The notes beneath the pieces were generated by a model that was not told where the DNA came from, did not search any database, and saw only the letters and a list, made by a program, of their open reading frames with translations. Below, one piece after another: positions 1 through 64,000 of a stretch of DNA of 64,000 nucleotides. Source of the DNA: Salinarimonadaceae bacterium (GTDB lineage: Bacteria > Pseudomonadota > Alphaproteobacteria > Rhizobiales > Beijerinckiaceae); the NCBI GenBank assembly GCA_007693435.1, contig REDO01000062.1, positions 1 through 64,000 of the forward strand. Direction: 5' to 3'. Both the position numbers and the translations under genes were made by a program. Positions within the stretch are counted from its first letter, which is position 1. Every line of letters starts with the position of its first letter.

Positions 1-719
<719 letters not shown>

Positions 720-727
720 GAAGCGGC

Positions 728-2155
728 TTAGGCCGCGTCTTCCGCCAGCCAGGCGTCGAGCGCCGCGCGGGCGCGGTCCGTCAGCGCCTTCTTGCGCGCG
801 GCGGCCTTGGCCGGCCCGCGCAGGCGCTTGCCGTCCTCGCCCTTGGGCGCGGTCTCGAGCGGCGGGAACAGGCCGAAATTGACGTTCATCGGCTGGAAGG
901 AGCGCGGACCCTCGTCGATCGTCTCGATATGCCCGCCGGTGATGTGGTTCACGAGCGCGCCGAGCGCCGTCTCGGACGGCATCGGCCGCAACGGCCTGCC
1001 CAGCCGCTCGGCCGCGGCGAAGCGGCCTGTGAGCAGCCCGATCGCGGCGCTCTCGACATAGCCCTCGCAGCCGGTGATCTGCCCGGCGAAGCGCAGGCGC
1101 GGCTGCGCCTTCAGGCGCAGCGTCGGATCGAGAAGGCGCGGGGAGTTCAGATAGGTGTTGCGGTGCAGGCCGCCGAGGCGGGCGAATTCGGCCTGTTCGA
1201 GGCCGGGGATCATCCGGAACAGCGAGGCTTGCGCGCCGTATTTCAGCTTCGTCTGGAAGCCGACCATGTTGTAGAGCGTGCCCAGCGCGTTGTCCTGCCG
1301 GAGCTGGACGATGGCGTGGGCCTTGACCTCGGGATTATGCGGATTGGTGAGCCCGACGGGCTTCATCGGCCCGTGGCGCAAAGTCTCGCGGCCGCGCTCG
1401 GCCATGACCTCGATAGGCAGGCAGCCGTCGAAATAGGGGGTGTTGCCCTCCCATTCCTTGAAATCGGTCTTGTCGCCGGCGATCAGCCCGTCGATGAAAG
1501 CCTCGTACTGATCCTTGTCGAGGGGGCAGTTGATGTAGTCGGCGCCCGTCCCGCCCGGTCCGGCCTTGTCGTAGCGGCTCTGGAACCACGCCTTCGACAT
1601 GTCGATGGAATCGCGGTGGACGATGGGCGCGATGGCGTCGAAGAAAGCCAGCGCCGTCTCGCCGGTGAGCGCGAGGATCGCCTCGGCCAGCGCCGGGGAG
1701 GTGAGGGGGCCGGTCGCCACGATGACTTTGTCCCATTCCTCCGGCGGCAGGCCCGCGACCTCGCCGCGCTCGATCGTCACGAGCGGATGCGCCTCGAGCG
1801 CCGCCGTCACCGCCTGCGAGAAGCCGTCGCGATCGACCGCCAGCGCGCCGCCGGCCGGCACCTGGTTGGCGTCGCCCATGCGCATGATGAGGGAATCGAG
1901 CCGGCGCATCTCCTGATGCAGCAGCCCGACGGCGTTCGCGTGCGCGTCGTCCGAGCGGAACGAGTTGGAGCAGACCAGTTCGGCGAGACCTTCCGTCTTG
2001 TGCGCGTCCGTCATCCGCGTGGGGCGCATCTCGTGCAGGATCACGGGCACGCCCGCCTGCGCGATCTGCCACGCGGCCTCGGAGCCGGCGAGGCCGCCGC
2101 CGACCACGTGGACGGGAGCGGGCCGATCGGTGACGGTCGGTTGGGTGTCGGTCAT
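728..2155 (-). CDS. trmFO: Methylenetetrahydrofolate--tRNA-(uracil-5-)-methyltransferase TrmFO
   Basis: [34 protein letters not shown]-binding start and CSNSFRSDD motif; upstream in-frame starts also possible (to 2221). Confidence 0.95.
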
Positions 2156-2249
2156 TGTAACGTTGTGGTTGGTTGGCTTGTTCATCGCCGCTAATTGGGT
2201 CAGCGACCGGCCCCGCGTCAAGCGCAGGCGATACCGGCCGGACTGGTCG

Positions 2250-2705
2250 TCATGCGCTGGCGATGTAGTCGCGCATCCTGCCGGAGCGGTAGCGGAAGGC
2301 TCCTTCGCCGAATGCGATCAGCGTTCCGTCCTGGTCGTGGATTTCGGCGGCGGCGAAGAAGGTTCTGGTCCCGCCCCCGCGCTTGCGGGCCGATACCCGC
2401 AGCACGCCCTCGCGAGCGGGAGACACGTAGCTCGTCGTCAGTGAGAGCGTCACCGCGCCGGGCTGCTCGCCACGTTCGGGATGCCAGGTGCCGACGAAGC
2501 CGCAGGCGGTGTCGATCAGCGCCGCGAGCACGCCGCCATGGACGACGCCCGCGCGGTTGCGGTGACGCGGCTCGATCGGCATCTCCAGCATCGCCTCGTC
2601 CGCGTTCCACGCGAGGAGCTTGTAGCCCATGGCTCGCTGAAAGCCCGACGGGACTTCGCCGGCAATCTCTTCGAGCAGGGGGTCTGTGAAATCGTGGTGC
2701 GTCAT
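2250..2705 (-). CDS. PaaI-family hotdog thioesterase
   Basis: [27 protein letters not shown] hotdog motif. Confidence 0.85.
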
Positions 2706-2890
2706 CGTCCTCGACCGTCGTTCGGGCGGCGCGGCCGCCGCAGGCGCAAGCTATGGCCCGTCGCGGCCCCAGCGCCAAGCCCCGCGAACGCGCCTTCCGC
2801 TCTGGCGTTCGCGCGGGTCGGCATGCGTATTTTTGTCGGTGATCGCCTTATTCATTGCCCGTTCAGCCGAGTTTGGGCAATTTGCTTCTC

Positions 2891-3175
2891 ATGCGCGTTA
2901 TCCTGCTCACGGCTATGATTCTCGTTCCCCTTGCGTCGTCCCCGGCGCAGGCGAATTGCCTGTCGCAGGGCGAGATGCGCGAAGTCGTGGCGTCGGGCGC
3001 CATCGTTTCGCCGGTATCCGCGACCCGCGCCGCGCAGAGCGCCCATCCGGGCGCGCAGGTGACGAACGTCGATTTGTGCGACGTCGGCGGTTACATCTAC
3101 CAGATGACGCTTCTACTGCGCGACGGGCGCGTCGCCCGTGTCGTGGTGGACGGGGCGTCGGGAGCGGTGCGCTGA
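2891..3175 (+). CDS. Small secreted PepSY-like protein directly upstream of the two-component system (FeuN-like position)
   Basis: Signal peptide MRVILLTAMILVPLASSPAQA then ~75 aa with YQMTLLLRDGRVARVVVDGASGAV; ORF track start 2855, internal ATG at 2891 preferred. Confidence 0.75.
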   Translation: MRVILLTAMILVPLASSPAQANCLSQGEMREVVASGAIVSPVSATRAAQSAHPGAQVTNVDLCDVGGYIYQMTLLLRDGRVARVVVDGASGAVR

Positions 3176-3200
3176 CGCGCCGCGAGGAGAAGAAGTTACG

Positions 3201-3872
3201 ATGCGCATACTCGTCGTCGAAGATGACGCTTCGCTCAACCGCCAGATCGTCGCAGCCCTTGAGGATGCCGGCTACGCCGTCGACAAGGCGTTGGACGGCG
3301 AAGACGGGCAGTTCCTCGGCGAGACCGAACCTTATGACCTTGTGATTCTCGATCTCGGCCTGCCCAAGATCGACGGCGTGAGCGTACTGAACGCCTGGCG
3401 TCGGGCGGAGCGCAAGATGCCCGTGATCATCCTCACCGCCCGCGACCGCTGGAGCGACAAGGTGCAGGGCTTCGACGCCGGGGCGGACGATTACGTGACG
3501 AAGCCCTTCCATGTGGAGGAGCTGCTGGCGCGTGTGCGCGCGCTCGTGCGGCGCGCGGCCGGTCATGCGAGTTCCGAAATCGTCTGCGGGCCGATCACGC
3601 TCGATACCCGCGCCGGCCGCGCGCTCGTCGAAGGCATGGCGATCAAGCTCACCTCGCACGAATACCGCCTGCTCTCCTATCTCATGCATCATCAGGGCCG
3701 CGTCGTGTCGCGCACGGAGCTGACGGAGCATATGTACGACCAGGATTTCGATCGCGATTCCAACACGATCGAGGTTTTCGTCGGCAGGCTGCGCAAGAAG
3801 CTCGGCGTCGAGGTCATCCAGACCGTGAGGGGTCTCGGCTACCTGCTGGATCCCGATCAGGGGCGCGGATGA
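3201..3872 (+). CDS. feuP: OmpR/PhoB-family response regulator, FeuP-like
   Basis: MRILVVEDDASLNRQIV receiver with DLVILDLGLP and KPFH, winged-helix C-terminus (EVFVGRLRKKLGVEVIQTVRGLGYLL). FeuP assignment from remembered similarity and context. Confidence 0.85.
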   Translation: MRILVVEDDASLNRQIVAALEDAGYAVDKALDGEDGQFLGETEPYDLVILDLGLPKIDGVSVLNAWRRAERKMPVIILTARDRWSDKVQGFDAGADDYVTKPFHVEELLARVRALVRRAAGHASSEIVCGPITLDTRAGRALVEGMAIKLTSHEYRLLSYLMHHQGRVVSRTELTEHMYDQDFDRDSNTIEVFVGRLRKKLGVEVIQTVRGLGYLLDPDQGRG

Positions 3873-3897
3873 TCGTGGCCGATGCCGAGAGCGCTCC

Positions 3898-5286
3898 ATG
3901 AAGCCTTCGCTCCTGCAGCCGCTGGCGAATCGTTCGATCGCGATACGCCTCGCCGTCTCGGCGCTGTTCTGGAGCTTCACGATCCTTCTGGTCGCCGGCG
4001 CGATCCTTGTCGCGCTCTACCGCGACGCGACGGAGCGCGCCTTCGACCGGCGCATGCTCGTCTACGTCACGGCTCTGGCCGCTGATCTCGCGGCCGGCCC
4101 CGAGCAGGGTAGGCCGGATGCGGGCGACCCCTATTTCGACCTGCCGCTCTCGGGCTGGTACTGGCAGATATCAAGCCCCGGACAGGCGCTGCGCGACATC
4201 AGCACCTCCTTCTCGCTGATCGGCGCGACGCTCCCCCCGCTCGGCGAGGACGCGCAGGTCGATCCCGAGACCGGCGTGCGCAGAGGCTACGCGCGCGGGC
4301 CGGACGATCAGGAGCTGCGCGTCATCGAGCGCGCCATCGATCTCGGCGAGGGCGGCGTCCAGATCATCACCGTGGCCGGGCCGTCCGAGGAGATCGCCTA
4401 CGACGTGCGCTCCTTCTCGATCGCGCTTTCGGCGACCTTCGGGCTGCTCGGCCTCGCGCTCGCGCTGTCGACGCTGTTGCAGATCCGCTTCGGCCTGCGC
4501 CCGCTCCGTGGCCTGCGCGGGGCGCTCGTCGGCGTGAGACGCGGGGAGGCGGACCGGATCGAGGGGGAATATCCCCACGACATCGCGCCGATCGCCGACG
4601 AAATCAATCTGCTCATATCGAGCAATCGGGAGATTCTGGAGCGCGCCCGCACGCAGGTCGGCAATCTCGCGCACGCGCTCAAGACGCCGCTTTCAGTCAT
4701 CGTCAACGAGGCGGAGGTCGCAAATGGGCCGCTCGCGGCGAGCGTCTCCGAGCAGACGCGGGTGATGCGCGAACAGATCGACTATTACCTCGATCGCGCG
4801 CGGGCGGCGGCGTTGGCGGGGACGCTCGGCTCGATCACGCCGGTCGCGCCCGTCGCCGAATCGTTCGCGCGCACCCTGCCGAAAATCTACCGCGACAAGG
4901 ATCTGGAGATCGTCCTGCGGGGGATGGAGGGCGCGCGCTTTCGCGGCGAGAAGCAGGATCTGGAGGAGATGCTCGGCAATCTGCTCGACAACGCGGCGAA
5001 ATGGACGAGCGGACGTGTGGTGCTCGAGGCTCGGGCGGGCGGGGACGCGGAGGCGCCGCGCCTTCTGCTGGTCGTCTCCGACGACGGACCTGGCGTTCCG
5101 GACGCGCAGGCGCGCAAGCGCATTGTGGAACGCGGCCGCCGGCTGGACGAATCGATGCCCGGCTCCGGCCTCGGCCTCTCGATCGTCGCGGATCTCGCGG
5201 CGCTTTACCGGGGGAGCCTGCGCCTTGAAAAGGCCGCTATCGGAGGGCTTGAGGCTATACTTGATCTGCCCGGCGACGCGGCTTGA
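3898..5286 (+). CDS. feuQ: Sensor histidine kinase, FeuQ-like
   Basis: Two TM segments, H-box region (NLAHALKTPLSVIVNEAE), N box (NLLDNAAKW), G boxes (DDGPGVP, GSGLGLSIV). Confidence 0.87.
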   Translation: MKPSLLQPLANRSIAIRLAVSALFWSFTILLVAGAILVALYRDATERAFDRRMLVYVTALAADLAAGPEQGRPDAGDPYFDLPLSGWYWQISSPGQALRDISTSFSLIGATLPPLGEDAQVDPETGVRRGYARGPDDQELRVIERAIDLGEGGVQIITVAGPSEEIAYDVRSFSIALSATFGLLGLALALSTLLQIRFGLRPLRGLRGALVGVRRGEADRIEGEYPHDIAPIADEINLLISSNREILERARTQVGNLAHALKTPLSVIVNEAEVANGPLAASVSEQTRVMREQIDYYLDRARAAALAGTLGSITPVAPVAESFARTLPKIYRDKDLEIVLRGMEGARFRGEKQDLEEMLGNLLDNAAKWTSGRVVLEARAGGDAEAPRLLLVVSDDGPGVPDAQARKRIVERGRRLDESMPGSGLGLSIVADLAALYRGSLRLEKAAIGGLEAILDLPGDAA

Positions 5287-5362
5287 CCGACGACCGTTCA
5301 GCATTCATTCATCGGCTTGGGATCAGATCAGGGCCGATGGTTTCGTTCCTGGAGAACATACG

Positions 5363-5836
5363 ATGAAGCTCACCAAAGCCGCAGCCGGTCTGGCCCTCGC
5401 CGGCGTCCTCGTGTTGGGCGCCTGCTCACCCCATGGCGGCCCTTCCGGACCACGCCAGAACGTCGGCATGGTCAGCGGCGCGCTCATCGGCGGCGCGGCC
5501 GGCAACGTCATCGGGCGCGGCGATCTCGGATCGACCGTCGCGGGCGCGCTGATTGGCGGCGTCGTCGGCGGCCTGATCGGAGCCGATCTCGACGAACGGG
5601 ATCGCTTTCTCGCCGAACAGGCCCAGTTCGAGGCCTTCGACAGCGGCCGCCCGAGCCGCTGGCGCGGCGAGCGCGATCGCAACGTCTACGGCGAGGTCAT
5701 TCCCGGTCCGACCTTCCGCGACGGCCGCGATTTTTGCCGCGAATACACCCACACGATCTATATCGGCGGGCGTCCGCAGGAGGGCTACGGCACCGCCTGC
5801 CGCCAGCCGGACGGAAGCTGGCGCATCGTCAGTTGA
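5363..5836 (+). CDS. Glycine-zipper 2TM-domain lipoprotein
   Basis: Lipobox LVLGACS; glycine zipper GALIGGAAGNVIGRGDLGSTVAGALIGGVVGGLIG. Confidence 0.85.
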   Translation: MKLTKAAAGLALAGVLVLGACSPHGGPSGPRQNVGMVSGALIGGAAGNVIGRGDLGSTVAGALIGGVVGGLIGADLDERDRFLAEQAQFEAFDSGRPSRWRGERDRNVYGEVIPGPTFRDGRDFCREYTHTIYIGGRPQEGYGTACRQPDGSWRIVS

Positions 5837-5864
5837 TGCGAACAGGCCGACGCGCTATCGAAAT

Positions 5865-5887
5865 GGGCCCCTTCGGGGGCCCTTTTT
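5865..5887 (+). terminator. Intrinsic terminator
   Basis: GGGCCCC-TTCG-GGGGCCC-TTTTT, 7-bp perfect stem with TTCG loop and T-run after the lipoprotein stop. Confidence 0.9.
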
Positions 5888-5965
5888 GCGTTGAACCCCT
5901 CGCGTGACACCGTGTCGCCGGATCGCTACATCGTCAGGCGGACGGGTTGGCTGTAGAAAGACGCC

Positions 5966-7063
5966 ATGGCGATCTGGATCATTCTGGCGGCGATGACGGC
6001 TGCGGCGGTGATGTCCGCTCTGTGGCCTCTCTCGCGCGCCCGTACGGCGGCGCTTGGGACCGCAGGCGAAGGCCTGTTCTATCGCGATCAGATCGAGGAG
6101 ATCGATCGCGAGCTGGCGCGTGGATTGTTTTCGCCGGCTGAGGCGGCCGCCGCGAAGGCAGAGGCCGCGCGCCGGCTCATCCGCGCCGAATCGCGACGGG
6201 AGACCGCCGGTCCGTCTCTCGACGAGCCCGCCCTACGCCGTCGTCGCGCGGCTTCCGCCGTCGCGCTCTCCGCCGTGCCGCTTCTGGCGCTCGCGATCTA
6301 CGGCGCTTACGGCTCTCCGCACGAGCCCGCCCAGCCGCTCGCCGCGCGCCTCGTTCAGGAGCGCGACCTGGCCGACATGGACATTTCGGAAGCGGTCGCC
6401 CGGATCGAGAGCCATCTCCAGCAGAATCCCGCCGATGGGCGGGGCTGGGAGGTGCTTGCGCCCGTCTATATGCGTCAGGGCCGGTTCGACGCCGCCGCGA
6501 ACGCCTACGCGCAGGCCATCCGCCATCTCGGCGAGGAGCCCAACCGCCTTGCGAATTACGGCGAGGCGCTCGTGAACGCTTCCGAAGGCGTGGTGCAGGC
6601 CGCCGCTCGCGAAGCATTCGAGGCGGCGGTCGCGACCGATCCGTTGCAGCCTAAGGCTCGCTACTATCTCGGCCGGGCCGCCGAACAGGATGGGGATCCC
6701 GAGGCCGCCTTGCGACGATACGAGGCGCTCTTGCGCGATTCGCCATCCGATGCGCCGTGGATAAGCGTCGTGCGAGCCCGCATCGACGCGCTCGGCGCCG
6801 CTTCGCAGCCGGCCTCGCCGGCGCTCGGCATCGACGCGATCGAAGGCATGGTCGCGCAGCTGGCCGGCCGTCTCGCCGAGGGCGGCGGCTCAGCCGAGGA
6901 CTGGGCGCGGCTCGTGCGCTCCTACATGGTGCTCGACCGGGCGGAACAGGCCGCGGGCGCGCTTGCGGAAGCGCGGCGCGCGTTGGCGAACGACCCGGCC
7001 GGTCTCGCCGAAGTCGAGGAAACGGCCCGCCATGCGGGCGTCGGCGGGGAGAGCGGTCAATGA
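5966..7063 (+). CDS. ccmI: c-type cytochrome biogenesis protein CcmI
   Basis: N-terminal [36 protein letters not shown] CcmI motif, TPR region; overlaps ccmE. Confidence 0.92.
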
Positions 7064-7515
7064 CCCGCAAGCAAAGGCGTCTCGTGATGATCGGGGGAGC
7101 CGGCGCAGTGCTCGCCGTCGCGCTGGGCCTTGTGCTCGTCGCCATGCGCGACACCATCGTTTTCTTCCGCGCTCCGAGCGAGATCGCCGCGCAGGGCGTG
7201 GACCCCGGCGTGCGCTTTCGGCTCGGCGGGCTCGTGGAGGACGGCTCGATTCGCCATGCGGGGGATCAGGTCGTCCTGTTTCGTGTGACGGATGGCGGCG
7301 CGACTGTCGATGTGCGCTACCGCGGCCACCTGCCGGATCTCTTCCGGGAAGGTCAGGGCGTCGTGACCGAAGGCGCGCTCGACGGTGCGGGGCTGTTCGT
7401 GGCCGACACCGTGCTCGCGCGCCACGATGAGAACTACATGCCGCGCGAGGTCGCCGATGCGCTCAAGCAGCAAGGTCTTTGGCAGCACGGCGGCGACGCG
7501 CCTCCGACGCAGTGA
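7060..7515 (+). CDS. ccmE: Cytochrome c maturation protein CcmE
   Basis: [42 protein letters not shown] and [14 protein letters not shown] (haem-binding His). ATGA overlap with ccmI. Confidence 0.95.
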
Positions 7516-7543
7516 ACGGATTCAACCGAAGGGAGCCTGACGA

Positions 7544-9535
7544 GTGCTGATCGAAGCCGGACATTTCGCGCTTGCGCTCGCGCTGGGGCTGTCGCTGGTG
7601 CAGTTCGCAGTGCCGCTCTGGGGGGCGCGGACGAACGACCCCGTGCTGATGAGCGTCGGAGGCCCCGTCTCGGTCGCGGTATTCCTTCTCGTCGCCTTTT
7701 CCTTCGGAGTCCTGACCCACGCCTACATGGTGTCTGACTTCTCGGTGCTGAACGTCTACGCCAATTCGCATTCCGCCAAGCCCATGATCTACAAGATCAC
7801 CGGCGTCTGGGGTAACCACGAAGGCTCGATGCTGCTCTGGATCCTCATCCTCGCGCTGTTCGGCGCGATGGTGGGCGTCGCGCGCAATTCCGTTCCGCCC
7901 AAGCTCAGGGCCAACACCATCGCCGTGCAGGGCGCGGTGACGATCGCGTTCCTGCTCTTCCTGCTGATGACCTCGAACCCGTTCGAGCGCCTGACTCCGG
8001 CGCCCTTCGAGGGGCAGGACCTGAATCCGGTGCTTCAGGATCTCGGCCTCGCGATCCACCCGCCGCTGCTCTACATCGGCTATGTCGGCTTCTCGATCAC
8101 TTTCGCCTTCGCGATGGCGGCGCTGATCGAGGGCAAGATCGACGCGGTCTGGGCGCGCGCCGTGCGTCCGTGGACGCTGGCGGCATGGCTGTTCCTGACG
8201 CTCGGCATCTCGATGGGTTCGTACTGGGCCTATTACGAGCTCGGCTGGGGCGGCTGGTGGTTCTGGGATCCGGTGGAGAACGCCTCGCTGCTGCCGTGGA
8301 TCCTCGGCACGGCGCTCATCCACTCGACCGTCGTGATGGAGAAGCGCGAGGCGCTGAAGGTCTGGACGATCCTGCTCGCCATTCTCACCTTCTCGCTCTC
8401 GCTGATGGGCACCTTCCTCGTGCGTTCGGGCGTGCTGACTTCCGTTCACGCCTTCGCAGTCGATCCTGATCGCGGGCTTTTCATCCTCGTCATCCTCGTC
8501 TTCTTCATCGGCGGCTCGCTTGCGCTCTTCGCGTGGCGCGCGCCGCTCCTGCGGCAGGGCGGGGTGTTCGCCCCCGTGTCGCGCGAGGGCGCGCTCGTCA
8601 TGAACAACCTGTTCCTCGCCACCGCCTGCGCGACTGTGCTCATCGGCACGCTCTATCCGCTGGCGCTCGAGGCCGTGACGGGCGCGAAGATCTCCGTCGG
8701 CGCGCCGTTCTTCAACGCGACCTTCATCCCGCTGATGATTCCCCTCCTGATCCTCGTGCCGTTCGGACAGGTCCTCGCATGGAAGCGAGGCGATCTCGCC
8801 GGGGTGGCGCAGCGGCTGGCGGCGGCGGCGCTGATCGCGGCTTTCGTGACCGTGCTCATCTACGGTTTCACATATGGCGGGCCGGTGGCCGCGCCGCTCG
8901 GCGTCGGGCTCGGCGTCTACCTCATTCTTGGCGCGTTCAATGAGGTCGTCACGCGCTCCTGGAGCCCCGGCGTCTCGCTGTCCGTCGCCGCGCGCAAGGC
9001 CCGCGGCCTGCCGCGCTCGACCTGGGGCACGGTGATGGCGCATGCGGGCGTCGGCCTGACCGTGATCGGGATCGCGGCGACCGCGTGGTCGACGGAGCGG
9101 ATCGTGTCGATGCGGCTCGGCGACGTCGCCGACGTCGGCGGCGGCTACGAAGCGCGGCTCGATAGCGTCGCGCCGCGCACGGGGCCGAACTACATCGAGG
9201 ACGTCGCGCGCATGACGCTTTTCTCCGGCGGACGCGAAGTCGGCTTCGTGGAATCCGCCAAGCGTTTCTATCCGGTGCGCGCCATGCCGACGACGGAGGC
9301 AGGCATCCGAACGTTCGGCCTGTCGCAGGTCTATGTCAGCGTAGGCGAGGAGCAACCCGACGGATCACTCGGAATGCGTCTCTACTACAAGCCGCTGATT
9401 CTCCTGATCTGGCTCGGCACGGTGGTCATGGCGATCGGCGCCGGAATCTCGATGACCGACAGGCGGTTCCGTGTCGGGGCTCCGGTGCGCAGCCGAAACG
9501 CCCCGCCGACTGCCGCGCCGGCGCCGGCTGAATGA
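7544..9535 (+). CDS. ccmF: Haem lyase CcmF/NrfE family
   Basis: GTG start; WGNHEGSMLLW, WAYYELGWGGWWFWDPVENASLLPW haem-handling motifs. Confidence 0.96.
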   Translation: MLIEAGHFALALALGLSLVQFAVPLWGARTNDPVLMSVGGPVSVAVFLLVAFSFGVLTHAYMVSDFSVLNVYANSHSAKPMIYKITGVWGNHEGSMLLWILILALFGAMVGVARNSVPPKLRANTIAVQGAVTIAFLLFLLMTSNPFERLTPAPFEGQDLNPVLQDLGLAIHPPLLYIGYVGFSITFAFAMAALIEGKIDAVWARAVRPWTLAAWLFLTLGISMGSYWAYYELGWGGWWFWDPVENASLLPWILGTALIHSTVVMEKREALKVWTILLAILTFSLSLMGTFLVRSGVLTSVHAFAVDPDRGLFILVILVFFIGGSLALFAWRAPLLRQGGVFAPVSREGALVMNNLFLATACATVLIGTLYPLALEAVTGAKISVGAPFFNATFIPLMIPLLILVPFGQVLAWKRGDLAGVAQRLAAAALIAAFVTVLIYGFTYGGPVAAPLGVGLGVYLILGAFNEVVTRSWSPGVSLSVAARKARGLPRSTWGTVMAHAGVGLTVIGIAATAWSTERIVSMRLGDVADVGGGYEARLDSVAPRTGPNYIEDVARMTLFSGGREVGFVESAKRFYPVRAMPTTEAGIRTFGLSQVYVSVGEEQPDGSLGMRLYYKPLILLIWLGTVVMAIGAGISMTDRRFRVGAPVRSRNAPPTAAPAPAE

Positions 9536-9551
9536 GGGGAGGAGTCACACG

Positions 9552-10046
9552 ATGATGCGCTTTCTCCCGGCTCTCACCATCGCCTTCGCGCTGGCGATCG
9601 CCGCGCCGGCTCCGGCGTTCGCCGGACCGCAGCCCGACGAAATCCTTGAGGACGAAGCGCTGGAGCGACGGGCGCGGGACATATCCGCTGGTCTGCGCTG
9701 CCTTGTCTGCCAGAACCAGTCGATCGACGATTCGAACGCGCCGCTCGCCCGTGATTTGCGCAACCTCGTGCGCGAGCGTCTTGTCGCCGGATACGACGAC
9801 GCGCAGGTCGAGGCCTTTGTCGTCGAGCGCTACGGCGAGTTCGTGCTGCTGCGCCCGCCGGTCAATATGCAGACTTTGATCCTCTGGGGCTCGCCGGCGC
9901 TCGTGCTCGGCGCAGGCGCTCTCGGCATTTTTCTCGCCGTGCGCCGCCGGCGCTCGGCCGCTCGGGAGCGCGTCGCTCCGCTCACGCCCGAAGAGCAGGC
10001 GGCTCTCGATGAAATCCTCGCCCGCGGGGAGCGTGCGGAGCGCTGA
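9552..10046 (+). CDS. ccmH: Cytochrome c-type biogenesis protein CcmH
   Basis: Signal peptide, LRCLVCQNQSIDDSNAPLARDLR (LRCxxCQ motif), YGEFVLLRPP. Confidence 0.95.
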   Translation: MMRFLPALTIAFALAIAAPAPAFAGPQPDEILEDEALERRARDISAGLRCLVCQNQSIDDSNAPLARDLRNLVRERLVAGYDDAQVEAFVVERYGEFVLLRPPVNMQTLILWGSPALVLGAGALGIFLAVRRRRSAARERVAPLTPEEQAALDEILARGERAER

Positions 10047-10053
10047 GCGTGCG

Positions 10054-11205
10054 TCAGGCGTCGCGCGCGGCGTAGATGACGGCCCCATCTTCGATAGCGA
10101 GGCTGAGACGCCCGTTCTTGAGCGCCAGCGCGGACTCGCCGAACAATTCCCGCCGCCATCCGCGCAGCGCCCCGACATCGGCTTCGTCGTCGTCGGCGAT
10201 CGCTTCGAGATCGTCCACCGTGGCGACGATCTTGGGCGCGACGCCGTTCTTCTCGCAAAGCGCCTTGAGGAGCACTTTCAGGAGATCGACCGTCGCGGAA
10301 GCGCCGCCGCGCCCGCGCGGGCGGTCGGGCATCGCGACCGTCGCCGGATCGCGGGCGAGGCCGGCTTCGACGGCGGCGAGAATGTCGGCGGCCGAGCGGG
10401 AGCGCTCGAAGCCGTTGGGGATCGAGCGCAGCCGCCCGAGCGCCTCGGCGTTCTGCGGCTGCGAGATCGCGAGATCGACGAGAGCGTCGTCCTTAAGGAC
10501 GCGGTTGCGCGGCACGTCGCGGGCCTGGGCCTCGCGTTCACGCCAGGCGCAAACCTCCATGAGCACCGCGACTTCCCGCGCCTTTCTCACTCGACCTATG
10601 AGGCGCCGCCAAGCAAGGGTGGGTTCGTTCTGGTAGGTCGCGGGCGAGGTGAGGACGCGCATCTCCTCGTCGAGCCAGCTGGTGCGGCCGGTCTCCGCGA
10701 GCTGGCGTGCGAGCTCCTCGTAGATCGGAACGAGATGCGTGACGTCGGAGAGCGCGTAGGCGAGCTGCGCCTCGCTCAAGGGCCGGCGCGACCAGTCGGT
10801 GAAGCGCGAGGACTTGTCGATGCGCGCCTTGGCGACGTCGTTGGCGAGCTGTTCATAGGAGACGGAATCGCCGTAGCCGCAGACCATCGCGGCGACCTGC
10901 GTGTCGAAGAGCGGGCTCGGGATCACGCGCCCGATATTCCACACGATCTCGATGTCCTGCCGCGCGGAGTGGAACACCTTGACGACGCGCTCGTCGGCCA
11001 TCAGCGCCATGAAGGGCGCGAGGTCCAGCCCCTCCGCCAGCGGATCGACGAGAACGCCCTCTTCGGGCGAGGCCATCTGGATCAGGCAGAGCTTCGAGTA
11101 ATACGTGGTCTCGCGCATGAACTCCGTGTCGACTGTTACGAACGGATGGGCGGCGAGGCGCGCGCAGGCGGCGGCGAGTTCAGAGGTTTCCGAGATCAGC
11201 TTCAT
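10054..11205 (-). CDS. rnd: Ribonuclease D
   Basis: [38 protein letters not shown] exonuclease motif and HRDC region; start at [10 protein letters not shown]. Confidence 0.93.
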
Positions 11206-11336
11206 GCCGCTTCTTTGCCGCGAGCGGCGGACGCACGCAAGCGCGAAAGCGCGGCGCACGCAACGCGGCGGCTTGACAGGCGCGCGCGGACGCGCTCACT
11301 CCCAGCCCTGTCCTTTCCAGCGAGAAACCGGGTTCC

Positions 11337-13148
11337 ATGCATCGCTACCGCACCCATACCTGCGCCGCCCTCCGTGAGTCCGACATCGACGCGAGCGTGC
11401 GTCTCTCCGGCTGGTGCCATCGCATCCGCGACCATGGCGGCGTGCTCTTCATCGACCTGCGCGACCATTACGGCATCACGCAATGCGTGATCGACCCGGA
11501 TTCATCCGCGTTCAAGCTCGCCGAGAAGCTGCGTTCGGAATGGGTGGCGCGTGTCGACGGCAAGGTCCGCCGCCGACCGGCCGGCACGGAGAACGCCGAT
11601 CTGCCGACGGGGCAGGTCGAGATCTACATTACGGATATCGAGGTGCTGGGCGCGGCCGAGGAGTTGCCGATGCCGGTCTTCGGCGACCACGATTACCCCG
11701 AAGAGATCCGCCTGAAATACCGCTTCCTCGATCTGCGTCGCGAGAAGCTGCACGCCAACATCATGAAGCGCGGGCAGATCATCGATTCGATCCGCCGCCG
11801 CATGAAGGAGGGCGGGTTCTTCGAGTTCCAGACGCCTATCCTGACGGCCTCCTCGCCCGAGGGCGCGCGCGACTTCCTCGTGCCCTCGCGCCTGCATCCG
11901 GGCAAGTTCTACGCGCTGCCGCAGGCCCCGCAGCAGTTCAAGCAGCTCATCATGATGTCGGGCTTCGATCGCTACTTCCAGATCGCCCCCTGCTTCCGCG
12001 ACGAGGACGCGCGCGCCGACCGTTCGCCCGGCGAGTTCTACCAGCTCGACGTCGAGATGAGCTTCGTCACGCAGGAGGATGTTTTCCAGGCGGTCGAGCC
12101 TGTGTTGCGCGGCGTCTTCGAGGAATTCGCGGACGGCCTGCCGGTTACACAGACCTTCCCGCGCATTCCCTACTCCGAGGCGATGCTGAAATACGGCGTC
12201 GACAAGCCGGACCTGCGCAACCCGATCGTCATTGTCGACGTCACCGACGAGTTCTCGCGGGAGGACGTCACCTTCAACGCCTTCAAGAACGTCATCAAGG
12301 CCGGCGGGATCGTGCGCGCGATCCCCGCGCCCGGCGCGGCCGCCCAGCCGCGCTCGTTCTTCGACAAGCTGAACGACTGGGCGCGCTCCGAAGGCGCGGC
12401 CGGGCTGGGCTACATCATTTTCGAGGAGGAGGGCGGCGCGCTGTCGGGCAAGGGGCCGATCGCGAAGTTCATCCCGCCCGAGGCGCAGGCCGCGATCGCG
12501 GCGAAGGCCGGGATCAAGGCGGGCGACGCCGTGTTCTTCTCCGCCGGCGACAAGGGCAAGGCCGTCTCGCTCGCGGGCAAGGCGCGCATCCGCATCGGCG
12601 ACGAATTGCAGCTCGGCGACAAGGACCAGTTCGCCTTCTGCTGGATCACCGACTTTCCGATGTACGAATGGGACGAGGACCAGAAGAAGATCGAGTTCTC
12701 GCACAACCCCTTCTCGATGCCGAACTACGATCTCGATAAGTTCCTCTCGCTCAACCCGGCGGATGCCGACGAGATCCTCGGCATCACGGCCTTCCAGTAC
12801 GACATCGTCTGCAACGGCACCGAGCTGTCCTCGGGCGCCATCCGAAACCATCGCCCCGAGGTGATGCGCAAGGCCTTCGGGCTCGCGGGATACGGCGAGG
12901 ATGTGCTCGAGGCGAAGTTCGGCGGGATGCTTCGCGCGCTTTCGCTCGGCGCGCCTCCGCATGGCGGCATCGCGCCGGGCGTCGACCGCATCGTGATGCT
13001 GCTCTGCCACGAGCAGAACCTGCGCGAGGTGGTGCTGTTCCCGATGAACCAGAAGGCCGAGGACCTGCTCATGGAGGCGCCGTCCGAGGTCTCGGCGAAG
13101 CAGCTGCGCGAGCTGCACATCCGCCTGAACCTGCCCGAGAAGGGGTGA
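11337..13148 (+). CDS. aspS: Aspartate--tRNA ligase
   Basis: [26 protein letters not shown], class II motifs [24 protein letters not shown] and [14 protein letters not shown]. Confidence 0.97.
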
Positions 13149-13163
13149 GGCCGCCGGCGGCGT

Positions 13164-14393
13164 TCAGGAGAAAACGCGGCTCGCCAGTCGGCGCATCGAG
13201 CGCCAGCCCTGCCAGAGCGTCTTGTTGCGCTTGATCAGCCTCTTGCCGTCCTGCGAAAGCCGGGCGGCGTTCATGTACAGCCAGCCCTTCGGCGTAACCG
13301 GCGTGGTGGACTGGAACAGCGGGATGCGGTCGCACCAGGATTGCTTGTAGCGCTCCTCGCCAACGCCGAGATCAAGGGCGGTGAGGCCCTTCCCGCACAT
13401 TGCCTCGATCAGATCGTGGAGCAGGATGTCGCCGGGGCTGAACACGTCGAAATCGCCGTCGAAGGAATTGACGTAGCAGCTGTAGAAGCCCGCGTGGCTC
13501 GCGCCGAAATAGGTCGCGACGATCCGCCCGCCGGCTTCGAGATAGTGGGCGTTCATCAAGGAAGAGCAGCCCCTTTCGCAATCCACGCCGCGCGCGGACG
13601 TCTCGCGTATGAAGGCCTCGCCGCCGGGAGCGTCGAAGAAGCTCGGCACGCCGCTCGCGGCGCGTCGCGCGGCGCGCTGGCTCAGGGCCGCGTCGACCAC
13701 GCGCGCGGCTTCCTCCGCGTCGGAGGCGCGCGCGAAGCGTACGGGACCGGCTTCGGCCTCGAGCTTCTTGCGCTTGCGACGAAGTTGCTGGAGCGATTTG
13801 CCGGATCTGCGCGCCTGCGAGAGGGCCGTGAAATCAGGCTCCAGCGGAAGTATGAAGGTCGGACTGGGACATTCGGCGGCGTCGGGCGTCACGAACGGAT
13901 TCTCGGCACCGCAGCATTCGCGGGGCATGTGCGCGAACTCGATCGCGTCCGCGCCGACGATGCGCCCGATACGGCGCAGGATGATCTCGACCGGCGCGTC
14001 CTCCAGCGCCTGTGCGAAGCCGTCGCACCAGATCGGGGTCTGGATGTTGAACCGCCTTCCGCCGACGAAGGACGCCACCCGGACGCCCATGCGCGAGCGC
14101 ACCACCAGCGGCAGCAGCGCAAGTAGCGTCTCTCCGCGACGCAGCCGCACGAGCTGCAAGGCGCCGCCTTCGCGGGCCTCCACGAGACGCCACCACGCCT
14201 CGATCCATTCGTAGGTCTGATAGGGCGAGGCATGCGCCGACGCCGCGAAGGCGCGCCATTCGGCGGCGCAGCGCGCAAGATCGGTTTCGACCTCGATCGC
14301 CATCCAGCCGCAATCCCCGCGTCCCTCGCCGGTCGTCCGCATCGAAAGCCCTTTGTTCGCCGCCTCGGCCGAATGCCGACGACTTTCGTTCAA
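13164..14393 (-). CDS. CelD/BcsL-like GNAT-family acyltransferase
   Basis: YQTYEWIEAWWRLVE N-terminus and GGRIVATYFGASHAGFYSCYVNSFD acyltransferase core; start uncertain (14303-14393). Confidence 0.8.
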   Translation of the reverse strand: MNESRRHSAEAANKGLSMRTTGEGRGDCGWMAIEVETDLARCAAEWRAFAASAHASPYQTYEWIEAWWRLVEAREGGALQLVRLRRGETLLALLPLVVRSRMGVRVASFVGGRRFNIQTPIWCDGFAQALEDAPVEIILRRIGRIVGADAIEFAHMPRECCGAENPFVTPDAAECPSPTFILPLEPDFTALSQARRSGKSLQQLRRKRKKLEAEAGPVRFARASDAEEAARVVDAALSQRAARRAASGVPSFFDAPGGEAFIRETSARGVDCERGCSSLMNAHYLEAGGRIVATYFGASHAGFYSCYVNSFDGDFDVFSPGDILLHDLIEAMCGKGLTALDLGVGEERYKQSWCDRIPLFQSTTPVTPKGWLYMNAARLSQDGKRLIKRNKTLWQGWRSMRRLASRVFS

Positions 14394-14539
14394 GATACTC
14401 TCGCGGAGTTAACATTCGTCTACGCAGAGCCTTCGTCGCGTCGCTTCGGGGCTTGCCGGATGAAGCGCCGGGGACCATCTCGGACAGGGCTGCCGCGAAC
14501 GGGACACGCCCCGAAATCCAACGAGGAGACATCCGCGAC

Positions 14540-16591
14540 ATGACGATCCGCCAAGAGGCCAATCCGCTGCTCGGAACCTGGGACACGCCCTTCGAGGCGC
14601 CGCCGTTCGAGCGGATCGCGCCGGAGCATTTCCGGCCCGCCTTCGAGGCCGCGATCGCCTCTCATCGCGCCGAGATCGACGCCGTGCGCGACGCCGAGGG
14701 CGAGCCGACTTTCGAGAATGTCGTCGTCGCCATGGAGCGCTCCGGCGCGTTGCTGCGCCGCGTGGCGGCGGTTTTCTTCAACCTCTCCGGGGCCCATACC
14801 AACCCCGAACTGCAGGCCATCGAGCGGGAGATCGCGCCGGTTCTCTCGCGACACTGGAGCGGGATCTATCTCGACGAGGCGCTGTTTGCGAAGATCGAGA
14901 CGCTGCACGCCCGCCGCGAAGCGCTCGGGCTCGACGACGAGTCCGAGCGACTGCTGGACCGTTATCGCAAGGGGTTTCGTCGCGCCGGCGCGCATCTGGG
15001 CCAGGCGGAGCGCGAGCGGCTTACGGCGATCGGCCAGCGTCTGGCCGAACTCGGCGCGGCCTTCTCCCAGAATGTTCTGGCGGACGAGAGCGGCTACGCG
15101 CTGATGCTGGATGGCGAGGCGGATCTGGCCGGGCTGCCCGATTTCCTGCGCAAGGGCGCCGCGCGCGCCGCCGCCGGGCGCGGAGCGGAAGGGGCGCACG
15201 CGATCACGCTGTCGCGCTCGCTCGTCGAACCGTTTTTGCAATTCTCGGCGCGTCGCGACTTGCGTGAGCGGGCCTTCGCCGCCTGGGCGAAGCGCGGGGA
15301 GGGCGGGGGCGAAACCGACAATGTCGGCGTCATCGCGGAGACGCTGGCCCTGCGCGCCGAGCGCGCGGCGATCCTCGGCTTCGAGAGCTTCGCCCATTTC
15401 AAGCTCGACGACACTATGGCCAAGACGCCGGAGGCGGTTCGGGAGCTGCTGGAGCGCGTATGGCGGCCCGCCCGCGCCCGCGCGGCGCAGGAACGGGAGG
15501 CGCTCGCCGCGCTCGCGCGCGAAGAGGGCGCCAACGAGGCGATCGCCGCCCATGACTGGCGCTACTATTCCGCGAAAGAGCGCCGCCGCGCCCATGATCT
15601 CGACGAGGCGCTGATCAAGCCGTATTTCCAGCTCGACAACATGATCGACGCCGCCTTCCACGTCGCCGAACGACTTTTCGGGCTGCAATTCAAGGAGCGG
15701 CGTGACGTTCCCGTCCATCATCCGGACGTACGGACCTTCGAGGTCAGCGACGCGGACGGGCGGCATGTCGGCCTGTTCTACGGAGATTACTTCGCCCGGC
15801 CCTCGAAGCGCTCCGGCGCCTGGGCGTCGAGCTACCGCTCGCAACGCAATCTCGACAGCGTGGTCCGGCCGATCATCGTCAACGTCATGAATTTCTCGCA
15901 GGCGCCGGATGGCGAACCGACGCTTCTCTCCTTCGATGACGCGCGCACGCTCTTCCACGAATTCGGCCACGCGCTGCACGGCCTTCTCTCCGACGTGACC
16001 TATCCTACGCTTGCCGGAACCAGCGTGTCGCGCGATTTCGTGGAGCTGCCCTCGCAGCTCTACGAGCACTGGCTGGGGCGGCCGGAGGTTCTCGAACGCT
16101 TCGCGCTTCACGCCGAGACGGGCGAACCCATGCCGGCGGATCTGCGCGATCGGCTCGTCGCGGCGCGCAACTTCAACCAGGGTTTCGCCACGGTCGAGTA
16201 TTGCGCGAGCGCTTTCGTCGATCTCGACATGCATCTGGCCGCCGGCGACGCGGCGCGCGATCCGATGGCGTTCGAGCGTGACACGCTTTCGCGCATCGGC
16301 ATGCCTGAAGAGATCGTCATGCGGCACCGCAGCCCGCATTTCCTGCATATCTTCTCCGGCGACGGCTATTCGGCGGGATACTACTCCTATCTCTGGTCGG
16401 AGACACTCGACGCCGACGCCTTCGCGGCTTTCGAAGAGACCGGCGATCCGTTCGATCCGGAGGTGGCGGAGAGGTTGCGGCGCTTCATCTTGTCTGCGGG
16501 GGACCTGCGCGATCCGGCCGAGGCCTATATCGCTTTCAGGGGCCGCCTGCCGGATGCGGGGCCGCTTCTCGCCAAGCGCGGCTTCGCATGA
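14540..16591 (+). CDS. M3-family oligopeptidase (Dcp/OpdA-like)
   Basis: HEFGHALHGLLSDVTYPTLAGTSVSRDFVELPSQLYEHW zinc-peptidase motif. Confidence 0.93.
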   Translation: MTIRQEANPLLGTWDTPFEAPPFERIAPEHFRPAFEAAIASHRAEIDAVRDAEGEPTFENVVVAMERSGALLRRVAAVFFNLSGAHTNPELQAIEREIAPVLSRHWSGIYLDEALFAKIETLHARREALGLDDESERLLDRYRKGFRRAGAHLGQAERERLTAIGQRLAELGAAFSQNVLADESGYALMLDGEADLAGLPDFLRKGAARAAAGRGAEGAHAITLSRSLVEPFLQFSARRDLRERAFAAWAKRGEGGGETDNVGVIAETLALRAERAAILGFESFAHFKLDDTMAKTPEAVRELLERVWRPARARAAQEREALAALAREEGANEAIAAHDWRYYSAKERRRAHDLDEALIKPYFQLDNMIDAAFHVAERLFGLQFKERRDVPVHHPDVRTFEVSDADGRHVGLFYGDYFARPSKRSGAWASSYRSQRNLDSVVRPIIVNVMNFSQAPDGEPTLLSFDDARTLFHEFGHALHGLLSDVTYPTLAGTSVSRDFVELPSQLYEHWLGRPEVLERFALHAETGEPMPADLRDRLVAARNFNQGFATVEYCASAFVDLDMHLAAGDAARDPMAFERDTLSRIGMPEEIVMRHRSPHFLHIFSGDGYSAGYYSYLWSETLDADAFAAFEETGDPFDPEVAERLRRFILSAGDLRDPAEAYIAFRGRLPDAGPLLAKRGFA

Positions 16592-16815
16592 TGGGCTCCC
16601 GCGCGCTCGGACATGCGTAAATCAACGGGTTGCCATTCTGGCGGCGTCGTCGCATGTTGCGTATATCGATATGGGCCGGATGACTGGGCCGAAGCGCGCG
16701 CGAACTATGACGGGCGCACGTTCGAGCGTTCCTTCCTGACTTCGACTAACTGGTTGCGCGCGGCCGATGCCGTAGCGTGATCTTCTACACTACGCATTGA
16801 ATAGGACTGACTAAA

Positions 16816-17025
16816 ATGGAAACCGGCACGGTCAAGTGGTTCAACGATCAAAAGGGTTACGGCTTCATTCAGCCGGATAACGGCGGCAAGGATGTCTTCG
16901 TGCATATCTCCGCCGTTCAGCGCTCCGGCATGAACGGACTCGTCGAGGGGCAGAAGATCTCCTACGAAATCGAGGAAGATCGGCGCACGGGCAAGTCCTC
17001 GGCGGTCAATCTTCAGGCGGCCTGA
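16816..17025 (+). CDS. Cold-shock domain protein (CspA family)
   Basis: [38 protein letters not shown] with RNP motifs. Confidence 0.97.
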
Positions 17026-17072
17026 ATCGTCGGACGTCGCGAAGGCGATTGCCCACATTCGCATAAGGTTGT

Positions 17073-17099
17073 AAGCCGTCGCTCAACGAGCGGCGGCTT
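17073..17099 (+). other. Stem-loop between csp and infA (no T-run)
   Basis: AAGCCGTCGCTC-AAC-GAGCGGCGGCTT: 12-bp stem with one G-T pair; followed by CGTCGC rather than U-tract. Confidence 0.6.
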
Positions 17100-17123
17100 C
17101 GTCGCATTGATCAGGAGATCTGC

Positions 17124-17402
17124 ATGTCGAAGGAAGAGTTGATCACATTCGAGGGCGTCGTGACCGAAGTCCTCCCGGACGCCAAATTCCGGGTCGAGCT
17201 CGAGAACGGCCACGAAGTGATCGCTTACACGGCAGGCAAGATGCGCAAGTTCCGGATCAAGACGATCGCCGGCGACCGCGTGACGGTCGAGATGTCTCCC
17301 TATGATCTCGACAAGGGACGCCTCGTATTCCGTCACAAGGACGACCGCGGCTTCAGCGGTCCCCGTCCGCCCCCGCGCCCGGGCGGAGCGCGCCGCCGCT
17401 GA
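17124..17402 (+). CDS. infA: Translation initiation factor IF-1 family protein with ~20-aa Pro/Arg-rich C-terminal tail
   Basis: S1 fold [67 protein letters not shown] plus tail [20 protein letters not shown]. Confidence 0.93.
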
Positions 17403-17548
17403 GGCGGGTTGCTCCGAATTCCGCATTCCCCGCCCGATGACTGCCTGCCTTCGATCCGGGCAGTCGCGGCCTGAAATTCGCGCTTCCAGAATCAGGTGGA
17501 CGCGGATAGCCTTTCCACGTGTTCAACATAACGAAAGGAGGTGATCCA

Positions 17549-17626
17549 GTGTCTCATTGTCCGCACCTGCGGCTTCCTACGATCGCGACCTGGATTCTCG
17601 CTTCCGTCGAGGTCCGCGCCCTCTGA
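17549..17626 (+). CDS. Putative 25-aa small protein (GTG start) preceded by maximal Shine-Dalgarno
   Basis: AAAGGAGGTGATCCAGTG; translates to MSHCPHLRLPTIATWILASVEVRAL-stop; not in the supplied ORF track because of length. Confidence 0.4.
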   Translation: MSHCPHLRLPTIATWILASVEVRAL

Positions 17627-17668
17627 GTAGGCGTTGTCCCGGTCGAAACGAGCCGTGGTTGACAATGC

Positions 17669-17701
17669 GAAGGCCGCCTCTCAGGAGGCGGCCTTCTTTT
17701 T
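17669..17701 (+). terminator. Intrinsic terminator
   Basis: GAAGGCCGCCTC-TCAG-GAGGCGGCCTTC-TTTTT, 12-bp perfect stem; overlaps the last codons of the convergent TVP38-family gene. Confidence 0.9.
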
Positions 17702-18433
17702 CTTGCCGATCCCGAAATAGCGCAGTCCGACCGGGATCAGCGCCAGAAGCGCGAGCCCGACGAGCGCCGTGATGATCTCCGGAGTCATCACTCCGGCGAG
17801 CGAGATTTCCTCTCCACGCTCCAGCACGCTTCCGAGCCCCGCGCCTACGGAGGCGAAGACGAATGTCGCCGGCGTTATGCCGATCAGCGTGGCCGCGACG
17901 AAAGTCGGCAGCCGCACGCCAAGGAAGGCAGGCGCGACGTTCACCACAAAGAACGGGAAGAGGGGCACGAGCCGCAAAACCAGCAGGTAGTTGAAGGCGT
18001 TCTCCTGAAAGCCCTCCGCCATGCGGGCGATCATTCCGCTGGCCCGCTTGCGCAGGGCGTCGCCGAGCGCCGTTTTCGCGACAAGGAAGATCACTGTCGC
18101 CCCGATCGTCGCGCCGATCACCGTCAGCGCGCCGCCGAGAATAATGCCGAAAAGGAACCCGCCGGTGACCGTCATGATCGCCGCGCCGGGCACCGAAATC
18201 GCCACCAGCATGGCGTAGAACGCGACGAATGCAAGGGCGGCAAGCGCCATATTGCCATCAACGAAGGCGCGCAATTCGGCGTGATTGTCGCGCAGCGCCT
18301 CAAAACTCACCCATTGATCGAGACCGAGCGCGAAGAACGCGGCGACTATCAAAGCCAGCGCCGCGACCGGCGCCAGGCGTCGGGTCAACGAGCGCTTCGA
18401 TGTTCCCGCATGTGGGTTAGGCGTGTCTTCCAT
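17681..18433 (-). CDS. TVP38/TMEM64 family (SNARE-associated/DedA-like) membrane protein
   Basis: ISVPGAAIMTVTGGFLFGIILGGALTVIGATIGATVIFLVAKTALG and LRLVPLFPFFVVNVAPAFLGV. Confidence 0.9.
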   Translation of the reverse strand: MEDTPNPHAGTSKRSLTRRLAPVAALALIVAAFFALGLDQWVSFEALRDNHAELRAFVDGNMALAALAFVAFYAMLVAISVPGAAIMTVTGGFLFGIILGGALTVIGATIGATVIFLVAKTALGDALRKRASGMIARMAEGFQENAFNYLLVLRLVPLFPFFVVNVAPAFLGVRLPTFVAATLIGITPATFVFASVGAGLGSVLERGEEISLAGVMTPEIITALVGLALLALIPVGLRYFGIGKKKKAAS

Positions 18434-18677
18434 CGCATGCGTCCTGTTCGTCCGCCTATCTACGAGGCGAACCTTAGGCGGTCGTAGCGCTGGGCGACAG
18501 CCGCCCGACGGCAGGATGACGCGAATGTGTCGCGCGGGCGCGAGCGCCGCCGCCGACCGTGGATTATGAGACGAATTCTATATCGTCTCGGATGAAACGT
18601 GCATTACTTGTCCAGCGCGCCTATGACTTTAGTATTAGTCAGCAACTCGAAATTTTCCTGTGAAATCCGATTCTACG

Positions 18678-18709
18678 ATGATTGCAATCGTTCGCGCGAA
18701 TGCAATCAT
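18678..18709. repeat. Perfect inverted repeat in intergenic region
   Basis: ATGATTGCA-atcgttcgcgcgaa-TGCAATCAT, with internal palindrome TTCGCGCGAA. Confidence 0.8.
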
Positions 18710-18776
18710 TGAATTGCGATTCGGTTTCCCTTTTTTCCGCGTCGCGCTCCTTCTGGAGTGTTTCCTCCTCGTATCT

Positions 18777-18802
18777 CGACCGCTTCGGCGGCCGTTTTTT
18801 TT
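18777..18802 (+). terminator. Orphan intrinsic terminator (no annotated + strand CDS upstream)
   Basis: CGACCGC-TTCG-GCGGCCG (one A/C mismatch) followed by eight T. Confidence 0.7.
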
Positions 18803-19108
18803 GATCATCCGCGCTGTCTGCGATTTCGTTCCGCTACCGGGGGAATGATCGGGTGGTTCAAGCACGAAACTGATCAAGGCCCGCAGGCGGCTCAGTGGTG
18901 ATGGCTCATGCGCTGTTGGGACGCCTTGCCGGCATTAAAGAACGCCCTTCTGTGGTTTTCGGTTGATGACCTTCGCCCGTTCCGCCGCAGCGCTTGAAAG
19001 CGTTGCGGAAAAAGGCCATCTACCAGTCTGCTGTCGCTTGGATTCGGCCTTCGCGCCGTTCCCGGTTCGCGACCGTATATACCCGCGTCCCGACGAGAAA
19101 GACCGACA

Positions 19109-21922
19109 TTGGCCGAGAATGACACCCGCCCCGGCGAGCCGCCTTCCGGCGGCGATGTGAAGACCATCTCCATCGTCGACGAGATGAAGAAGTCGTATCT
19201 CGATTACGCGATGAGCGTGATCGTTTCGCGCGCCCTGCCTGATGCGCGTGACGGCCTCAAGCCTGTGCACCGGCGCATCCTCTTCGCGATGCACGAGAAC
19301 GGCTATCTGCCTGAAAAGCCCTACGTGAAATGCGCTCGCGTCGTCGGCGACGTGATGGGCAAGTACCATCCGCACGGCGACCAGGCGATTTACGACGCGC
19401 TCGTGCGCATGGCGCAGGGCTTCTCGATGCGCATCCCGCTCATCGACGGCCAGGGCAATTTCGGCTCGATCGATGGCGATCCGGCTGCGGCCATGCGCTA
19501 CACCGAGTGCCGGCTCGCAAGGCCGGCCATCGCGCTCCTCGACGACATCGACAAGGACACGGTCGATTTCGGCGACAACTACGACGGCAAGGAGAAAGAA
19601 CCGCTGGTCATTCCGGCGCGGTTCCCGAACCTGCTCGTCAACGGCGCGGGCGGCATCGCCGTCGGCATGGCGACGAACATTCCGCCGCATAATCTGGGCG
19701 AAGTGATCGACGCCTGCCTCGCCTATATCGCCGACCCTTCGATTTCGGTCGACGATCTGATCGAGATCGTCCCCGGCCCCGATTTCCCGACCGCCGGGCT
19801 CATTCTCGGACGCGCGGGCGCGCGCTCGGCCTACCATACGGGCCGCGGCTCGATCCTCATGCGCGCGAAATCCGAGATCGAGGTGGTTCGCAAGGAGCGC
19901 GAGGCGATCATCTTCACCGAGATTCCGTATCAGGTGAACAAATCCACGCTGATCGAGCGCATCGCCGATCTTGTGCGCGAAAAGCGGATCGAGGGCATCT
20001 CGGACCTTCGCGACGAATCCGACCGCGACGGCATGCGCATCGTCGTCGAGCTGAAGCGCGACGCTGTCGCCGACGTCGTCCTGAACCAGCTCTACCGCTA
20101 CACCTCGCTCCAGACCTCCTTCGGCGCCAACATGGTCGCGCTGAACGGCGGGCGTCCGGAGACGATGAACCTGCGCGACCTGATCAAGGCTTTCGTGGAT
20201 TTCCGCGAAGTCGTCGTCAGCCGTCGCACCAAGTATCTGCTCACCAAGGCGCGCGACCGCGCTCATGTCCTGTGCGGTCTCGCGATCGCGGTGGCGAATA
20301 TCGACGAGGTGATCCGCCTCATCCGCACCGCGCCCGATCCGAACGCCGCGCGCGAGGCGTTGATGGATCGCGACTGGCCCGCTTTCGACATCGCGCCGCT
20401 GATCGCTCTCGTCGACGACCCGCTGCATCGCGTCGCCGAGGACGGCACCTATCGCCTATCCGAGACGCAGGCCCGCGCCATCCTCGATCTGCGCCTTCAG
20501 CGCCTCACGGCGCTCGGCCGCGACGAGATCGGCGAGGAGCTGCAGAAGCTCGCCGAGGAAATTCGCGACTACCTCGATATCCTGCGCTCGCGTGCGCGGA
20601 TCATGGAGATCATCCGCGACGAACTGGCGACCGTTCGCGAGAATTTCGCGACGCCGCGCAGGACGCAGATCATCGAGTGGGATTCCGATTTCGACGACGA
20701 GGATCTGATCCAGCGCGAGGACATGGTCGTCACCGTCTCGCATGCCGGCTACGTCAAGCGCGTCCCGCTCTCGACCTACCGGGCGCAGCGGCGCGGCGGC
20801 AAGGGCCGCTCCGGCATGACGACGCGCGACGAGGATTTCGTGACGCGGCTGTTCGTGGCGAGCACGCACACGCCGGTCCTGTTCTTCACGTCGCGCGGAC
20901 AGGTCTACAAGGAAAAGGTCTGGCGTCTGCCGCTCGCGGCCCCGAACGCGAAGGGCAAGGCGCTCGTCAACATCCTGCCGATCCAGCAGGGCGAGCGGAT
21001 CACCACGATCATGCCGCTGCCCGAGGACGAAGACACCTGGGACAATTACGACGTGATGTTCGCCACCGCCAAGGGCAACGTCCGCCGCAACAAGCTCTCC
21101 GACTTCGTCAACGTCAACCGCGCCGGCAAGATCGCCATGAAGCTCGACGAGGGTGATTCCATCGTAGACGTTCAGGTCTGTTCGGAGGACGACGACGTTC
21201 TGCTGACGACCGCCAAGGGCCAGTGCATTCGCTTCGCCGTGCCGGAAGTCCGCGTCTTCAAGGGGCGCGACTCGACGGGCGTGCGCGGAATATCGCTCGC
21301 CGCCGGCGACACGGTCATCTCGCTTGCGATCCTGCGCCATGTCTCCGCCAGCGCCGACGAGCGCCAGGCCTATCTGAAGCAGGCGGCCGCCATGCGCCGG
21401 GCCTCGGACGTGGAGGCGGATGAGGGCGTCGCGGCCCCCGCCGTCGATGGCGAGGAGGTCGCCGAGATCACGTTGTCCCCGGAGCGCTACATCGAGATGG
21501 GGGCGGCCGAGCAATTCGTCCTGACGCTCTCCGTCAATGGCTACGGCAAGCGCAGTTCGGCCTATGAGTATCGCGTCACGGGTCGTGGCGGCAAAGGCAT
21601 CGTCGCGATGGTGACGAACGACCGCAATGGCCAGCTCGTTTCCGCATTCCCCGTCGAGAGCCACGATCAGCTCATGCTGATCACCGATCGCGGCCAGACG
21701 ATCCGCGTGCCCGTCGAGGGCATCCGTATCGCCGGGCGCTCGACCCAAGGCGTGATCGTTTTCAACACCGCCGACGACGAGCGCGTCGTTTCCGTGGAGC
21801 ATATCGAGGCTGACGCCGCCGACGTCGTTGACGGCGACATCGACGGCGGGATCGCCGGAGAGGGGCCCGGCGAGGGGCCCGGAGAGGGTCCTTCGGGCGA
21901 AGAACCGGATGCAGAGGCCTGA
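19109..21922 (+). CDS. gyrA: DNA gyrase subunit A
   Basis: TTG start; [40 protein letters not shown], catalytic Tyr in [11 protein letters not shown], beta-pinwheel C-terminus. Confidence 0.97.
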
Positions 21923-21988
21923 GCGGCCCCGGTTTCACTGTCGCGCGGCGCTTGTAGGGCGTCGCGCGACGGGCTAAGCCTTCCCCTC

Positions 21989-22504
21989 ATGACGCAGACG
22001 AGCCGCCCCCGCACCGCCCTCTACACTGGATCCTTCGATCCCGTTACGAACGGCCATCTCGACGTGATCGCCCAAGGCGCGCGGCTCGTCGACCGGATCG
22101 TGCTCGCCATCGGCGTTCACCCGGGCAAGTCGCCGCTTTTCTCGCCGGACGAGAAGGCGGAGATGCTGCGGGAGGTCTGCGCCCCGGTCGCCGCGCGCGA
22201 GGGCGTTGAGCTCGCGGTCACCACCTTCGGAGACCTCGCCGTCGACGCCGCCCGACGCGAGGGCGCGAGCGTCGTCCTGCGCGGCCTGCGCGACGGCTCC
22301 GATCTCGATTACGAAATGCAGATGGCTGGAATGAACGCCGCGATGGCGCCCGAAATCCAGACGGTGTTTCTTCCCGCTTCGCCGAGCGTGCGCCATATCA
22401 CCGCCACCCTCGTGCGCCAGATCGCGGCAATGGGGGGCGACGTCACGCCCTTCGCGCCGGTGGCCGTCGCGACGCGTCTGCGCGCGAAATTCGCCGGCCG
22501 CTAG
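21989..22504 (+). CDS. coaD: Phosphopantetheine adenylyltransferase
   Basis: [44 protein letters not shown]. Confidence 0.96.
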
Positions 22505-22532
22505 TTTGTCCGCGCTTCCAAGGAGCATCTTG

Positions 22533-23072
22533 ATGAAATCACTCTACCTCGCAGCAGCTCTCGTCTTCGCTTCGTTCGGCGTCGCGCAGGCTCAGGCGAA
22601 CGATCCGCAGAACACGCTCGTGATGGAAACGCCGCACGGCGAGGTGACGATCGCGCTGCGCCCCGATCTCGCTCCCGGCCATGCGGAGCGCCTCGTGACG
22701 CTGACCCGCCAGGGTTTCTACGACGGCGTGCCGTTCCATCGAGTCATCGAAGGCTTCATGGCCCAGACCGGCGATCCGACGGGCACCGGCATGGGCAGCT
22801 CGGAACTTCCGGACCTGCAGGCAGAGTTTTCGCGCGAGCCTTTCGTGCGCGGCGCGGTCGGCATGGCGCGTGCGCAGAGCCCCCATTCCGCCAACAGCCA
22901 GTTCTTCATCGTCTATGGCGACGCGGCCTGGCTCAACGGCGACTACACCTATATCGGTCAGGTCGTGTCGGGCATGGAGGCCGTCGACGCGATCCGCAAG
23001 GGCGACGTGGAAGGCGGCATGGTGACGAACCCGGACCGCATCGTATCGATGACGGTGCTGGCCGACCGCTGA
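22533..23072 (+). CDS. Cyclophilin-type peptidyl-prolyl isomerase with signal peptide
   Basis: MKSLYLAAALVFASFGVAQAQA signal; FYDGVPFHRVIEGFMAQTGDPTGTGMG. Confidence 0.94.
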   Translation: MKSLYLAAALVFASFGVAQAQANDPQNTLVMETPHGEVTIALRPDLAPGHAERLVTLTRQGFYDGVPFHRVIEGFMAQTGDPTGTGMGSSELPDLQAEFSREPFVRGAVGMARAQSPHSANSQFFIVYGDAAWLNGDYTYIGQVVSGMEAVDAIRKGDVEGGMVTNPDRIVSMTVLADR

Positions 23073-23112
23073 CGCTCGAAACCACGCATTCACGAAGAGA
23101 AGGGTTGAACAT

Positions 23113-23580
23113 ATGGCCGACGCCGCAAACACCATCATCATGGAGACGACGAAGGGCAGCGTGACGATCGCTCTGCGTCCCGATCTCGCGCCCGGCCATG
23201 TCGAGCGCATCAAGACGCTCTCACGGCAGGGTTTCTACGACGGGGTGCCGTTCCACCGCGTGATCGAGGGCTTCATGGCGCAGACGGGCGACCCGACCGG
23301 CACCGGCATGGGCGGCTCCGAGCTTCCCGACCTTCCGGCCGAATTCAACGCCGAACCGCATGTGCGCGGCGTCTGCTCGATGGCGCGCTCGCAGAACCCG
23401 AATTCGGCCAACAGCCAGTTCTTCATCTGCTTCGGCGACGCCCGCTTCCTCGACAAGCAGTATACGGTATGGGGCAAGGTCACCGAGGGCATGGATGTAA
23501 TCGATCAGATCAAGCGCGGCGAGCCCGTGCGCGATCCTGACCAGATCCTCTCGATGAAGGTCGCCGCCGACGCCGCGTGA
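23113..23580 (+). CDS. ppiB: Cyclophilin-type peptidyl-prolyl isomerase, cytoplasmic
   Basis: FYDGVPFHRVIEGFMAQTGDPTGTGMGGSELPDLPAEF; no signal peptide. Confidence 0.93.
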   Translation: MADAANTIIMETTKGSVTIALRPDLAPGHVERIKTLSRQGFYDGVPFHRVIEGFMAQTGDPTGTGMGGSELPDLPAEFNAEPHVRGVCSMARSQNPNSANSQFFICFGDARFLDKQYTVWGKVTEGMDVIDQIKRGEPVRDPDQILSMKVAADAA

Positions 23581-23934
23581 GCGGCGAGGTCTGACCGAAA
23601 GCGGAGTTCCGACCGAACAGCCGCAGAAAACCCTCCCCGGAGGGATGGTGGGCGAGGTGTTTCGCGCGATGGCGCGAAGGGGCTTCACACGCCCCTCATA
23701 GCCGCATGCCGGCCGCTATCCGCGACAACCCGGGCCCGCGCGCCTCGCCCCGCTACAATTGGCGCGGCGTTTCCTTGTCGTGTGGCGGCGCGCGCCTTTC
23801 GCCCGATCCGCATTTGAAGAGCAAGCGAATGAAGCGGCTCGCCAAGAAAGCGCTTTGTCGTGTATAAGCCGCCCGGTCGACTGGAACGGAGGTTGGCGCG
23901 CCCCGAAAAGATCAGCGCGCCGGGGAGAGACAAG

Positions 23935-25320
23935 ATGACTGAACGCTGGACGCCCGAAAGCTGGAGAAACAAGCCCATCCAGCAGGTTCCGGCCTACGGG
24001 GACGCGGCCGCGCTGAGCGATATCGAGCGTCAGCTGGCCGGATTTCCGCCGCTCGTCTTCGCGGGCGAGGCGCGCAAGCTCAAGAAGCAGCTCGCCAAGG
24101 TCGCGGCCGGCGAGGCTTTCCTGCTCCAGGGCGGCGATTGCGCCGAGAGCTTCGCCGAGCACTCGGCCGACAATATCCGCGATTTCTTCCGCGTCTTTCT
24201 CCAGATGGCCGTCGTGCTCACCTTTGCGGGCTCCTGCCCGGTGGTGAAGGTCGGGCGTATCGCCGGCCAGTTCGCCAAGCCGCGCTCGGCCCCGACCGAG
24301 ACCGTGGACGGCGTCGAACTGCCGAGCTATCGCGGCGACATCATCAACCACATCGACTTCACGGCCGAGGGCCGGCAGGCGGATCCGCATCGCCAGCTCA
24401 AGGCCTATCGCCAGTCGGCCGCGACGCTCAATCTGATCCGGGCCTTCGCCACGGGCGGCTACGCCAATCTCGAGAACGCGCATCGCTGGATGCTGGGCTT
24501 CGTCAAGGACAGCCCGCAGGCCTCGCGCTACGCGGAGCTCGCCGAGCGCATCACCGAGACGATCGATTTCATGAGCGCGATCGGGATCAACCCCGAACAG
24601 CATCAGGAGATGCGCGTCACCGATTTCTACACCAGCCACGAGGCGCTGCTGCTCGGCTACGAGCAGGCGATGACGCGCGTCGACTCGACTTCGGGCGAGT
24701 ATTACGCGACCTCCGGCCACATGCTCTGGATCGGAGACCGTACGCGCCAGCCCGATCACGCGCATGTCGAGTTCATGCGCGGCGTCCGCAACCCGATCGG
24801 CGTAAAATGCGGTCCCTCGCTGACGCCCGACGGATTGCTGCGCCTGCTCGAGATCCTCGATCCGGAGAACGACGCGGGCCGCATGACGCTGATCTGCCGC
24901 TTCGGCGCGGACAAGGTGTTCGATCACCTGCCGACGCTCGTGCGCGCGGTGAAGCGGGAAGGGCGCAATGTCGTCTGGTCGTGCGATCCGATGCACGGCA
25001 ACACGATCAAGGCGGCTTCCGGCTACAAGACCCGGCCCTTCGATCAGATCATGCAGGAAGTGCGCAACTTCTTCGCGGTGCATCAGGCCGAGGGCACGCA
25101 TGCCGGCGGCGTCCACCTGGAAATGACGGGCAGCAACGTCACGGAATGCACCGGCGGCGCCCGCGCGCTCACCGACGCGGACCTTTCCGACCGCTACCAC
25201 ACCTATTGCGATCCGCGTCTCAACGCCGATCAGGCGCTCGACATCGCCTTCCTGACCGCCGAGCTCATCAAGAGCGAGCGGCAGGGCAAGGTTCGTCGTC
25301 AGACTGAAGCGGCGGAGTGA
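23935..25320 (+). CDS. Class II 3-deoxy-7-phosphoheptulonate synthase
   Basis: [68 protein letters not shown]. Confidence 0.95.
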
Positions 25321-25327
25321 CGTATAT

Positions 25328-26269
25328 TCAGGATTTGGCGCGCGCGCGGCCCGTTCCGGTCGCCGCCGCCAGAACCTGACGGGGCGTCAGCGCCGCCGGT
25401 CGACCGGCCAGACGATCGCGCTCCGCACGGCTTGTTTCCTCGGGCCGCGCTCCGGCTCGCCGAGGAAGGGCGATGCGCAGATCGAGGCTTGCCTCAAGCA
25501 GCCTGATCGCGACGGATCGCGGCGTTCGCCTCACGATTTCAACCTGCCCGAAAACCGCCGCGACGCTGCGCGCGATCTCCGGATCGAGCGTCAGGAACAC
25601 CCGGATGCAGACCTCTTCCGGCGCGCCGATCGCGACCAGCGCCAGCGCGAGCAGGTCGCGCCTTGCCCGCGACCCGAAGCGCCAGTCCGGCGTCGCGTTT
25701 CCAATTCCAAGCGCCATTGCGAGCCGGCCCCCGAACAGCGCGGCGTCGCGCGCAGCGGCGGCCCCCACGAGCCCGTTCAGGACTTCCCGCGACGGTCGCG
25801 CAAGCCCTGCGGGGGATGCTTCCGCGGATTCAGCCAGCGCCGACCGAATTCGCGCGCGGGCGGCTCTATCCGCCTGAAGATAGAGCCGCGCCGCCTCGCT
25901 GGCGGGGAGGTCGTCCCGCAACAGGAGCGCGCGCGCCAGCGCGCCGTCGTTCCGGGCGCGATCGACAAGCGACTGCAACTCCCGACCCTGCGCCTCGAAA
26001 CCCTCGACCTTTTCGAGAAGACGCAGCACCGGCTCGGGAGTTTCCCGAAGGCGCGCCACGCGTCGAGCGACGTATGTCAGCGTGTCGTCATCGGACTGGG
26101 GCAGGATCGCGAGGGCGAACGTCTCGAAGACCGCGACGGCGTCGGAATCCCGGACCGGGGCCGAGGCGAACAGATCGGCCTGAACGCGCAGCAGCACCGG
26201 ACCCAGCGCGGCGTTCGTCTCTTTCGTGAGACGCGTCAGGCGGATCAGATCGTGAGAGCTTGGCAGCAT
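25328..26269 (-). CDS. DUF2336 domain protein
   Basis: SLL repeat-like helical protein resembling alphaproteobacterial DUF2336 family. Confidence 0.65.
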   Translation of the reverse strand: MLPSSHDLIRLTRLTKETNAALGPVLLRVQADLFASAPVRDSDAVAVFETFALAILPQSDDDTLTYVARRVARLRETPEPVLRLLEKVEGFEAQGRELQSLVDRARNDGALARALLLRDDLPASEAARLYLQADRAARARIRSALAESAEASPAGLARPSREVLNGLVGAAAARDAALFGGRLAMALGIGNATPDWRFGSRARRDLLALALVAIGAPEEVCIRVFLTLDPEIARSVAAVFGQVEIVRRTPRSVAIRLLEASLDLRIALPRRAGARPEETSRAERDRLAGRPAALTPRQVLAAATGTGRARAKS

Positions 26270-26477
26270 GGGCCGGACTGGCGAGAGGTCGTCGTTAACG
26301 AAACTTAGACAAAGCCGGTTAGCATCCCCTTAATGCTTGACGCTATCTAAGGTAGATTACGGGTAGAAGCAGGAGTTGATCCAAATGGATGCGGTGGCGT
26401 CAACGAAGCGTTAACCATAAGCGACGCATCTTGCGGCATGCGACGCTGACGGCGTGTTTCGACCGGGAGTGGGTGCG

Positions 26478-26699
26478 ATGGAAGACGTACAGATCAGAAT
26501 GATCGTAGCAGGCCGCAGTAACCGGGCCGCTGCTTCGGTCGTGGACATTCGCGATTTCGCAAGAGCGTCCAGGGACAACTCTGGCGATGGCGCGCGCGGC
26601 GTTGTTCTGCTTTTCACCGGGGTCCGCTATGAGCGCCAGATCGAACCGGGAGACCCGGTCTCCGGCAAAGGGCAGGGAAGGCGCAGGCGCCGTCGTTGA
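26478..26699 (+). CDS. Possible small protein (GVRYERQ-type) overlapping the start of the next lipoprotein gene
   Basis: MEDVQIRMIVAGRSNRAAASVVDIRDFARASRDNSGDGARGVVLLFTGVRYERQIEPGDPVSGKGQGRRRRRR; protein-like composition, no homology run. Confidence 0.4.
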   Translation: MEDVQIRMIVAGRSNRAAASVVDIRDFARASRDNSGDGARGVVLLFTGVRYERQIEPGDPVSGKGQGRRRRRR

Positions 26700-27513
26700 C
26701 GCCATTCGCCCTAGCCGGGTCCTCGCGCCGTTCGCACTCGTCTTCGCCTGCCTCCTTTTAGCCGCCTGCGCCCGCACCGGCGATTTCGGCCGGCCCGTTC
26801 CAAACATCGTCAACGATACGGTTCTCCCCTTCGCCGGAGGCGTCGTCGCAACGGCGCGCGGAGAAGCGGTTTCGCATTTCATGCTGACCGACGACGAGCG
26901 CGAATTGCGCGATCGCGCCTGGCGCTTTCTGATGCCGGCGCATGAGCGCGCGTATTTCCAGCGGATGGTCGCCAAACTATCCCGCACGCGCGTGCTTCCG
27001 CGCATGGCGTGGCGCGGTGACCAGGAGGCCTATCTGCGGCCTTTGCTCTGGTCTCGCGGGGTGTCGCCGGCTCCCCTGTTCCGGCGCATCGGAGAGGACG
27101 CCTCCGCCGATCGCATCCTGATCGCCTCGTTCGTCGCGCTCGCGCGTAGCGTCGTCGAAAGCGACGACGCTCGGCTTGTGCTCATGGTGAGGGTGCAGGA
27201 ACTACCCGAGGGCGACGCACAGGCGGCGGCGGCCCGCATCGCCGAGAACCGATGTCTGGTCGCATGGGTGCGGGCGGAGGCCGAGAGCCGCGCGTCGCTC
27301 TACCGCCACGCACTGGAACGTCTCGTCGTCGAGGCGCCTCAGATCGAGGGCGCGTCGGCGGAGCGGGAAGTCATCGCCCTCGAAGCGGCGCTCGGAATGT
27401 TCGAATATGTCGGCATTGAACCGCTCCGGGAAGGGCGCTGCGAGCATGACGCTGCGGGCGTTGCCGGCGCTCCGTCGGATTCGTTGGTGTTGTCCGATTT
27501 CATCAAACGTTGA
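26629..27513 (+). CDS. Uncharacterised lipoprotein
   Basis: Hydrophobic segment and lipobox LVFACLLLAACAR; start uncertain (26587 or 26629). Confidence 0.7.
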   Translation: MSARSNRETRSPAKGREGAGAVVDAIRPSRVLAPFALVFACLLLAACARTGDFGRPVPNIVNDTVLPFAGGVVATARGEAVSHFMLTDDERELRDRAWRFLMPAHERAYFQRMVAKLSRTRVLPRMAWRGDQEAYLRPLLWSRGVSPAPLFRRIGEDASADRILIASFVALARSVVESDDARLVLMVRVQELPEGDAQAAAARIAENRCLVAWVRAEAESRASLYRHALERLVVEAPQIEGASAEREVIALEAALGMFEYVGIEPLREGRCEHDAAGVAGAPSDSLVLSDFIKR

Positions 27514-27519
27514 AAGAAG

Positions 27520-28116
27520 TCAGGATTCCAGGTCCTCGATCGGCGCTATCGTGCAGCTGGCTTGCCGGGCTGCCGCGAGAGCGCGTCCCGCGAGGCTGGG
27601 ACGGGGGGCGAGGACGCGGATCACGGCGAAGCCGCGCGATTCCGGCGCGATGACCTCAATGGCGGGATCCTGCTCCTTGGGCTCCGCGTCGGTCTCGGTT
27701 TGCAGCGCGCGCAAGGCGATCACCTGGTTCCGCTGTTCCGGGGTCATGACGACGATGTCGAGCTCGCTGTTGATCGCGGCCCTGTCGGTCACCGCGAAGA
27801 AAGCGCCGGCGCCTCGGGAATGCAGCGAAACGGACTGGAACGGCGCGTTGGTTCCAGCCGTGAAGCGGAAGGGGCCCTCCGCGAGATCATAGGCGCAAGC
27901 GGCGACGGCGATAGCCGGGTCGTGACGCGGCAGCCATGTCTCGTGGCCGGGGCCAGCGATCAGTTTGGCGTTCTCCAAGCGCGCCGATTCCGCCAGTCTG
28001 GCGGCCGCGTGGCGTTCCGAGAACAGCGGGATCATGAGAATCGTGGCCAGATGGGTGATGATCGCGAGCACGAGGCCGCAAAGCGTTGCAAAGGCGAAAC
28101 GAGAGAACGGGTTCAC
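27520..28116 (-). CDS. DUF1254-type membrane-anchored protein
   Basis: N-terminal TM; LFSERHAAARL, GPGHETWLPRHDPAIAVAACAYDLAEGPFRF; adjacent to DUF1214 gene, ATGA overlap. Confidence 0.7.
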   Translation of the reverse strand: MNPFSRFAFATLCGLVLAIITHLATILMIPLFSERHAAARLAESARLENAKLIAGPGHETWLPRHDPAIAVAACAYDLAEGPFRFTAGTNAPFQSVSLHSRGAGAFFAVTDRAAINSELDIVVMTPEQRNQVIALRALQTETDAEPKEQDPAIEVIAPESRGFAVIRVLAPRPSLAGRALAAARQASCTIAPIEDLES

Positions 28117-28730
28117 GAAAAACAGCCCTCCCGCAGGATCGAGGGGAGGGCGCTTGCGGTGAACCGCGTCAGGGCGCCAGCTGCTTGCGTATCATAGAGG
28201 CGCAAGACGATCTCGAAGCGCTGGGATGTCGGAGGCACGATCCAGTTGCCGGGCGCCGGTGCGCGCGAGATCACGATCTGCGCGGCCCCGTTTTCGCTAC
28301 GCACGACCCTTGCGGAGGACGTGATCGACCGACTTTCGAGACCGTCGCCGGCGAGATTGCCCTGCTCGTCATAGATCGTCAGCGTCCAGTAACGCGCCGG
28401 CGGAATCGGGCCGTCGAGGATGTAGACGCAATCGCTTTCCAGCAGCCGCCCGGCGTCGTCCCTTGTGGCGTGAAAGGCAAGGCCTTCGCCGGCGCCGAGC
28501 GGAATGTTGGCGGTTCTGGCAAGGATCGCGCGGGAATAGGGGTCGGCGGCTCGCGAACCGATCTGGGGCCATACGTGCCAGGGGCCTGCCTCCTGCCTGC
28601 CGAACGGGAGGTCGCCTTCGACCATCCAGAGCGCCGAAGCCAATCCGAGTCCCGCCCCGAGCGCGACTGCGTACACCAATAGCGCCACGTCATAGGCTGC
28701 CCCGATACGGGCGCTCGTTTCCGGGCGCAT
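28113..28730 (-). CDS. DUF1214-domain protein
   Basis: WHVWPQIGSRAADPYSRAILARTANIPLGAGEGLAFHATRDDAGRLL and YWTLTIYDEQGNLAGD. Confidence 0.78.
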   Translation of the reverse strand: MRPETSARIGAAYDVALLVYAVALGAGLGLASALWMVEGDLPFGRQEAGPWHVWPQIGSRAADPYSRAILARTANIPLGAGEGLAFHATRDDAGRLLESDCVYILDGPIPPARYWTLTIYDEQGNLAGDGLESRSITSSARVVRSENGAAQIVISRAPAPGNWIVPPTSQRFEIVLRLYDTQAAGALTRFTASALPSILREGCFS

Positions 28731-30964
28731 CAGGGCCGTCCGATCCTTCCGCTCACCGCCTCGAAGCCGCGCCCAATGTTGTCCGCCCGGCGGTCGCGTA
28801 GCGAGGTAGTCGGCTGCTGCGGAGACAAAAAGCGGGAGCGTGGGCGTTCCGCCACCTCGAAGAGCCGGTTGATGCCGCCGATGACCTCGAACGAACGGCG
28901 CGAGAGCACGTTGGGTCCGCCGGGGGTTTGGAAGGTTTCATCCTCGCCCGTTCGGTCGGCGCTCGCGACGAGCGTACGCCCGTCGTCGCTCAGGCCCGGC
29001 AGCGCCGCGATCTCCAGATCACGGTGCGCGAAATCCATGATTTCCTTGAAGGTCATGGCGGGAAGCGAACCGCCCGTCATCCTCGCCGTAGGCTCGTAAT
29101 TGTCGTTGCCGTACCAGACGGCGGTGACCAGGTTTCCGGTATAGCCAACGTACCAGGCGTCGCGATAAGCGTTCGTCGTCCCCGTCTTGCCCGCGGAGAC
29201 GACGCCGTCCAGCGCCGCGCGGCGGCCCGTTCCGGAGATCGGCACCTGGGCCAGCATCAGGTTCATATCGGCCGTGACGCTGAACGCCAGCGCCTGCTCG
29301 GGACGATGGTTGCGCCTGCGCGAATAAATCTGCTCACCAGACGGGCTCCATACCTCGACGGCGACATAGGGCTCCACCCGGCTGCCCCCATTGGCGAAAA
29401 CAGCATAGCCGGCCGCCATGTCGAGAACCGTGAGCTCAGAGGCGCCGATAGGCATTGAGGAAGAATCCGTAAGCGGTGTCCTCACGCCCATGCGCTGTGT
29501 CGTCTCGATGATGCGCGCGCGCCCTTCCCGGGCGTTGCCGCTGCCCAACTCGACCGAGAAACGGACGGGAATCGTATTGATGGACCGCGCCAGCGCGGCG
29601 GTCATCGACATCGATCCGGCGAATGAACGGTTGTAGTTGCTCGGGCACCAGTTGCCGAGGCAGATCCGCGCATCGCGCACGACGCTGTCGGGTCGGTAGG
29701 GCAGATGCGAAAGCGTCGTGGCGTAGACAAACGGCTTGAAGGCCGATCCCGGCTGGCGCAGCGCCGAGGCGGCGCGATTGAACTGGCTCTGTCCGTAGTC
29801 GCGCCCGCCAACGATGGCCCGCACCGCTCCGTCGGGGTCCATGGTGACGACGCCCGCCTGGCGGACGTTGTAGGTCTCTCCGTGCTGGCGCAAGATGTCC
29901 TCGACTGCGGTCTCGGCGCGCTGCTGGATATCGATATCGAGCGGCGTCTTGACGACGAGGAGGCGCTCGTCGCCGAAAAGGCCCTGAGAGGCCATTTTCT
30001 TGACCTCCTCGAACGCCCAGTCGAGGTAGTAATCCGGCGTGACGTCGCGTCCCCGGTCGATCGGCGTCGCGGGGTTGCGGCGCGCGATATCCACCTGCCC
30101 CTCGCCGAGAAAGCCGGCGTTGACCAGATTGCTGAGCACGTCGTGCGCGCGGGCGCGAGCCGTCGGCAGGTTGATGTGGGGCGCGAAGCGCGAGGGGGCC
30201 TTGAACAGACCTGCCAGCATCGCCGATTCGGCGAGCGTCAAGTCCTTGACTGACTTGCCGAAATAGAAATCCGCCGCCGCCGACACCCCGAAATTGCCGC
30301 CACCCATATAGGCGCGATCGAGGTAGAGCTTGAGGATTTCATCCTTGCCGAGCTGGAACTCGAGCCAGAGCGCGAGGAATGCTTCACGAATTTTGCGGTC
30401 GAGGGAGCGCTCGTTCGAGAGGAACAGATTCTTCGCCAGCTGCTGAGTGATCGTCGAGCCGCCTTGCACGACCGAATCAGCGCGCGAGTTGACCACGATC
30501 GCACGGATGGTGCCGATCGGGTCGATACCCCAGTGGGAGAAGAAGCGGCGATCTTCGGTGGCGAGCGCGGCCTTGATGAGATGGTCGGGATAATCCTCGA
30601 GCCGAACCGAATCGTCGTGGCGAATGCCGCGCCGGCCGACATCGCGTCCGTAGCGATCGAGGAAGGTGACCGCAAAATCCTGCGTGCGACGCCAATCGAC
30701 GTTGGTCTCGTGAAACGCCGGTATCGCGAGCGACAGGAGGACGAACGCTCCCGCGAGGCCGAGAGTCGTCGCCTCGCTGGCGAGGTCGAGAACCATCCGG
30801 CGCGCCCCGCGAAACCGGAACGCGTTCATCACGTTGTTGTAGTGCGTCCAGAACGCACGCCAATCACGACCGCTTTCATAGGCCGACGAAGCGATCCAAG
30901 CGTCGAGATCGACTGCCCGCCGCTTGATCCGCTTCCAAATCGATGTTTGCGGAGCGATACGCAA
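28730..30964 (-). CDS. Class A penicillin-binding protein (PBP1 family transglycosylase/transpeptidase)
   Basis: GT51 ATEDRRFFSHWGIDPIGTIRAIVVN, QGGSTITQQLAKNLFLSNERSLDRKIREA; transpeptidase GSAFKPF, SAGKTGTTNAYRDAW. Confidence 0.95.
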   Translation of the reverse strand: MRIAPQTSIWKRIKRRAVDLDAWIASSAYESGRDWRAFWTHYNNVMNAFRFRGARRMVLDLASEATTLGLAGAFVLLSLAIPAFHETNVDWRRTQDFAVTFLDRYGRDVGRRGIRHDDSVRLEDYPDHLIKAALATEDRRFFSHWGIDPIGTIRAIVVNSRADSVVQGGSTITQQLAKNLFLSNERSLDRKIREAFLALWLEFQLGKDEILKLYLDRAYMGGGNFGVSAAADFYFGKSVKDLTLAESAMLAGLFKAPSRFAPHINLPTARARAHDVLSNLVNAGFLGEGQVDIARRNPATPIDRGRDVTPDYYLDWAFEEVKKMASQGLFGDERLLVVKTPLDIDIQQRAETAVEDILRQHGETYNVRQAGVVTMDPDGAVRAIVGGRDYGQSQFNRAASALRQPGSAFKPFVYATTLSHLPYRPDSVVRDARICLGNWCPSNYNRSFAGSMSMTAALARSINTIPVRFSVELGSGNAREGRARIIETTQRMGVRTPLTDSSSMPIGASELTVLDMAAGYAVFANGGSRVEPYVAVEVWSPSGEQIYSRRRNHRPEQALAFSVTADMNLMLAQVPISGTGRRAALDGVVSAGKTGTTNAYRDAWYVGYTGNLVTAVWYGNDNYEPTARMTGGSLPAMTFKEIMDFAHRDLEIAALPGLSDDGRTLVASADRTGEDETFQTPGGPNVLSRRSFEVIGGINRLFEVAERPRSRFLSPQQPTTSLRDRRADNIGRGFEAVSGRIGRP

Positions 30965-31135
30965 CGCCGTGAACCTTCCACCCGGAGGGCCGTTCGAAAA
31001 CCAATTATTATAATATTAAACGATCGTTAACCCCGATGCAGCCGAAAAGCCGGGCCTCAATCGCCGCATTGTCGATTTTCGACAAGGGGCGGCGGGTTCA
31101 TGCATTGAGAACACTGCAGTTTTTCGGAGTTAATA

Positions 31136-31723
31136 ATGTTTCATATTGCTTCAACTGCCGAAGCGGCGATAAAGGTCCTGGTCTTGTGGACGAAGTTTTG
31201 GAGCAGCAAGCGCGTGGCGGCGCCCGTGAATCCGTTCTGGCGAATCAAGACCCTCGCGCAAATGACCGACGCGGAATGGGAGAGCCTGTGCGACGGCTGC
31301 GCGCGCTGCTGTCTCGTCAAGCTTGAAGACGAGGACACCGGAGCCGTCGTCTACACCGATCTCGCCTGCCACATGCTGGACGAAGCCGCCTGCCGCTGCC
31401 GGGACTATCCTAATCGCGACCGCGAGGCCCCCGATTGCGTGCGCCTGACGCCGGCCGTGGTCGCCGGGCTGGCGTGGCTGCCGCCCAGTTGCGCCTATCG
31501 GCGAATAGCCGAAGGTCGAGGCCTCGCGTCCTGGCACCCGCTTGTCTCAGGGAATCCGGAGAGCGTCCATCGGGCCGGGGTGAGCGTGCGCGGCCGCGTC
31601 GTGGTGCTGCCCGATCAGGCGACCCTCGTGGCGATGGCGCAGACGAATGTCGACGGGCTGATGGAGCGCATCGCCACCTGGCCCGAGGACGATCCCGGCG
31701 AAGGGAGCGATGCGGGCGAGTGA
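31136..31723 (+). CDS. YcgN-family cysteine-cluster protein (UPF0260)
   Basis: [40 protein letters not shown]; real start may be GTG at 31226 ([13 protein letters not shown]). Confidence 0.9.
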
Positions 31724-31876
31724 GGCGGCGCGCTTCGCCTCGCACCGCCTGCGAAGGCCTGCCCGGGGCAGGTCGCCGAGCCAGAGGGGCTGATATCGTA
31801 TAGCGCGGGAACGTCTCCAGCGCTTGGCTCATCGGAATCGCGTTCATGGGCAGATCAAATCCCGATCGCGAACGCC

Positions 31877-33580
31877 TCAGCCTTGATCCTTCTCAAACAG
31901 GGCGCAGATTGTTTCCGTCTCCGTTCGGACCGGGCCGTCGGGCGGGTCGAAGGCCACCTCGACGCATCCCCAATGAACGCCTCCGATATGCACGGGGGCC
32001 GAGACGCTGCGGAGGCTGCGCCCTCCGATGCGCACGTTGAGGGCGAGGCATGCACGGCGGTTTTGCGCGTGTCTGCGTCCTGTCGCATCGGTGCGCGACG
32101 AATTTCCCTCAGGAAGGAGTACGGGCGTCGCCGCTTCCCGCCAGGCGGGTGAGATCGTGGCGTGGGCGACGAAGGCGCGCCGGTTCATCGCGACCGCGTA
32201 GACGATCTCGGGCGAGGCTCCGACGAGGGCGTCGAGCAGTGGAGCGACCGTTTCGCGCAGGAGCGGAGCCGGCTCTCCGTCATCGCTAACGATGCGCGCG
32301 GCTCCCGACATGTCCGGATTTTCCGCCAGGGCTTCGGACAGGTCGGCGCTGATGGCGTTCGCGACGGCGATCGCGTGGACGACGAAGGCGTCGTCGCGCT
32401 GGTGAAGCGCGGCGAGCATGCGCAGAAGCGGCGGACGCGCTTGCGCGTTCGCTGCGTGTCCAAGGTCGAAACTCAGATGAACGCCCTGCGGACTGACGCC
32501 CGCGATGCTGGAGGCGATAGCAGGCATATCCGGGAGTACGAGAACGAGAGGCTGACCGCGCCGGAACGAGGCATGCGCGGCCGGATCGACGAGCGCCCCG
32601 CCGAGCGAGATATCGAGAATGCGCGCGGGGTTGTCGCCGTCGGCGCTCCTCAGCAGGCAGTGTCCGTTGAACGCGATGCGCCGCGCCCTGCGCCGGTCGC
32701 CCGCCGGCGATTCACGCAAGATCGCAATGAGGCGGGCCGAGAGAGCATCGACGAGGGTCGCCAGTTCCGACGCTCGGTCGTCCACGCTACCGGCGACGAC
32801 CGTAGCGGCTTCGGCTGCGACGGTCAGCTCCGCATACGCCATCGGACCCGTGACCGGTCCGGCGGCGCTGATCGCGACTGCGCGGGCTTGGTCGGCCGAT
32901 CGCGCCGCTTCGCGAATATCCGTCACGAACATCGCCAGACCCGCGCCCCGATCTTCGATCGCGGCGATCGCCGCCTCGATCTCCTCGCGTGCGGACTGCA
33001 GCGCCGTTTCGATCTCGCCGTCGCCGGCCTCCATGCGCGAGAGACTGCGCGCGCAAGACCCCGTGCGCACCGCAGAGAGAGCCGCTTCGAGCGCCGTCTC
33101 CGCGATTGCGGAAAGGCTCTCGCGGATAGCCTCGAAGGCTGCGTCGACATCCGCCTCCTCGGAGGCTGCTCCTTGCGCAACCGCGGGCATGCGGGCGCTG
33201 GCCTGCGCTCCCGTCAGCGCCACGGCGCGCGCAGCGTCGCGCGCCCTCGCCGCGAGCCCCACTAGAACTGAGGCTTCCGCATCGACCGTCGATGAAAGTC
33301 TCTGGACGAACGCATTCATCTCGGGCGAAGGGCGCCAACGCGGCGCCGCTCGATCCTCCCATGTCTCCGCGATCGGGCTCCAGCCGACATTCGCCGCCCG
33401 AAGCGCGTCCGCATGGTAGGCGAGGAGATCGTCGAGGGAGTCCGACTGCCCGTGCGCCCGCATCTCCGGCCCCAGGCGATTTCCGCGCCAATCGACCGAA
33501 ACCAGGCTGCGCCGTAAACGTGCGAGACTTTGCTTGACCTTGATGTCCACGATCTGATCCGTTGAGTAGCTTGAGGGCAA
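31877..33580 (-). CDS. PilZ-domain protein with MCP-like coiled-coil N-terminus and MCP-type C-terminal sensory extension
   Basis: PilZ motifs RRRARR...ILDISLGGALV; C-terminal HAQNRRACLALNVRIGGRSLRSVSAPVHIGGVHWGCVEVAF resembles the C-terminal extension of some proteobacterial chemoreceptors; no TM or MCP hairpin tip. Confidence 0.7.
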   Translation of the reverse strand: MPSSYSTDQIVDIKVKQSLARLRRSLVSVDWRGNRLGPEMRAHGQSDSLDDLLAYHADALRAANVGWSPIAETWEDRAAPRWRPSPEMNAFVQRLSSTVDAEASVLVGLAARARDAARAVALTGAQASARMPAVAQGAASEEADVDAAFEAIRESLSAIAETALEAALSAVRTGSCARSLSRMEAGDGEIETALQSAREEIEAAIAAIEDRGAGLAMFVTDIREAARSADQARAVAISAAGPVTGPMAYAELTVAAEAATVVAGSVDDRASELATLVDALSARLIAILRESPAGDRRRARRIAFNGHCLLRSADGDNPARILDISLGGALVDPAAHASFRRGQPLVLVLPDMPAIASSIAGVSPQGVHLSFDLGHAANAQARPPLLRMLAALHQRDDAFVVHAIAVANAISADLSEALAENPDMSGAARIVSDDGEPAPLLRETVAPLLDALVGASPEIVYAVAMNRRAFVAHATISPAWREAATPVLLPEGNSSRTDATGRRHAQNRRACLALNVRIGGRSLRSVSAPVHIGGVHWGCVEVAFDPPDGPVRTETETICALFEKDQG

Positions 33581-33670
33581 ATTAGGACGCTTTCGTTTTT
33601 CTTTGATGAATATCGCGACGGGATTGTCACGCGTTGACGGAGTGGAGATCGGGCGCGAACTTTCCGCGAG

Positions 33671-33705
33671 GTTCGAGGTTCAAGGTACAAGGTACAAGGT
33701 ACAAG
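33671..33705 (+). repeat. Heptanucleotide tandem repeat (5 units)
   Basis: GTTCGAG GTTCAAG GTACAAG GTACAAG GTACAAG. Confidence 0.95.
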
Positions 33706-33728
33706 GCTCGTGGATACGGGAGAGCGTC

Positions 33729-36056
33729 ATGTCGTTGCGGGAACGCAAATTCGGTGTCGGTCAGGCGACGCGGCGCGTTGAGGATCGGCGGTTTCTGACG
33801 GGAGAGGGGCGCTACACAGCCGATCTCGTCCCGCAAGGCGCCGCGATCGGCGTCGTCCTGCGCTCGACTCACGCCCATGCGCGCTTCCGGTTGGGCGGGC
33901 TCGACGAAGCGCGGCGGATGCCCGGCGTGCTCGCGATACTCACACACGCCGAAATCGCCGATCTCGGCGATTTGCCGTGCCCTGGCGCAGTGCGCAATGC
34001 GGATGGATCGCAGATGCGGCTGCCGCCCTATCCGGTTATCGCCGACAGCGTCGCGCGCCATGTCGGCGACGCTCTCGCTTTCGTGGTGGCCGCCACCGAC
34101 GAGGCCGCGCGCGACGCGGCCGAGGCGATCATAGTTGAGTACGAACCGCTCGCGCCCGTCGTCGGGATCGCGAAGGCTCGCGAGGACGCGTCCATCGTCT
34201 GGCCGGAGATCGGGTCCAACCTCGCCTTCGACTCCTTCCACGGCGACGCGGCCGAAGCGGAAGCCGCTTTCGCCGCAGCCCACCGCGTGGTCTCGCTCGA
34301 TCTCGTCAATAGCCGGCTCGTGGCGAATTTCATCGAACCGCGCGCCTGCCTCGCGGTCTACGACGCGGAGGCGCATGCCTGGACGCTGACGCTCGGCAGC
34401 CAGGGCTCGCACGACGTGCGCGACATCATCGCCGACGACATCCTCAAGGTGGAACGCGAGCGGGTTCGGGTGATCACGCCCGACGTCGGCGGCGGTTTCG
34501 GCACGAAGATATTCGTCTATCGGGAATATCCGCTCTGCGCTGTCGCGGCGCGCATGACGGGGCTGCCCGTGGCTTGGGTCGCAGACAGAAGCGAGCATTT
34601 TGTCGCGGACACGCACGGGCGAGACAATCTCGTGCGCGCGGAAATGGCGCTCGACCGCGACGGGCGGTTTCTGGGCCTGCGCGTCGATCTGGAAGCCGAT
34701 CTCGGCGCCTATCTCTCGCAATTCGCGCCCTTCGTGCCGTGGGGCGGCGCGCGCATGGCGCCGGGCTGCTACGACATCCCCGCCGTCCATGTCCGCGTGC
34801 GCGGCTACTACACGAACACCGTCCCGATCGACGCCTATCGCGGCGCGGGACGGCCCGAGGCCGCTTACATGATCGAACGCCTCGTCGATCACGTCGCGCA
34901 TGAGATCGGCATGGAGCCGGACGCGCTGCGCGCCCTGAACTTCGTCAAGCCCGACCACATGCCCCACCGGACGAAGACCGGGCGGCGATACGACGCCGGC
35001 GAGTTCGAAGGCGCGATGCGCCGCGCCATGGAGCTGGCCGACTGGGAGGGCTTTTCAAAGCGCCTCGACGCCTCCCGGAGAGCCGGCAAGATCCGGGGGA
35101 TCGGCATGGCCTCCTACATCGAGGCCTGCGCCGGCGGCAGCGCCGAGGAGGCGACGATCACGCTCGACGAGCAAGGCGTCGCCCACGTGCTCATCGGCAC
35201 GCAGTCGACGGGGCAGGGGCATCTGACCGCCTACGCGCAGATCGTGTCGCAGCATTTGGACCTGCCGCTGGAGCGCGTCGTCGTTTTCCAGGGCGACACG
35301 GCGCTCGTCGCCACAGGCAACGGCACGGGCGGCTCGCGCTCCATCCCTGTCGGCGGCGCGGCGGTGGACGGCGCGGCGCGCGTGATCGCGCAGCGGGTGC
35401 TCGAACTCGGCGGCGAGCTTCTGGAGGCCGAACTGGCCGATCTCGAAATCGCCGATGGCGGCGTGCGGATCGCGGGAACCGATCGGGCCGTCACATTCGC
35501 GCGCATCGCTGCGCGCGCCGCGGCCCAGGGCGAGGCGCTCGCCACCGCGCAATCATGGAAGCCGCCTGAGGCGACCTACCCCAACGGCACGCATGTCTGC
35601 GAGGTCGAAATCGACCCTGAAATCGGCGACGTCCGCGTCGAGCGATACACGATCGTCGACGATTTCGGAGTCACGCTGAACCCGCTCCTTCTCGCGGGGC
35701 AGGTGCATGGCGGCGCGGCCCAGGGGATCGGGCAGGCGCTGCATGAGCGGACCCTTTTCGACGAGACGGGGCAGCTCGTCACCGCGTCTTTCATGGATTA
35801 TCGCCTGCCGCGCGCGGAGGACATTCCGAACTTCGCATTCGAGACGCGCAATATTCGCTCGACGACGAACCTGCTGGGGATGAAGGGCGCCGGCGAAGCA
35901 GGCACGGTCGGCGCCGCTCCTGCGGTGATGAACGCTGTCATAGACGCCCTGCGGCGGGCTTATGGCGTCACCCGTCTCGACATGCCGGCGACCCCGGACC
36001 GCGTGTTCGCCACGATCCGCGCCGCTCGGATTAAAGGCGATCACGTTCCCGTGTGA
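33729..36056 (+). CDS. Molybdenum hydroxylase large subunit, CoxL-like form II
   Basis: RRVEDRRFLTGEGRYTADL, PDVGGGFGTKIFVYREYPLCAVAARMTGLPVAW, active-site-loop IDAYRGAGRPEAAYMIERLVD. Confidence 0.93.
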   Translation: MSLRERKFGVGQATRRVEDRRFLTGEGRYTADLVPQGAAIGVVLRSTHAHARFRLGGLDEARRMPGVLAILTHAEIADLGDLPCPGAVRNADGSQMRLPPYPVIADSVARHVGDALAFVVAATDEAARDAAEAIIVEYEPLAPVVGIAKAREDASIVWPEIGSNLAFDSFHGDAAEAEAAFAAAHRVVSLDLVNSRLVANFIEPRACLAVYDAEAHAWTLTLGSQGSHDVRDIIADDILKVERERVRVITPDVGGGFGTKIFVYREYPLCAVAARMTGLPVAWVADRSEHFVADTHGRDNLVRAEMALDRDGRFLGLRVDLEADLGAYLSQFAPFVPWGGARMAPGCYDIPAVHVRVRGYYTNTVPIDAYRGAGRPEAAYMIERLVDHVAHEIGMEPDALRALNFVKPDHMPHRTKTGRRYDAGEFEGAMRRAMELADWEGFSKRLDASRRAGKIRGIGMASYIEACAGGSAEEATITLDEQGVAHVLIGTQSTGQGHLTAYAQIVSQHLDLPLERVVVFQGDTALVATGNGTGGSRSIPVGGAAVDGAARVIAQRVLELGGELLEAELADLEIADGGVRIAGTDRAVTFARIAARAAAQGEALATAQSWKPPEATYPNGTHVCEVEIDPEIGDVRVERYTIVDDFGVTLNPLLLAGQVHGGAAQGIGQALHERTLFDETGQLVTASFMDYRLPRAEDIPNFAFETRNIRSTTNLLGMKGAGEAGTVGAAPAVMNAVIDALRRAYGVTRLDMPATPDRVFATIRAARIKGDHVPV

Positions 36057-36123
36057 GGGGTTAAACCATCGCGCTGTTGGGCTACGTCCTTATACGGTGT
36101 GCGCTCGTAGATCGGGCGCATTG

Positions 36124-36603
36124 ATGCGCAGAGGGAGTGGTAGCTTGAAGAAATCAGTGATTCTGGCCGGGACGTTGATGGTACTCGGCGCATTTGCAGC
36201 GTCAGCGCAGGGCGTGCCCGCGACTCCCGCAGCGGCCATCGAGGAGCGCACCTCGATCATGAGCGGCGTCGGAGACGCGACTCGGACCGGCGTTCGGATG
36301 GCGCGCGAACAGGCTCCCTTCGATCTCGACGCCGCGCGCGACGTTCTGCGCACCTACGCTTCCGCCGCCGAACGCATGCCGTTGCTCTTCCCGCCAGGCA
36401 GCGAGACGGGCGGCGACACGAGCGCGGCTCCTACGATCTGGAGCGATCGAGCCGGGTTCGAGCGGCGCTTCGCCGATTGGGGCGCCGCCGCCGCAGGCGC
36501 TGTCGACGGCGTTTCCGATCTCGACAAGTTCCGCGCCGCTTTCGGCCCTCTCGCGGACGGTTGCAGCTCCTGTCACGGCGAATATCGCGTCAGAAGGAAC
36601 TGA
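36124..36603 (+). CDS. Class II cytochrome c (c'-like)
   Basis: Signal peptide and C-terminal CSSCHGEYRVRRN haem site; TTG at 36145 is an alternative start. Confidence 0.87.
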   Translation: MRRGSGSLKKSVILAGTLMVLGAFAASAQGVPATPAAAIEERTSIMSGVGDATRTGVRMAREQAPFDLDAARDVLRTYASAAERMPLLFPPGSETGGDTSAAPTIWSDRAGFERRFADWGAAAAGAVDGVSDLDKFRAAFGPLADGCSSCHGEYRVRRN

Positions 36604-36610
36604 CGAGCCC

Positions 36611-37537
36611 ATGAACCGCGCAGCCAAACGCGCGGTCATTTCGTTCGCGGCGCTCGCCGCTGCGGGCGCGGGCGCCTTCTGGGCTTTCACGAGCCCGTCG
36701 CTTTCGCGCGTCGAGATCGCGACGGTCGCTGGCGCGCCCGATCTCGCCAACGGCGAGCTGCTCTTCAACGCCGGCGGCTGCGCCTCCTGCCATGCCGCGC
36801 CGGGGGGCGACGACCGGACGAACCTCGCTGGAGGGCTGGCGCTGGCGACCGGTTTCGGAACTTTCCACGCGCCGAATATCTCGCCTCATCGTGAGGATGG
36901 CATCGGGGCCTGGAGCGTCGGGGACTTCGTCCTGGCGATGCGCGCGGGCGTCTCTCCGGACGGCCGGCACTACTATCCGGCATTTCCCTATACGTCCTAT
37001 CAGCGCATGCGCGAGGACGACCTGCGCGACATGTTTGGCTACATCATGAGCCTCGAGCCCGTCGCCGGGCGAGCGCCGGATCACGATCTCGCTTTCCCCT
37101 ACAACATCCGTCGCGGCGTCGGGCTTTGGAAGCTCGTCTATCTCGACGGCGCGCGCTTCGAGCCTGACCCTTCGCGGAGCGAGAGCTGGAACCGTGGCGC
37201 TTATCTCGTCGAGGCGGCGGCGCATTGCGCGGAATGCCACAGCACCCGCGACTTCGCTGGCGCGATCGTTCCCGAGACGCGCTTCGCCGGCGGGCCGGAG
37301 CCGGACGGACAGGGGTTCTCTCCCAACATCACGCCCCATCCGGACGGCGTCGCCGGCTGGAGCGAGGCGGAGATGGCGGATCTGCTGGCGACCGGCTTCA
37401 CGCCGGATTTCGATTCCGTCGGCGGCTCGATGGCGGCGGTGATCCGCAATACGGCGCTGCTGCCGCAGGCCGATATCGAGGCAATGGCGGAATACATCCT
37501 CAGCCTGCCGCCGCGCCCGACGCCGCCGCGCGACTAA
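36611..37537 (+). CDS. Di-haem cytochrome c
   Basis: N-terminal TM; CASCH and CAECH haem motifs. Confidence 0.92.
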   Translation: MNRAAKRAVISFAALAAAGAGAFWAFTSPSLSRVEIATVAGAPDLANGELLFNAGGCASCHAAPGGDDRTNLAGGLALATGFGTFHAPNISPHREDGIGAWSVGDFVLAMRAGVSPDGRHYYPAFPYTSYQRMREDDLRDMFGYIMSLEPVAGRAPDHDLAFPYNIRRGVGLWKLVYLDGARFEPDPSRSESWNRGAYLVEAAAHCAECHSTRDFAGAIVPETRFAGGPEPDGQGFSPNITPHPDGVAGWSEAEMADLLATGFTPDFDSVGGSMAAVIRNTALLPQADIEAMAEYILSLPPRPTPPRD

Positions 37538-37544
37538 GGGCGCG

Positions 37545-38363
37545 TCACCGCCAGTCGCCGCACACTGCCTGAACGAGCGCGAGCGCGGCGACGGCCGCCG
37601 TGTCGGCGCGCAGGATGCGCGGCCCGAGCGAAATCCGCACCGTGTTCGAGCGCGCCAGAAGCATCGCCCGCTCCGTCTCGTCGAACCCGCCTTCAGGCCC
37701 GATCAGGACGGCGAGCGGCCCCGGCGACACAGCCTGCAACGCCGCAACGGGATCGACGACGGGCGCGTCCTCGTCGCAAAAGACCAGCGTCGTCTCGGAG
37801 GGCAGCGCCACGAGCGCCTTTTCGAGGGGAAGTTCGCCCGAGGTTTCGGGGATGGTCAGGATGCCGCATTGCTCCGCCGCCTCGATGGCGTTGGCGCGCA
37901 TGCGTTCGAGATTGATCCGGCTTGTCTGGGTGCGGCGGGTGACGACGGGCTGGAGCCGGCCGGCCCCCATCTCGACGGCCTTCTGCGCCATGTAGTCGAG
38001 GCGGGCGTGTTTCAGCGGCGCGAACATGTAGACAAGCGGCGGCGGCTGCGTCTGCGGTCGGACCTGTTTGATCATCAGGAGCGAGCCGCTCTTGCGCCCG
38101 TCGACGCTGAGGCGCGCGCGCCATTCGCCGTCGCGTCCGTTGAAGGCGAGGATTTCGCCGCCTTCGCCGAGACGCAGGACGTTGAGCAGGTAGTTCGCCC
38201 GCGCGCGATCGAGCGCGATGCGCGTCCCGATCGCGAGCGCGTCGTCGAGGAAAAGCCGCGGGGCCTTGAAGTCGTATGAGGCCAAATTCGGAAATCCGGT
38301 GTCGAGGTGGGTCGCGCTGCGACAATGCCGCCATATTTTCATGATGCAAGCATGCTCGCGCAT
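37545..38363 (-). CDS. rsmE: 16S rRNA (uracil1498-N3)-methyltransferase RsmE
   Basis: ANYLLNVLRLGEGGEILAFNGRDGEW, LAVLIGPEGGFDETERAML, ISLGPRILRADTAAVAAL; start uncertain. Confidence 0.93.
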   Translation of the reverse strand: MREHACIMKIWRHCRSATHLDTGFPNLASYDFKAPRLFLDDALAIGTRIALDRARANYLLNVLRLGEGGEILAFNGRDGEWRARLSVDGRKSGSLLMIKQVRPQTQPPPLVYMFAPLKHARLDYMAQKAVEMGAGRLQPVVTRRTQTSRINLERMRANAIEAAEQCGILTIPETSGELPLEKALVALPSETTLVFCDEDAPVVDPVAALQAVSPGPLAVLIGPEGGFDETERAMLLARSNTVRISLGPRILRADTAAVAALALVQAVCGDWR

Positions 38364-38472
38364 GATCTAGCATCACGGTCGATCGCGCTCTGGCGACGGA
38401 CCGCCCGATCTGTTATGCGAAACGCCTGATGCTGGCGCTCGGAGCGCCGCTCGAACGGGACGACGAACGACC

Positions 38473-38922
38473 ATGAACCGCTCCACGCTGTCCATCTTGG
38501 CCGCCGGCATCGGCGCGCTCGCCCTGCAAACGGCGCCGGTCGCCGCGCAGGCTCCTTCATGCAATGCGATCAACGGCATGCTCGAGACGCGCACCTCGAT
38601 CGTCGAACGCATCAACGCGCTCGGCTCCGAGAACGTCGACCCGCGTCCCGCCTGCCGCCTGTTCCGCGAACTCGACGCCAACGGCAAGACCGTGATGGAG
38701 TTTCTCGAGGATAATCAGGCCTGGTGCCAGATCCCGGCGAATTTCGTCGAGGGCTTCCGCGAGGACGTGACGCGCGTCGCGGGCGTTCGCGATCAGGCCT
38801 GCAACGCCGCCGCGCAGTTGAACCGCATGGAGCGGCAGGCGCGCGAACAGCCGAGCCAGAGCGATGTATTCGGTGGTCCTGGCCTGACCGGCCGCTTCCC
38901 GATCCCGCAGGGCGCGCTTTGA
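38473..38922 (+). CDS. Secreted conserved hypothetical protein
   Basis: Signal peptide MNRSTLSILAAGIGALALQTAPVAAQA; Cys-containing helical mature region. Confidence 0.7.
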   Translation: MNRSTLSILAAGIGALALQTAPVAAQAPSCNAINGMLETRTSIVERINALGSENVDPRPACRLFRELDANGKTVMEFLEDNQAWCQIPANFVEGFREDVTRVAGVRDQACNAAAQLNRMERQAREQPSQSDVFGGPGLTGRFPIPQGAL

Positions 38923-38950
38923 CGGTCTTGGGCTGACAGGAGCCCGAGAC

Positions 38951-39907
38951 TTGTTTCGTCTGCCCTTCTTCCGATCGCCCTTCGCCGATAAATCGGTGCC
39001 CGACGCCGTGACCGGCCATTGGGTCGACCGCAACGCCCCGCTGGCGCTACGCCCCTATCTGCGGCTCGCCCGCATCGAGCGCCCCATCGGCTGGTGGCTT
39101 CTGCTCCTGCCGTGCTGGTGGTCCGCCGCACTCGCCGCCATCGCCTCAGGCGCGGCCTATCCCGATCCCGTGCATCTCGCGCTGTTCCTCGTCGGCGCAA
39201 TCGCCATGCGCGGCGCGGGCTCGACCTATAACGACATCGTCGATCGCGATCTCGACGCGCAGGTCGCCCGCACGCGCGACAGGCCGCTCCCTTCCGGGGC
39301 GGTGAGTCTGCGGGCGGCGATCGCGTTCGTCGCGCTCCAGTGCCTCATCGGCCTCGCGGTGCTCCTGCAGTTCAATGGTTTCGCGATCGCGCTGGGCTTC
39401 GCCTCGCTCGGCTTCGTGGCTCTCTATCCGTTCATGAAGCGCTTCTTCTGGATGCCGCAGATCGTCCTCGGCTTCGCCTTCGCCTGGGGCGCGCTGATGG
39501 GTTGGGCGGCGGTCTTCGGATCGCTCGCGCTGGCGCCGGTGCTGCTCTACCTCGCGGTCGTCATCTGGACGATCGGTTATGACACGATCTATGCGCTGCA
39601 AGACATCGAGGACGACGAGATCGCCGGGATCAAATCCTCCGCGCGTCTTTTCGGCGCGTGGGTGAGGGAGGCCGTGGCCGCCTGCTACGTGGCGGCAGTC
39701 GCGCTGCTCGTCGCCGCGCTCGCGCTGGTCGAGGGGGCGGGGCCGATCGCCTATGGCGCGTTGGCGCTCTTTGCCGCGCATCTCGCCTGGCAGGTCGTCA
39801 CGCTCGACCGAGAGGACGGCGCCCGCGCCCTTCGGCTATTTCGCTCGAACCGCGATGCGGGGCTCGTTCTCTTCGTCGGCTGGAGCCTCGCGGCGCTGAT
39901 CGGCTGA
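38951..39907 (+). CDS. ubiA: 4-hydroxybenzoate polyprenyltransferase UbiA
   Basis: TTG start; RGAGSTYNDIVDRDLDAQVARTRDRPLPSG and DTIYALQDIEDDEIAGIKSSA. Confidence 0.95.
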   Translation: MFRLPFFRSPFADKSVPDAVTGHWVDRNAPLALRPYLRLARIERPIGWWLLLLPCWWSAALAAIASGAAYPDPVHLALFLVGAIAMRGAGSTYNDIVDRDLDAQVARTRDRPLPSGAVSLRAAIAFVALQCLIGLAVLLQFNGFAIALGFASLGFVALYPFMKRFFWMPQIVLGFAFAWGALMGWAAVFGSLALAPVLLYLAVVIWTIGYDTIYALQDIEDDEIAGIKSSARLFGAWVREAVAACYVAAVALLVAALALVEGAGPIAYGALALFAAHLAWQVVTLDREDGARALRLFRSNRDAGLVLFVGWSLAALIG

Positions 39908-39925
39908 TCCGGGCCGCCGGCCTTC

Positions 39926-40927
<1,002 letters not shown>

Positions 40928-40970
40928 TTAAGGCCGATCGGCCGCGCGGGAAACCCCATTCCGCATGAGG

Positions 40971-41939
40971 TCACAGCTCTTTGCGTCGCTCGCGCAGGAG
41001 CGCGAGGATTCGCCGCGCCGCGACCGCACCGGCGTGTTCGGGCGCTGGCGCGTCCGGCTGCGCCGGACGCTTCGGACAGCCGACATGACCGAGCCGCTCC
41101 AGCCGCTCCGCAAACAGCCTGTGGCGACGCCCGAGCCCGCTGAACGAGAACAGGTCCACGGGCTTGCCGGCTCCCAGCGCCTCGGAGACCATCGAGGTCG
41201 AATCGGTCGTGACGAGGAGCCTGTCCGCAAGCGCGAGGATGCCCAGATACGGGTTCTCGCCGGCGCCATTCCAGATGTAGGCGGCGGGATCGCCGGCGAA
41301 GCGCGCAGTCAGCGCGGCGACGACCTGCGGCTCGGTGCGCCGCGAGGACGTGATCAGCAATCCACCGCCCCTTGCCCGATGCGCCGCGAGCGTTTCGACG
41401 AGGCGCGCCGTGTCGGTCTTCGAGAAGCCGCCATGCTTCGTTCGGCCGCCCAGCAGCACGCCGAGGCGGGGCGCGGGCAGGGCGCCGAGGCTAGCCGCGA
41501 AGGCCTCGCGCGCATCCGCGAGCTTTCTTGGCGTAGCTCCATGGATCGTCGTCTCGACGAGAAGCACGTTGTCGCCCGTGACGCCGTCATGGGGGTGCGC
41601 GACAACGAGGTCGAAACAGGAGACGGGCGTCAGCGGGTTCTGGAGATGCACGGTCAGGGTCCGTCCGCCGCTTGCGCGCCTGACCGCGATGGAAGCGGCG
41701 GTCGAGCGGCGCCCGCAACTGATCAGAAGGTCGGGCCATGGCGGTGCGATGGCGTCGCCCTCCGGCGAAAGCCCCTGAAGCGCGAAGGGGCAGAGATGCC
41801 CCGGCAGCCAGCGCCAGGGCCTGCGCAGTACGATCCGCTTCTCCAGGAAGGGCAGGCCGATCGCCTCGGCGAGTCCGATCGCCTGTGCGCGCATGCCCGC
41901 CTCACCCGTGGTCAAGACCCATATGGTCGGTTCGATCAA
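40971..41939 (-). CDS. Mitochondrial fission ELM1 family protein
   Basis: IWVLTTGEAGMRAQAIGLAEAIG, LISCGRRSTAASIAVRR, VTTDSTSMVSEALGAGKPV. Confidence 0.87.
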   Translation of the reverse strand: MIEPTIWVLTTGEAGMRAQAIGLAEAIGLPFLEKRIVLRRPWRWLPGHLCPFALQGLSPEGDAIAPPWPDLLISCGRRSTAASIAVRRASGGRTLTVHLQNPLTPVSCFDLVVAHPHDGVTGDNVLLVETTIHGATPRKLADAREAFAASLGALPAPRLGVLLGGRTKHGGFSKTDTARLVETLAAHRARGGGLLITSSRRTEPQVVAALTARFAGDPAAYIWNGAGENPYLGILALADRLLVTTDSTSMVSEALGAGKPVDLFSFSGLGRRHRLFAERLERLGHVGCPKRPAQPDAPAPEHAGAVAARRILALLRERRKEL

Positions 41940-42046
41940 GCCAGATTCTCCACGCGCAATATCATTGCGTCGGCGCTTGTGCGCTGCAAGCGACGGGATT
42001 AAGTAGGAGCGCCTGCAGCGCAGCGCTTATAGATCACGGAGCCGCC

Positions 42047-42520
42047 ATGCGCGACCGCCTCGATGCGATCGATATGAAAATCCTCGCCGAACTGCAGAGT
42101 GACGGGAGCATCACCAATGTCGAGCTCGCTCGCCGCGTCGGCCTTTCCGCTCCGCCCTGCCTGCGACGGGTTCGTGCGCTCGAGGAAGCCGGCATCATAA
42201 AGGGCTATCGCACGCTGCTCGACCCCAAGCTCCTCGGTTTCGAGGTTGTCTGTTTCGCGATGGTGCAGCTCTCCAGCCAGAGCCAGACGGATCTGAACGC
42301 TTTCATGGGGCGCGTCGCTGACTGGCCGACCGTGCGCGAATGCTGGGTTCTCTCGGGCGACATCGATTTCATCCTGAAATGCGTCGCGACGAATATGGCC
42401 GCGTTCCAGCAATTCGTCGGCGAACTGACGGCATTGCCGAACGTTCGCAATGTCCGCACCGCCTTGAGTCTCGATGTCTCCAAGGACGAGCCGCTGGCGC
42501 CGATCACAGTCGAACACTGA
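42047..42520 (+). CDS. Lrp/AsnC-family transcriptional regulator
   Basis: LDAIDMKILAELQSDGSITNVELARRVGLSAPPCLRRVRALEEAGIIKGYRTLLD. Confidence 0.95.
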   Translation: MRDRLDAIDMKILAELQSDGSITNVELARRVGLSAPPCLRRVRALEEAGIIKGYRTLLDPKLLGFEVVCFAMVQLSSQSQTDLNAFMGRVADWPTVRECWVLSGDIDFILKCVATNMAAFQQFVGELTALPNVRNVRTALSLDVSKDEPLAPITVEH

Positions 42521-42527
42521 CGGCTTT

Positions 42528-44648
42528 TCAGCCGGCCCGCAGCAGTTTCACGCCCGCATCCCTCTCGAAGAGATACAGCAACACGCGCAGAGCCGCGCCG
42601 CGCTCGCTCACGAGTTCCGCGTCCCGCTCCAGAATGAGCCGCGCTTCGTCGCGGGCCACAGTGAGAAGGTCGCCGTCGGTCTCCAGCCGCGCGAGCCGGA
42701 AGCCCGGCGTTCCCGATTGGCGCGAGCCCAGCATCTCGCCCTCGCCGCGCAGGCGCAGATCCTCCTCGGCGATGCGGAAGCCGTCCTCGGTCTCGCGCAT
42801 CATTTCGAGCCGCGCCTTGGCGGTTTCGCCCAGCGGCCCCTTGTAGAGCAGGAGGCAGGTCGAGGCGTCGGCGCCGCGGCCGATTCGTCCGCGAAGCTGG
42901 TGGAGCTGCGCCAGACCGAAGCGCTCCGCGTGTTCGATGACCATGACAGTCGCCCGGGCTACGTCGACGCCGACCTCGATCACGGTGGTCGAGACGAGGA
43001 TTTTCGTCTCGCCCGCGATGAAGCGCTCCATCGCCGCGTCCTTCTCGCGGCCCGGCATCTTGCCGTGCACGAGTCCGACGGCGTCCCCGAAGACCTGCCG
43101 CAGCGTCTCGGCGCGCTCCTCGGCGGCGGCGAGGTCGATATTCTCGGATTCGCCGACGAGCGGGCAGACCCAGTAGACGAGCGCGCCGCGCGCGACGGCG
43201 CGGCCGATGCCCGCCACGACCTCGTCGAGCCGTTCGACCGAGATCAGCTTCGTCGCGATGGGTTGGCGGCCCGCAGGCTTCTCGTCGAGGATCGAGATGT
43301 CCATGTCGCCGAAATGCGCGAGCGCCAGGGTGCGCGGGATGGGCGTCGCGGTCATCACGAGCACGTCCACCGCCTCGCCCTTGTCGCCGAGCGCGAGACG
43401 CTGGTGCACGCCGAACCGGTGTTGTTCGTCGACAACGGCGAGGCCGAGATCGCGAAAGACGACGCCTTCCTGGAAAAGCGCGTGGGTGCCGACAACGATA
43501 TTGATGGAGCCGTTCTCGAGCCCGGCGATGACCGCGCGCCGCTCCGTCGCCCTGTCGCGCCCCGTCGTCAGCGCGATCGTCAAGCCGAGCGCTTCGACCA
43601 TCGGCTTCAGGCGCTCGAAATGTTGGCGCGCAAGAATTTCCGTCGGCGCCATCATGGCGGCCTGTCGGCCGGCCTCGACGGCGCTCGCCATGGCGAGAAG
43701 GCCCACGACCGTCTTGCCGGAGCCGACATCGCCCTGCAGAAGCCGCAGCATCCGTTTGTCCGAGACCATATCGTCACGGATCTCGGCGACGGCGCGTTCC
43801 TGCGCGCCCGTGAGCGGGAAGGGCAGGGCGGATTTCAGCGCTTCGACAAGACGACCGTCGCCGGCGTTCGTCCTCCCCGGCTTGCGGCGCATGCGCGCGC
43901 GAACGAGCGCGAGCGCGAGCTGCGAGGCGAAGATCTCGTCATAGGCGAGGCGCCTTCGCGCGGGGTTTTTCTCGGCAGTTTCGCCGCTGATCTCGCCGGG
44001 TTCGGCGGGCCGATGCAATCCGGTGAGCGCGTCGCGAAATGCAGGCCAGCGATTGCGGGCGAGCCATGCCGCATCCTGCCATTCAGGTAGCGCTGGCGTG
44101 CGCTCCAGCGCTACGCCGACGTAGCGCGCGATCAGGCGGGACGTCAGGCCCTCGGTCTGGCCGTAGACCGGCTCGACGCTGGGCAGCGCTGCAGCGGCGG
44201 CTTCGTCGAGCACCCGGTCTGGATGAACCATCTGCCGGCGGCCGTCCCACATCTCGATCTTGCCGGAAATCACGCGCTGCGCGCCGATCGGCAGAAGGTT
44301 CTGGATGCGGGCGCGGGGCATGTTGAAGAAGACGAGCGCGATGTCACCCGTCCCGTCCTCGACGACGACGCGATAGGGCGCCTTCGATCGGCTCAAGGGG
44401 CCCGGCTGATGGTCCGTCACCGTGACGAGGAGCGTCACCTGTTCGCCGATCGGCGCCTCCGCGATCGAGCCCCGCAGGGCGCGATCCACCCCGCCCGTCG
44501 GCAGGTGAAAGAGCAGGTCGAGGACGCGCGCCGGCCGGCCGGGCTCCCCGAGCAGCCTGTCGAGCAGCGGCGCGATCTTCGGGCCGACGCCCGGCAGCGA
44601 GGTCGCCGGGGCGAAGAGCGGATCGAGAATGGCGGGGCGTAGCGACAT
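42528..44648 (-). CDS. recG: ATP-dependent DNA helicase RecG
   Basis: LLQGDVGSGKTVVGLLAMASAVEAGRQAAMMAPTEILARQHF, VVDEQHRFGVHQR, QLHQLRGRIGRG. Confidence 0.96.
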   Translation of the reverse strand: MSLRPAILDPLFAPATSLPGVGPKIAPLLDRLLGEPGRPARVLDLLFHLPTGGVDRALRGSIAEAPIGEQVTLLVTVTDHQPGPLSRSKAPYRVVVEDGTGDIALVFFNMPRARIQNLLPIGAQRVISGKIEMWDGRRQMVHPDRVLDEAAAAALPSVEPVYGQTEGLTSRLIARYVGVALERTPALPEWQDAAWLARNRWPAFRDALTGLHRPAEPGEISGETAEKNPARRRLAYDEIFASQLALALVRARMRRKPGRTNAGDGRLVEALKSALPFPLTGAQERAVAEIRDDMVSDKRMLRLLQGDVGSGKTVVGLLAMASAVEAGRQAAMMAPTEILARQHFERLKPMVEALGLTIALTTGRDRATERRAVIAGLENGSINIVVGTHALFQEGVVFRDLGLAVVDEQHRFGVHQRLALGDKGEAVDVLVMTATPIPRTLALAHFGDMDISILDEKPAGRQPIATKLISVERLDEVVAGIGRAVARGALVYWVCPLVGESENIDLAAAEERAETLRQVFGDAVGLVHGKMPGREKDAAMERFIAGETKILVSTTVIEVGVDVARATVMVIEHAERFGLAQLHQLRGRIGRGADASTCLLLYKGPLGETAKARLEMMRETEDGFRIAEEDLRLRGEGEMLGSRQSGTPGFRLARLETDGDLLTVARDEARLILERDAELVSERGAALRVLLYLFERDAGVKLLRAG

Positions 44649-44743
44649 CGGCTCCGTCTGGCGCTGGCGTTCGGATGCGGGCGGGCTATATATCCCGCGA
44701 CACGCGGCTCGACGAGAGAGCCGGATCGACCTGGGAGATGGTA

Positions 44744-45040
44744 ATGACAGGCACCGTGCGCACAAGCGCCGATCTCGACGTCCGCCGCCGTCGCATCCTG
44801 TTCCGTTCCTGGCATCGCGGGATGCGGGAGATGGACCTGTTGATGGGCCAGTTCGCCGACGCGACGATCTCCGAACTGACAGATTCCGAACTCGACGATT
44901 TCGAGCTGCTGATCGAGGCTCCAGACCGGGATATCTTCAGCTGGATGACCGGCGAGGCGGAGACGCCCTCAAACTACGATACGCCCGTTTTCCGCCGTCT
45001 CAAGGCATTTCACCAGCACGCTGCGCCGATCAACGTGTGA
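44744..45040 (+). CDS. sdhE: FAD assembly factor SdhE
   Basis: RRRRILFRSWHRGMREMDLLMGQFAD (RGxxE motif), LLIEAPDRDIFSWMTG. Confidence 0.92.
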   Translation: MTGTVRTSADLDVRRRRILFRSWHRGMREMDLLMGQFADATISELTDSELDDFELLIEAPDRDIFSWMTGEAETPSNYDTPVFRRLKAFHQHAAPINV

Positions 45041-45094
45041 TCCCGCCGGGCGGTGGAACGCGCGAGGATTGTTCGGGGAGGCGTGTCGTCGCCG

Positions 45095-46189
45095 TCAGGC
45101 GACCTCGCTTTGCGAGTCGCTCTGCTTGATAAAGGCCGGGTCGATATCCGTGACCGTCCGATTGCGGCCGAGGCGCTTGGCGAGAAACATGCACTGGTCG
45201 GCGCGCTCGAGCAACGAAACGGCCGTGTCGCCCTTGCGCATGGCTGCGACGCCGACCGAAATAGTCACCTTGCCCAGCGATTCACTCGTCGAGCGCTTGA
45301 TCAGCTCGCGGCTCATCACCGAGGTGCGCACGCGTTCGGCCGCCGCTTTCGCGACGTCGAGAAGTGTGTCGGGCATGATGATGCCGAATTCCTCGCCGCC
45401 GAAACGGGCGAGAGTCGATTTCGCTTTGATTTGCTCGCGCATGGTCATGCTAACGAGGCGCAGCACCTGATCGCCGGTGAGATGGCCGTATGTGTCGTTG
45501 AACCGCTTGAAATTGTCGATGTCGATAACGATCAGCGCCAACGGGCTGCGTTCGACGAGAGCCTGATCCAGCGACTTGACCAGCATTTCCTCGAAATGCT
45601 TGCGATTGGCGATGCCAGTCAGCGGATCGGTTAGCGATTCCATACGCACCGCTTCGAGCGATTCGCGCAGGCCCTCGATTTCGCCGCGCGTTTCGCGCAG
45701 GCGTGATTCGAGCGTTTCATTCGTCGCGCGGACGTCTTTCGTGGCCAGAACCAGCGATGCGACAATTTCCCGAACGCGGTTGCGATCGACCCCGTCCGAC
45801 AGATCGGCGGCGAACGCGTCCAGCGACTGCCCGTATTTGCGGGTCGAGCCGAGCGCCATGTCGAGCATTTCCATGACCTGACCGATTTCGGAAACGACGA
45901 CCGCGCCGGTCTTTTCCGCTTCCTCGCCGAAGCGCTCCGAGGCGATGTGCTGTGCGTGAATCGTCTCGATCGCGTTATCGTCGATCTTGCCGCTTTCGGC
46001 CGCCAGTCGCTTTATCGCGTCGTTTACGGCGGGCTTGTAGCCGGCGACGTAGGTGTACCAGACTTCATAGGAGCGGGGCGAGGCTGACGAGCCGTATGAC
46101 TTCATCAGCTCCAGCGCGCGCTGGGCTATCGTATACGTTCTGTCGACGTCGAAATCCACCAAACTGCCCGACACGTTGAATGCCCCCAC
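45095..46189 (-). CDS. GGDEF-domain diguanylate cyclase (GGEEF)
   Basis: DPLTGIANRKHFEEML, DIDNFKRFNDTYGHLTGDQVL, LARFGGEEFGIIMP. Confidence 0.93.
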   Translation of the reverse strand: MGAFNVSGSLVDFDVDRTYTIAQRALELMKSYGSSASPRSYEVWYTYVAGYKPAVNDAIKRLAAESGKIDDNAIETIHAQHIASERFGEEAEKTGAVVVSEIGQVMEMLDMALGSTRKYGQSLDAFAADLSDGVDRNRVREIVASLVLATKDVRATNETLESRLRETRGEIEGLRESLEAVRMESLTDPLTGIANRKHFEEMLVKSLDQALVERSPLALIVIDIDNFKRFNDTYGHLTGDQVLRLVSMTMREQIKAKSTLARFGGEEFGIIMPDTLLDVAKAAAERVRTSVMSRELIKRSTSESLGKVTISVGVAAMRKGDTAVSLLERADQCMFLAKRLGRNRTVTDIDPAFIKQSDSQSEVA

Positions 46190-46291
46190 TCACCGCAGAG
46201 ACGCCTGCTTAGCGCGCAGCGTCACTTTAGTTCATAATGTCGCATGATCAACAAATCCTAAACGCCGGACGCCGACGGGTCCAAAAAAGCG

Positions 46292-47830
46292 CTATTTCTT
46301 CGCCTTGCCCGGGAGCGGGCGCAAAAGGAACGCCGGTACGTGATCGCCGAAACCGGGACCTGAAGGGCCATCGTCTTCGCGCTGGCGTGTTTCGCGCCGC
46401 GGCTGAGGACGTTCGTTGCGCGAAACCGTTGCTTCCTTTGCGGAAGCAGGGCGACGCTCCTCGTGCGGCTGTCGCTCTTCACGAGATTGACGCCCCCCCT
46501 TCGGCGTTCGGTCCCCCTTCGGCGTTCGGTCCTCACGCGGCTTGTGCCCATCGCGAGCCGGACGCTCTTCCCGATCGGTTCGTTTTTCTGGGGCCGGCTC
46601 TTCTTTACGAGAACGTGAAGCCGGAACGCGGCGGCGATGGCGTGTCTCCCCCTCGTCCTCACGCCGCTTTCGCGACGCAGTGCCGCCCTCACGCGGGAGG
46701 CTCGCCAGATCGGAACCCTCCCATGTCACCGCATCGCCGATCAGCCTTTCGATCGCCGAAAGCGACCTTTCATCGCCTGGCGCGACTAGGGTGAAAGCCG
46801 CGCCAGCGCGTCCGGCGCGTCCGGTGCGGCCGATACGGTGGACATAGTCCTCCGCGTGGTGAGGAGTATCGTAATTGAAGACGTGGCTGACGGCCGGAAT
46901 GTCGAGGCCGCGCGCGGCGACGTCGCTCGCGACCAAAAGTTTTGTCTCGCCCTTGCGGAATGCTTCGAGCGCGATCGTGCGGGAGCGCTGATCCATATCG
47001 CCGTGCAGCGCAACGGCGTCGAAGCCGTGCCGCAGGAGCGAACGATGCAGGACGGCGATATCGCGCTTTCGGTTGCAGAAGATGATGCCGTTGTCGAGAT
47101 CGGTCGCGCCGCGGATCAGGTCTCGCAGAGTCGCGCGCTTGGCGGCGGCCTCGGAGCCCGTGGCCACGAGCCGCTGCGTGATCGTGGCGGCGGTCGAAGC
47201 GGGCTTGCTCACCTCGACCCTGACGGGATTCGACAGGAACGCCTCGGAAAGGCGCTGGATCTCCGGCGGCATGGTCGCCGAGAAGAACAGGGTCTGGCGC
47301 GTGAAGGGCGTGAGCTTCACGATGCGCTCGATGTCGGGAATAAACCCCATGTCGAGCATGCGGTCGGCTTCGTCGATGACGAGGAGCTCGACGCCGGTCA
47401 GCAGGAGCTTGCCGCGCTCGAAATGGTCGAGCAGGCGGCCGGGCGTGGCGATCAGGACGTCGACGCCGCGCGTTATTTTCACGTCCTGGTCGCCGAAGGA
47501 GACGCCGCCGATCAACAGCGCCACGTTCAGCTTCTGGTTGACGCCGTAGCGCGTGAAATTCTCTTCGACCTGTGCGGCCAGCTCGCGCGTCGGCTCGAGG
47601 ATGAGCGTGCGCGGCATGCGGGCGCGGGCCCTGCCGTTCTCGAGGATCGTGAGCATCGGTAGCGTGAAGGCCGCCGTCTTGCCGGTGCCGGTCTGCGCGA
47701 TGCCGAGAACGTCGCGGCGCGCGAGCACATGCGGGATGGCCTGCTCTTGAATAGGCGTCGGCTGCGTGTACCCTGCGGCGGTGACCGCCTGCAGGACCTT
47801 TTCGCTAAGTCCGAGTTCGGCGAAAGACAT
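46292..47830 (-). CDS. DEAD-box RNA helicase, RhlE-like, with charged repetitive C-terminal tail
   Basis: AQTGTGKTAAFTLPML, DEADRMLDMGF, SATMP, HRIGRTGRAGRAG; tail rich in R/E/P/K. Confidence 0.94.
   Translation of the reverse strand: MSFAELGLSEKVLQAVTAAGYTQPTPIQEQAIPHVLARRDVLGIAQTGTGKTAAFTLPMLTILENGRARARMPRTLILEPTRELAAQVEENFTRYGVNQKLNVALLIGGVSFGDQDVKITRGVDVLIATPGRLLDHFERGKLLLTGVELLVIDEADRMLDMGFIPDIERIVKLTPFTRQTLFFSATMPPEIQRLSEAFLSNPVRVEVSKPASTAATITQRLVATGSEAAAKRATLRDLIRGATDLDNGIIFCNRKRDIAVLHRSLLRHGFDAVALHGDMDQRSRTIALEAFRKGETKLLVASDVAARGLDIPAVSHVFNYDTPHHAEDYVHRIGRTGRAGRAGAAFTLVAPGDERSLSAIERLIGDAVTWEGSDLASLPREGGTASRKRREDEGETRHRRRVPASRSRKEEPAPEKRTDREERPARDGHKPREDRTPKGDRTPKGGRQSREERQPHEERRPASAKEATVSRNERPQPRRETRQREDDGPSGPGFGDHVPAFLLRPLPGKAKK
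46495..46530 (-). repeat. Perfect 18-bp tandem duplication in the helicase tail
   Basis: CCCCCTTCGGCGTTCGGT x2 on + strand, encoding RTPKGD/RTPKGG. Confidence 0.9.
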
Positions 47831-48004
47831 GAAGCGTCTGAACCGTTCCGCGGTCTCTTGACCGCATTGATCCGTTCGTCCGGCACGACTGGGGCGAACG
47901 AACTGGGGTTACGCGTCCGGGCGGCGCGCCGCCGCGATAGCCGTGCGTCGCGACCATATGGAGACGGTCATGTTTGTCAATCATTCGGTAGGAGTTAAGG
48001 CCTG

Positions 48005-48700
48005 ATGGAGCCTGTTATTTTCGTGCCCGGCCTGAACTGCGACGGCGATCTGTTCCGGGATCAGCTCGCAATTCTGTCCGATACCCATACCGCACGCGTC
48101 GCGGATCATACGCGCGACGCGTCGATGGCCGCGATCGCCCGACGCATCCTTGACGAGACGCCCGAGGATCGCTTCGCCCTCTTCGGCCTCTCCATGGGCG
48201 GCTATGTGGCGCTGGAGATATTCGCGCAGGCCCCCGAGCGCGTGTCGCGGCTCGGTCTTTTCAACACCAGCGCCCGCGCCGATACGGACGAAGCGAAAGA
48301 CAATCGCCGCAAACTCATCGCGCTCGCCCAAGCAGGACGCTTCGACGAGGTCTGCGAGACCCTGTGGCCGAAGCTGGTTGCGGAAAACCGCGTCGACGAC
48401 GTCGAGCTTCGCGCCCGCGTCGACGCCATGGCGGAGCGGGTCGGGCCGGAAGCGTTCATTCGCCAGCAGGAGGCCATAATGGGGCGTCGCGACCAGCGCG
48501 ACCGGCTGTCGGAGATCGCGGTCCCGACCCTCGTCCTCGTCGGCGCCGACGATCGTCTCACGCCGCCGCATCTCGCGCAGGAAATGGCCGAGGCGATCGG
48601 TCCGGCGACGCTCGGCGTGGTTCCCGATTGCGGGCACCTGTCGACCATCGAGCGCCCCGAAAGCGTGAACCGCGCGCTGCGCGCGTTTCTTGCGGCCTGA
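48005..48700 (+). CDS. Alpha/beta hydrolase
   Basis: FALFGLSMGGYVALEIF nucleophile elbow, LVLVGADDRLTPPHLA, VPDCGHLSTIERPE. Confidence 0.88.
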   Translation: MEPVIFVPGLNCDGDLFRDQLAILSDTHTARVADHTRDASMAAIARRILDETPEDRFALFGLSMGGYVALEIFAQAPERVSRLGLFNTSARADTDEAKDNRRKLIALAQAGRFDEVCETLWPKLVAENRVDDVELRARVDAMAERVGPEAFIRQQEAIMGRRDQRDRLSEIAVPTLVLVGADDRLTPPHLAQEMAEAIGPATLGVVPDCGHLSTIERPESVNRALRAFLAA

Positions 48701-48727
48701 AACGGCGGCATTGAAAGCGAGGGGGCG

Positions 48728-48961
48728 TCAGCGGCGGGGCGGCAGCTCGCAGGGATCGAGGCGCGAAACGGCCGCCAGAGAGGCGACGCCGCTCGCGTCG
48801 GCGCGCGCCCCCGTCGTGGAGACCGATCCCGTCGTAAGTGGCCCGCCATTGCGCACCAGGCGCTCGAGTTCGTGTCGATCAGCCTGCGAATAGAGCCACT
48901 GGCTCGCCGCCACGGTGAGAGCGGCGACGACGAGCGCGGCCTTGAGCGTTCTGTAAATCAT
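48728..48961 (-). CDS. Small single-TM protein (77 aa)
   Basis: MIYRTLKAALVVAALTVAASQWLYSQADRHELERLVRNGGPLTTGSVSTTGARADASGVASLAAVSRLDPCELPPRR (in frame within ORF 48728..50290). Confidence 0.55.
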   Translation of the reverse strand: MIYRTLKAALVVAALTVAASQWLYSQADRHELERLVRNGGPLTTGSVSTTGARADASGVASLAAVSRLDPCELPPRR

Positions 48962-49071
48962 CGGACCATTCCTTGCTGCGGCGCGCTGCGCCCGAGCCGG
49001 TTCGGTTCGAGGATCGGCGATCGTGGTAAACAGGCGATTGACGCGATTGCGCGAATTTGACGCGTCGCGGC

Positions 49072-50463
49072 TCAGACGGCCGCCGGCGCGGTCCGCCAGC
49101 CCATGCCATGGCTGCCGCCCGCCCCTCCGCGCCGGTAGAGCAGGAAGGCGACGATCGCGACGTTCGCGAGGTTCCAGGCGAGGCCGTTCAGGAAGGCGAA
49201 GTCGTAGGAGCCCGTCCAGTCGAAGATCGCGCCGGCGATCCACCCGCCAAGCGCCATGCCGAACAGGGTCGCCATCAGCACGATCCCGACGCGCATGCCG
49301 GCCTCGCGCGGCGAGAAATACTCGCGAACGATGATGGCGTAGCTCGGTACGATTCCCCCCTGGAAGAGCCCGAACAGCGCCGAAATGACGTAGAGGGACG
49401 CCAGAGTGTCGAAGAACAGGTACAGCAACAGCGCCACGCCCTGCATCGTCGAGCCGAGAAGGAGCGTGGCGAGGCCGCCGATCTTGTCCGCGATGAAGCC
49501 CGACGCGATGCGGCTGATGATGCCGCATGCGAGCATGATCGAGAGCATCTGCGCGCCCTGCGCCGCCCCGTATCCGAGATCGGCGCAATAGGCGACGAGA
49601 TGCACCTGCGGCATAGCCATCGCGACGCAGCAGCCGACGCCGGCGAAGAGCAGAAGCGTCTGGAGCGTTCCGGGCGAAAGGCCGAGCAGATCGCGCGACG
49701 GCCGGGCGACGACCGCGCCCGGGATCGGCCGGGGCAGGGCCGGGGCGCGGCGGCGCAGGAGGAGCGCGAGCGGAATCATCGTCGCGATGCAGAACAGGCC
49801 GATGCCGACATGCGTCGCCCGCCAGCCGACCGTATCGATGAAGTGCTGCACGACCGGCGGCCAGATCGCGCCCGCGAGATAGTTTCCCGACGCGCAAAGC
49901 GCGACGGCGATCCCGCGCCGTCGGCGGAACCAGTGCGATATCTCCGCGATCAGCGGACCGAACGTCGCCGAAGTTCCCAGAAGCGCGATCAGGAGACCGT
50001 GGGCCAGGGCGAATTGCAGCAGGCTCGTCGAATACCCCGCCGCGATGTAGCCGAGGCCCAGAGCGACGCCGCCGCCCGCGACGGGCAGGAATATGCCGAA
50101 CCGGTCGGCCGCCCGACCCATCAAGACGCCGCCGAGGGCCACGCCGACCATGGCGAGCATGTAGGGAAGCGAGGCGTCGGCGCGCGCGACGCCGAATTCC
50201 TCCTGAACGGCGGGAAGCGCGACAACGACCGACCACATCCCAACGCCGCCGATGGCGCTCATCATGATCGCCACGGCCAGTCGCATCCACGAAGCACGCG
50301 AATCAACGTGCGGCGGATCGTCCGAAATCACGGTCTGCGCGCGTTCTTGCGGGGATTGGCTCAACTCCGGCTCCGAAGGCGGTGGTTTCGCATGTCTGGA
50401 TAGCACTCGCCCGCACCGGCCGGCCAGCCGACGAAGCGCCAGTGCGGCCTCTGTTTTCCGCAC
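49072..50463 (-). CDS. MFS transporter
   Basis: 12-TM-like, GVALGGVLMGRAADRFGIFLPVAGG, PPVVQHFIDTVGWRATHVGIGLFC; start uncertain. Confidence 0.9.
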   Translation of the reverse strand: MRKTEAALALRRLAGRCGRVLSRHAKPPPSEPELSQSPQERAQTVISDDPPHVDSRASWMRLAVAIMMSAIGGVGMWSVVVALPAVQEEFGVARADASLPYMLAMVGVALGGVLMGRAADRFGIFLPVAGGGVALGLGYIAAGYSTSLLQFALAHGLLIALLGTSATFGPLIAEISHWFRRRRGIAVALCASGNYLAGAIWPPVVQHFIDTVGWRATHVGIGLFCIATMIPLALLLRRRAPALPRPIPGAVVARPSRDLLGLSPGTLQTLLLFAGVGCCVAMAMPQVHLVAYCADLGYGAAQGAQMLSIMLACGIISRIASGFIADKIGGLATLLLGSTMQGVALLLYLFFDTLASLYVISALFGLFQGGIVPSYAIIVREYFSPREAGMRVGIVLMATLFGMALGGWIAGAIFDWTGSYDFAFLNGLAWNLANVAIVAFLLYRRGGAGGSHGMGWRTAPAAV

Positions 50464-50532
50464 GACCGCAACGAGCTTTACGTTTTCTTATCCGCGACGT
50501 GCAAAGCATTGGTCACATTTACGGAGTTCTCG

Positions 50533-50994
50533 ATGCTGTCGCGCAGCAGCCATAGCAGGATCATTTATTTCAGTCGCTCGGCGCTGGACAAGGACCCGGA
50601 CGCGCGTCTGGAGCAGGAGACGCAACTCGTTCGCACGAGCCGCCGCCAGAACGAGTTCGCGCTCATCACCAGCATTCTCGCGCACGACAAGGGCTGGTTC
50701 CTGCAAATGCTCGAGGGCGATCGTGATTCGCTCAATCAGACATTCGCACGCATCTCGGGCGACAGCCGCCACAAGGACGTGCGCATCGTCGAATGGCGTG
50801 AATCGCCGCGTCGCGAGCTCTTGCCGTCGCTGGAGCTGATCTCTCGCGAGGCCGGCATGGGCGACATTTTCGACAAGTACGGCGTGGAGGAGGTTCTTCA
50901 ACGCGGAACGCCTACCGCCGCTCATCTACGCGAGTTCATGCTCACGGCCCAGACGTTGCTGCTCTCCCGGCGCGGCATCGAAGTTCTCACCTGA
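50533..50994 (+). CDS. BLUF-domain blue-light sensor
   Basis: IIYFSRSA (Tyr), RTSRRQNEFALITSILAHDKGWFLQMLEGD (Asn and Gln flavin-binding positions), ISGDSRHKDVRIVEW. Confidence 0.85.
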   Translation: MLSRSSHSRIIYFSRSALDKDPDARLEQETQLVRTSRRQNEFALITSILAHDKGWFLQMLEGDRDSLNQTFARISGDSRHKDVRIVEWRESPRRELLPSLELISREAGMGDIFDKYGVEEVLQRGTPTAAHLREFMLTAQTLLLSRRGIEVLT

Positions 50995-51033
50995 GCCATG
51001 ATACGGCGCGCCATGCGAGGGGTATGACAATCC

Positions 51034-51480
51034 ATGTCGGACGATCCGTTTCCCTCAGTCCTGATCATCGACGACAACCACAAGATCGGGAAGCTCGTCG
51101 TCGAGATCTTCAACCGCCTCGGCTTCGAGGACGTCGAAATGACGACGTCCGGCGTCGAGGGGCTGGAGTTGATCCGGCGCAACGCTTACGGCCTGATCGT
51201 CGCCGACCTCGATCTTGAGCCGGTTGACGGGTTGCAGATCCTGAAAGCCGTCAAGAGCGACGAGAATCTCTACAAGATCGCCTTCATCCTCACGGAAACC
51301 TCGATCACCTTCGAGCAGGTGACGGCCGCCCACGCGGCCGGCGTCGACGCCTTTCTGCTCAAGCCTTTCGACATTTCTCTGCTCAAATCGAAGCTCAAGA
51401 CCGTCCTGCGCCGCCGCGCCCGCCGCAAGCGCCTCGTGAACGAATGGGGCTCTTCCGCCACGCTCAAGGAAAGCGCCTGA
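51034..51480 (+). CDS. CheY-like single-domain response regulator
   Basis: VLIIDDNHKIGKLVVEIFNRLG, LIVADLDLEPVDGLQIL, FLLKPFD. Confidence 0.92.
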   Translation: MSDDPFPSVLIIDDNHKIGKLVVEIFNRLGFEDVEMTTSGVEGLELIRRNAYGLIVADLDLEPVDGLQILKAVKSDENLYKIAFILTETSITFEQVTAAHAAGVDAFLLKPFDISLLKSKLKTVLRRRARRKRLVNEWGSSATLKESA

Positions 51481-51638
51481 CCGGCGCATCCGCGTCGCGC
51501 CCGCCGCCGCCCCGCGACGTCCGCGAGCGTTGACCCGGGGCGCGGTCTGGCGCATTCATCGGCCCGAATTGCAGAGCCTTCCCCGCCCGGGCGTCTTCGC
51601 GCCTCCGGGCGGCTCGTCGTCGCGAGAACCCGAATCCG

Positions 51639-54600
51639 ATGCCCGACCATCTAGCCAAGGCCCTCAAAGCGCTCGATGCCGGCGCGCATGTGACGCTCGC
51701 CAGCGCGCCGGACGGATTCGACGCAATCGTCGTCGCGGAGCTGGCGACCGCTCTCGCGACCGCCTCGGAGGAGCCCGCGACGCTCGTTCACGTCGCCCGT
51801 GACGGTCAGCGCGCCCAGGCTTTCGAGCGCGCCCTTTCCTTCGTCGCGCCGCAGGTCGAGGTGATGTCGTTTCCCGCCTGGGATTGCCAGCCCTACGATC
51901 GGGTCTCGCCCTCGGGCTCGATCTCGGCGCAGCGCATGACCGCGCTCGCGCGTCTCGCCCGTTCGCGTTCCTCCCAGGAGCGGCCGCGCATACTCTCGAC
52001 GACGGTCAACGCGATCCTCCAGCGGGCGCCGCCGAGGGCGCGGATCCTCAGAGAGACCTTCTCGGCCGCGCCAGGCAACGTCATTACCATGCAGTCGATC
52101 GTCGACTGGCTCGAGGCGAACGGCTTCATGCGCGCGAGCGCCGTTCGGGAGACCGGCGACTACGCCGTGCGCGGCGGAATTCTCGACCTCTACGCGCCTG
52201 GCCTGCCGGCGCCGGTGCGGCTCGACTTTTTCGGCGATACGCTCGAGACGATCCGCGCCTTCGACCCCGAGACTCAGCGTTCTTCGGGCAGTCTGCGCAC
52301 GCTCGATTTCGTGCCGATCAGCGAGGTCCAGCTGACGAGCGACTCGATTCGGCGGTTCCGTCAGGGCTATGCCGCGCAATTCGGCGCGCCCACGCGCGAC
52401 GACATGCTCTACGAGGCGATAAGCGAGGGCCGACGCTATGCCGGCCTCGAGCACTGGATGCCGCTGTTCCACGACGGGCTCGACACGCTGTTCGAATATG
52501 TCGGCGCCGCTCCGGTCGTCCTTGACGCCCTCGCCGAAGAGGCTGCGGCGGAACGTCTGAAACTGGTCGCCGATTATCACGACGCACGTAGCGCCGCGAT
52601 GGAGCAGCGCCAGCCCGGCGTCGCGCCCTATCGGCCGCTGCCGGCGGAGGCGCTTTATCTGGGCGCGGAGGAATGGGCGTCCAGGCTCTCCGGTCGCGCC
52701 GGCGCGCGGCTGACGCCGTTCTCGGTCGCGGACGGCGCGGGGCGCATCGTCGTCGATTGCGGCGCGCGGCTCGGGCGCAACTTCACCGTCGAGCGCGAGG
52801 CCGAGGGCTCGAACGTCTTCGACGCCGTGGTCGCCCATGCGCGCGACCTCCAGAAGGCGGGCAAGAAAGTGCTTCTCGCCGCGTGGTCGGAGGGCTCGCG
52901 CGAGCGGCTGGAGACGGTGATCTCCGATCATGGGTTGACGCAGATCCGGACGATCCGCCGCTTCGCCGATGTCGCGGGTCTCGCGAAGAACGAGGCGGCT
53001 GTCGCTGTCTGGGGCGTCGAGTCCGGCTTCGAGGCCGGCGACGTCGCGGTGATCGGCGAGCAGGACATCCTCGGCGACAGGCTCGTGCGCGCGCGTCGGC
53101 GCGGCAGGAAGCCTCAGAACGTGCTGACGGAAGTCTCGGCTCTGACGCCGGGCGACGTCATCGTCCACGCAGATCACGGCATCGGCCGGTTCGTCGGCCT
53201 CAAGACCATCGAGGCCGCCGGCGCGCCCCATGACTGCCTCGAAATCCACTACGCCGGCGGCGACCGTCTGTTCCTGCCGGTCGAGAATATCGAGCTCCTG
53301 ACGCGCTACGGCTCCGAGGAGACGGAGGTCCAGCTCGACAGGCTCGGCGGCGGGGCCTGGCAGGCCCGCAAGTCGCGGATGAAGAAGCGCATCCGCGACA
53401 TGGCCGATCAGCTCATCAAGATCGCCGCCGCGCGCATCACCCGCGACGCGCCGAAAATGGCCCCGCAGGAGGGGCTGTACGACGAATTCTCGGCCCGCTT
53501 CCCCTATGAGGAGACCGAGGACCAGCTCAGCGCCATCGACGCGGTGCTCGCCGACCTCGCCTCGGGGCGTCCGATGGACCGGCTCGTGTGCGGCGATGTC
53601 GGCTTCGGCAAGACCGAAGTCGCGTTGCGCGCAGCTTTCGCGACCGCGATGGCGGGCCGGCAGGTCGCCGTCGTCACGCCGACAACGCTGCTCGCGCGCC
53701 AGCATTGCAAGACCTTCGAGGAGCGCTTCAAGGGGCTGCCCGTCAAGATCGGACAGGCGTCCCGCTTCGTCCCCGCAGCCGAACTGAAGCGCGTCAAGGA
53801 AGGGCTCGCCGACGGTACGATCGACATCGTCGTGGGCACGCACGCGCTTCTCGGCAAGGCGATCCGCTTCCGCGACCTGGGGCTGATCGTCGTCGACGAG
53901 GAGCAGCATTTCGGTGTGAACCACAAGGAGCGCCTGAAGGAGCTTCGCGCCGAGGTTCACGTGCTCACGCTCTCCGCGACGCCGATCCCGCGCACGCTGC
54001 AACTCGCGCTCACGGGGGTTCGCGAATTGTCGATCATCGCGACGCCTCCGGTGGATCGCCTGGCCGTGCGGACGTTCGTAACCCCGTTCGATCCGCTCGC
54101 CGTGCGCGAGGCGTTGCTGCGCGAGCGCTATCGCGGAGGCCAGGCGTTCTATGTGGCGCCCCGGATCGAGGATCTCGCCGAGGTGAGGGCCTTCCTCGAC
54201 AAGGACGTGCCGGAGGTGAAGGTCGCGGTCGCCCACGGGCAGATGGCGGCGGGGCAGCTCGAGGACGTGATGACCGATTTCTACGAGGGCCGGTTCGACG
54301 TGCTGCTCTCGACGACGATAATCGAATCCGGGCTCGACATTCCGCGCGCCAACACGTTGATCGTGCACCGCGCCGACATGTTCGGCCTCTCCCAGCTCTA
54401 CCAGCTGCGCGGGCGCGTCGGGCGGTCCAAAACGCGCGCCTATGCGCTGTTCACCATCCCGGAAAACCGTACCCTTACGCCCCAGGCCGAGCGCCGGCTC
54501 AAGGTTCTGCAATCTCTCGACACGCTGGGCGCCGGCTTCCAGCTCGCGAGCCACGATCTCGATATCCGCGGCGCCGGAAACCTTCTGGGCGAAGAGCAGT

Positions 54601-55166
54601 CCGGCCATATCCGCGAGGTCGGCTATGAGCTCTATCAGCAGATGCTGGAGGAAGCCGTCTCCCAGCTCAAGGAGGGCAGGGGCGAGGTGATGGAGGATCA
54701 GTGGTCGCCCACCATCGCCATCGGGGCTCCGGTGATGATCCCGGAAAGCTATGTCCCCGATCTCCAGCTTCGCCTCGACCTTTATCGGCGCCTCGCCGGG
54801 ATGGAGGATGATTCCGAGATCGCGGAATTCGGCGTCGAGCTCGTGGACCGCTTCGGAGAGAAGCCGCCGGAAGTGGATCAGCTTCTCCAGATCATGCAGA
54901 TCAAGGTGCTGTGCCGGCAGTCCAACGTCGAGAAGGTCGAGGGCGGCGCGAAGGGCATCACGGTTTCGTTCCGCGACAACTCCTTCGCCGAGCCAGGCGC
55001 TCTCGTGGCCTATGTCTCGGAACAGGGTCCCACCGCCAAGGTGCGGCCGGACATGAAGATCGTGTTCATGCGCGATGTGGAGGACATCGACCGGCGTCTG
55101 CGGACGACGACGATGATCCTGCGCGACCTTGTGAAGATTGCTCGCGGGACCGGCAAGGCCGCGTGA
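51639..55166 (+). CDS. mfd: Transcription-repair coupling factor Mfd
   Basis: 1175 aa; GDVIVHADHGIGRFVGLKTIE, LVCGDVGFGKTEVALRAAF, VVDEEQHFGVNHKERLK, QLYQLRGRVGRSKTRAYA. Confidence 0.97.
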   Translation: MPDHLAKALKALDAGAHVTLASAPDGFDAIVVAELATALATASEEPATLVHVARDGQRAQAFERALSFVAPQVEVMSFPAWDCQPYDRVSPSGSISAQRMTALARLARSRSSQERPRILSTTVNAILQRAPPRARILRETFSAAPGNVITMQSIVDWLEANGFMRASAVRETGDYAVRGGILDLYAPGLPAPVRLDFFGDTLETIRAFDPETQRSSGSLRTLDFVPISEVQLTSDSIRRFRQGYAAQFGAPTRDDMLYEAISEGRRYAGLEHWMPLFHDGLDTLFEYVGAAPVVLDALAEEAAAERLKLVADYHDARSAAMEQRQPGVAPYRPLPAEALYLGAEEWASRLSGRAGARLTPFSVADGAGRIVVDCGARLGRNFTVEREAEGSNVFDAVVAHARDLQKAGKKVLLAAWSEGSRERLETVISDHGLTQIRTIRRFADVAGLAKNEAAVAVWGVESGFEAGDVAVIGEQDILGDRLVRARRRGRKPQNVLTEVSALTPGDVIVHADHGIGRFVGLKTIEAAGAPHDCLEIHYAGGDRLFLPVENIELLTRYGSEETEVQLDRLGGGAWQARKSRMKKRIRDMADQLIKIAAARITRDAPKMAPQEGLYDEFSARFPYEETEDQLSAIDAVLADLASGRPMDRLVCGDVGFGKTEVALRAAFATAMAGRQVAVVTPTTLLARQHCKTFEERFKGLPVKIGQASRFVPAAELKRVKEGLADGTIDIVVGTHALLGKAIRFRDLGLIVVDEEQHFGVNHKERLKELRAEVHVLTLSATPIPRTLQLALTGVRELSIIATPPVDRLAVRTFVTPFDPLAVREALLRERYRGGQAFYVAPRIEDLAEVRAFLDKDVPEVKVAVAHGQMAAGQLEDVMTDFYEGRFDVLLSTTIIESGLDIPRANTLIVHRADMFGLSQLYQLRGRVGRSKTRAYALFTIPENRTLTPQAERRLKVLQSLDTLGAGFQLASHDLDIRGAGNLLGEEQSGHIREVGYELYQQMLEEAVSQLKEGRGEVMEDQWSPTIAIGAPVMIPESYVPDLQLRLDLYRRLAGMEDDSEIAEFGVELVDRFGEKPPEVDQLLQIMQIKVLCRQSNVEKVEGGAKGITVSFRDNSFAEPGALVAYVSEQGPTAKVRPDMKIVFMRDVEDIDRRLRTTTMILRDLVKIARGTGKAA

Positions 55167-55178
55167 TCAGGCGCGGCT

Positions 55179-55859
55179 TCAGGGGCGCGGCGCGGCGATT
55201 ATCGCGAGCGCTTCGGCTCCCGAGACGACGCGCTGCGGCCAGGCGGTCCAGTCGGCGGGTTTGGCGATCGCATCTGAAAGCATGACCCTGTAGATGCGTC
55301 GCGGCACTTCGGTCGCCCCGAATTGCGAGAGATGTCCGGTCACGAACTGGGTGTCGAGCAGGGTATAGCCGCAATGGCGCAATCTGGCGACGAGGTGAAC
55401 GAGCGCCACCTTCGAAGCGTCGCGCACCCGGTGGAACATGCTCTCGCCGAAAAACGCGCCCCCTATATCGACGCCGTAGAGACCGCCGACGAGTTCGCCG
55501 TCCAGATAGGCCTCGACCGTATGGCAGCGACCGAGGCGGAACAGCTCGCCGTAGAGATCCCGGATGCGCTGGTTGATCCAGGTCTGCTCGCGATCCGGCG
55601 CCGGCTCCGCGCAGCCGGCGATCACGCTCTCGAAGTCGCAGTCGAAGCGGATCGAGAAGGCGTCCGAACGCACGGTGCGCGCAAGGCGGCGTCCGACGTG
55701 GAACGTATCGAGCGGGATGACGCCACGTTCACGCGGCTCCACCCAGAAAATTCCGGGATCATCCGCGCTTTCGGCCATCGGGAACACGCCGGCTGCGTAG
55801 GCGCGCAGCAGAATGTCCGGGGTGATCTCCACGCTGTCGCCGCCCATGGCGCCTACCAA
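55179..55859 (-). CDS. aat: Leucyl/phenylalanyl-tRNA--protein transferase
   Basis: [68 protein letters not shown]. Confidence 0.95.
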
Positions 55860-55871
55860 CGGCTCGACGGC

Positions 55872-57236
55872 TCACTTGCCCTCGATGCCGCCCGTCTTGA
55901 GGAACTGCTCGAGCCAGTGGATGTCGTATTCGCCGTTCTGGACGTCGTGATTGCGCACCAGCGTCCGGAACAGCGGCAGCGTCGTGTCGACGCCGTCGAC
56001 GACGAATTCGTCGAGCGCGCGACGCAGGCGCATCATGCATTCGTTGCGCGTGCGTCCATGGACGATCAGCTTGCCGACGAGCGAGTCGTAGTGCGGCGGG
56101 ATACGGTAGCCCTGATAGGCGGCCGAATCGACGCGCACCCCGAGGCCGCCGGGAGTGTGGAAATACTTGATCACGCCGGGCGAGGGCCGGAAAGTCGTCG
56201 GATGCTCGGCGTTGATCCGGCATTCGATGGCGTGGCCGAAGATCGTGAGCTCTTCCTGCGTCACCGAGAGCGACGCGCCGGCGGCGATGCGGATCTGCTC
56301 GTTCACGAGATCGATCCCGGTGATCATCTCGGTGACCGGATGCTCGACCTGGATGCGGGTGTTCATCTCGATGAAGTAGAACTCGCCGTTCTCGTAGAGG
56401 AATTCAACGGTGCCGGCGCCGCGATATTGCAGCTTCTGCATCGCCTTGGCGCAGATTGCGCCGATGCGCTCGCGTTCCTCGGCGTTCAGCGCCGGAGAGG
56501 GGCCTTCTTCCCAGACCTTCTGGTGACGACGCTGGAGCGAACAATCGCGCTCCCCGAGATGAATGGCGCCGCCGCGCCCGTCGCCGAGAATCTGGATCTC
56601 GATGTGCCGCGGCTTCTCGAGATACTTCTCCATGTAGACGGCGTCGTCGCCGAAAGCGGCCTTGGCCTCGGTTCGCGCCGCCGTATAGGCGTGGGTGATC
56701 TCGGATTCGTCGCGCGCGACCTTCATGCCGCGTCCGCCGCCGCCCGATGCGGCCTTGATCAGCACCGGGTAGCCGATCGAGCGCGCGATTTCGATCGCGT
56801 CTTCCGGCGTCTCGATGCCCCCTTCGGAGCCTGGAACGCAAGGAATGCCGAGCCGCTTGGCGGTGCGCTTGGCCTCGATCTTGTCGCCCATGATGCGGAT
56901 ATGCTCAACCTTCGGGCCGATGAAGGTGATCTTGTGCCCTTCGAGAACCTCCGCGAAGGCGGCGTTTTCCGAAAGGAACCCGTAGCCCGGGTGCACGGCG
57001 TCGGCGCCCGTGATCTCGCAGGCGGCGATCAGAGCGGGAATGTTGAGATAGGAATCGCGCGCGACAGGCGGCCCGATGCAGACGCTCTCGTCGGCAAGCC
57101 GCACGTGCATCGCGTCCGCGTCGGCCGTCGAGTGCACGGCTACCGTCGCGATGCCGAGCTCTTTCGCTGCGCGCTGGATGCGAAGGGCGATTTCACCGCG
57201 ATTGGCGATCAGGATCTTGTCGAACATGCCGCTCAC
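55872..57236 (-). CDS. accC: Acetyl-CoA carboxylase biotin carboxylase subunit
   Basis: [65 protein letters not shown]. Confidence 0.97.
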
Positions 57237-57730
57237 TCGATGATGAGCAGGGGCTCGCCGTACTCCACCGGTTGACCGTCCTCGACGAGGATCGCGGTCA
57301 CGGTGCCGGCGCGGGGAGCGACGATGTCGTTGAAGGTCTTCATCGCCTCGACGAGGAGAATGCGGTCGCCCGCCGCGACGCGCGAGCCGATCTCGACGAA
57401 GGCCTTGGACTCGGGCGATGCGCGACGATAGGCGGTTCCGACCATGGGCGAGGGGACGGAGCCCGGATGCTCCTTGGGATTGACGGGGGGCGGAGCCTCC
57501 GCCGCCGGAGCGGATGCCGGCGTGACCGGGGCGGTGACCGTTGCGGGAGCGACAGGCGTGGCCGGCGGGGGCGCGGGGACGTGCACGGTCTGCGTGATCT
57601 GGCGGGCTACGCGGATTCGGAGGTCCCCCTTCTCGACCTCGATCTCGGTCAGATCGGTCTCCGCGATCAGGCCGGCGAGCTCGCGCACGAGTTCGGGATC
57701 GAAGGGGCTGGTTCTGGCCATAGCTGTCAA
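57233..57730 (-). CDS. accB: Biotin carboxyl carrier protein
   Basis: [13 protein letters not shown], Ala/Pro linker, biotinyl motif [12 protein letters not shown]. Confidence 0.95.
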
Positions 57731-57745
57731 ACCTCTTGCCGAATA

Positions 57746-58198
57746 TCAGGCTTTGCCGGCCGCGCCGCCGAGAAGAGGCAGAAGCGCCTCGAATCCGAGC
57801 AGGTAGCTGGCCTTGCCGAAGCCGCAGATCACGCCGCGGCAGACGGGCGCTATCGTGGATTTGTGACGGAAATCTTCGCGTGCGTATACGTTGGAGAGGT
57901 GGATCTCCACAGACGTAGCGCCGCTGCCGGTGATGGCGTCGCGCAGCGCGATAGATGTGTGAGAATAGGCTCCGGCGTTGATCAGGACGCCGGCGCCCGA
58001 AAGCCCGGCCTCGTGAATCCAGCCGACGAGCTCTCCCTCGACGTTCGACTGACGAAACGTCAGCGCCACGCCTTCGGCATCGGCGCGCGCGCGCAGCAGC
58101 GCCTCGATGTCGTCGAGCGTGTCAGCCCCGTATATCGCCGGCTCGCGACGGCCGAGCAGATTGAGATTGGGGCCGTTGAGAACGAAAATCGCGGACAT
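57746..58198 (-). CDS. aroQ: Type II 3-dehydroquinate dehydratase
   Basis: [57 protein letters not shown]. Confidence 0.96.
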
Positions 58199-58288
58199 GC
58201 GGCGCCAGAACTCCCCGTCGGGCCGCTTCTACCGCGCCCGGCGCGCTTTCCATAGCCGCTGGACGCTCCGGGGGGAAGGGGGAAAGCT

Positions 58289-59065
58289 TCAGCAGACGAC
58301 GCTTCCGCAACGCCTGACGTTCTGAACCGCCGCTGCCAGGCGGTCCTTGCCGACCGCGCCGGAGACGACCTGATCGCCGATCACCCAGGCCGGCGTTCCG
58401 GTCAGGCCGAGATCGTCGGCGAGCTGGTAGTTCGTCACGAGGATCTCGCGCACATCATCGCTGTTGGCGTCGACTTCGAGGCGCGCGACGTCGAGCCCCA
58501 AATCGCGGGCGAAGCTCGTCGCGCGCTCGGCGTTCACCAGGCCGCGCGTCTCCATCAGGCGGATATGGAACTCTGCCGCCTGGCTGGGGGAGAGCTGGTT
58601 CCGCGCCGCGAGAACGATACGGGCGGCCTCGAGGGAGCCCGGTCCGAGCACCGGATAATCCTTCAGCACCACCCGCAGGTCCGGGTCGTCGGCGATCATT
58701 GCGTGAAGGTCTTCGAGGGCGCGCTTGCAGTAGCCGCAATTGTAATCGAAAAACTCCACCAGAGTGACGTCGCCGTCGGGGTTGCCGAGGATGATGTCGT
58801 CAGCTTCGTAGAGGAGCGCCGCCGACGTCTCCAGCGTCCTTCGGCGGGAGTCTTCCCGGGCGACCTGCTCGCGGCGCTCGAGCTCGGCGAACATTTCGTG
58901 CACGATCTCGGGGTTGCTGAGGAGATAATCGCGCACGATCGATTCGATCGCCTGCGTCTCTTCCGCCGTGAAACGCTGCTGCTGTGCTGCGGCGCCACCG
59001 AGGACCGTCATCGCGCCGATCGCGAGAAATCCGGCCGCCAATGCTCCCTTGATCACGAAATTCAT
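58289..59065 (-). CDS. DsbA-family thiol:disulfide protein
   Basis: Signal peptide, VTLVEFFDYNCGYCKRALEDLHAMI (CxxC), GLTGTPAWVIGDQVVSGA. Confidence 0.92.
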   Translation of the reverse strand: MNFVIKGALAAGFLAIGAMTVLGGAAAQQQRFTAEETQAIESIVRDYLLSNPEIVHEMFAELERREQVAREDSRRRTLETSAALLYEADDIILGNPDGDVTLVEFFDYNCGYCKRALEDLHAMIADDPDLRVVLKDYPVLGPGSLEAARIVLAARNQLSPSQAAEFHIRLMETRGLVNAERATSFARDLGLDVARLEVDANSDDVREILVTNYQLADDLGLTGTPAWVIGDQVVSGAVGKDRLAAAVQNVRRCGSVVC

Positions 59066-59229
59066 AAAAACTCCCTGCGCTGTCCGCGCGGTTTAGTCCG
59101 AAGCGATACCCCGATCGTCGGGCTACACCATCGCTCCGACCATGGTCAAATCACGGAAGCGCGCGTCGCGCGTTGCGCGCGTCTGGCCGGCGCTCTAGTC
59201 AGGGAGCCTCGAACAGGGACTGGAGCGCC

Positions 59230-60414
59230 ATGACCCAGAACAGGACGAAACCATCGATCGAGCCACAGATCGCCGGGCGCGCGATGCGCGTCGCGCCGTT
59301 CATCGCCATGGACGTGATGGCGCAGGCCGCAGCGAAGGAGCGTCGCGGCGAGACCGTCGTGCATATGGAGGTCGGCCAGCCGGCGGCTCCTGCCCCGCGC
59401 GCCGCCCGTGAGGCCGCAAAGGCCGCGCTCGATCTCGGCCGCATCGGCTACACGGAAGCGCTCGGGATCGCCGCGTTGCGCGAACGCATCGCGCGCCATT
59501 ACCGTGACGCCTACGGCGTCGCGGCGCCACCGGAACGGATCGTCGTCACGACGGGCTCGTCCGCGGGCTTCGTCCTCGCGTTCCTCGCCATGTTCTCCGC
59601 CGGCGACCGGGTGGCGATCACCGCGCCCGGCTATCCCGCTTACCGCAATATCCTGGAGGCGCTGGGCGTCGAGCCGGTCGTCATTCCGCTACAGAAGGCG
59701 ACGGGCTACGTGATGACCGCTGACGCCGTGCGCGCCGCGCATGCGCAGCGCCCGCTCGCCGGCGTTCTCGTCATGAGCCCCGCCAACCCGTCGGGCACTA
59801 TGATGGGCCGTGTGGAGCTTGCGGCCCTCGGCGAGGCCTGCCGGGAACTCGGCCTCTGGTTCGTCTCCGACGAAATCTATCACGGCCTGACCTATGGCGA
59901 GCCGGCGGAGACAGCGCTCGCGGTCCATTCGGACGCGGTGATCGTCAACAGCTTCTCGAAATACTATTGCATGACCGGCTGGCGCATAGGCTGGCTCGTC
60001 GTGCCCGAACGGCTTACACGCACGGTCGAACGCCTGGCGCAGAGCCTTTACATTTCCGCGCCTTATCTCTCGCAGGTCGCCGCGATCGCCGCCTTCGACG
60101 CGCGTGAGGAACTGGAGGCCGTGAGGACGGGCTATGCGCGCAATCGGGCGATCCTCCTGGAGGAATTGCCGAAGCTCGGGATCAGCGAGATGCATCCGGC
60201 GGACGGCGCGTTCTATCTTTACGCGGACATCGCCCGCTTCACGAACGACTCGCTGGATTTCTGCAAGCGCGCGCTTGACGAAGCGGGCGTGGCCGTCACG
60301 CCCGGACTCGATTTCGATCCGATCGAGGGCGCGCATCACATGCGGCTGTCATTCGCCGGATCGGAGCAGGATTGCCTCGAGGCGATACGGCGGCTGAAGG
60401 CGTTCCTGCGCTGA
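59230..60414 (+). CDS. PLP-dependent aminotransferase, class I/II
   Basis: VVHMEVGQPA, LVMSPANPSGTMMG, FVSDEIYHGLTYG, VNSFSKYYCMTGWRIGWLV. Confidence 0.93.
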   Translation: MTQNRTKPSIEPQIAGRAMRVAPFIAMDVMAQAAAKERRGETVVHMEVGQPAAPAPRAAREAAKAALDLGRIGYTEALGIAALRERIARHYRDAYGVAAPPERIVVTTGSSAGFVLAFLAMFSAGDRVAITAPGYPAYRNILEALGVEPVVIPLQKATGYVMTADAVRAAHAQRPLAGVLVMSPANPSGTMMGRVELAALGEACRELGLWFVSDEIYHGLTYGEPAETALAVHSDAVIVNSFSKYYCMTGWRIGWLVVPERLTRTVERLAQSLYISAPYLSQVAAIAAFDAREELEAVRTGYARNRAILLEELPKLGISEMHPADGAFYLYADIARFTNDSLDFCKRALDEAGVAVTPGLDFDPIEGAHHMRLSFAGSEQDCLEAIRRLKAFLR

Positions 60415-60437
60415 GGGATGCCGGCGCAACATAGAAA

Positions 60438-60473
60438 CGGCCCCCGCCCTTGCGAGCGGGGGCCGTCTTTTTT
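60438..60473 (+). terminator. Intrinsic terminator between convergent genes
   Basis: CGGCCCCCGC-CCTTGCGA-GCGGGGGCCG-TCTTTTTT; 10-bp stem. Confidence 0.9.
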
Positions 60474-60497
60474 CGGGGCGATCAGGCGTCGACGCGC

Positions 60498-63134
60498 TCA
60501 GCTGTCGCCGGTGATGATCGTCTTGGCTTTCGACCACCATCCGGCGCGCTTGGGACGCGACGGATCGGGCGGCGTCAGGACGACGGTCACAGGCTCGGCC
60601 GGCGCCGCAGCCGTAGCCGGGGAGGCGGCTTCTTCGGCCGACCCGGCGATTTCCGCGACGGGTTCCTCCGCGACGGATTCCGCCTCGGAAGGAGCCGGCT
60701 CGGCGACTGCTGCGAGGGGCGCGGGGACCGCTTCCTCTACGGGCTCCGGCGAAGTCTCCGCCACGCTCTCTGCGGCGTCGACTTTGCGGGTGCGGCGGCG
60801 ACGCGGCGCGCGGGCCGGCTTCTCGGCCGGGGCGGCCTCCTCGGCCGCCGGCGCCGGCTCTTCGGCGACAACCGCTTCGACTTCCGCCGCAGGCTCATCG
60901 CTCGCGCCCTCGTGAGCGTCCGGCGCAGCGCCGGATTCCCTTTCGGGCGCATCGGCGCGACGGGTGCGACGTCCGCCGCGACGGCCGCGACGACGACGCG
61001 GGCCGCCTTCCTCGTCACTGTCGGGCGTCGACGCGCCGGCGTTCTCGTCCTCGGCGCCTTCCTTTGAGGCGGCGTCGGCGGCGACGTCGCGCGCGGGACG
61101 GGGTGCCGCCTCATCGCCGCCGTCCTCATCGCCGTCCTCGGTTTCGTCGCCGTCACGCGACCCGCCTTCGGAGCCCTCGCCCGCAAAGGCCTCGCGCGGC
61201 TCGCCATTGCGACCGCGACGGCGGCGGCGGCGGCGGCGGCGGCGCTGGCCTTGTTCGTCCCCGGCCTCGTCCCCACGGGCCTCGGTCTCGCTTTCGGCGC
61301 GATCCTCCTGATCCTCGTCCTCGACTTCGGTCTCATCGACCTCCGGTTCGACAGGCTCGGCGACGACGCCCGTGATCCTGCCCTTGGCGGGCGTGCGCGT
61401 CGTCGGCTCGCCGCGATCGAGCGCGAAGGGAGCGCTGGAGGGCAGCGCCTCGTCGACCGCGACGGTGATGTCGACGCCGAAACGGTCCTCCAGTTCGCGC
61501 AGATGCGCGCGCTTCTGGTTGAGGATGTAGAAGGCGACGGCGAAATGCGCGCGGATCGTCACGTTGTGGGTCGCGCCTCGGATCAGAGTCTCCTCGACGG
61601 AGCGCAGCACGTGCAGCGCGATCGACGGAGTCGCGCGCACTGAGCCGGAGCCGCCGCAGGTCGGGCAGACGATGGACGAGCTTTCGAGCACGCCCGTGCG
61701 CATGCGCTGACGCGACATTTCAAGGAGGCCGAACGCGGAGATGCGCCCGATCTGGATGCGCGCCCGGTCGGTCTTCAGCGCTTCCTTGAGGCGCTTCTCC
61801 ACCGCACGGTTGTTGCGGTTCTCCTCCATGTCGATGAAGTCGATGACGATCAGGCCGGCGAGATCGCGCAGGCGAAGCTGGCGCGCCACCTCGTCGGCGG
61901 CCTCCAGGTTCGTCTTCAACGCCGTGTCCTCGATATTGTGCTCGCGCGTCGAGCGCCCCGAGTTCACGTCGATCGAGACCAGCGCCTCGGTCGGGTTGAT
62001 GACGAGATATCCGCCCGACTTGAGGGAGACCTGGCTTGAGAACATGGCGTCGAGCTGCGCCTCGACGCCGAAGGAGGCGAAGAGAGGCGTTGCGTCCTTG
62101 TAGGCCTTCACAGCTTTCGCATGGCTCGGCATGAGCATGCGCATGAAGTCCTTGGCCTCGCGGTAGCTTTCGTCGCCCGAGACGAGAACCTCGTCGATAT
62201 CCTTGTTGTAGAGATCGCGGATGGCGCGCTTTATCAGCGAGCCCTCTTCATAGACGAGCGCGGGCGCGCTCGAGGAGAGCGTGGCCTCGCGGACATTCTC
62301 CCAGGCGCGCATCAGATACTCGAAGTCGCGCTTGACCTCGGCCTTCGTGCGCGAGGCGCCGGCGGTGCGCAGGATCACGCCCATGCCCTCGGGCACCTCG
62401 AGCTCCTGAGCGATCGCCTTGAGGCGCTTGCGGTCGTCGGCGCTGGTGATCTTGCGGGAGATGCCGCCGCCGCGCGCGGTGTTTGGCATCAGCACCGAAT
62501 AGCGACCGGCGAGCGACAGGTAGGTCGTGAGCGCCGCGCCCTTGTTGCCGCGCTCCTCCTTGACCACCTGCACGAGCAGGATCTGCCGGCGCTTGATGAC
62601 TTCCTGGATCTTGTACTGACGGCGTGATGTCCGGCGCTCGGGCATTTCCTCGAGCGCGTCGCCGCCGATCTGCTCGACGACGTCCTCGTCATCCTGATCG
62701 CCGTTGTCGCCGTTGTCGCCATTGTCGCCGTTTTCGGCTTCAGCGTCGTTCTCGGAGACGGCTTCGTCCGTCGCCGCGGAGGCCGACTTGACCTTCACGC
62801 GTCGGCGGTTCGGGCGCTTCTCCTCCTCGCGCTCCTTTTCCTTCTCGCGGGCGGCTTCATCCTCGATCAAAGCCTGCCGGTCGGCCACCGGGATCTGATA
62901 ATAATCGGGATGGATTTCGCTGAAGGCGAGGAAGCCGTGCCGGTTGCCTCCGTATTCGACGAAAGCCGCCTGCAAGGACGGCTCGACCCGCGTGACTTTT
63001 GCGAGGTAAATATTACCGCGGAGCTGTCTGCGACTGGCGGATTCGAAGTCGAATTCCTCGACCCTCTGACCGCGGACTACGACGACCCGGGTTTCCTCCG
63101 GATGCGACGCGTCGATCAACATCTTGTTTGCCAT
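60498..63134 (-). CDS. rne: Ribonuclease E/G
   Basis: MANKMLIDASHPEETRVVVVRGQRVEEFDFES; S1 domain, IVCPTCGGSGSVRATPS zinc link, long disordered C-terminus. Confidence 0.96.
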   Translation of the reverse strand: MANKMLIDASHPEETRVVVVRGQRVEEFDFESASRRQLRGNIYLAKVTRVEPSLQAAFVEYGGNRHGFLAFSEIHPDYYQIPVADRQALIEDEAAREKEKEREEEKRPNRRRVKVKSASAATDEAVSENDAEAENGDNGDNGDNGDQDDEDVVEQIGGDALEEMPERRTSRRQYKIQEVIKRRQILLVQVVKEERGNKGAALTTYLSLAGRYSVLMPNTARGGGISRKITSADDRKRLKAIAQELEVPEGMGVILRTAGASRTKAEVKRDFEYLMRAWENVREATLSSSAPALVYEEGSLIKRAIRDLYNKDIDEVLVSGDESYREAKDFMRMLMPSHAKAVKAYKDATPLFASFGVEAQLDAMFSSQVSLKSGGYLVINPTEALVSIDVNSGRSTREHNIEDTALKTNLEAADEVARQLRLRDLAGLIVIDFIDMEENRNNRAVEKRLKEALKTDRARIQIGRISAFGLLEMSRQRMRTGVLESSSIVCPTCGGSGSVRATPSIALHVLRSVEETLIRGATHNVTIRAHFAVAFYILNQKRAHLRELEDRFGVDITVAVDEALPSSAPFALDRGEPTTRTPAKGRITGVVAEPVEPEVDETEVEDEDQEDRAESETEARGDEAGDEQGQRRRRRRRRRRGRNGEPREAFAGEGSEGGSRDGDETEDGDEDGGDEAAPRPARDVAADAASKEGAEDENAGASTPDSDEEGGPRRRRGRRGGRRTRRADAPERESGAAPDAHEGASDEPAAEVEAVVAEEPAPAAEEAAPAEKPARAPRRRRTRKVDAAESVAETSPEPVEEAVPAPLAAVAEPAPSEAESVAEEPVAEIAGSAEEAASPATAAAPAEPVTVVLTPPDPSRPKRAGWWSKAKTIITGDS
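61219..61244 (-). repeat. (CGG)8 trinucleotide tract encoding poly-Arg in rne
   Basis: cggcggcggcggcggcggcggcggcg on + strand; RRRRRRRRRR in protein. Confidence 0.9.
62697..62735 (-). repeat. 9-bp imperfect tandem repeat encoding (NGD)n in rne
   Basis: gccgttgtcgccgttgtcgccattgtcgccgtt; protein ENGDNGDNGDNGDQDD. Confidence 0.85.
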
Positions 63135-63602
63135 GTAGAACTCTCGACATGGCGACGGCCGTTCGGCTCTTGTCTGTTGTTGTGGAAGACGGGCGTCGCG
63201 CTGATCGCGCGTGCGTCCGGACCTGATGTGCAGACGAGCTGTCGCGGCCAATCGCCTTAAGGCCCCGCAATGCGGCAGGCCTTGGGTTGACCATGGATGT
63301 CGGACGGGCGAGCCGGCGAAGCGGACATGCGACACGCGGCGAACCAAGCGCGAGAGAAGACGCGTCGACGAGCAGATATGCCTGTCTCGTTCTTGCGCTC
63401 ATCCCCGAACAATCCTCTCGAAGTCGATGGACGGCGGGGCCGACCATCGCGAAATCACGCGGCGAATCTGCCGCATGGGAGACACTGTTCCGGACGGCGT
63501 TGTGAATGACGCTCGGCCTGGGCGCGCGGGTCGGCATAAAAGAAGGGGCCGTTCTCCCGGAATGCGCACCGGCCGGAATCGCGAAGCCGGACAGGGTCTT
63601 TT

Positions 63603-63632
63603 TCAATACAAAGCATCTGCGCGATTTGGCAA
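63603..63632 (-). promoter_or_regulatory. Candidate sigma70-type promoter for rne
   Basis: On - strand TTGCCA-N18-TATTGA; would give ~460-nt 5' UTR. Consensus match by eye only. Confidence 0.35.
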
Positions 63633-63733
63633 GGATTCTTTGTCGCATTGGCCAAAGGCGCCATCGTTCAGAGAGTATTAACCTTGGCGGGCCTAATGCG
63701 CTAAAGGTGCGCTTCGACACTCGAGGTGATCAA

Positions 63734-64000
63734 ATGCCGATCGCGCCGACGCTTCCGAACGCCGCGGGTCCGTGGCTGAGCCTCTGCAGGCTCGGTGCGG
63801 CCCTCTTGGCGCTTGTCGTCGCGACGATCGTCTCGGCGGAGATCGCGCGCGCCGTCGGCGACACACCCGTCGTCGCCGTTTCGGCGCGGATCGAGGCCGA
63901 AGCGGACGAGACGCGCCTCGTCTTCAAGCTGTCCGAGCCCGTCGCCGCCGCCGCCCTGCATACGGCCGGGCCCGATCGCGCGATCGTCGATCTGCCATAT
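63734..64000 (+). CDS. N-acetylmuramoyl-L-alanine amidase (AmiC-like), N-terminal AMIN domain, truncated by window end
   Basis: Open frame to window end: MPIAPTLPNAAGPWLSLCRLGAALLALVVATIVSAEIARAVGDTPVVAVSARIEAEADETRLVFKLSEPVAAAALHTAGPDRAIVDLPY; divergent from rne as is common in alphaproteobacteria. Confidence 0.75.
   Translation, partial: MPIAPTLPNAAGPWLSLCRLGAALLALVVATIVSAEIARAVGDTPVVAVSARIEAEADETRLVFKLSEPVAAAALHTAGPDRAIVDLPY

Follow-up and report, generated by a model that had tools for sequence, protein, structure and literature searches.

A CC2171-type RNA gene of Alphaproteobacteria with an extended Shine-Dalgarno sequence and a mini-ORF: a candidate ribosome-gated RNA

Within a 64,000-nucleotide stretch of DNA from a Salinarimonadaceae bacterium (positions 1 to 64,000 of contig REDO01000062.1, hereafter the window), a small transcription unit had been predicted that opens with a 16-nt perfect complement of the 3' end of 16S rRNA, continues with a GTG-started ORF of 25 codons, and closes with a 12-bp terminator. 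A unit of this kind raises the question of what so short an RNA would do with so extreme a Shine-Dalgarno (SD) sequence, and whether it is the peptide, the RNA, or the act of translation that has been conserved. We addressed this question by comparing the unit with its homologues in other genomes, by measuring the constraint on its ORF, and by testing its predicted helices for covariation. The ORF and the terminator, the latter followed by T-rich DNA, were both confirmed, and the coordinates of all features are collected in Table 1.

Table 1. Features of the CC2171-type unit, in window coordinates
Feature	Position	Strand	Evidence or remark
Putative promoter	17484..17523	+	weakly conserved T-rich stretch 49-51 nt 5' of the SD
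Whole RNA unit, RF01867 (CC2171 sRNA) homologue	17525..17696	+	full-length cmscan match, 17525-17694
Extended SD GAAAGGAGGTGATC, complementary to the single-stranded 3' tail of 16S	17533..17546	+	conservation in 54 loci
Mini-ORF, GTG start, 25 codons, MSHCPHLRLPTIATWILASVEVRAL	17549..17626	+	homologous ORFs in all 130 nonredundant loci and all 73 of the strict set
P1 5' strand CATTGTC (codons 3-5)	17555..17561	+	covariation with 17661-17667
P1b 5' strand GCGGCT	17569..17574	+	covariation with the stretch preceding the P1 3' strand
Internal anti-SD CTGGATTCTCGCTTCC, putative 16S 3' end mimic within the ORF	17590..17605	+	pairing with SD and spacer
P1b 3' strand AGCCGT	17651..17656	+	covariation with 17569-17574
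P1 3' strand GACAATG, just 5' of the terminator	17661..17667	+	covariation with 17555-17561
Intrinsic terminator, 12-bp stem 17669-17680/17685-17696, then TTTTTCTT	17669..17696	+	T-rich DNA after the stem

Family membership and genomic distribution

When the unit is scanned against Rfam at the gathering threshold, no match is observed; at a relaxed cmscan threshold, it aligns with RF01867 (CC2171) over the full length of the model (positions 1-159 of 159), with a score of 66.8 bits and an E value of 1e-13. This is the sole RF01867 match in the genome, and its score lies below the curated gathering score of 75 bits. A homologue from another genus of the same family (genome G011) scores 83.9 bits against RF01867, which is above the cut-off, and matches the window unit by BLAST with an E value of 1.9e-8. 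Thus, judged by these alignments, the unit is a CC2171 homologue that falls just outside the formal Rfam threshold. Both the P1 helix and the terminator are present in the RF01867 alignment of the unit. Comparison of the loci places the beginning of a conserved TTCAACAA block approximately 12 nt upstream of the SD, and the predicted transcription start probably lies at about 17523-17526.

The element was found by BLAST in 28 of 60 relatives, and a pattern based on its 5' block detected it in 163 of 298 genomes of the order and in 89 of 385 genomes of the class. In a phylum sample of about 210 genomes outside the class, the same search returned two one-mismatch matches, which is the level of a reversed-pattern control. 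The named carriers belong to the Hyphomicrobiales, Caulobacterales, Sphingomonadales and Rhodospirillales, and the element is almost always present as a single copy per genome. One complete genome of the same class (G339) carries two copies, at C1:805112 and C1:2922049, with the spacers GATCGA and GATCCG. A Defluviicoccus-type copy was also observed in a metagenome-assembled genome labelled Acidobacteriota (L094), which is probably mislabelled or contains a misbinned contig. The occurrence of the element in more than half of the genomes of the order, its conserved frame and stop, and its Rfam match bear out the original prediction of a small terminator-ended unit with an extreme SD and a mini-ORF.

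The nearest neighbours of 42 loci form 64 clusters among 84, with all four orientations represented, and no conserved co-oriented downstream gene, which would be the mark of a cis leader or attenuator, was found among the loci compared. Given that neither the neighbours nor their orientations are conserved, the element is, as far as its genomic contexts indicate, an autonomous gene across the Alphaproteobacteria and not a cis leader. In the window, 16816-17402 contains a cold-shock gene and then a gene for an IF-1 domain protein whose C-terminal tail is basic and rich in proline and arginine. This context had been pointed out as translation related, and domain matches confirm that both genes are real (Csp, PF00313; IF-1, PF01176). 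The pair precedes the element in few relatives only, the two genes occurring together upstream of it at only two other loci, and the neighbours in general are not conserved; the idea of a csp/infA operon was therefore rejected, and the linkage is incidental.

The extended SD and the mini-ORF

The 16-nt complement of the 16S 3' end, AAAGGAGGTGATCCAG, is present at 17534-17549. GGAGGTGATCCAG has one exact occurrence in the window and AAAGGAGGTGATC has one occurrence in the 3.65-Mb assembly, while simple arithmetic gives a chance expectation of about 3e-5 per 64 kb, both strands included, for an exact 16-mer. The 16S 3' end itself, ACCTGCGGCTGGATCACCTCCTTTCT, was verified in a genome of the same genus (G003) and was not found in the window's own assembly. 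Across 54 loci obtained by BLAST or with the covariance model, only one of the twelve bases AAGGAGGTGATC (17535-17546) varies, namely between A and G, and there G keeps a wobble pair with the 16S U. Positions 17533-17534 are G and A in 94-96% of these loci, and the base 5' of 17533 and the two bases 3' of the SD core are variable. The last three bases of the 16-mer, CAG, lie opposite 16S helix 45 and vary among relatives, placing them outside the conserved SD; with the G, the GTG start codon has already begun. Since the core is conserved while its flanks vary, the 16-mer is best understood as a 13/14-mer to which a variable CA and the start codon's G are attached. The conserved core GAAAGGAGGTGATC is complementary to the entire single-stranded 16S tail. 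In E. coli numbering, the conserved block is complementary to 16S rRNA from G1530, the first base past helix 45, almost to the 3' end. An origin as the remains of an antisense 16S gene was discarded, because the match stops at the helix 45 border and the ORF and helices are conserved.

At a start codon of fixed spacing from the SD, an ORF of 14-27 codons is present in all 130 nonredundant loci, whereas the other two frames of these loci range from 0 codons to open-ended. Likewise, in a strict set of 73 loci with more than 38% edit distance between them, frame 0 contains a 14-27-codon ORF in every locus, as against 14 and 11 loci for the other frames; shuffled sequences yield such an ORF in 25% of cases. 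The stop codons are TGA (103), TAA (42) and TAG (16), and the ORF starts with GTG or ATG, or with TTG in four genomes. These four (G345, G476, G574 and G653) are small, related genomes of one family, and their TTG occupies the same conserved start position.

The sequence of the encoded peptide behaves differently from the frame that contains it. In 35 independent close pairs, differences are distributed 60:71:59 over the three codon positions, and 31 synonymous changes are observed against 27.4 expected. For the 30 pairs with a homologous flanking gene, the differences by codon position are 32/39/29% in the ORF, compared with 17/12/71% in the flanking gene. With respect to the conservation check suggested with the original prediction, the SD core and the ORF are kept in relatives, and the substitutions show no synonymous excess. 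Peptide composition is wholly different between lineages. Motifs that recur within lineages (TWILASxEVRAA, EQPLSLS and HQSRA) coincide with the anti-SD, where CTGGATCnnnGCCTC reads T-W-I-L-A-S and GAGCAGCCTC reads E-Q-P-L, or with the P1 strands. These comparisons indicate that selection acts on frame and stop and not on peptide sequence. Of the properties expected of a dual-function sRNA, a short ORF under selection for translation is evident here from the conservation of frame and stop, and a functional peptide is not, as the comparisons gave no sign of amino-acid constraint. A fixed frame and stop around a neutral peptide suggest that the physical act of translating is what the RNA uses, and being translated seems to matter more than the peptide that is made. 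A type I toxin was also considered as the product and rejected, since the peptides range from acidic to basic and share no common hydrophobic pattern.

P1, P1b and the internal anti-SD

The two strands of P1 lie early in the ORF and directly ahead of the terminator, and those of P1b lie between them. In a swap test that compares each locus's own strands with strands swapped between loci, P1 has a z of -13.5 (-8.9 in the strict set) and P1b has a z of -13.5 (-11.7 in the strict set), while the controls range from -0.6 to +1.7, the last value being that of the P1b control. Different lineages carry compensating versions of P1, namely CATTGCC/GGCAATG, CAATGTC/GACATTG, CATTCTC/GAGAATG, GTGAG/CTCAC and CATGGTTCAG/CTGACCATG. 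This strong covariation indicates that codons 3-11 pair with the segment that precedes the terminator. A sense-strand match to 16S helix 45 that had been seen within the ORF, ACCTGCGGCT, is better explained by P1b, the 5' strand site of which often reads CCGCGG in relatives, and a CCGC-ACCT-GCGG hairpin proposed for the same unit proved not to be conserved. Downstream, a convergent VTT-domain gene (PF09335; 17681-18433, minus strand) ends at 17681 within the terminator stem, and so the terminator probably serves both strands.

The internal segment CTGGATT plus GCTTCC resembles the 16S 3' end. In its predicted pairing with the SD and spacer, 17549-17543 pairs with 17590-17596, a 3-nt bulge follows, and 17542-17537 pairs with 17600-17605. 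An SD-permutation test of this helix gives a z of -7.7 (-5.6 in the strict set). In a 34-row alignment, 88-97% of the SD:anti-SD cells are paired, a figure that is biased upward because the rows were picked for a CTGGAT-like motif, and nested minimum-energy folds pair at least 70% of the SD in only 34% of loci. Given this selection of rows, an SD strand that scarcely varies, and the little SD pairing found at sphingomonad loci, the evidence for the SD:anti-SD helix is weaker than that for P1. Seven sphingomonad loci (L066, L073, L079, L101, L109, L125 and L159) encode the peptide MSHGSVARSVKIPTEHIR, which is identical across several Erythrobacteraceae genera. Taken together with the little SD pairing in related sphingomonads, this identity suggests that the sphingomonad lineage may use a different lock.

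In the window, the modelled fold that hides the SD has an energy of -77.4 kcal/mol, beating shuffled sequences with a z of -4.1, and the P1 fold, in which the SD is mostly free, has an energy of -76.3 kcal/mol. By this calculation, the two folds are nearly isoenergetic. The SD:anti-SD helix crosses P1, so the two helices would either exclude one another or form a pseudoknot; they could coexist in the latter form instead of switching.

A ribosome-gated RNA and its alternatives

The reading that we favour, and that we hold to be rather probable, is that this autonomous, terminator-ended CC2171-type gene encodes a ribosome-gated bistable RNA, in which the mini-ORF serves to be translated rather than to supply a peptide. 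In one fold, the copy of the 16S tail within the ORF would hide the 14-nt SD and the spacer. In the other, codons 3-11 would pair ahead of the terminator through P1 and P1b, exposing the SD and offering 30S subunits the strongest possible complementarity, so that the subunits would compete with the internal mimic for the SD. An initiating ribosome would translate the 14-27-codon ORF, crossing and disrupting the internal anti-SD, and would stop approximately 40 nt before the terminator, ahead of the P1 3' strand. As candidate outputs in trans, the RNA in its changed state might expose the CCUC segment to other mRNAs, set its own stability, or hold 30S subunits. Starting from the homology, autonomy, SD boundary, frame and stop constraint, unconstrained peptide and covarying helices documented above, we infer that the gene is transcribed in this organism, that its ORF is really translated, that the RNA switches, and that it has a regulatory output in trans through freeing or hiding of the CCUC anti-SD or holding of 30S. 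A broader form of the proposal, to which we give slightly less than an even chance, is that of a class-wide RNA regulator for whose extended SD the real 16S tail and the internal mimic compete; the RNA would read 30S availability or initiation capacity and change state, and what is conserved would be translation of a peptide-neutral ORF.

Roles as a ribosome decoy or as a sensor of ribosome availability, both raised by the original prediction, are possible; a switch gated by the ribosome is favoured over a passive decoy by two findings, the crossing of helices that covary and the near equality of the two fold energies. A passive decoy would be an abundant RNA that binds 30S through its perfect SD and lowers the number of free ribosomes. 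Complementarity to the whole free 16S tail, a strong terminator and the structure of the RNA would all suit that role, but a stop codon in a fixed place and an internal anti-SD that hides the SD would be needless for it, and the frame of the ORF is strictly kept; we regard it as distinctly unlikely. The same anti-SD could instead serve a base-pairing sRNA, aimed at the SDs of mRNAs through its CCUC-rich segment and masked or cleared by its own SD and ORF. While the CCTC/CTTCC segment is conserved within the ORF and anti-SD-loop sRNAs are known in Alphaproteobacteria (PMC3927594, PMC12559287), the segment is accounted for by cis pairing with the SD, which is backed by spacer covariation, and this explanation is unlikely.

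The maximally translated micropeptide of the original prediction would be the functional product of a small mRNA whose SD is very strong. An ORF that is always open and of fixed length, together with the motifs recurring at the level of lineages, would be expected of such a gene. However, the codon positions evolve without amino-acid constraint, the third-position and synonymous excess that is normal in flanking genes is absent from the 35 pairs, composition changes entirely across lineages, and the recurring motifs fall on the anti-SD or P1 strands, making a peptide function very unlikely. A leader or attenuator of the downstream gene, suggested by an arrangement of short ORF, helices and terminator that recalls leader-peptide attenuators, is hardly credible, given that the gene downstream in the window runs convergently and that neighbours are so diverse among the loci. 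For CC2171, an orphan Rfam family so far, our results suggest a translated RNA with a peptide that is free to drift. If this is so, the family would be a widespread bacterial case, not tied to attenuation, in which translation acts as a physical signal, and its RNA would carry within itself a mimic of the 16S tail. The results also serve as a warning that an ORF can be conserved through an RNA function coupled to the ribosome, with no functional peptide involved.

Comparison with known systems

The CC2171 sRNA of Caulobacter reportedly goes back to Landt et al. 2008. RF01867 resembles the unit in its full-length alignment, P1 helix, terminator and 5' SD block. Its annotation describes a noncoding sRNA, whereas an ORF frame is conserved in the loci compared here, and the SD:anti-SD pairing of the unit is absent from the Rfam consensus structure. 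In the portions of the literature covered by our search, CC2171 appears as an sRNA in a Mesorhizobium listing and in an Rfam update. Two formerly predicted Caulobacter ncRNAs are translated according to Schrader et al. 2014, the text of which does not give their names. In the papers on sRNAs of Rhizobium, Bradyrhizobium, Bartonella and Caulobacter that our search covered, we found no account of such an anatomy or of this combination of features, the priority of which is uncertain.

Among dual-function sRNAs, rnTrpL of S. meliloti is likewise a small terminator-ended RNA with a very short ORF, which is translated (PMC10117765). Its origin is an attenuator and the peptide it encodes, peTrpL, has a function itself, whereas the gene described here is autonomous and its peptide sequence unconstrained. 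SmelA075/SmelA099 (PMC3927594) and SisA-D (PMC12559287) share CCUC-type anti-SD segments with the unit, but the anti-SD of the unit lies within an ORF and is predicted to pair with the extended SD of the same RNA. In the autoregulation of Flavobacteriales rpsU (bS21), an extended SD reads a property of the ribosome's 16S tail (PMC9976891), as we propose for the unit; rpsU is a ribosomal-protein mRNA of Bacteroidia, whereas the CC2171-type unit encodes no conserved protein.
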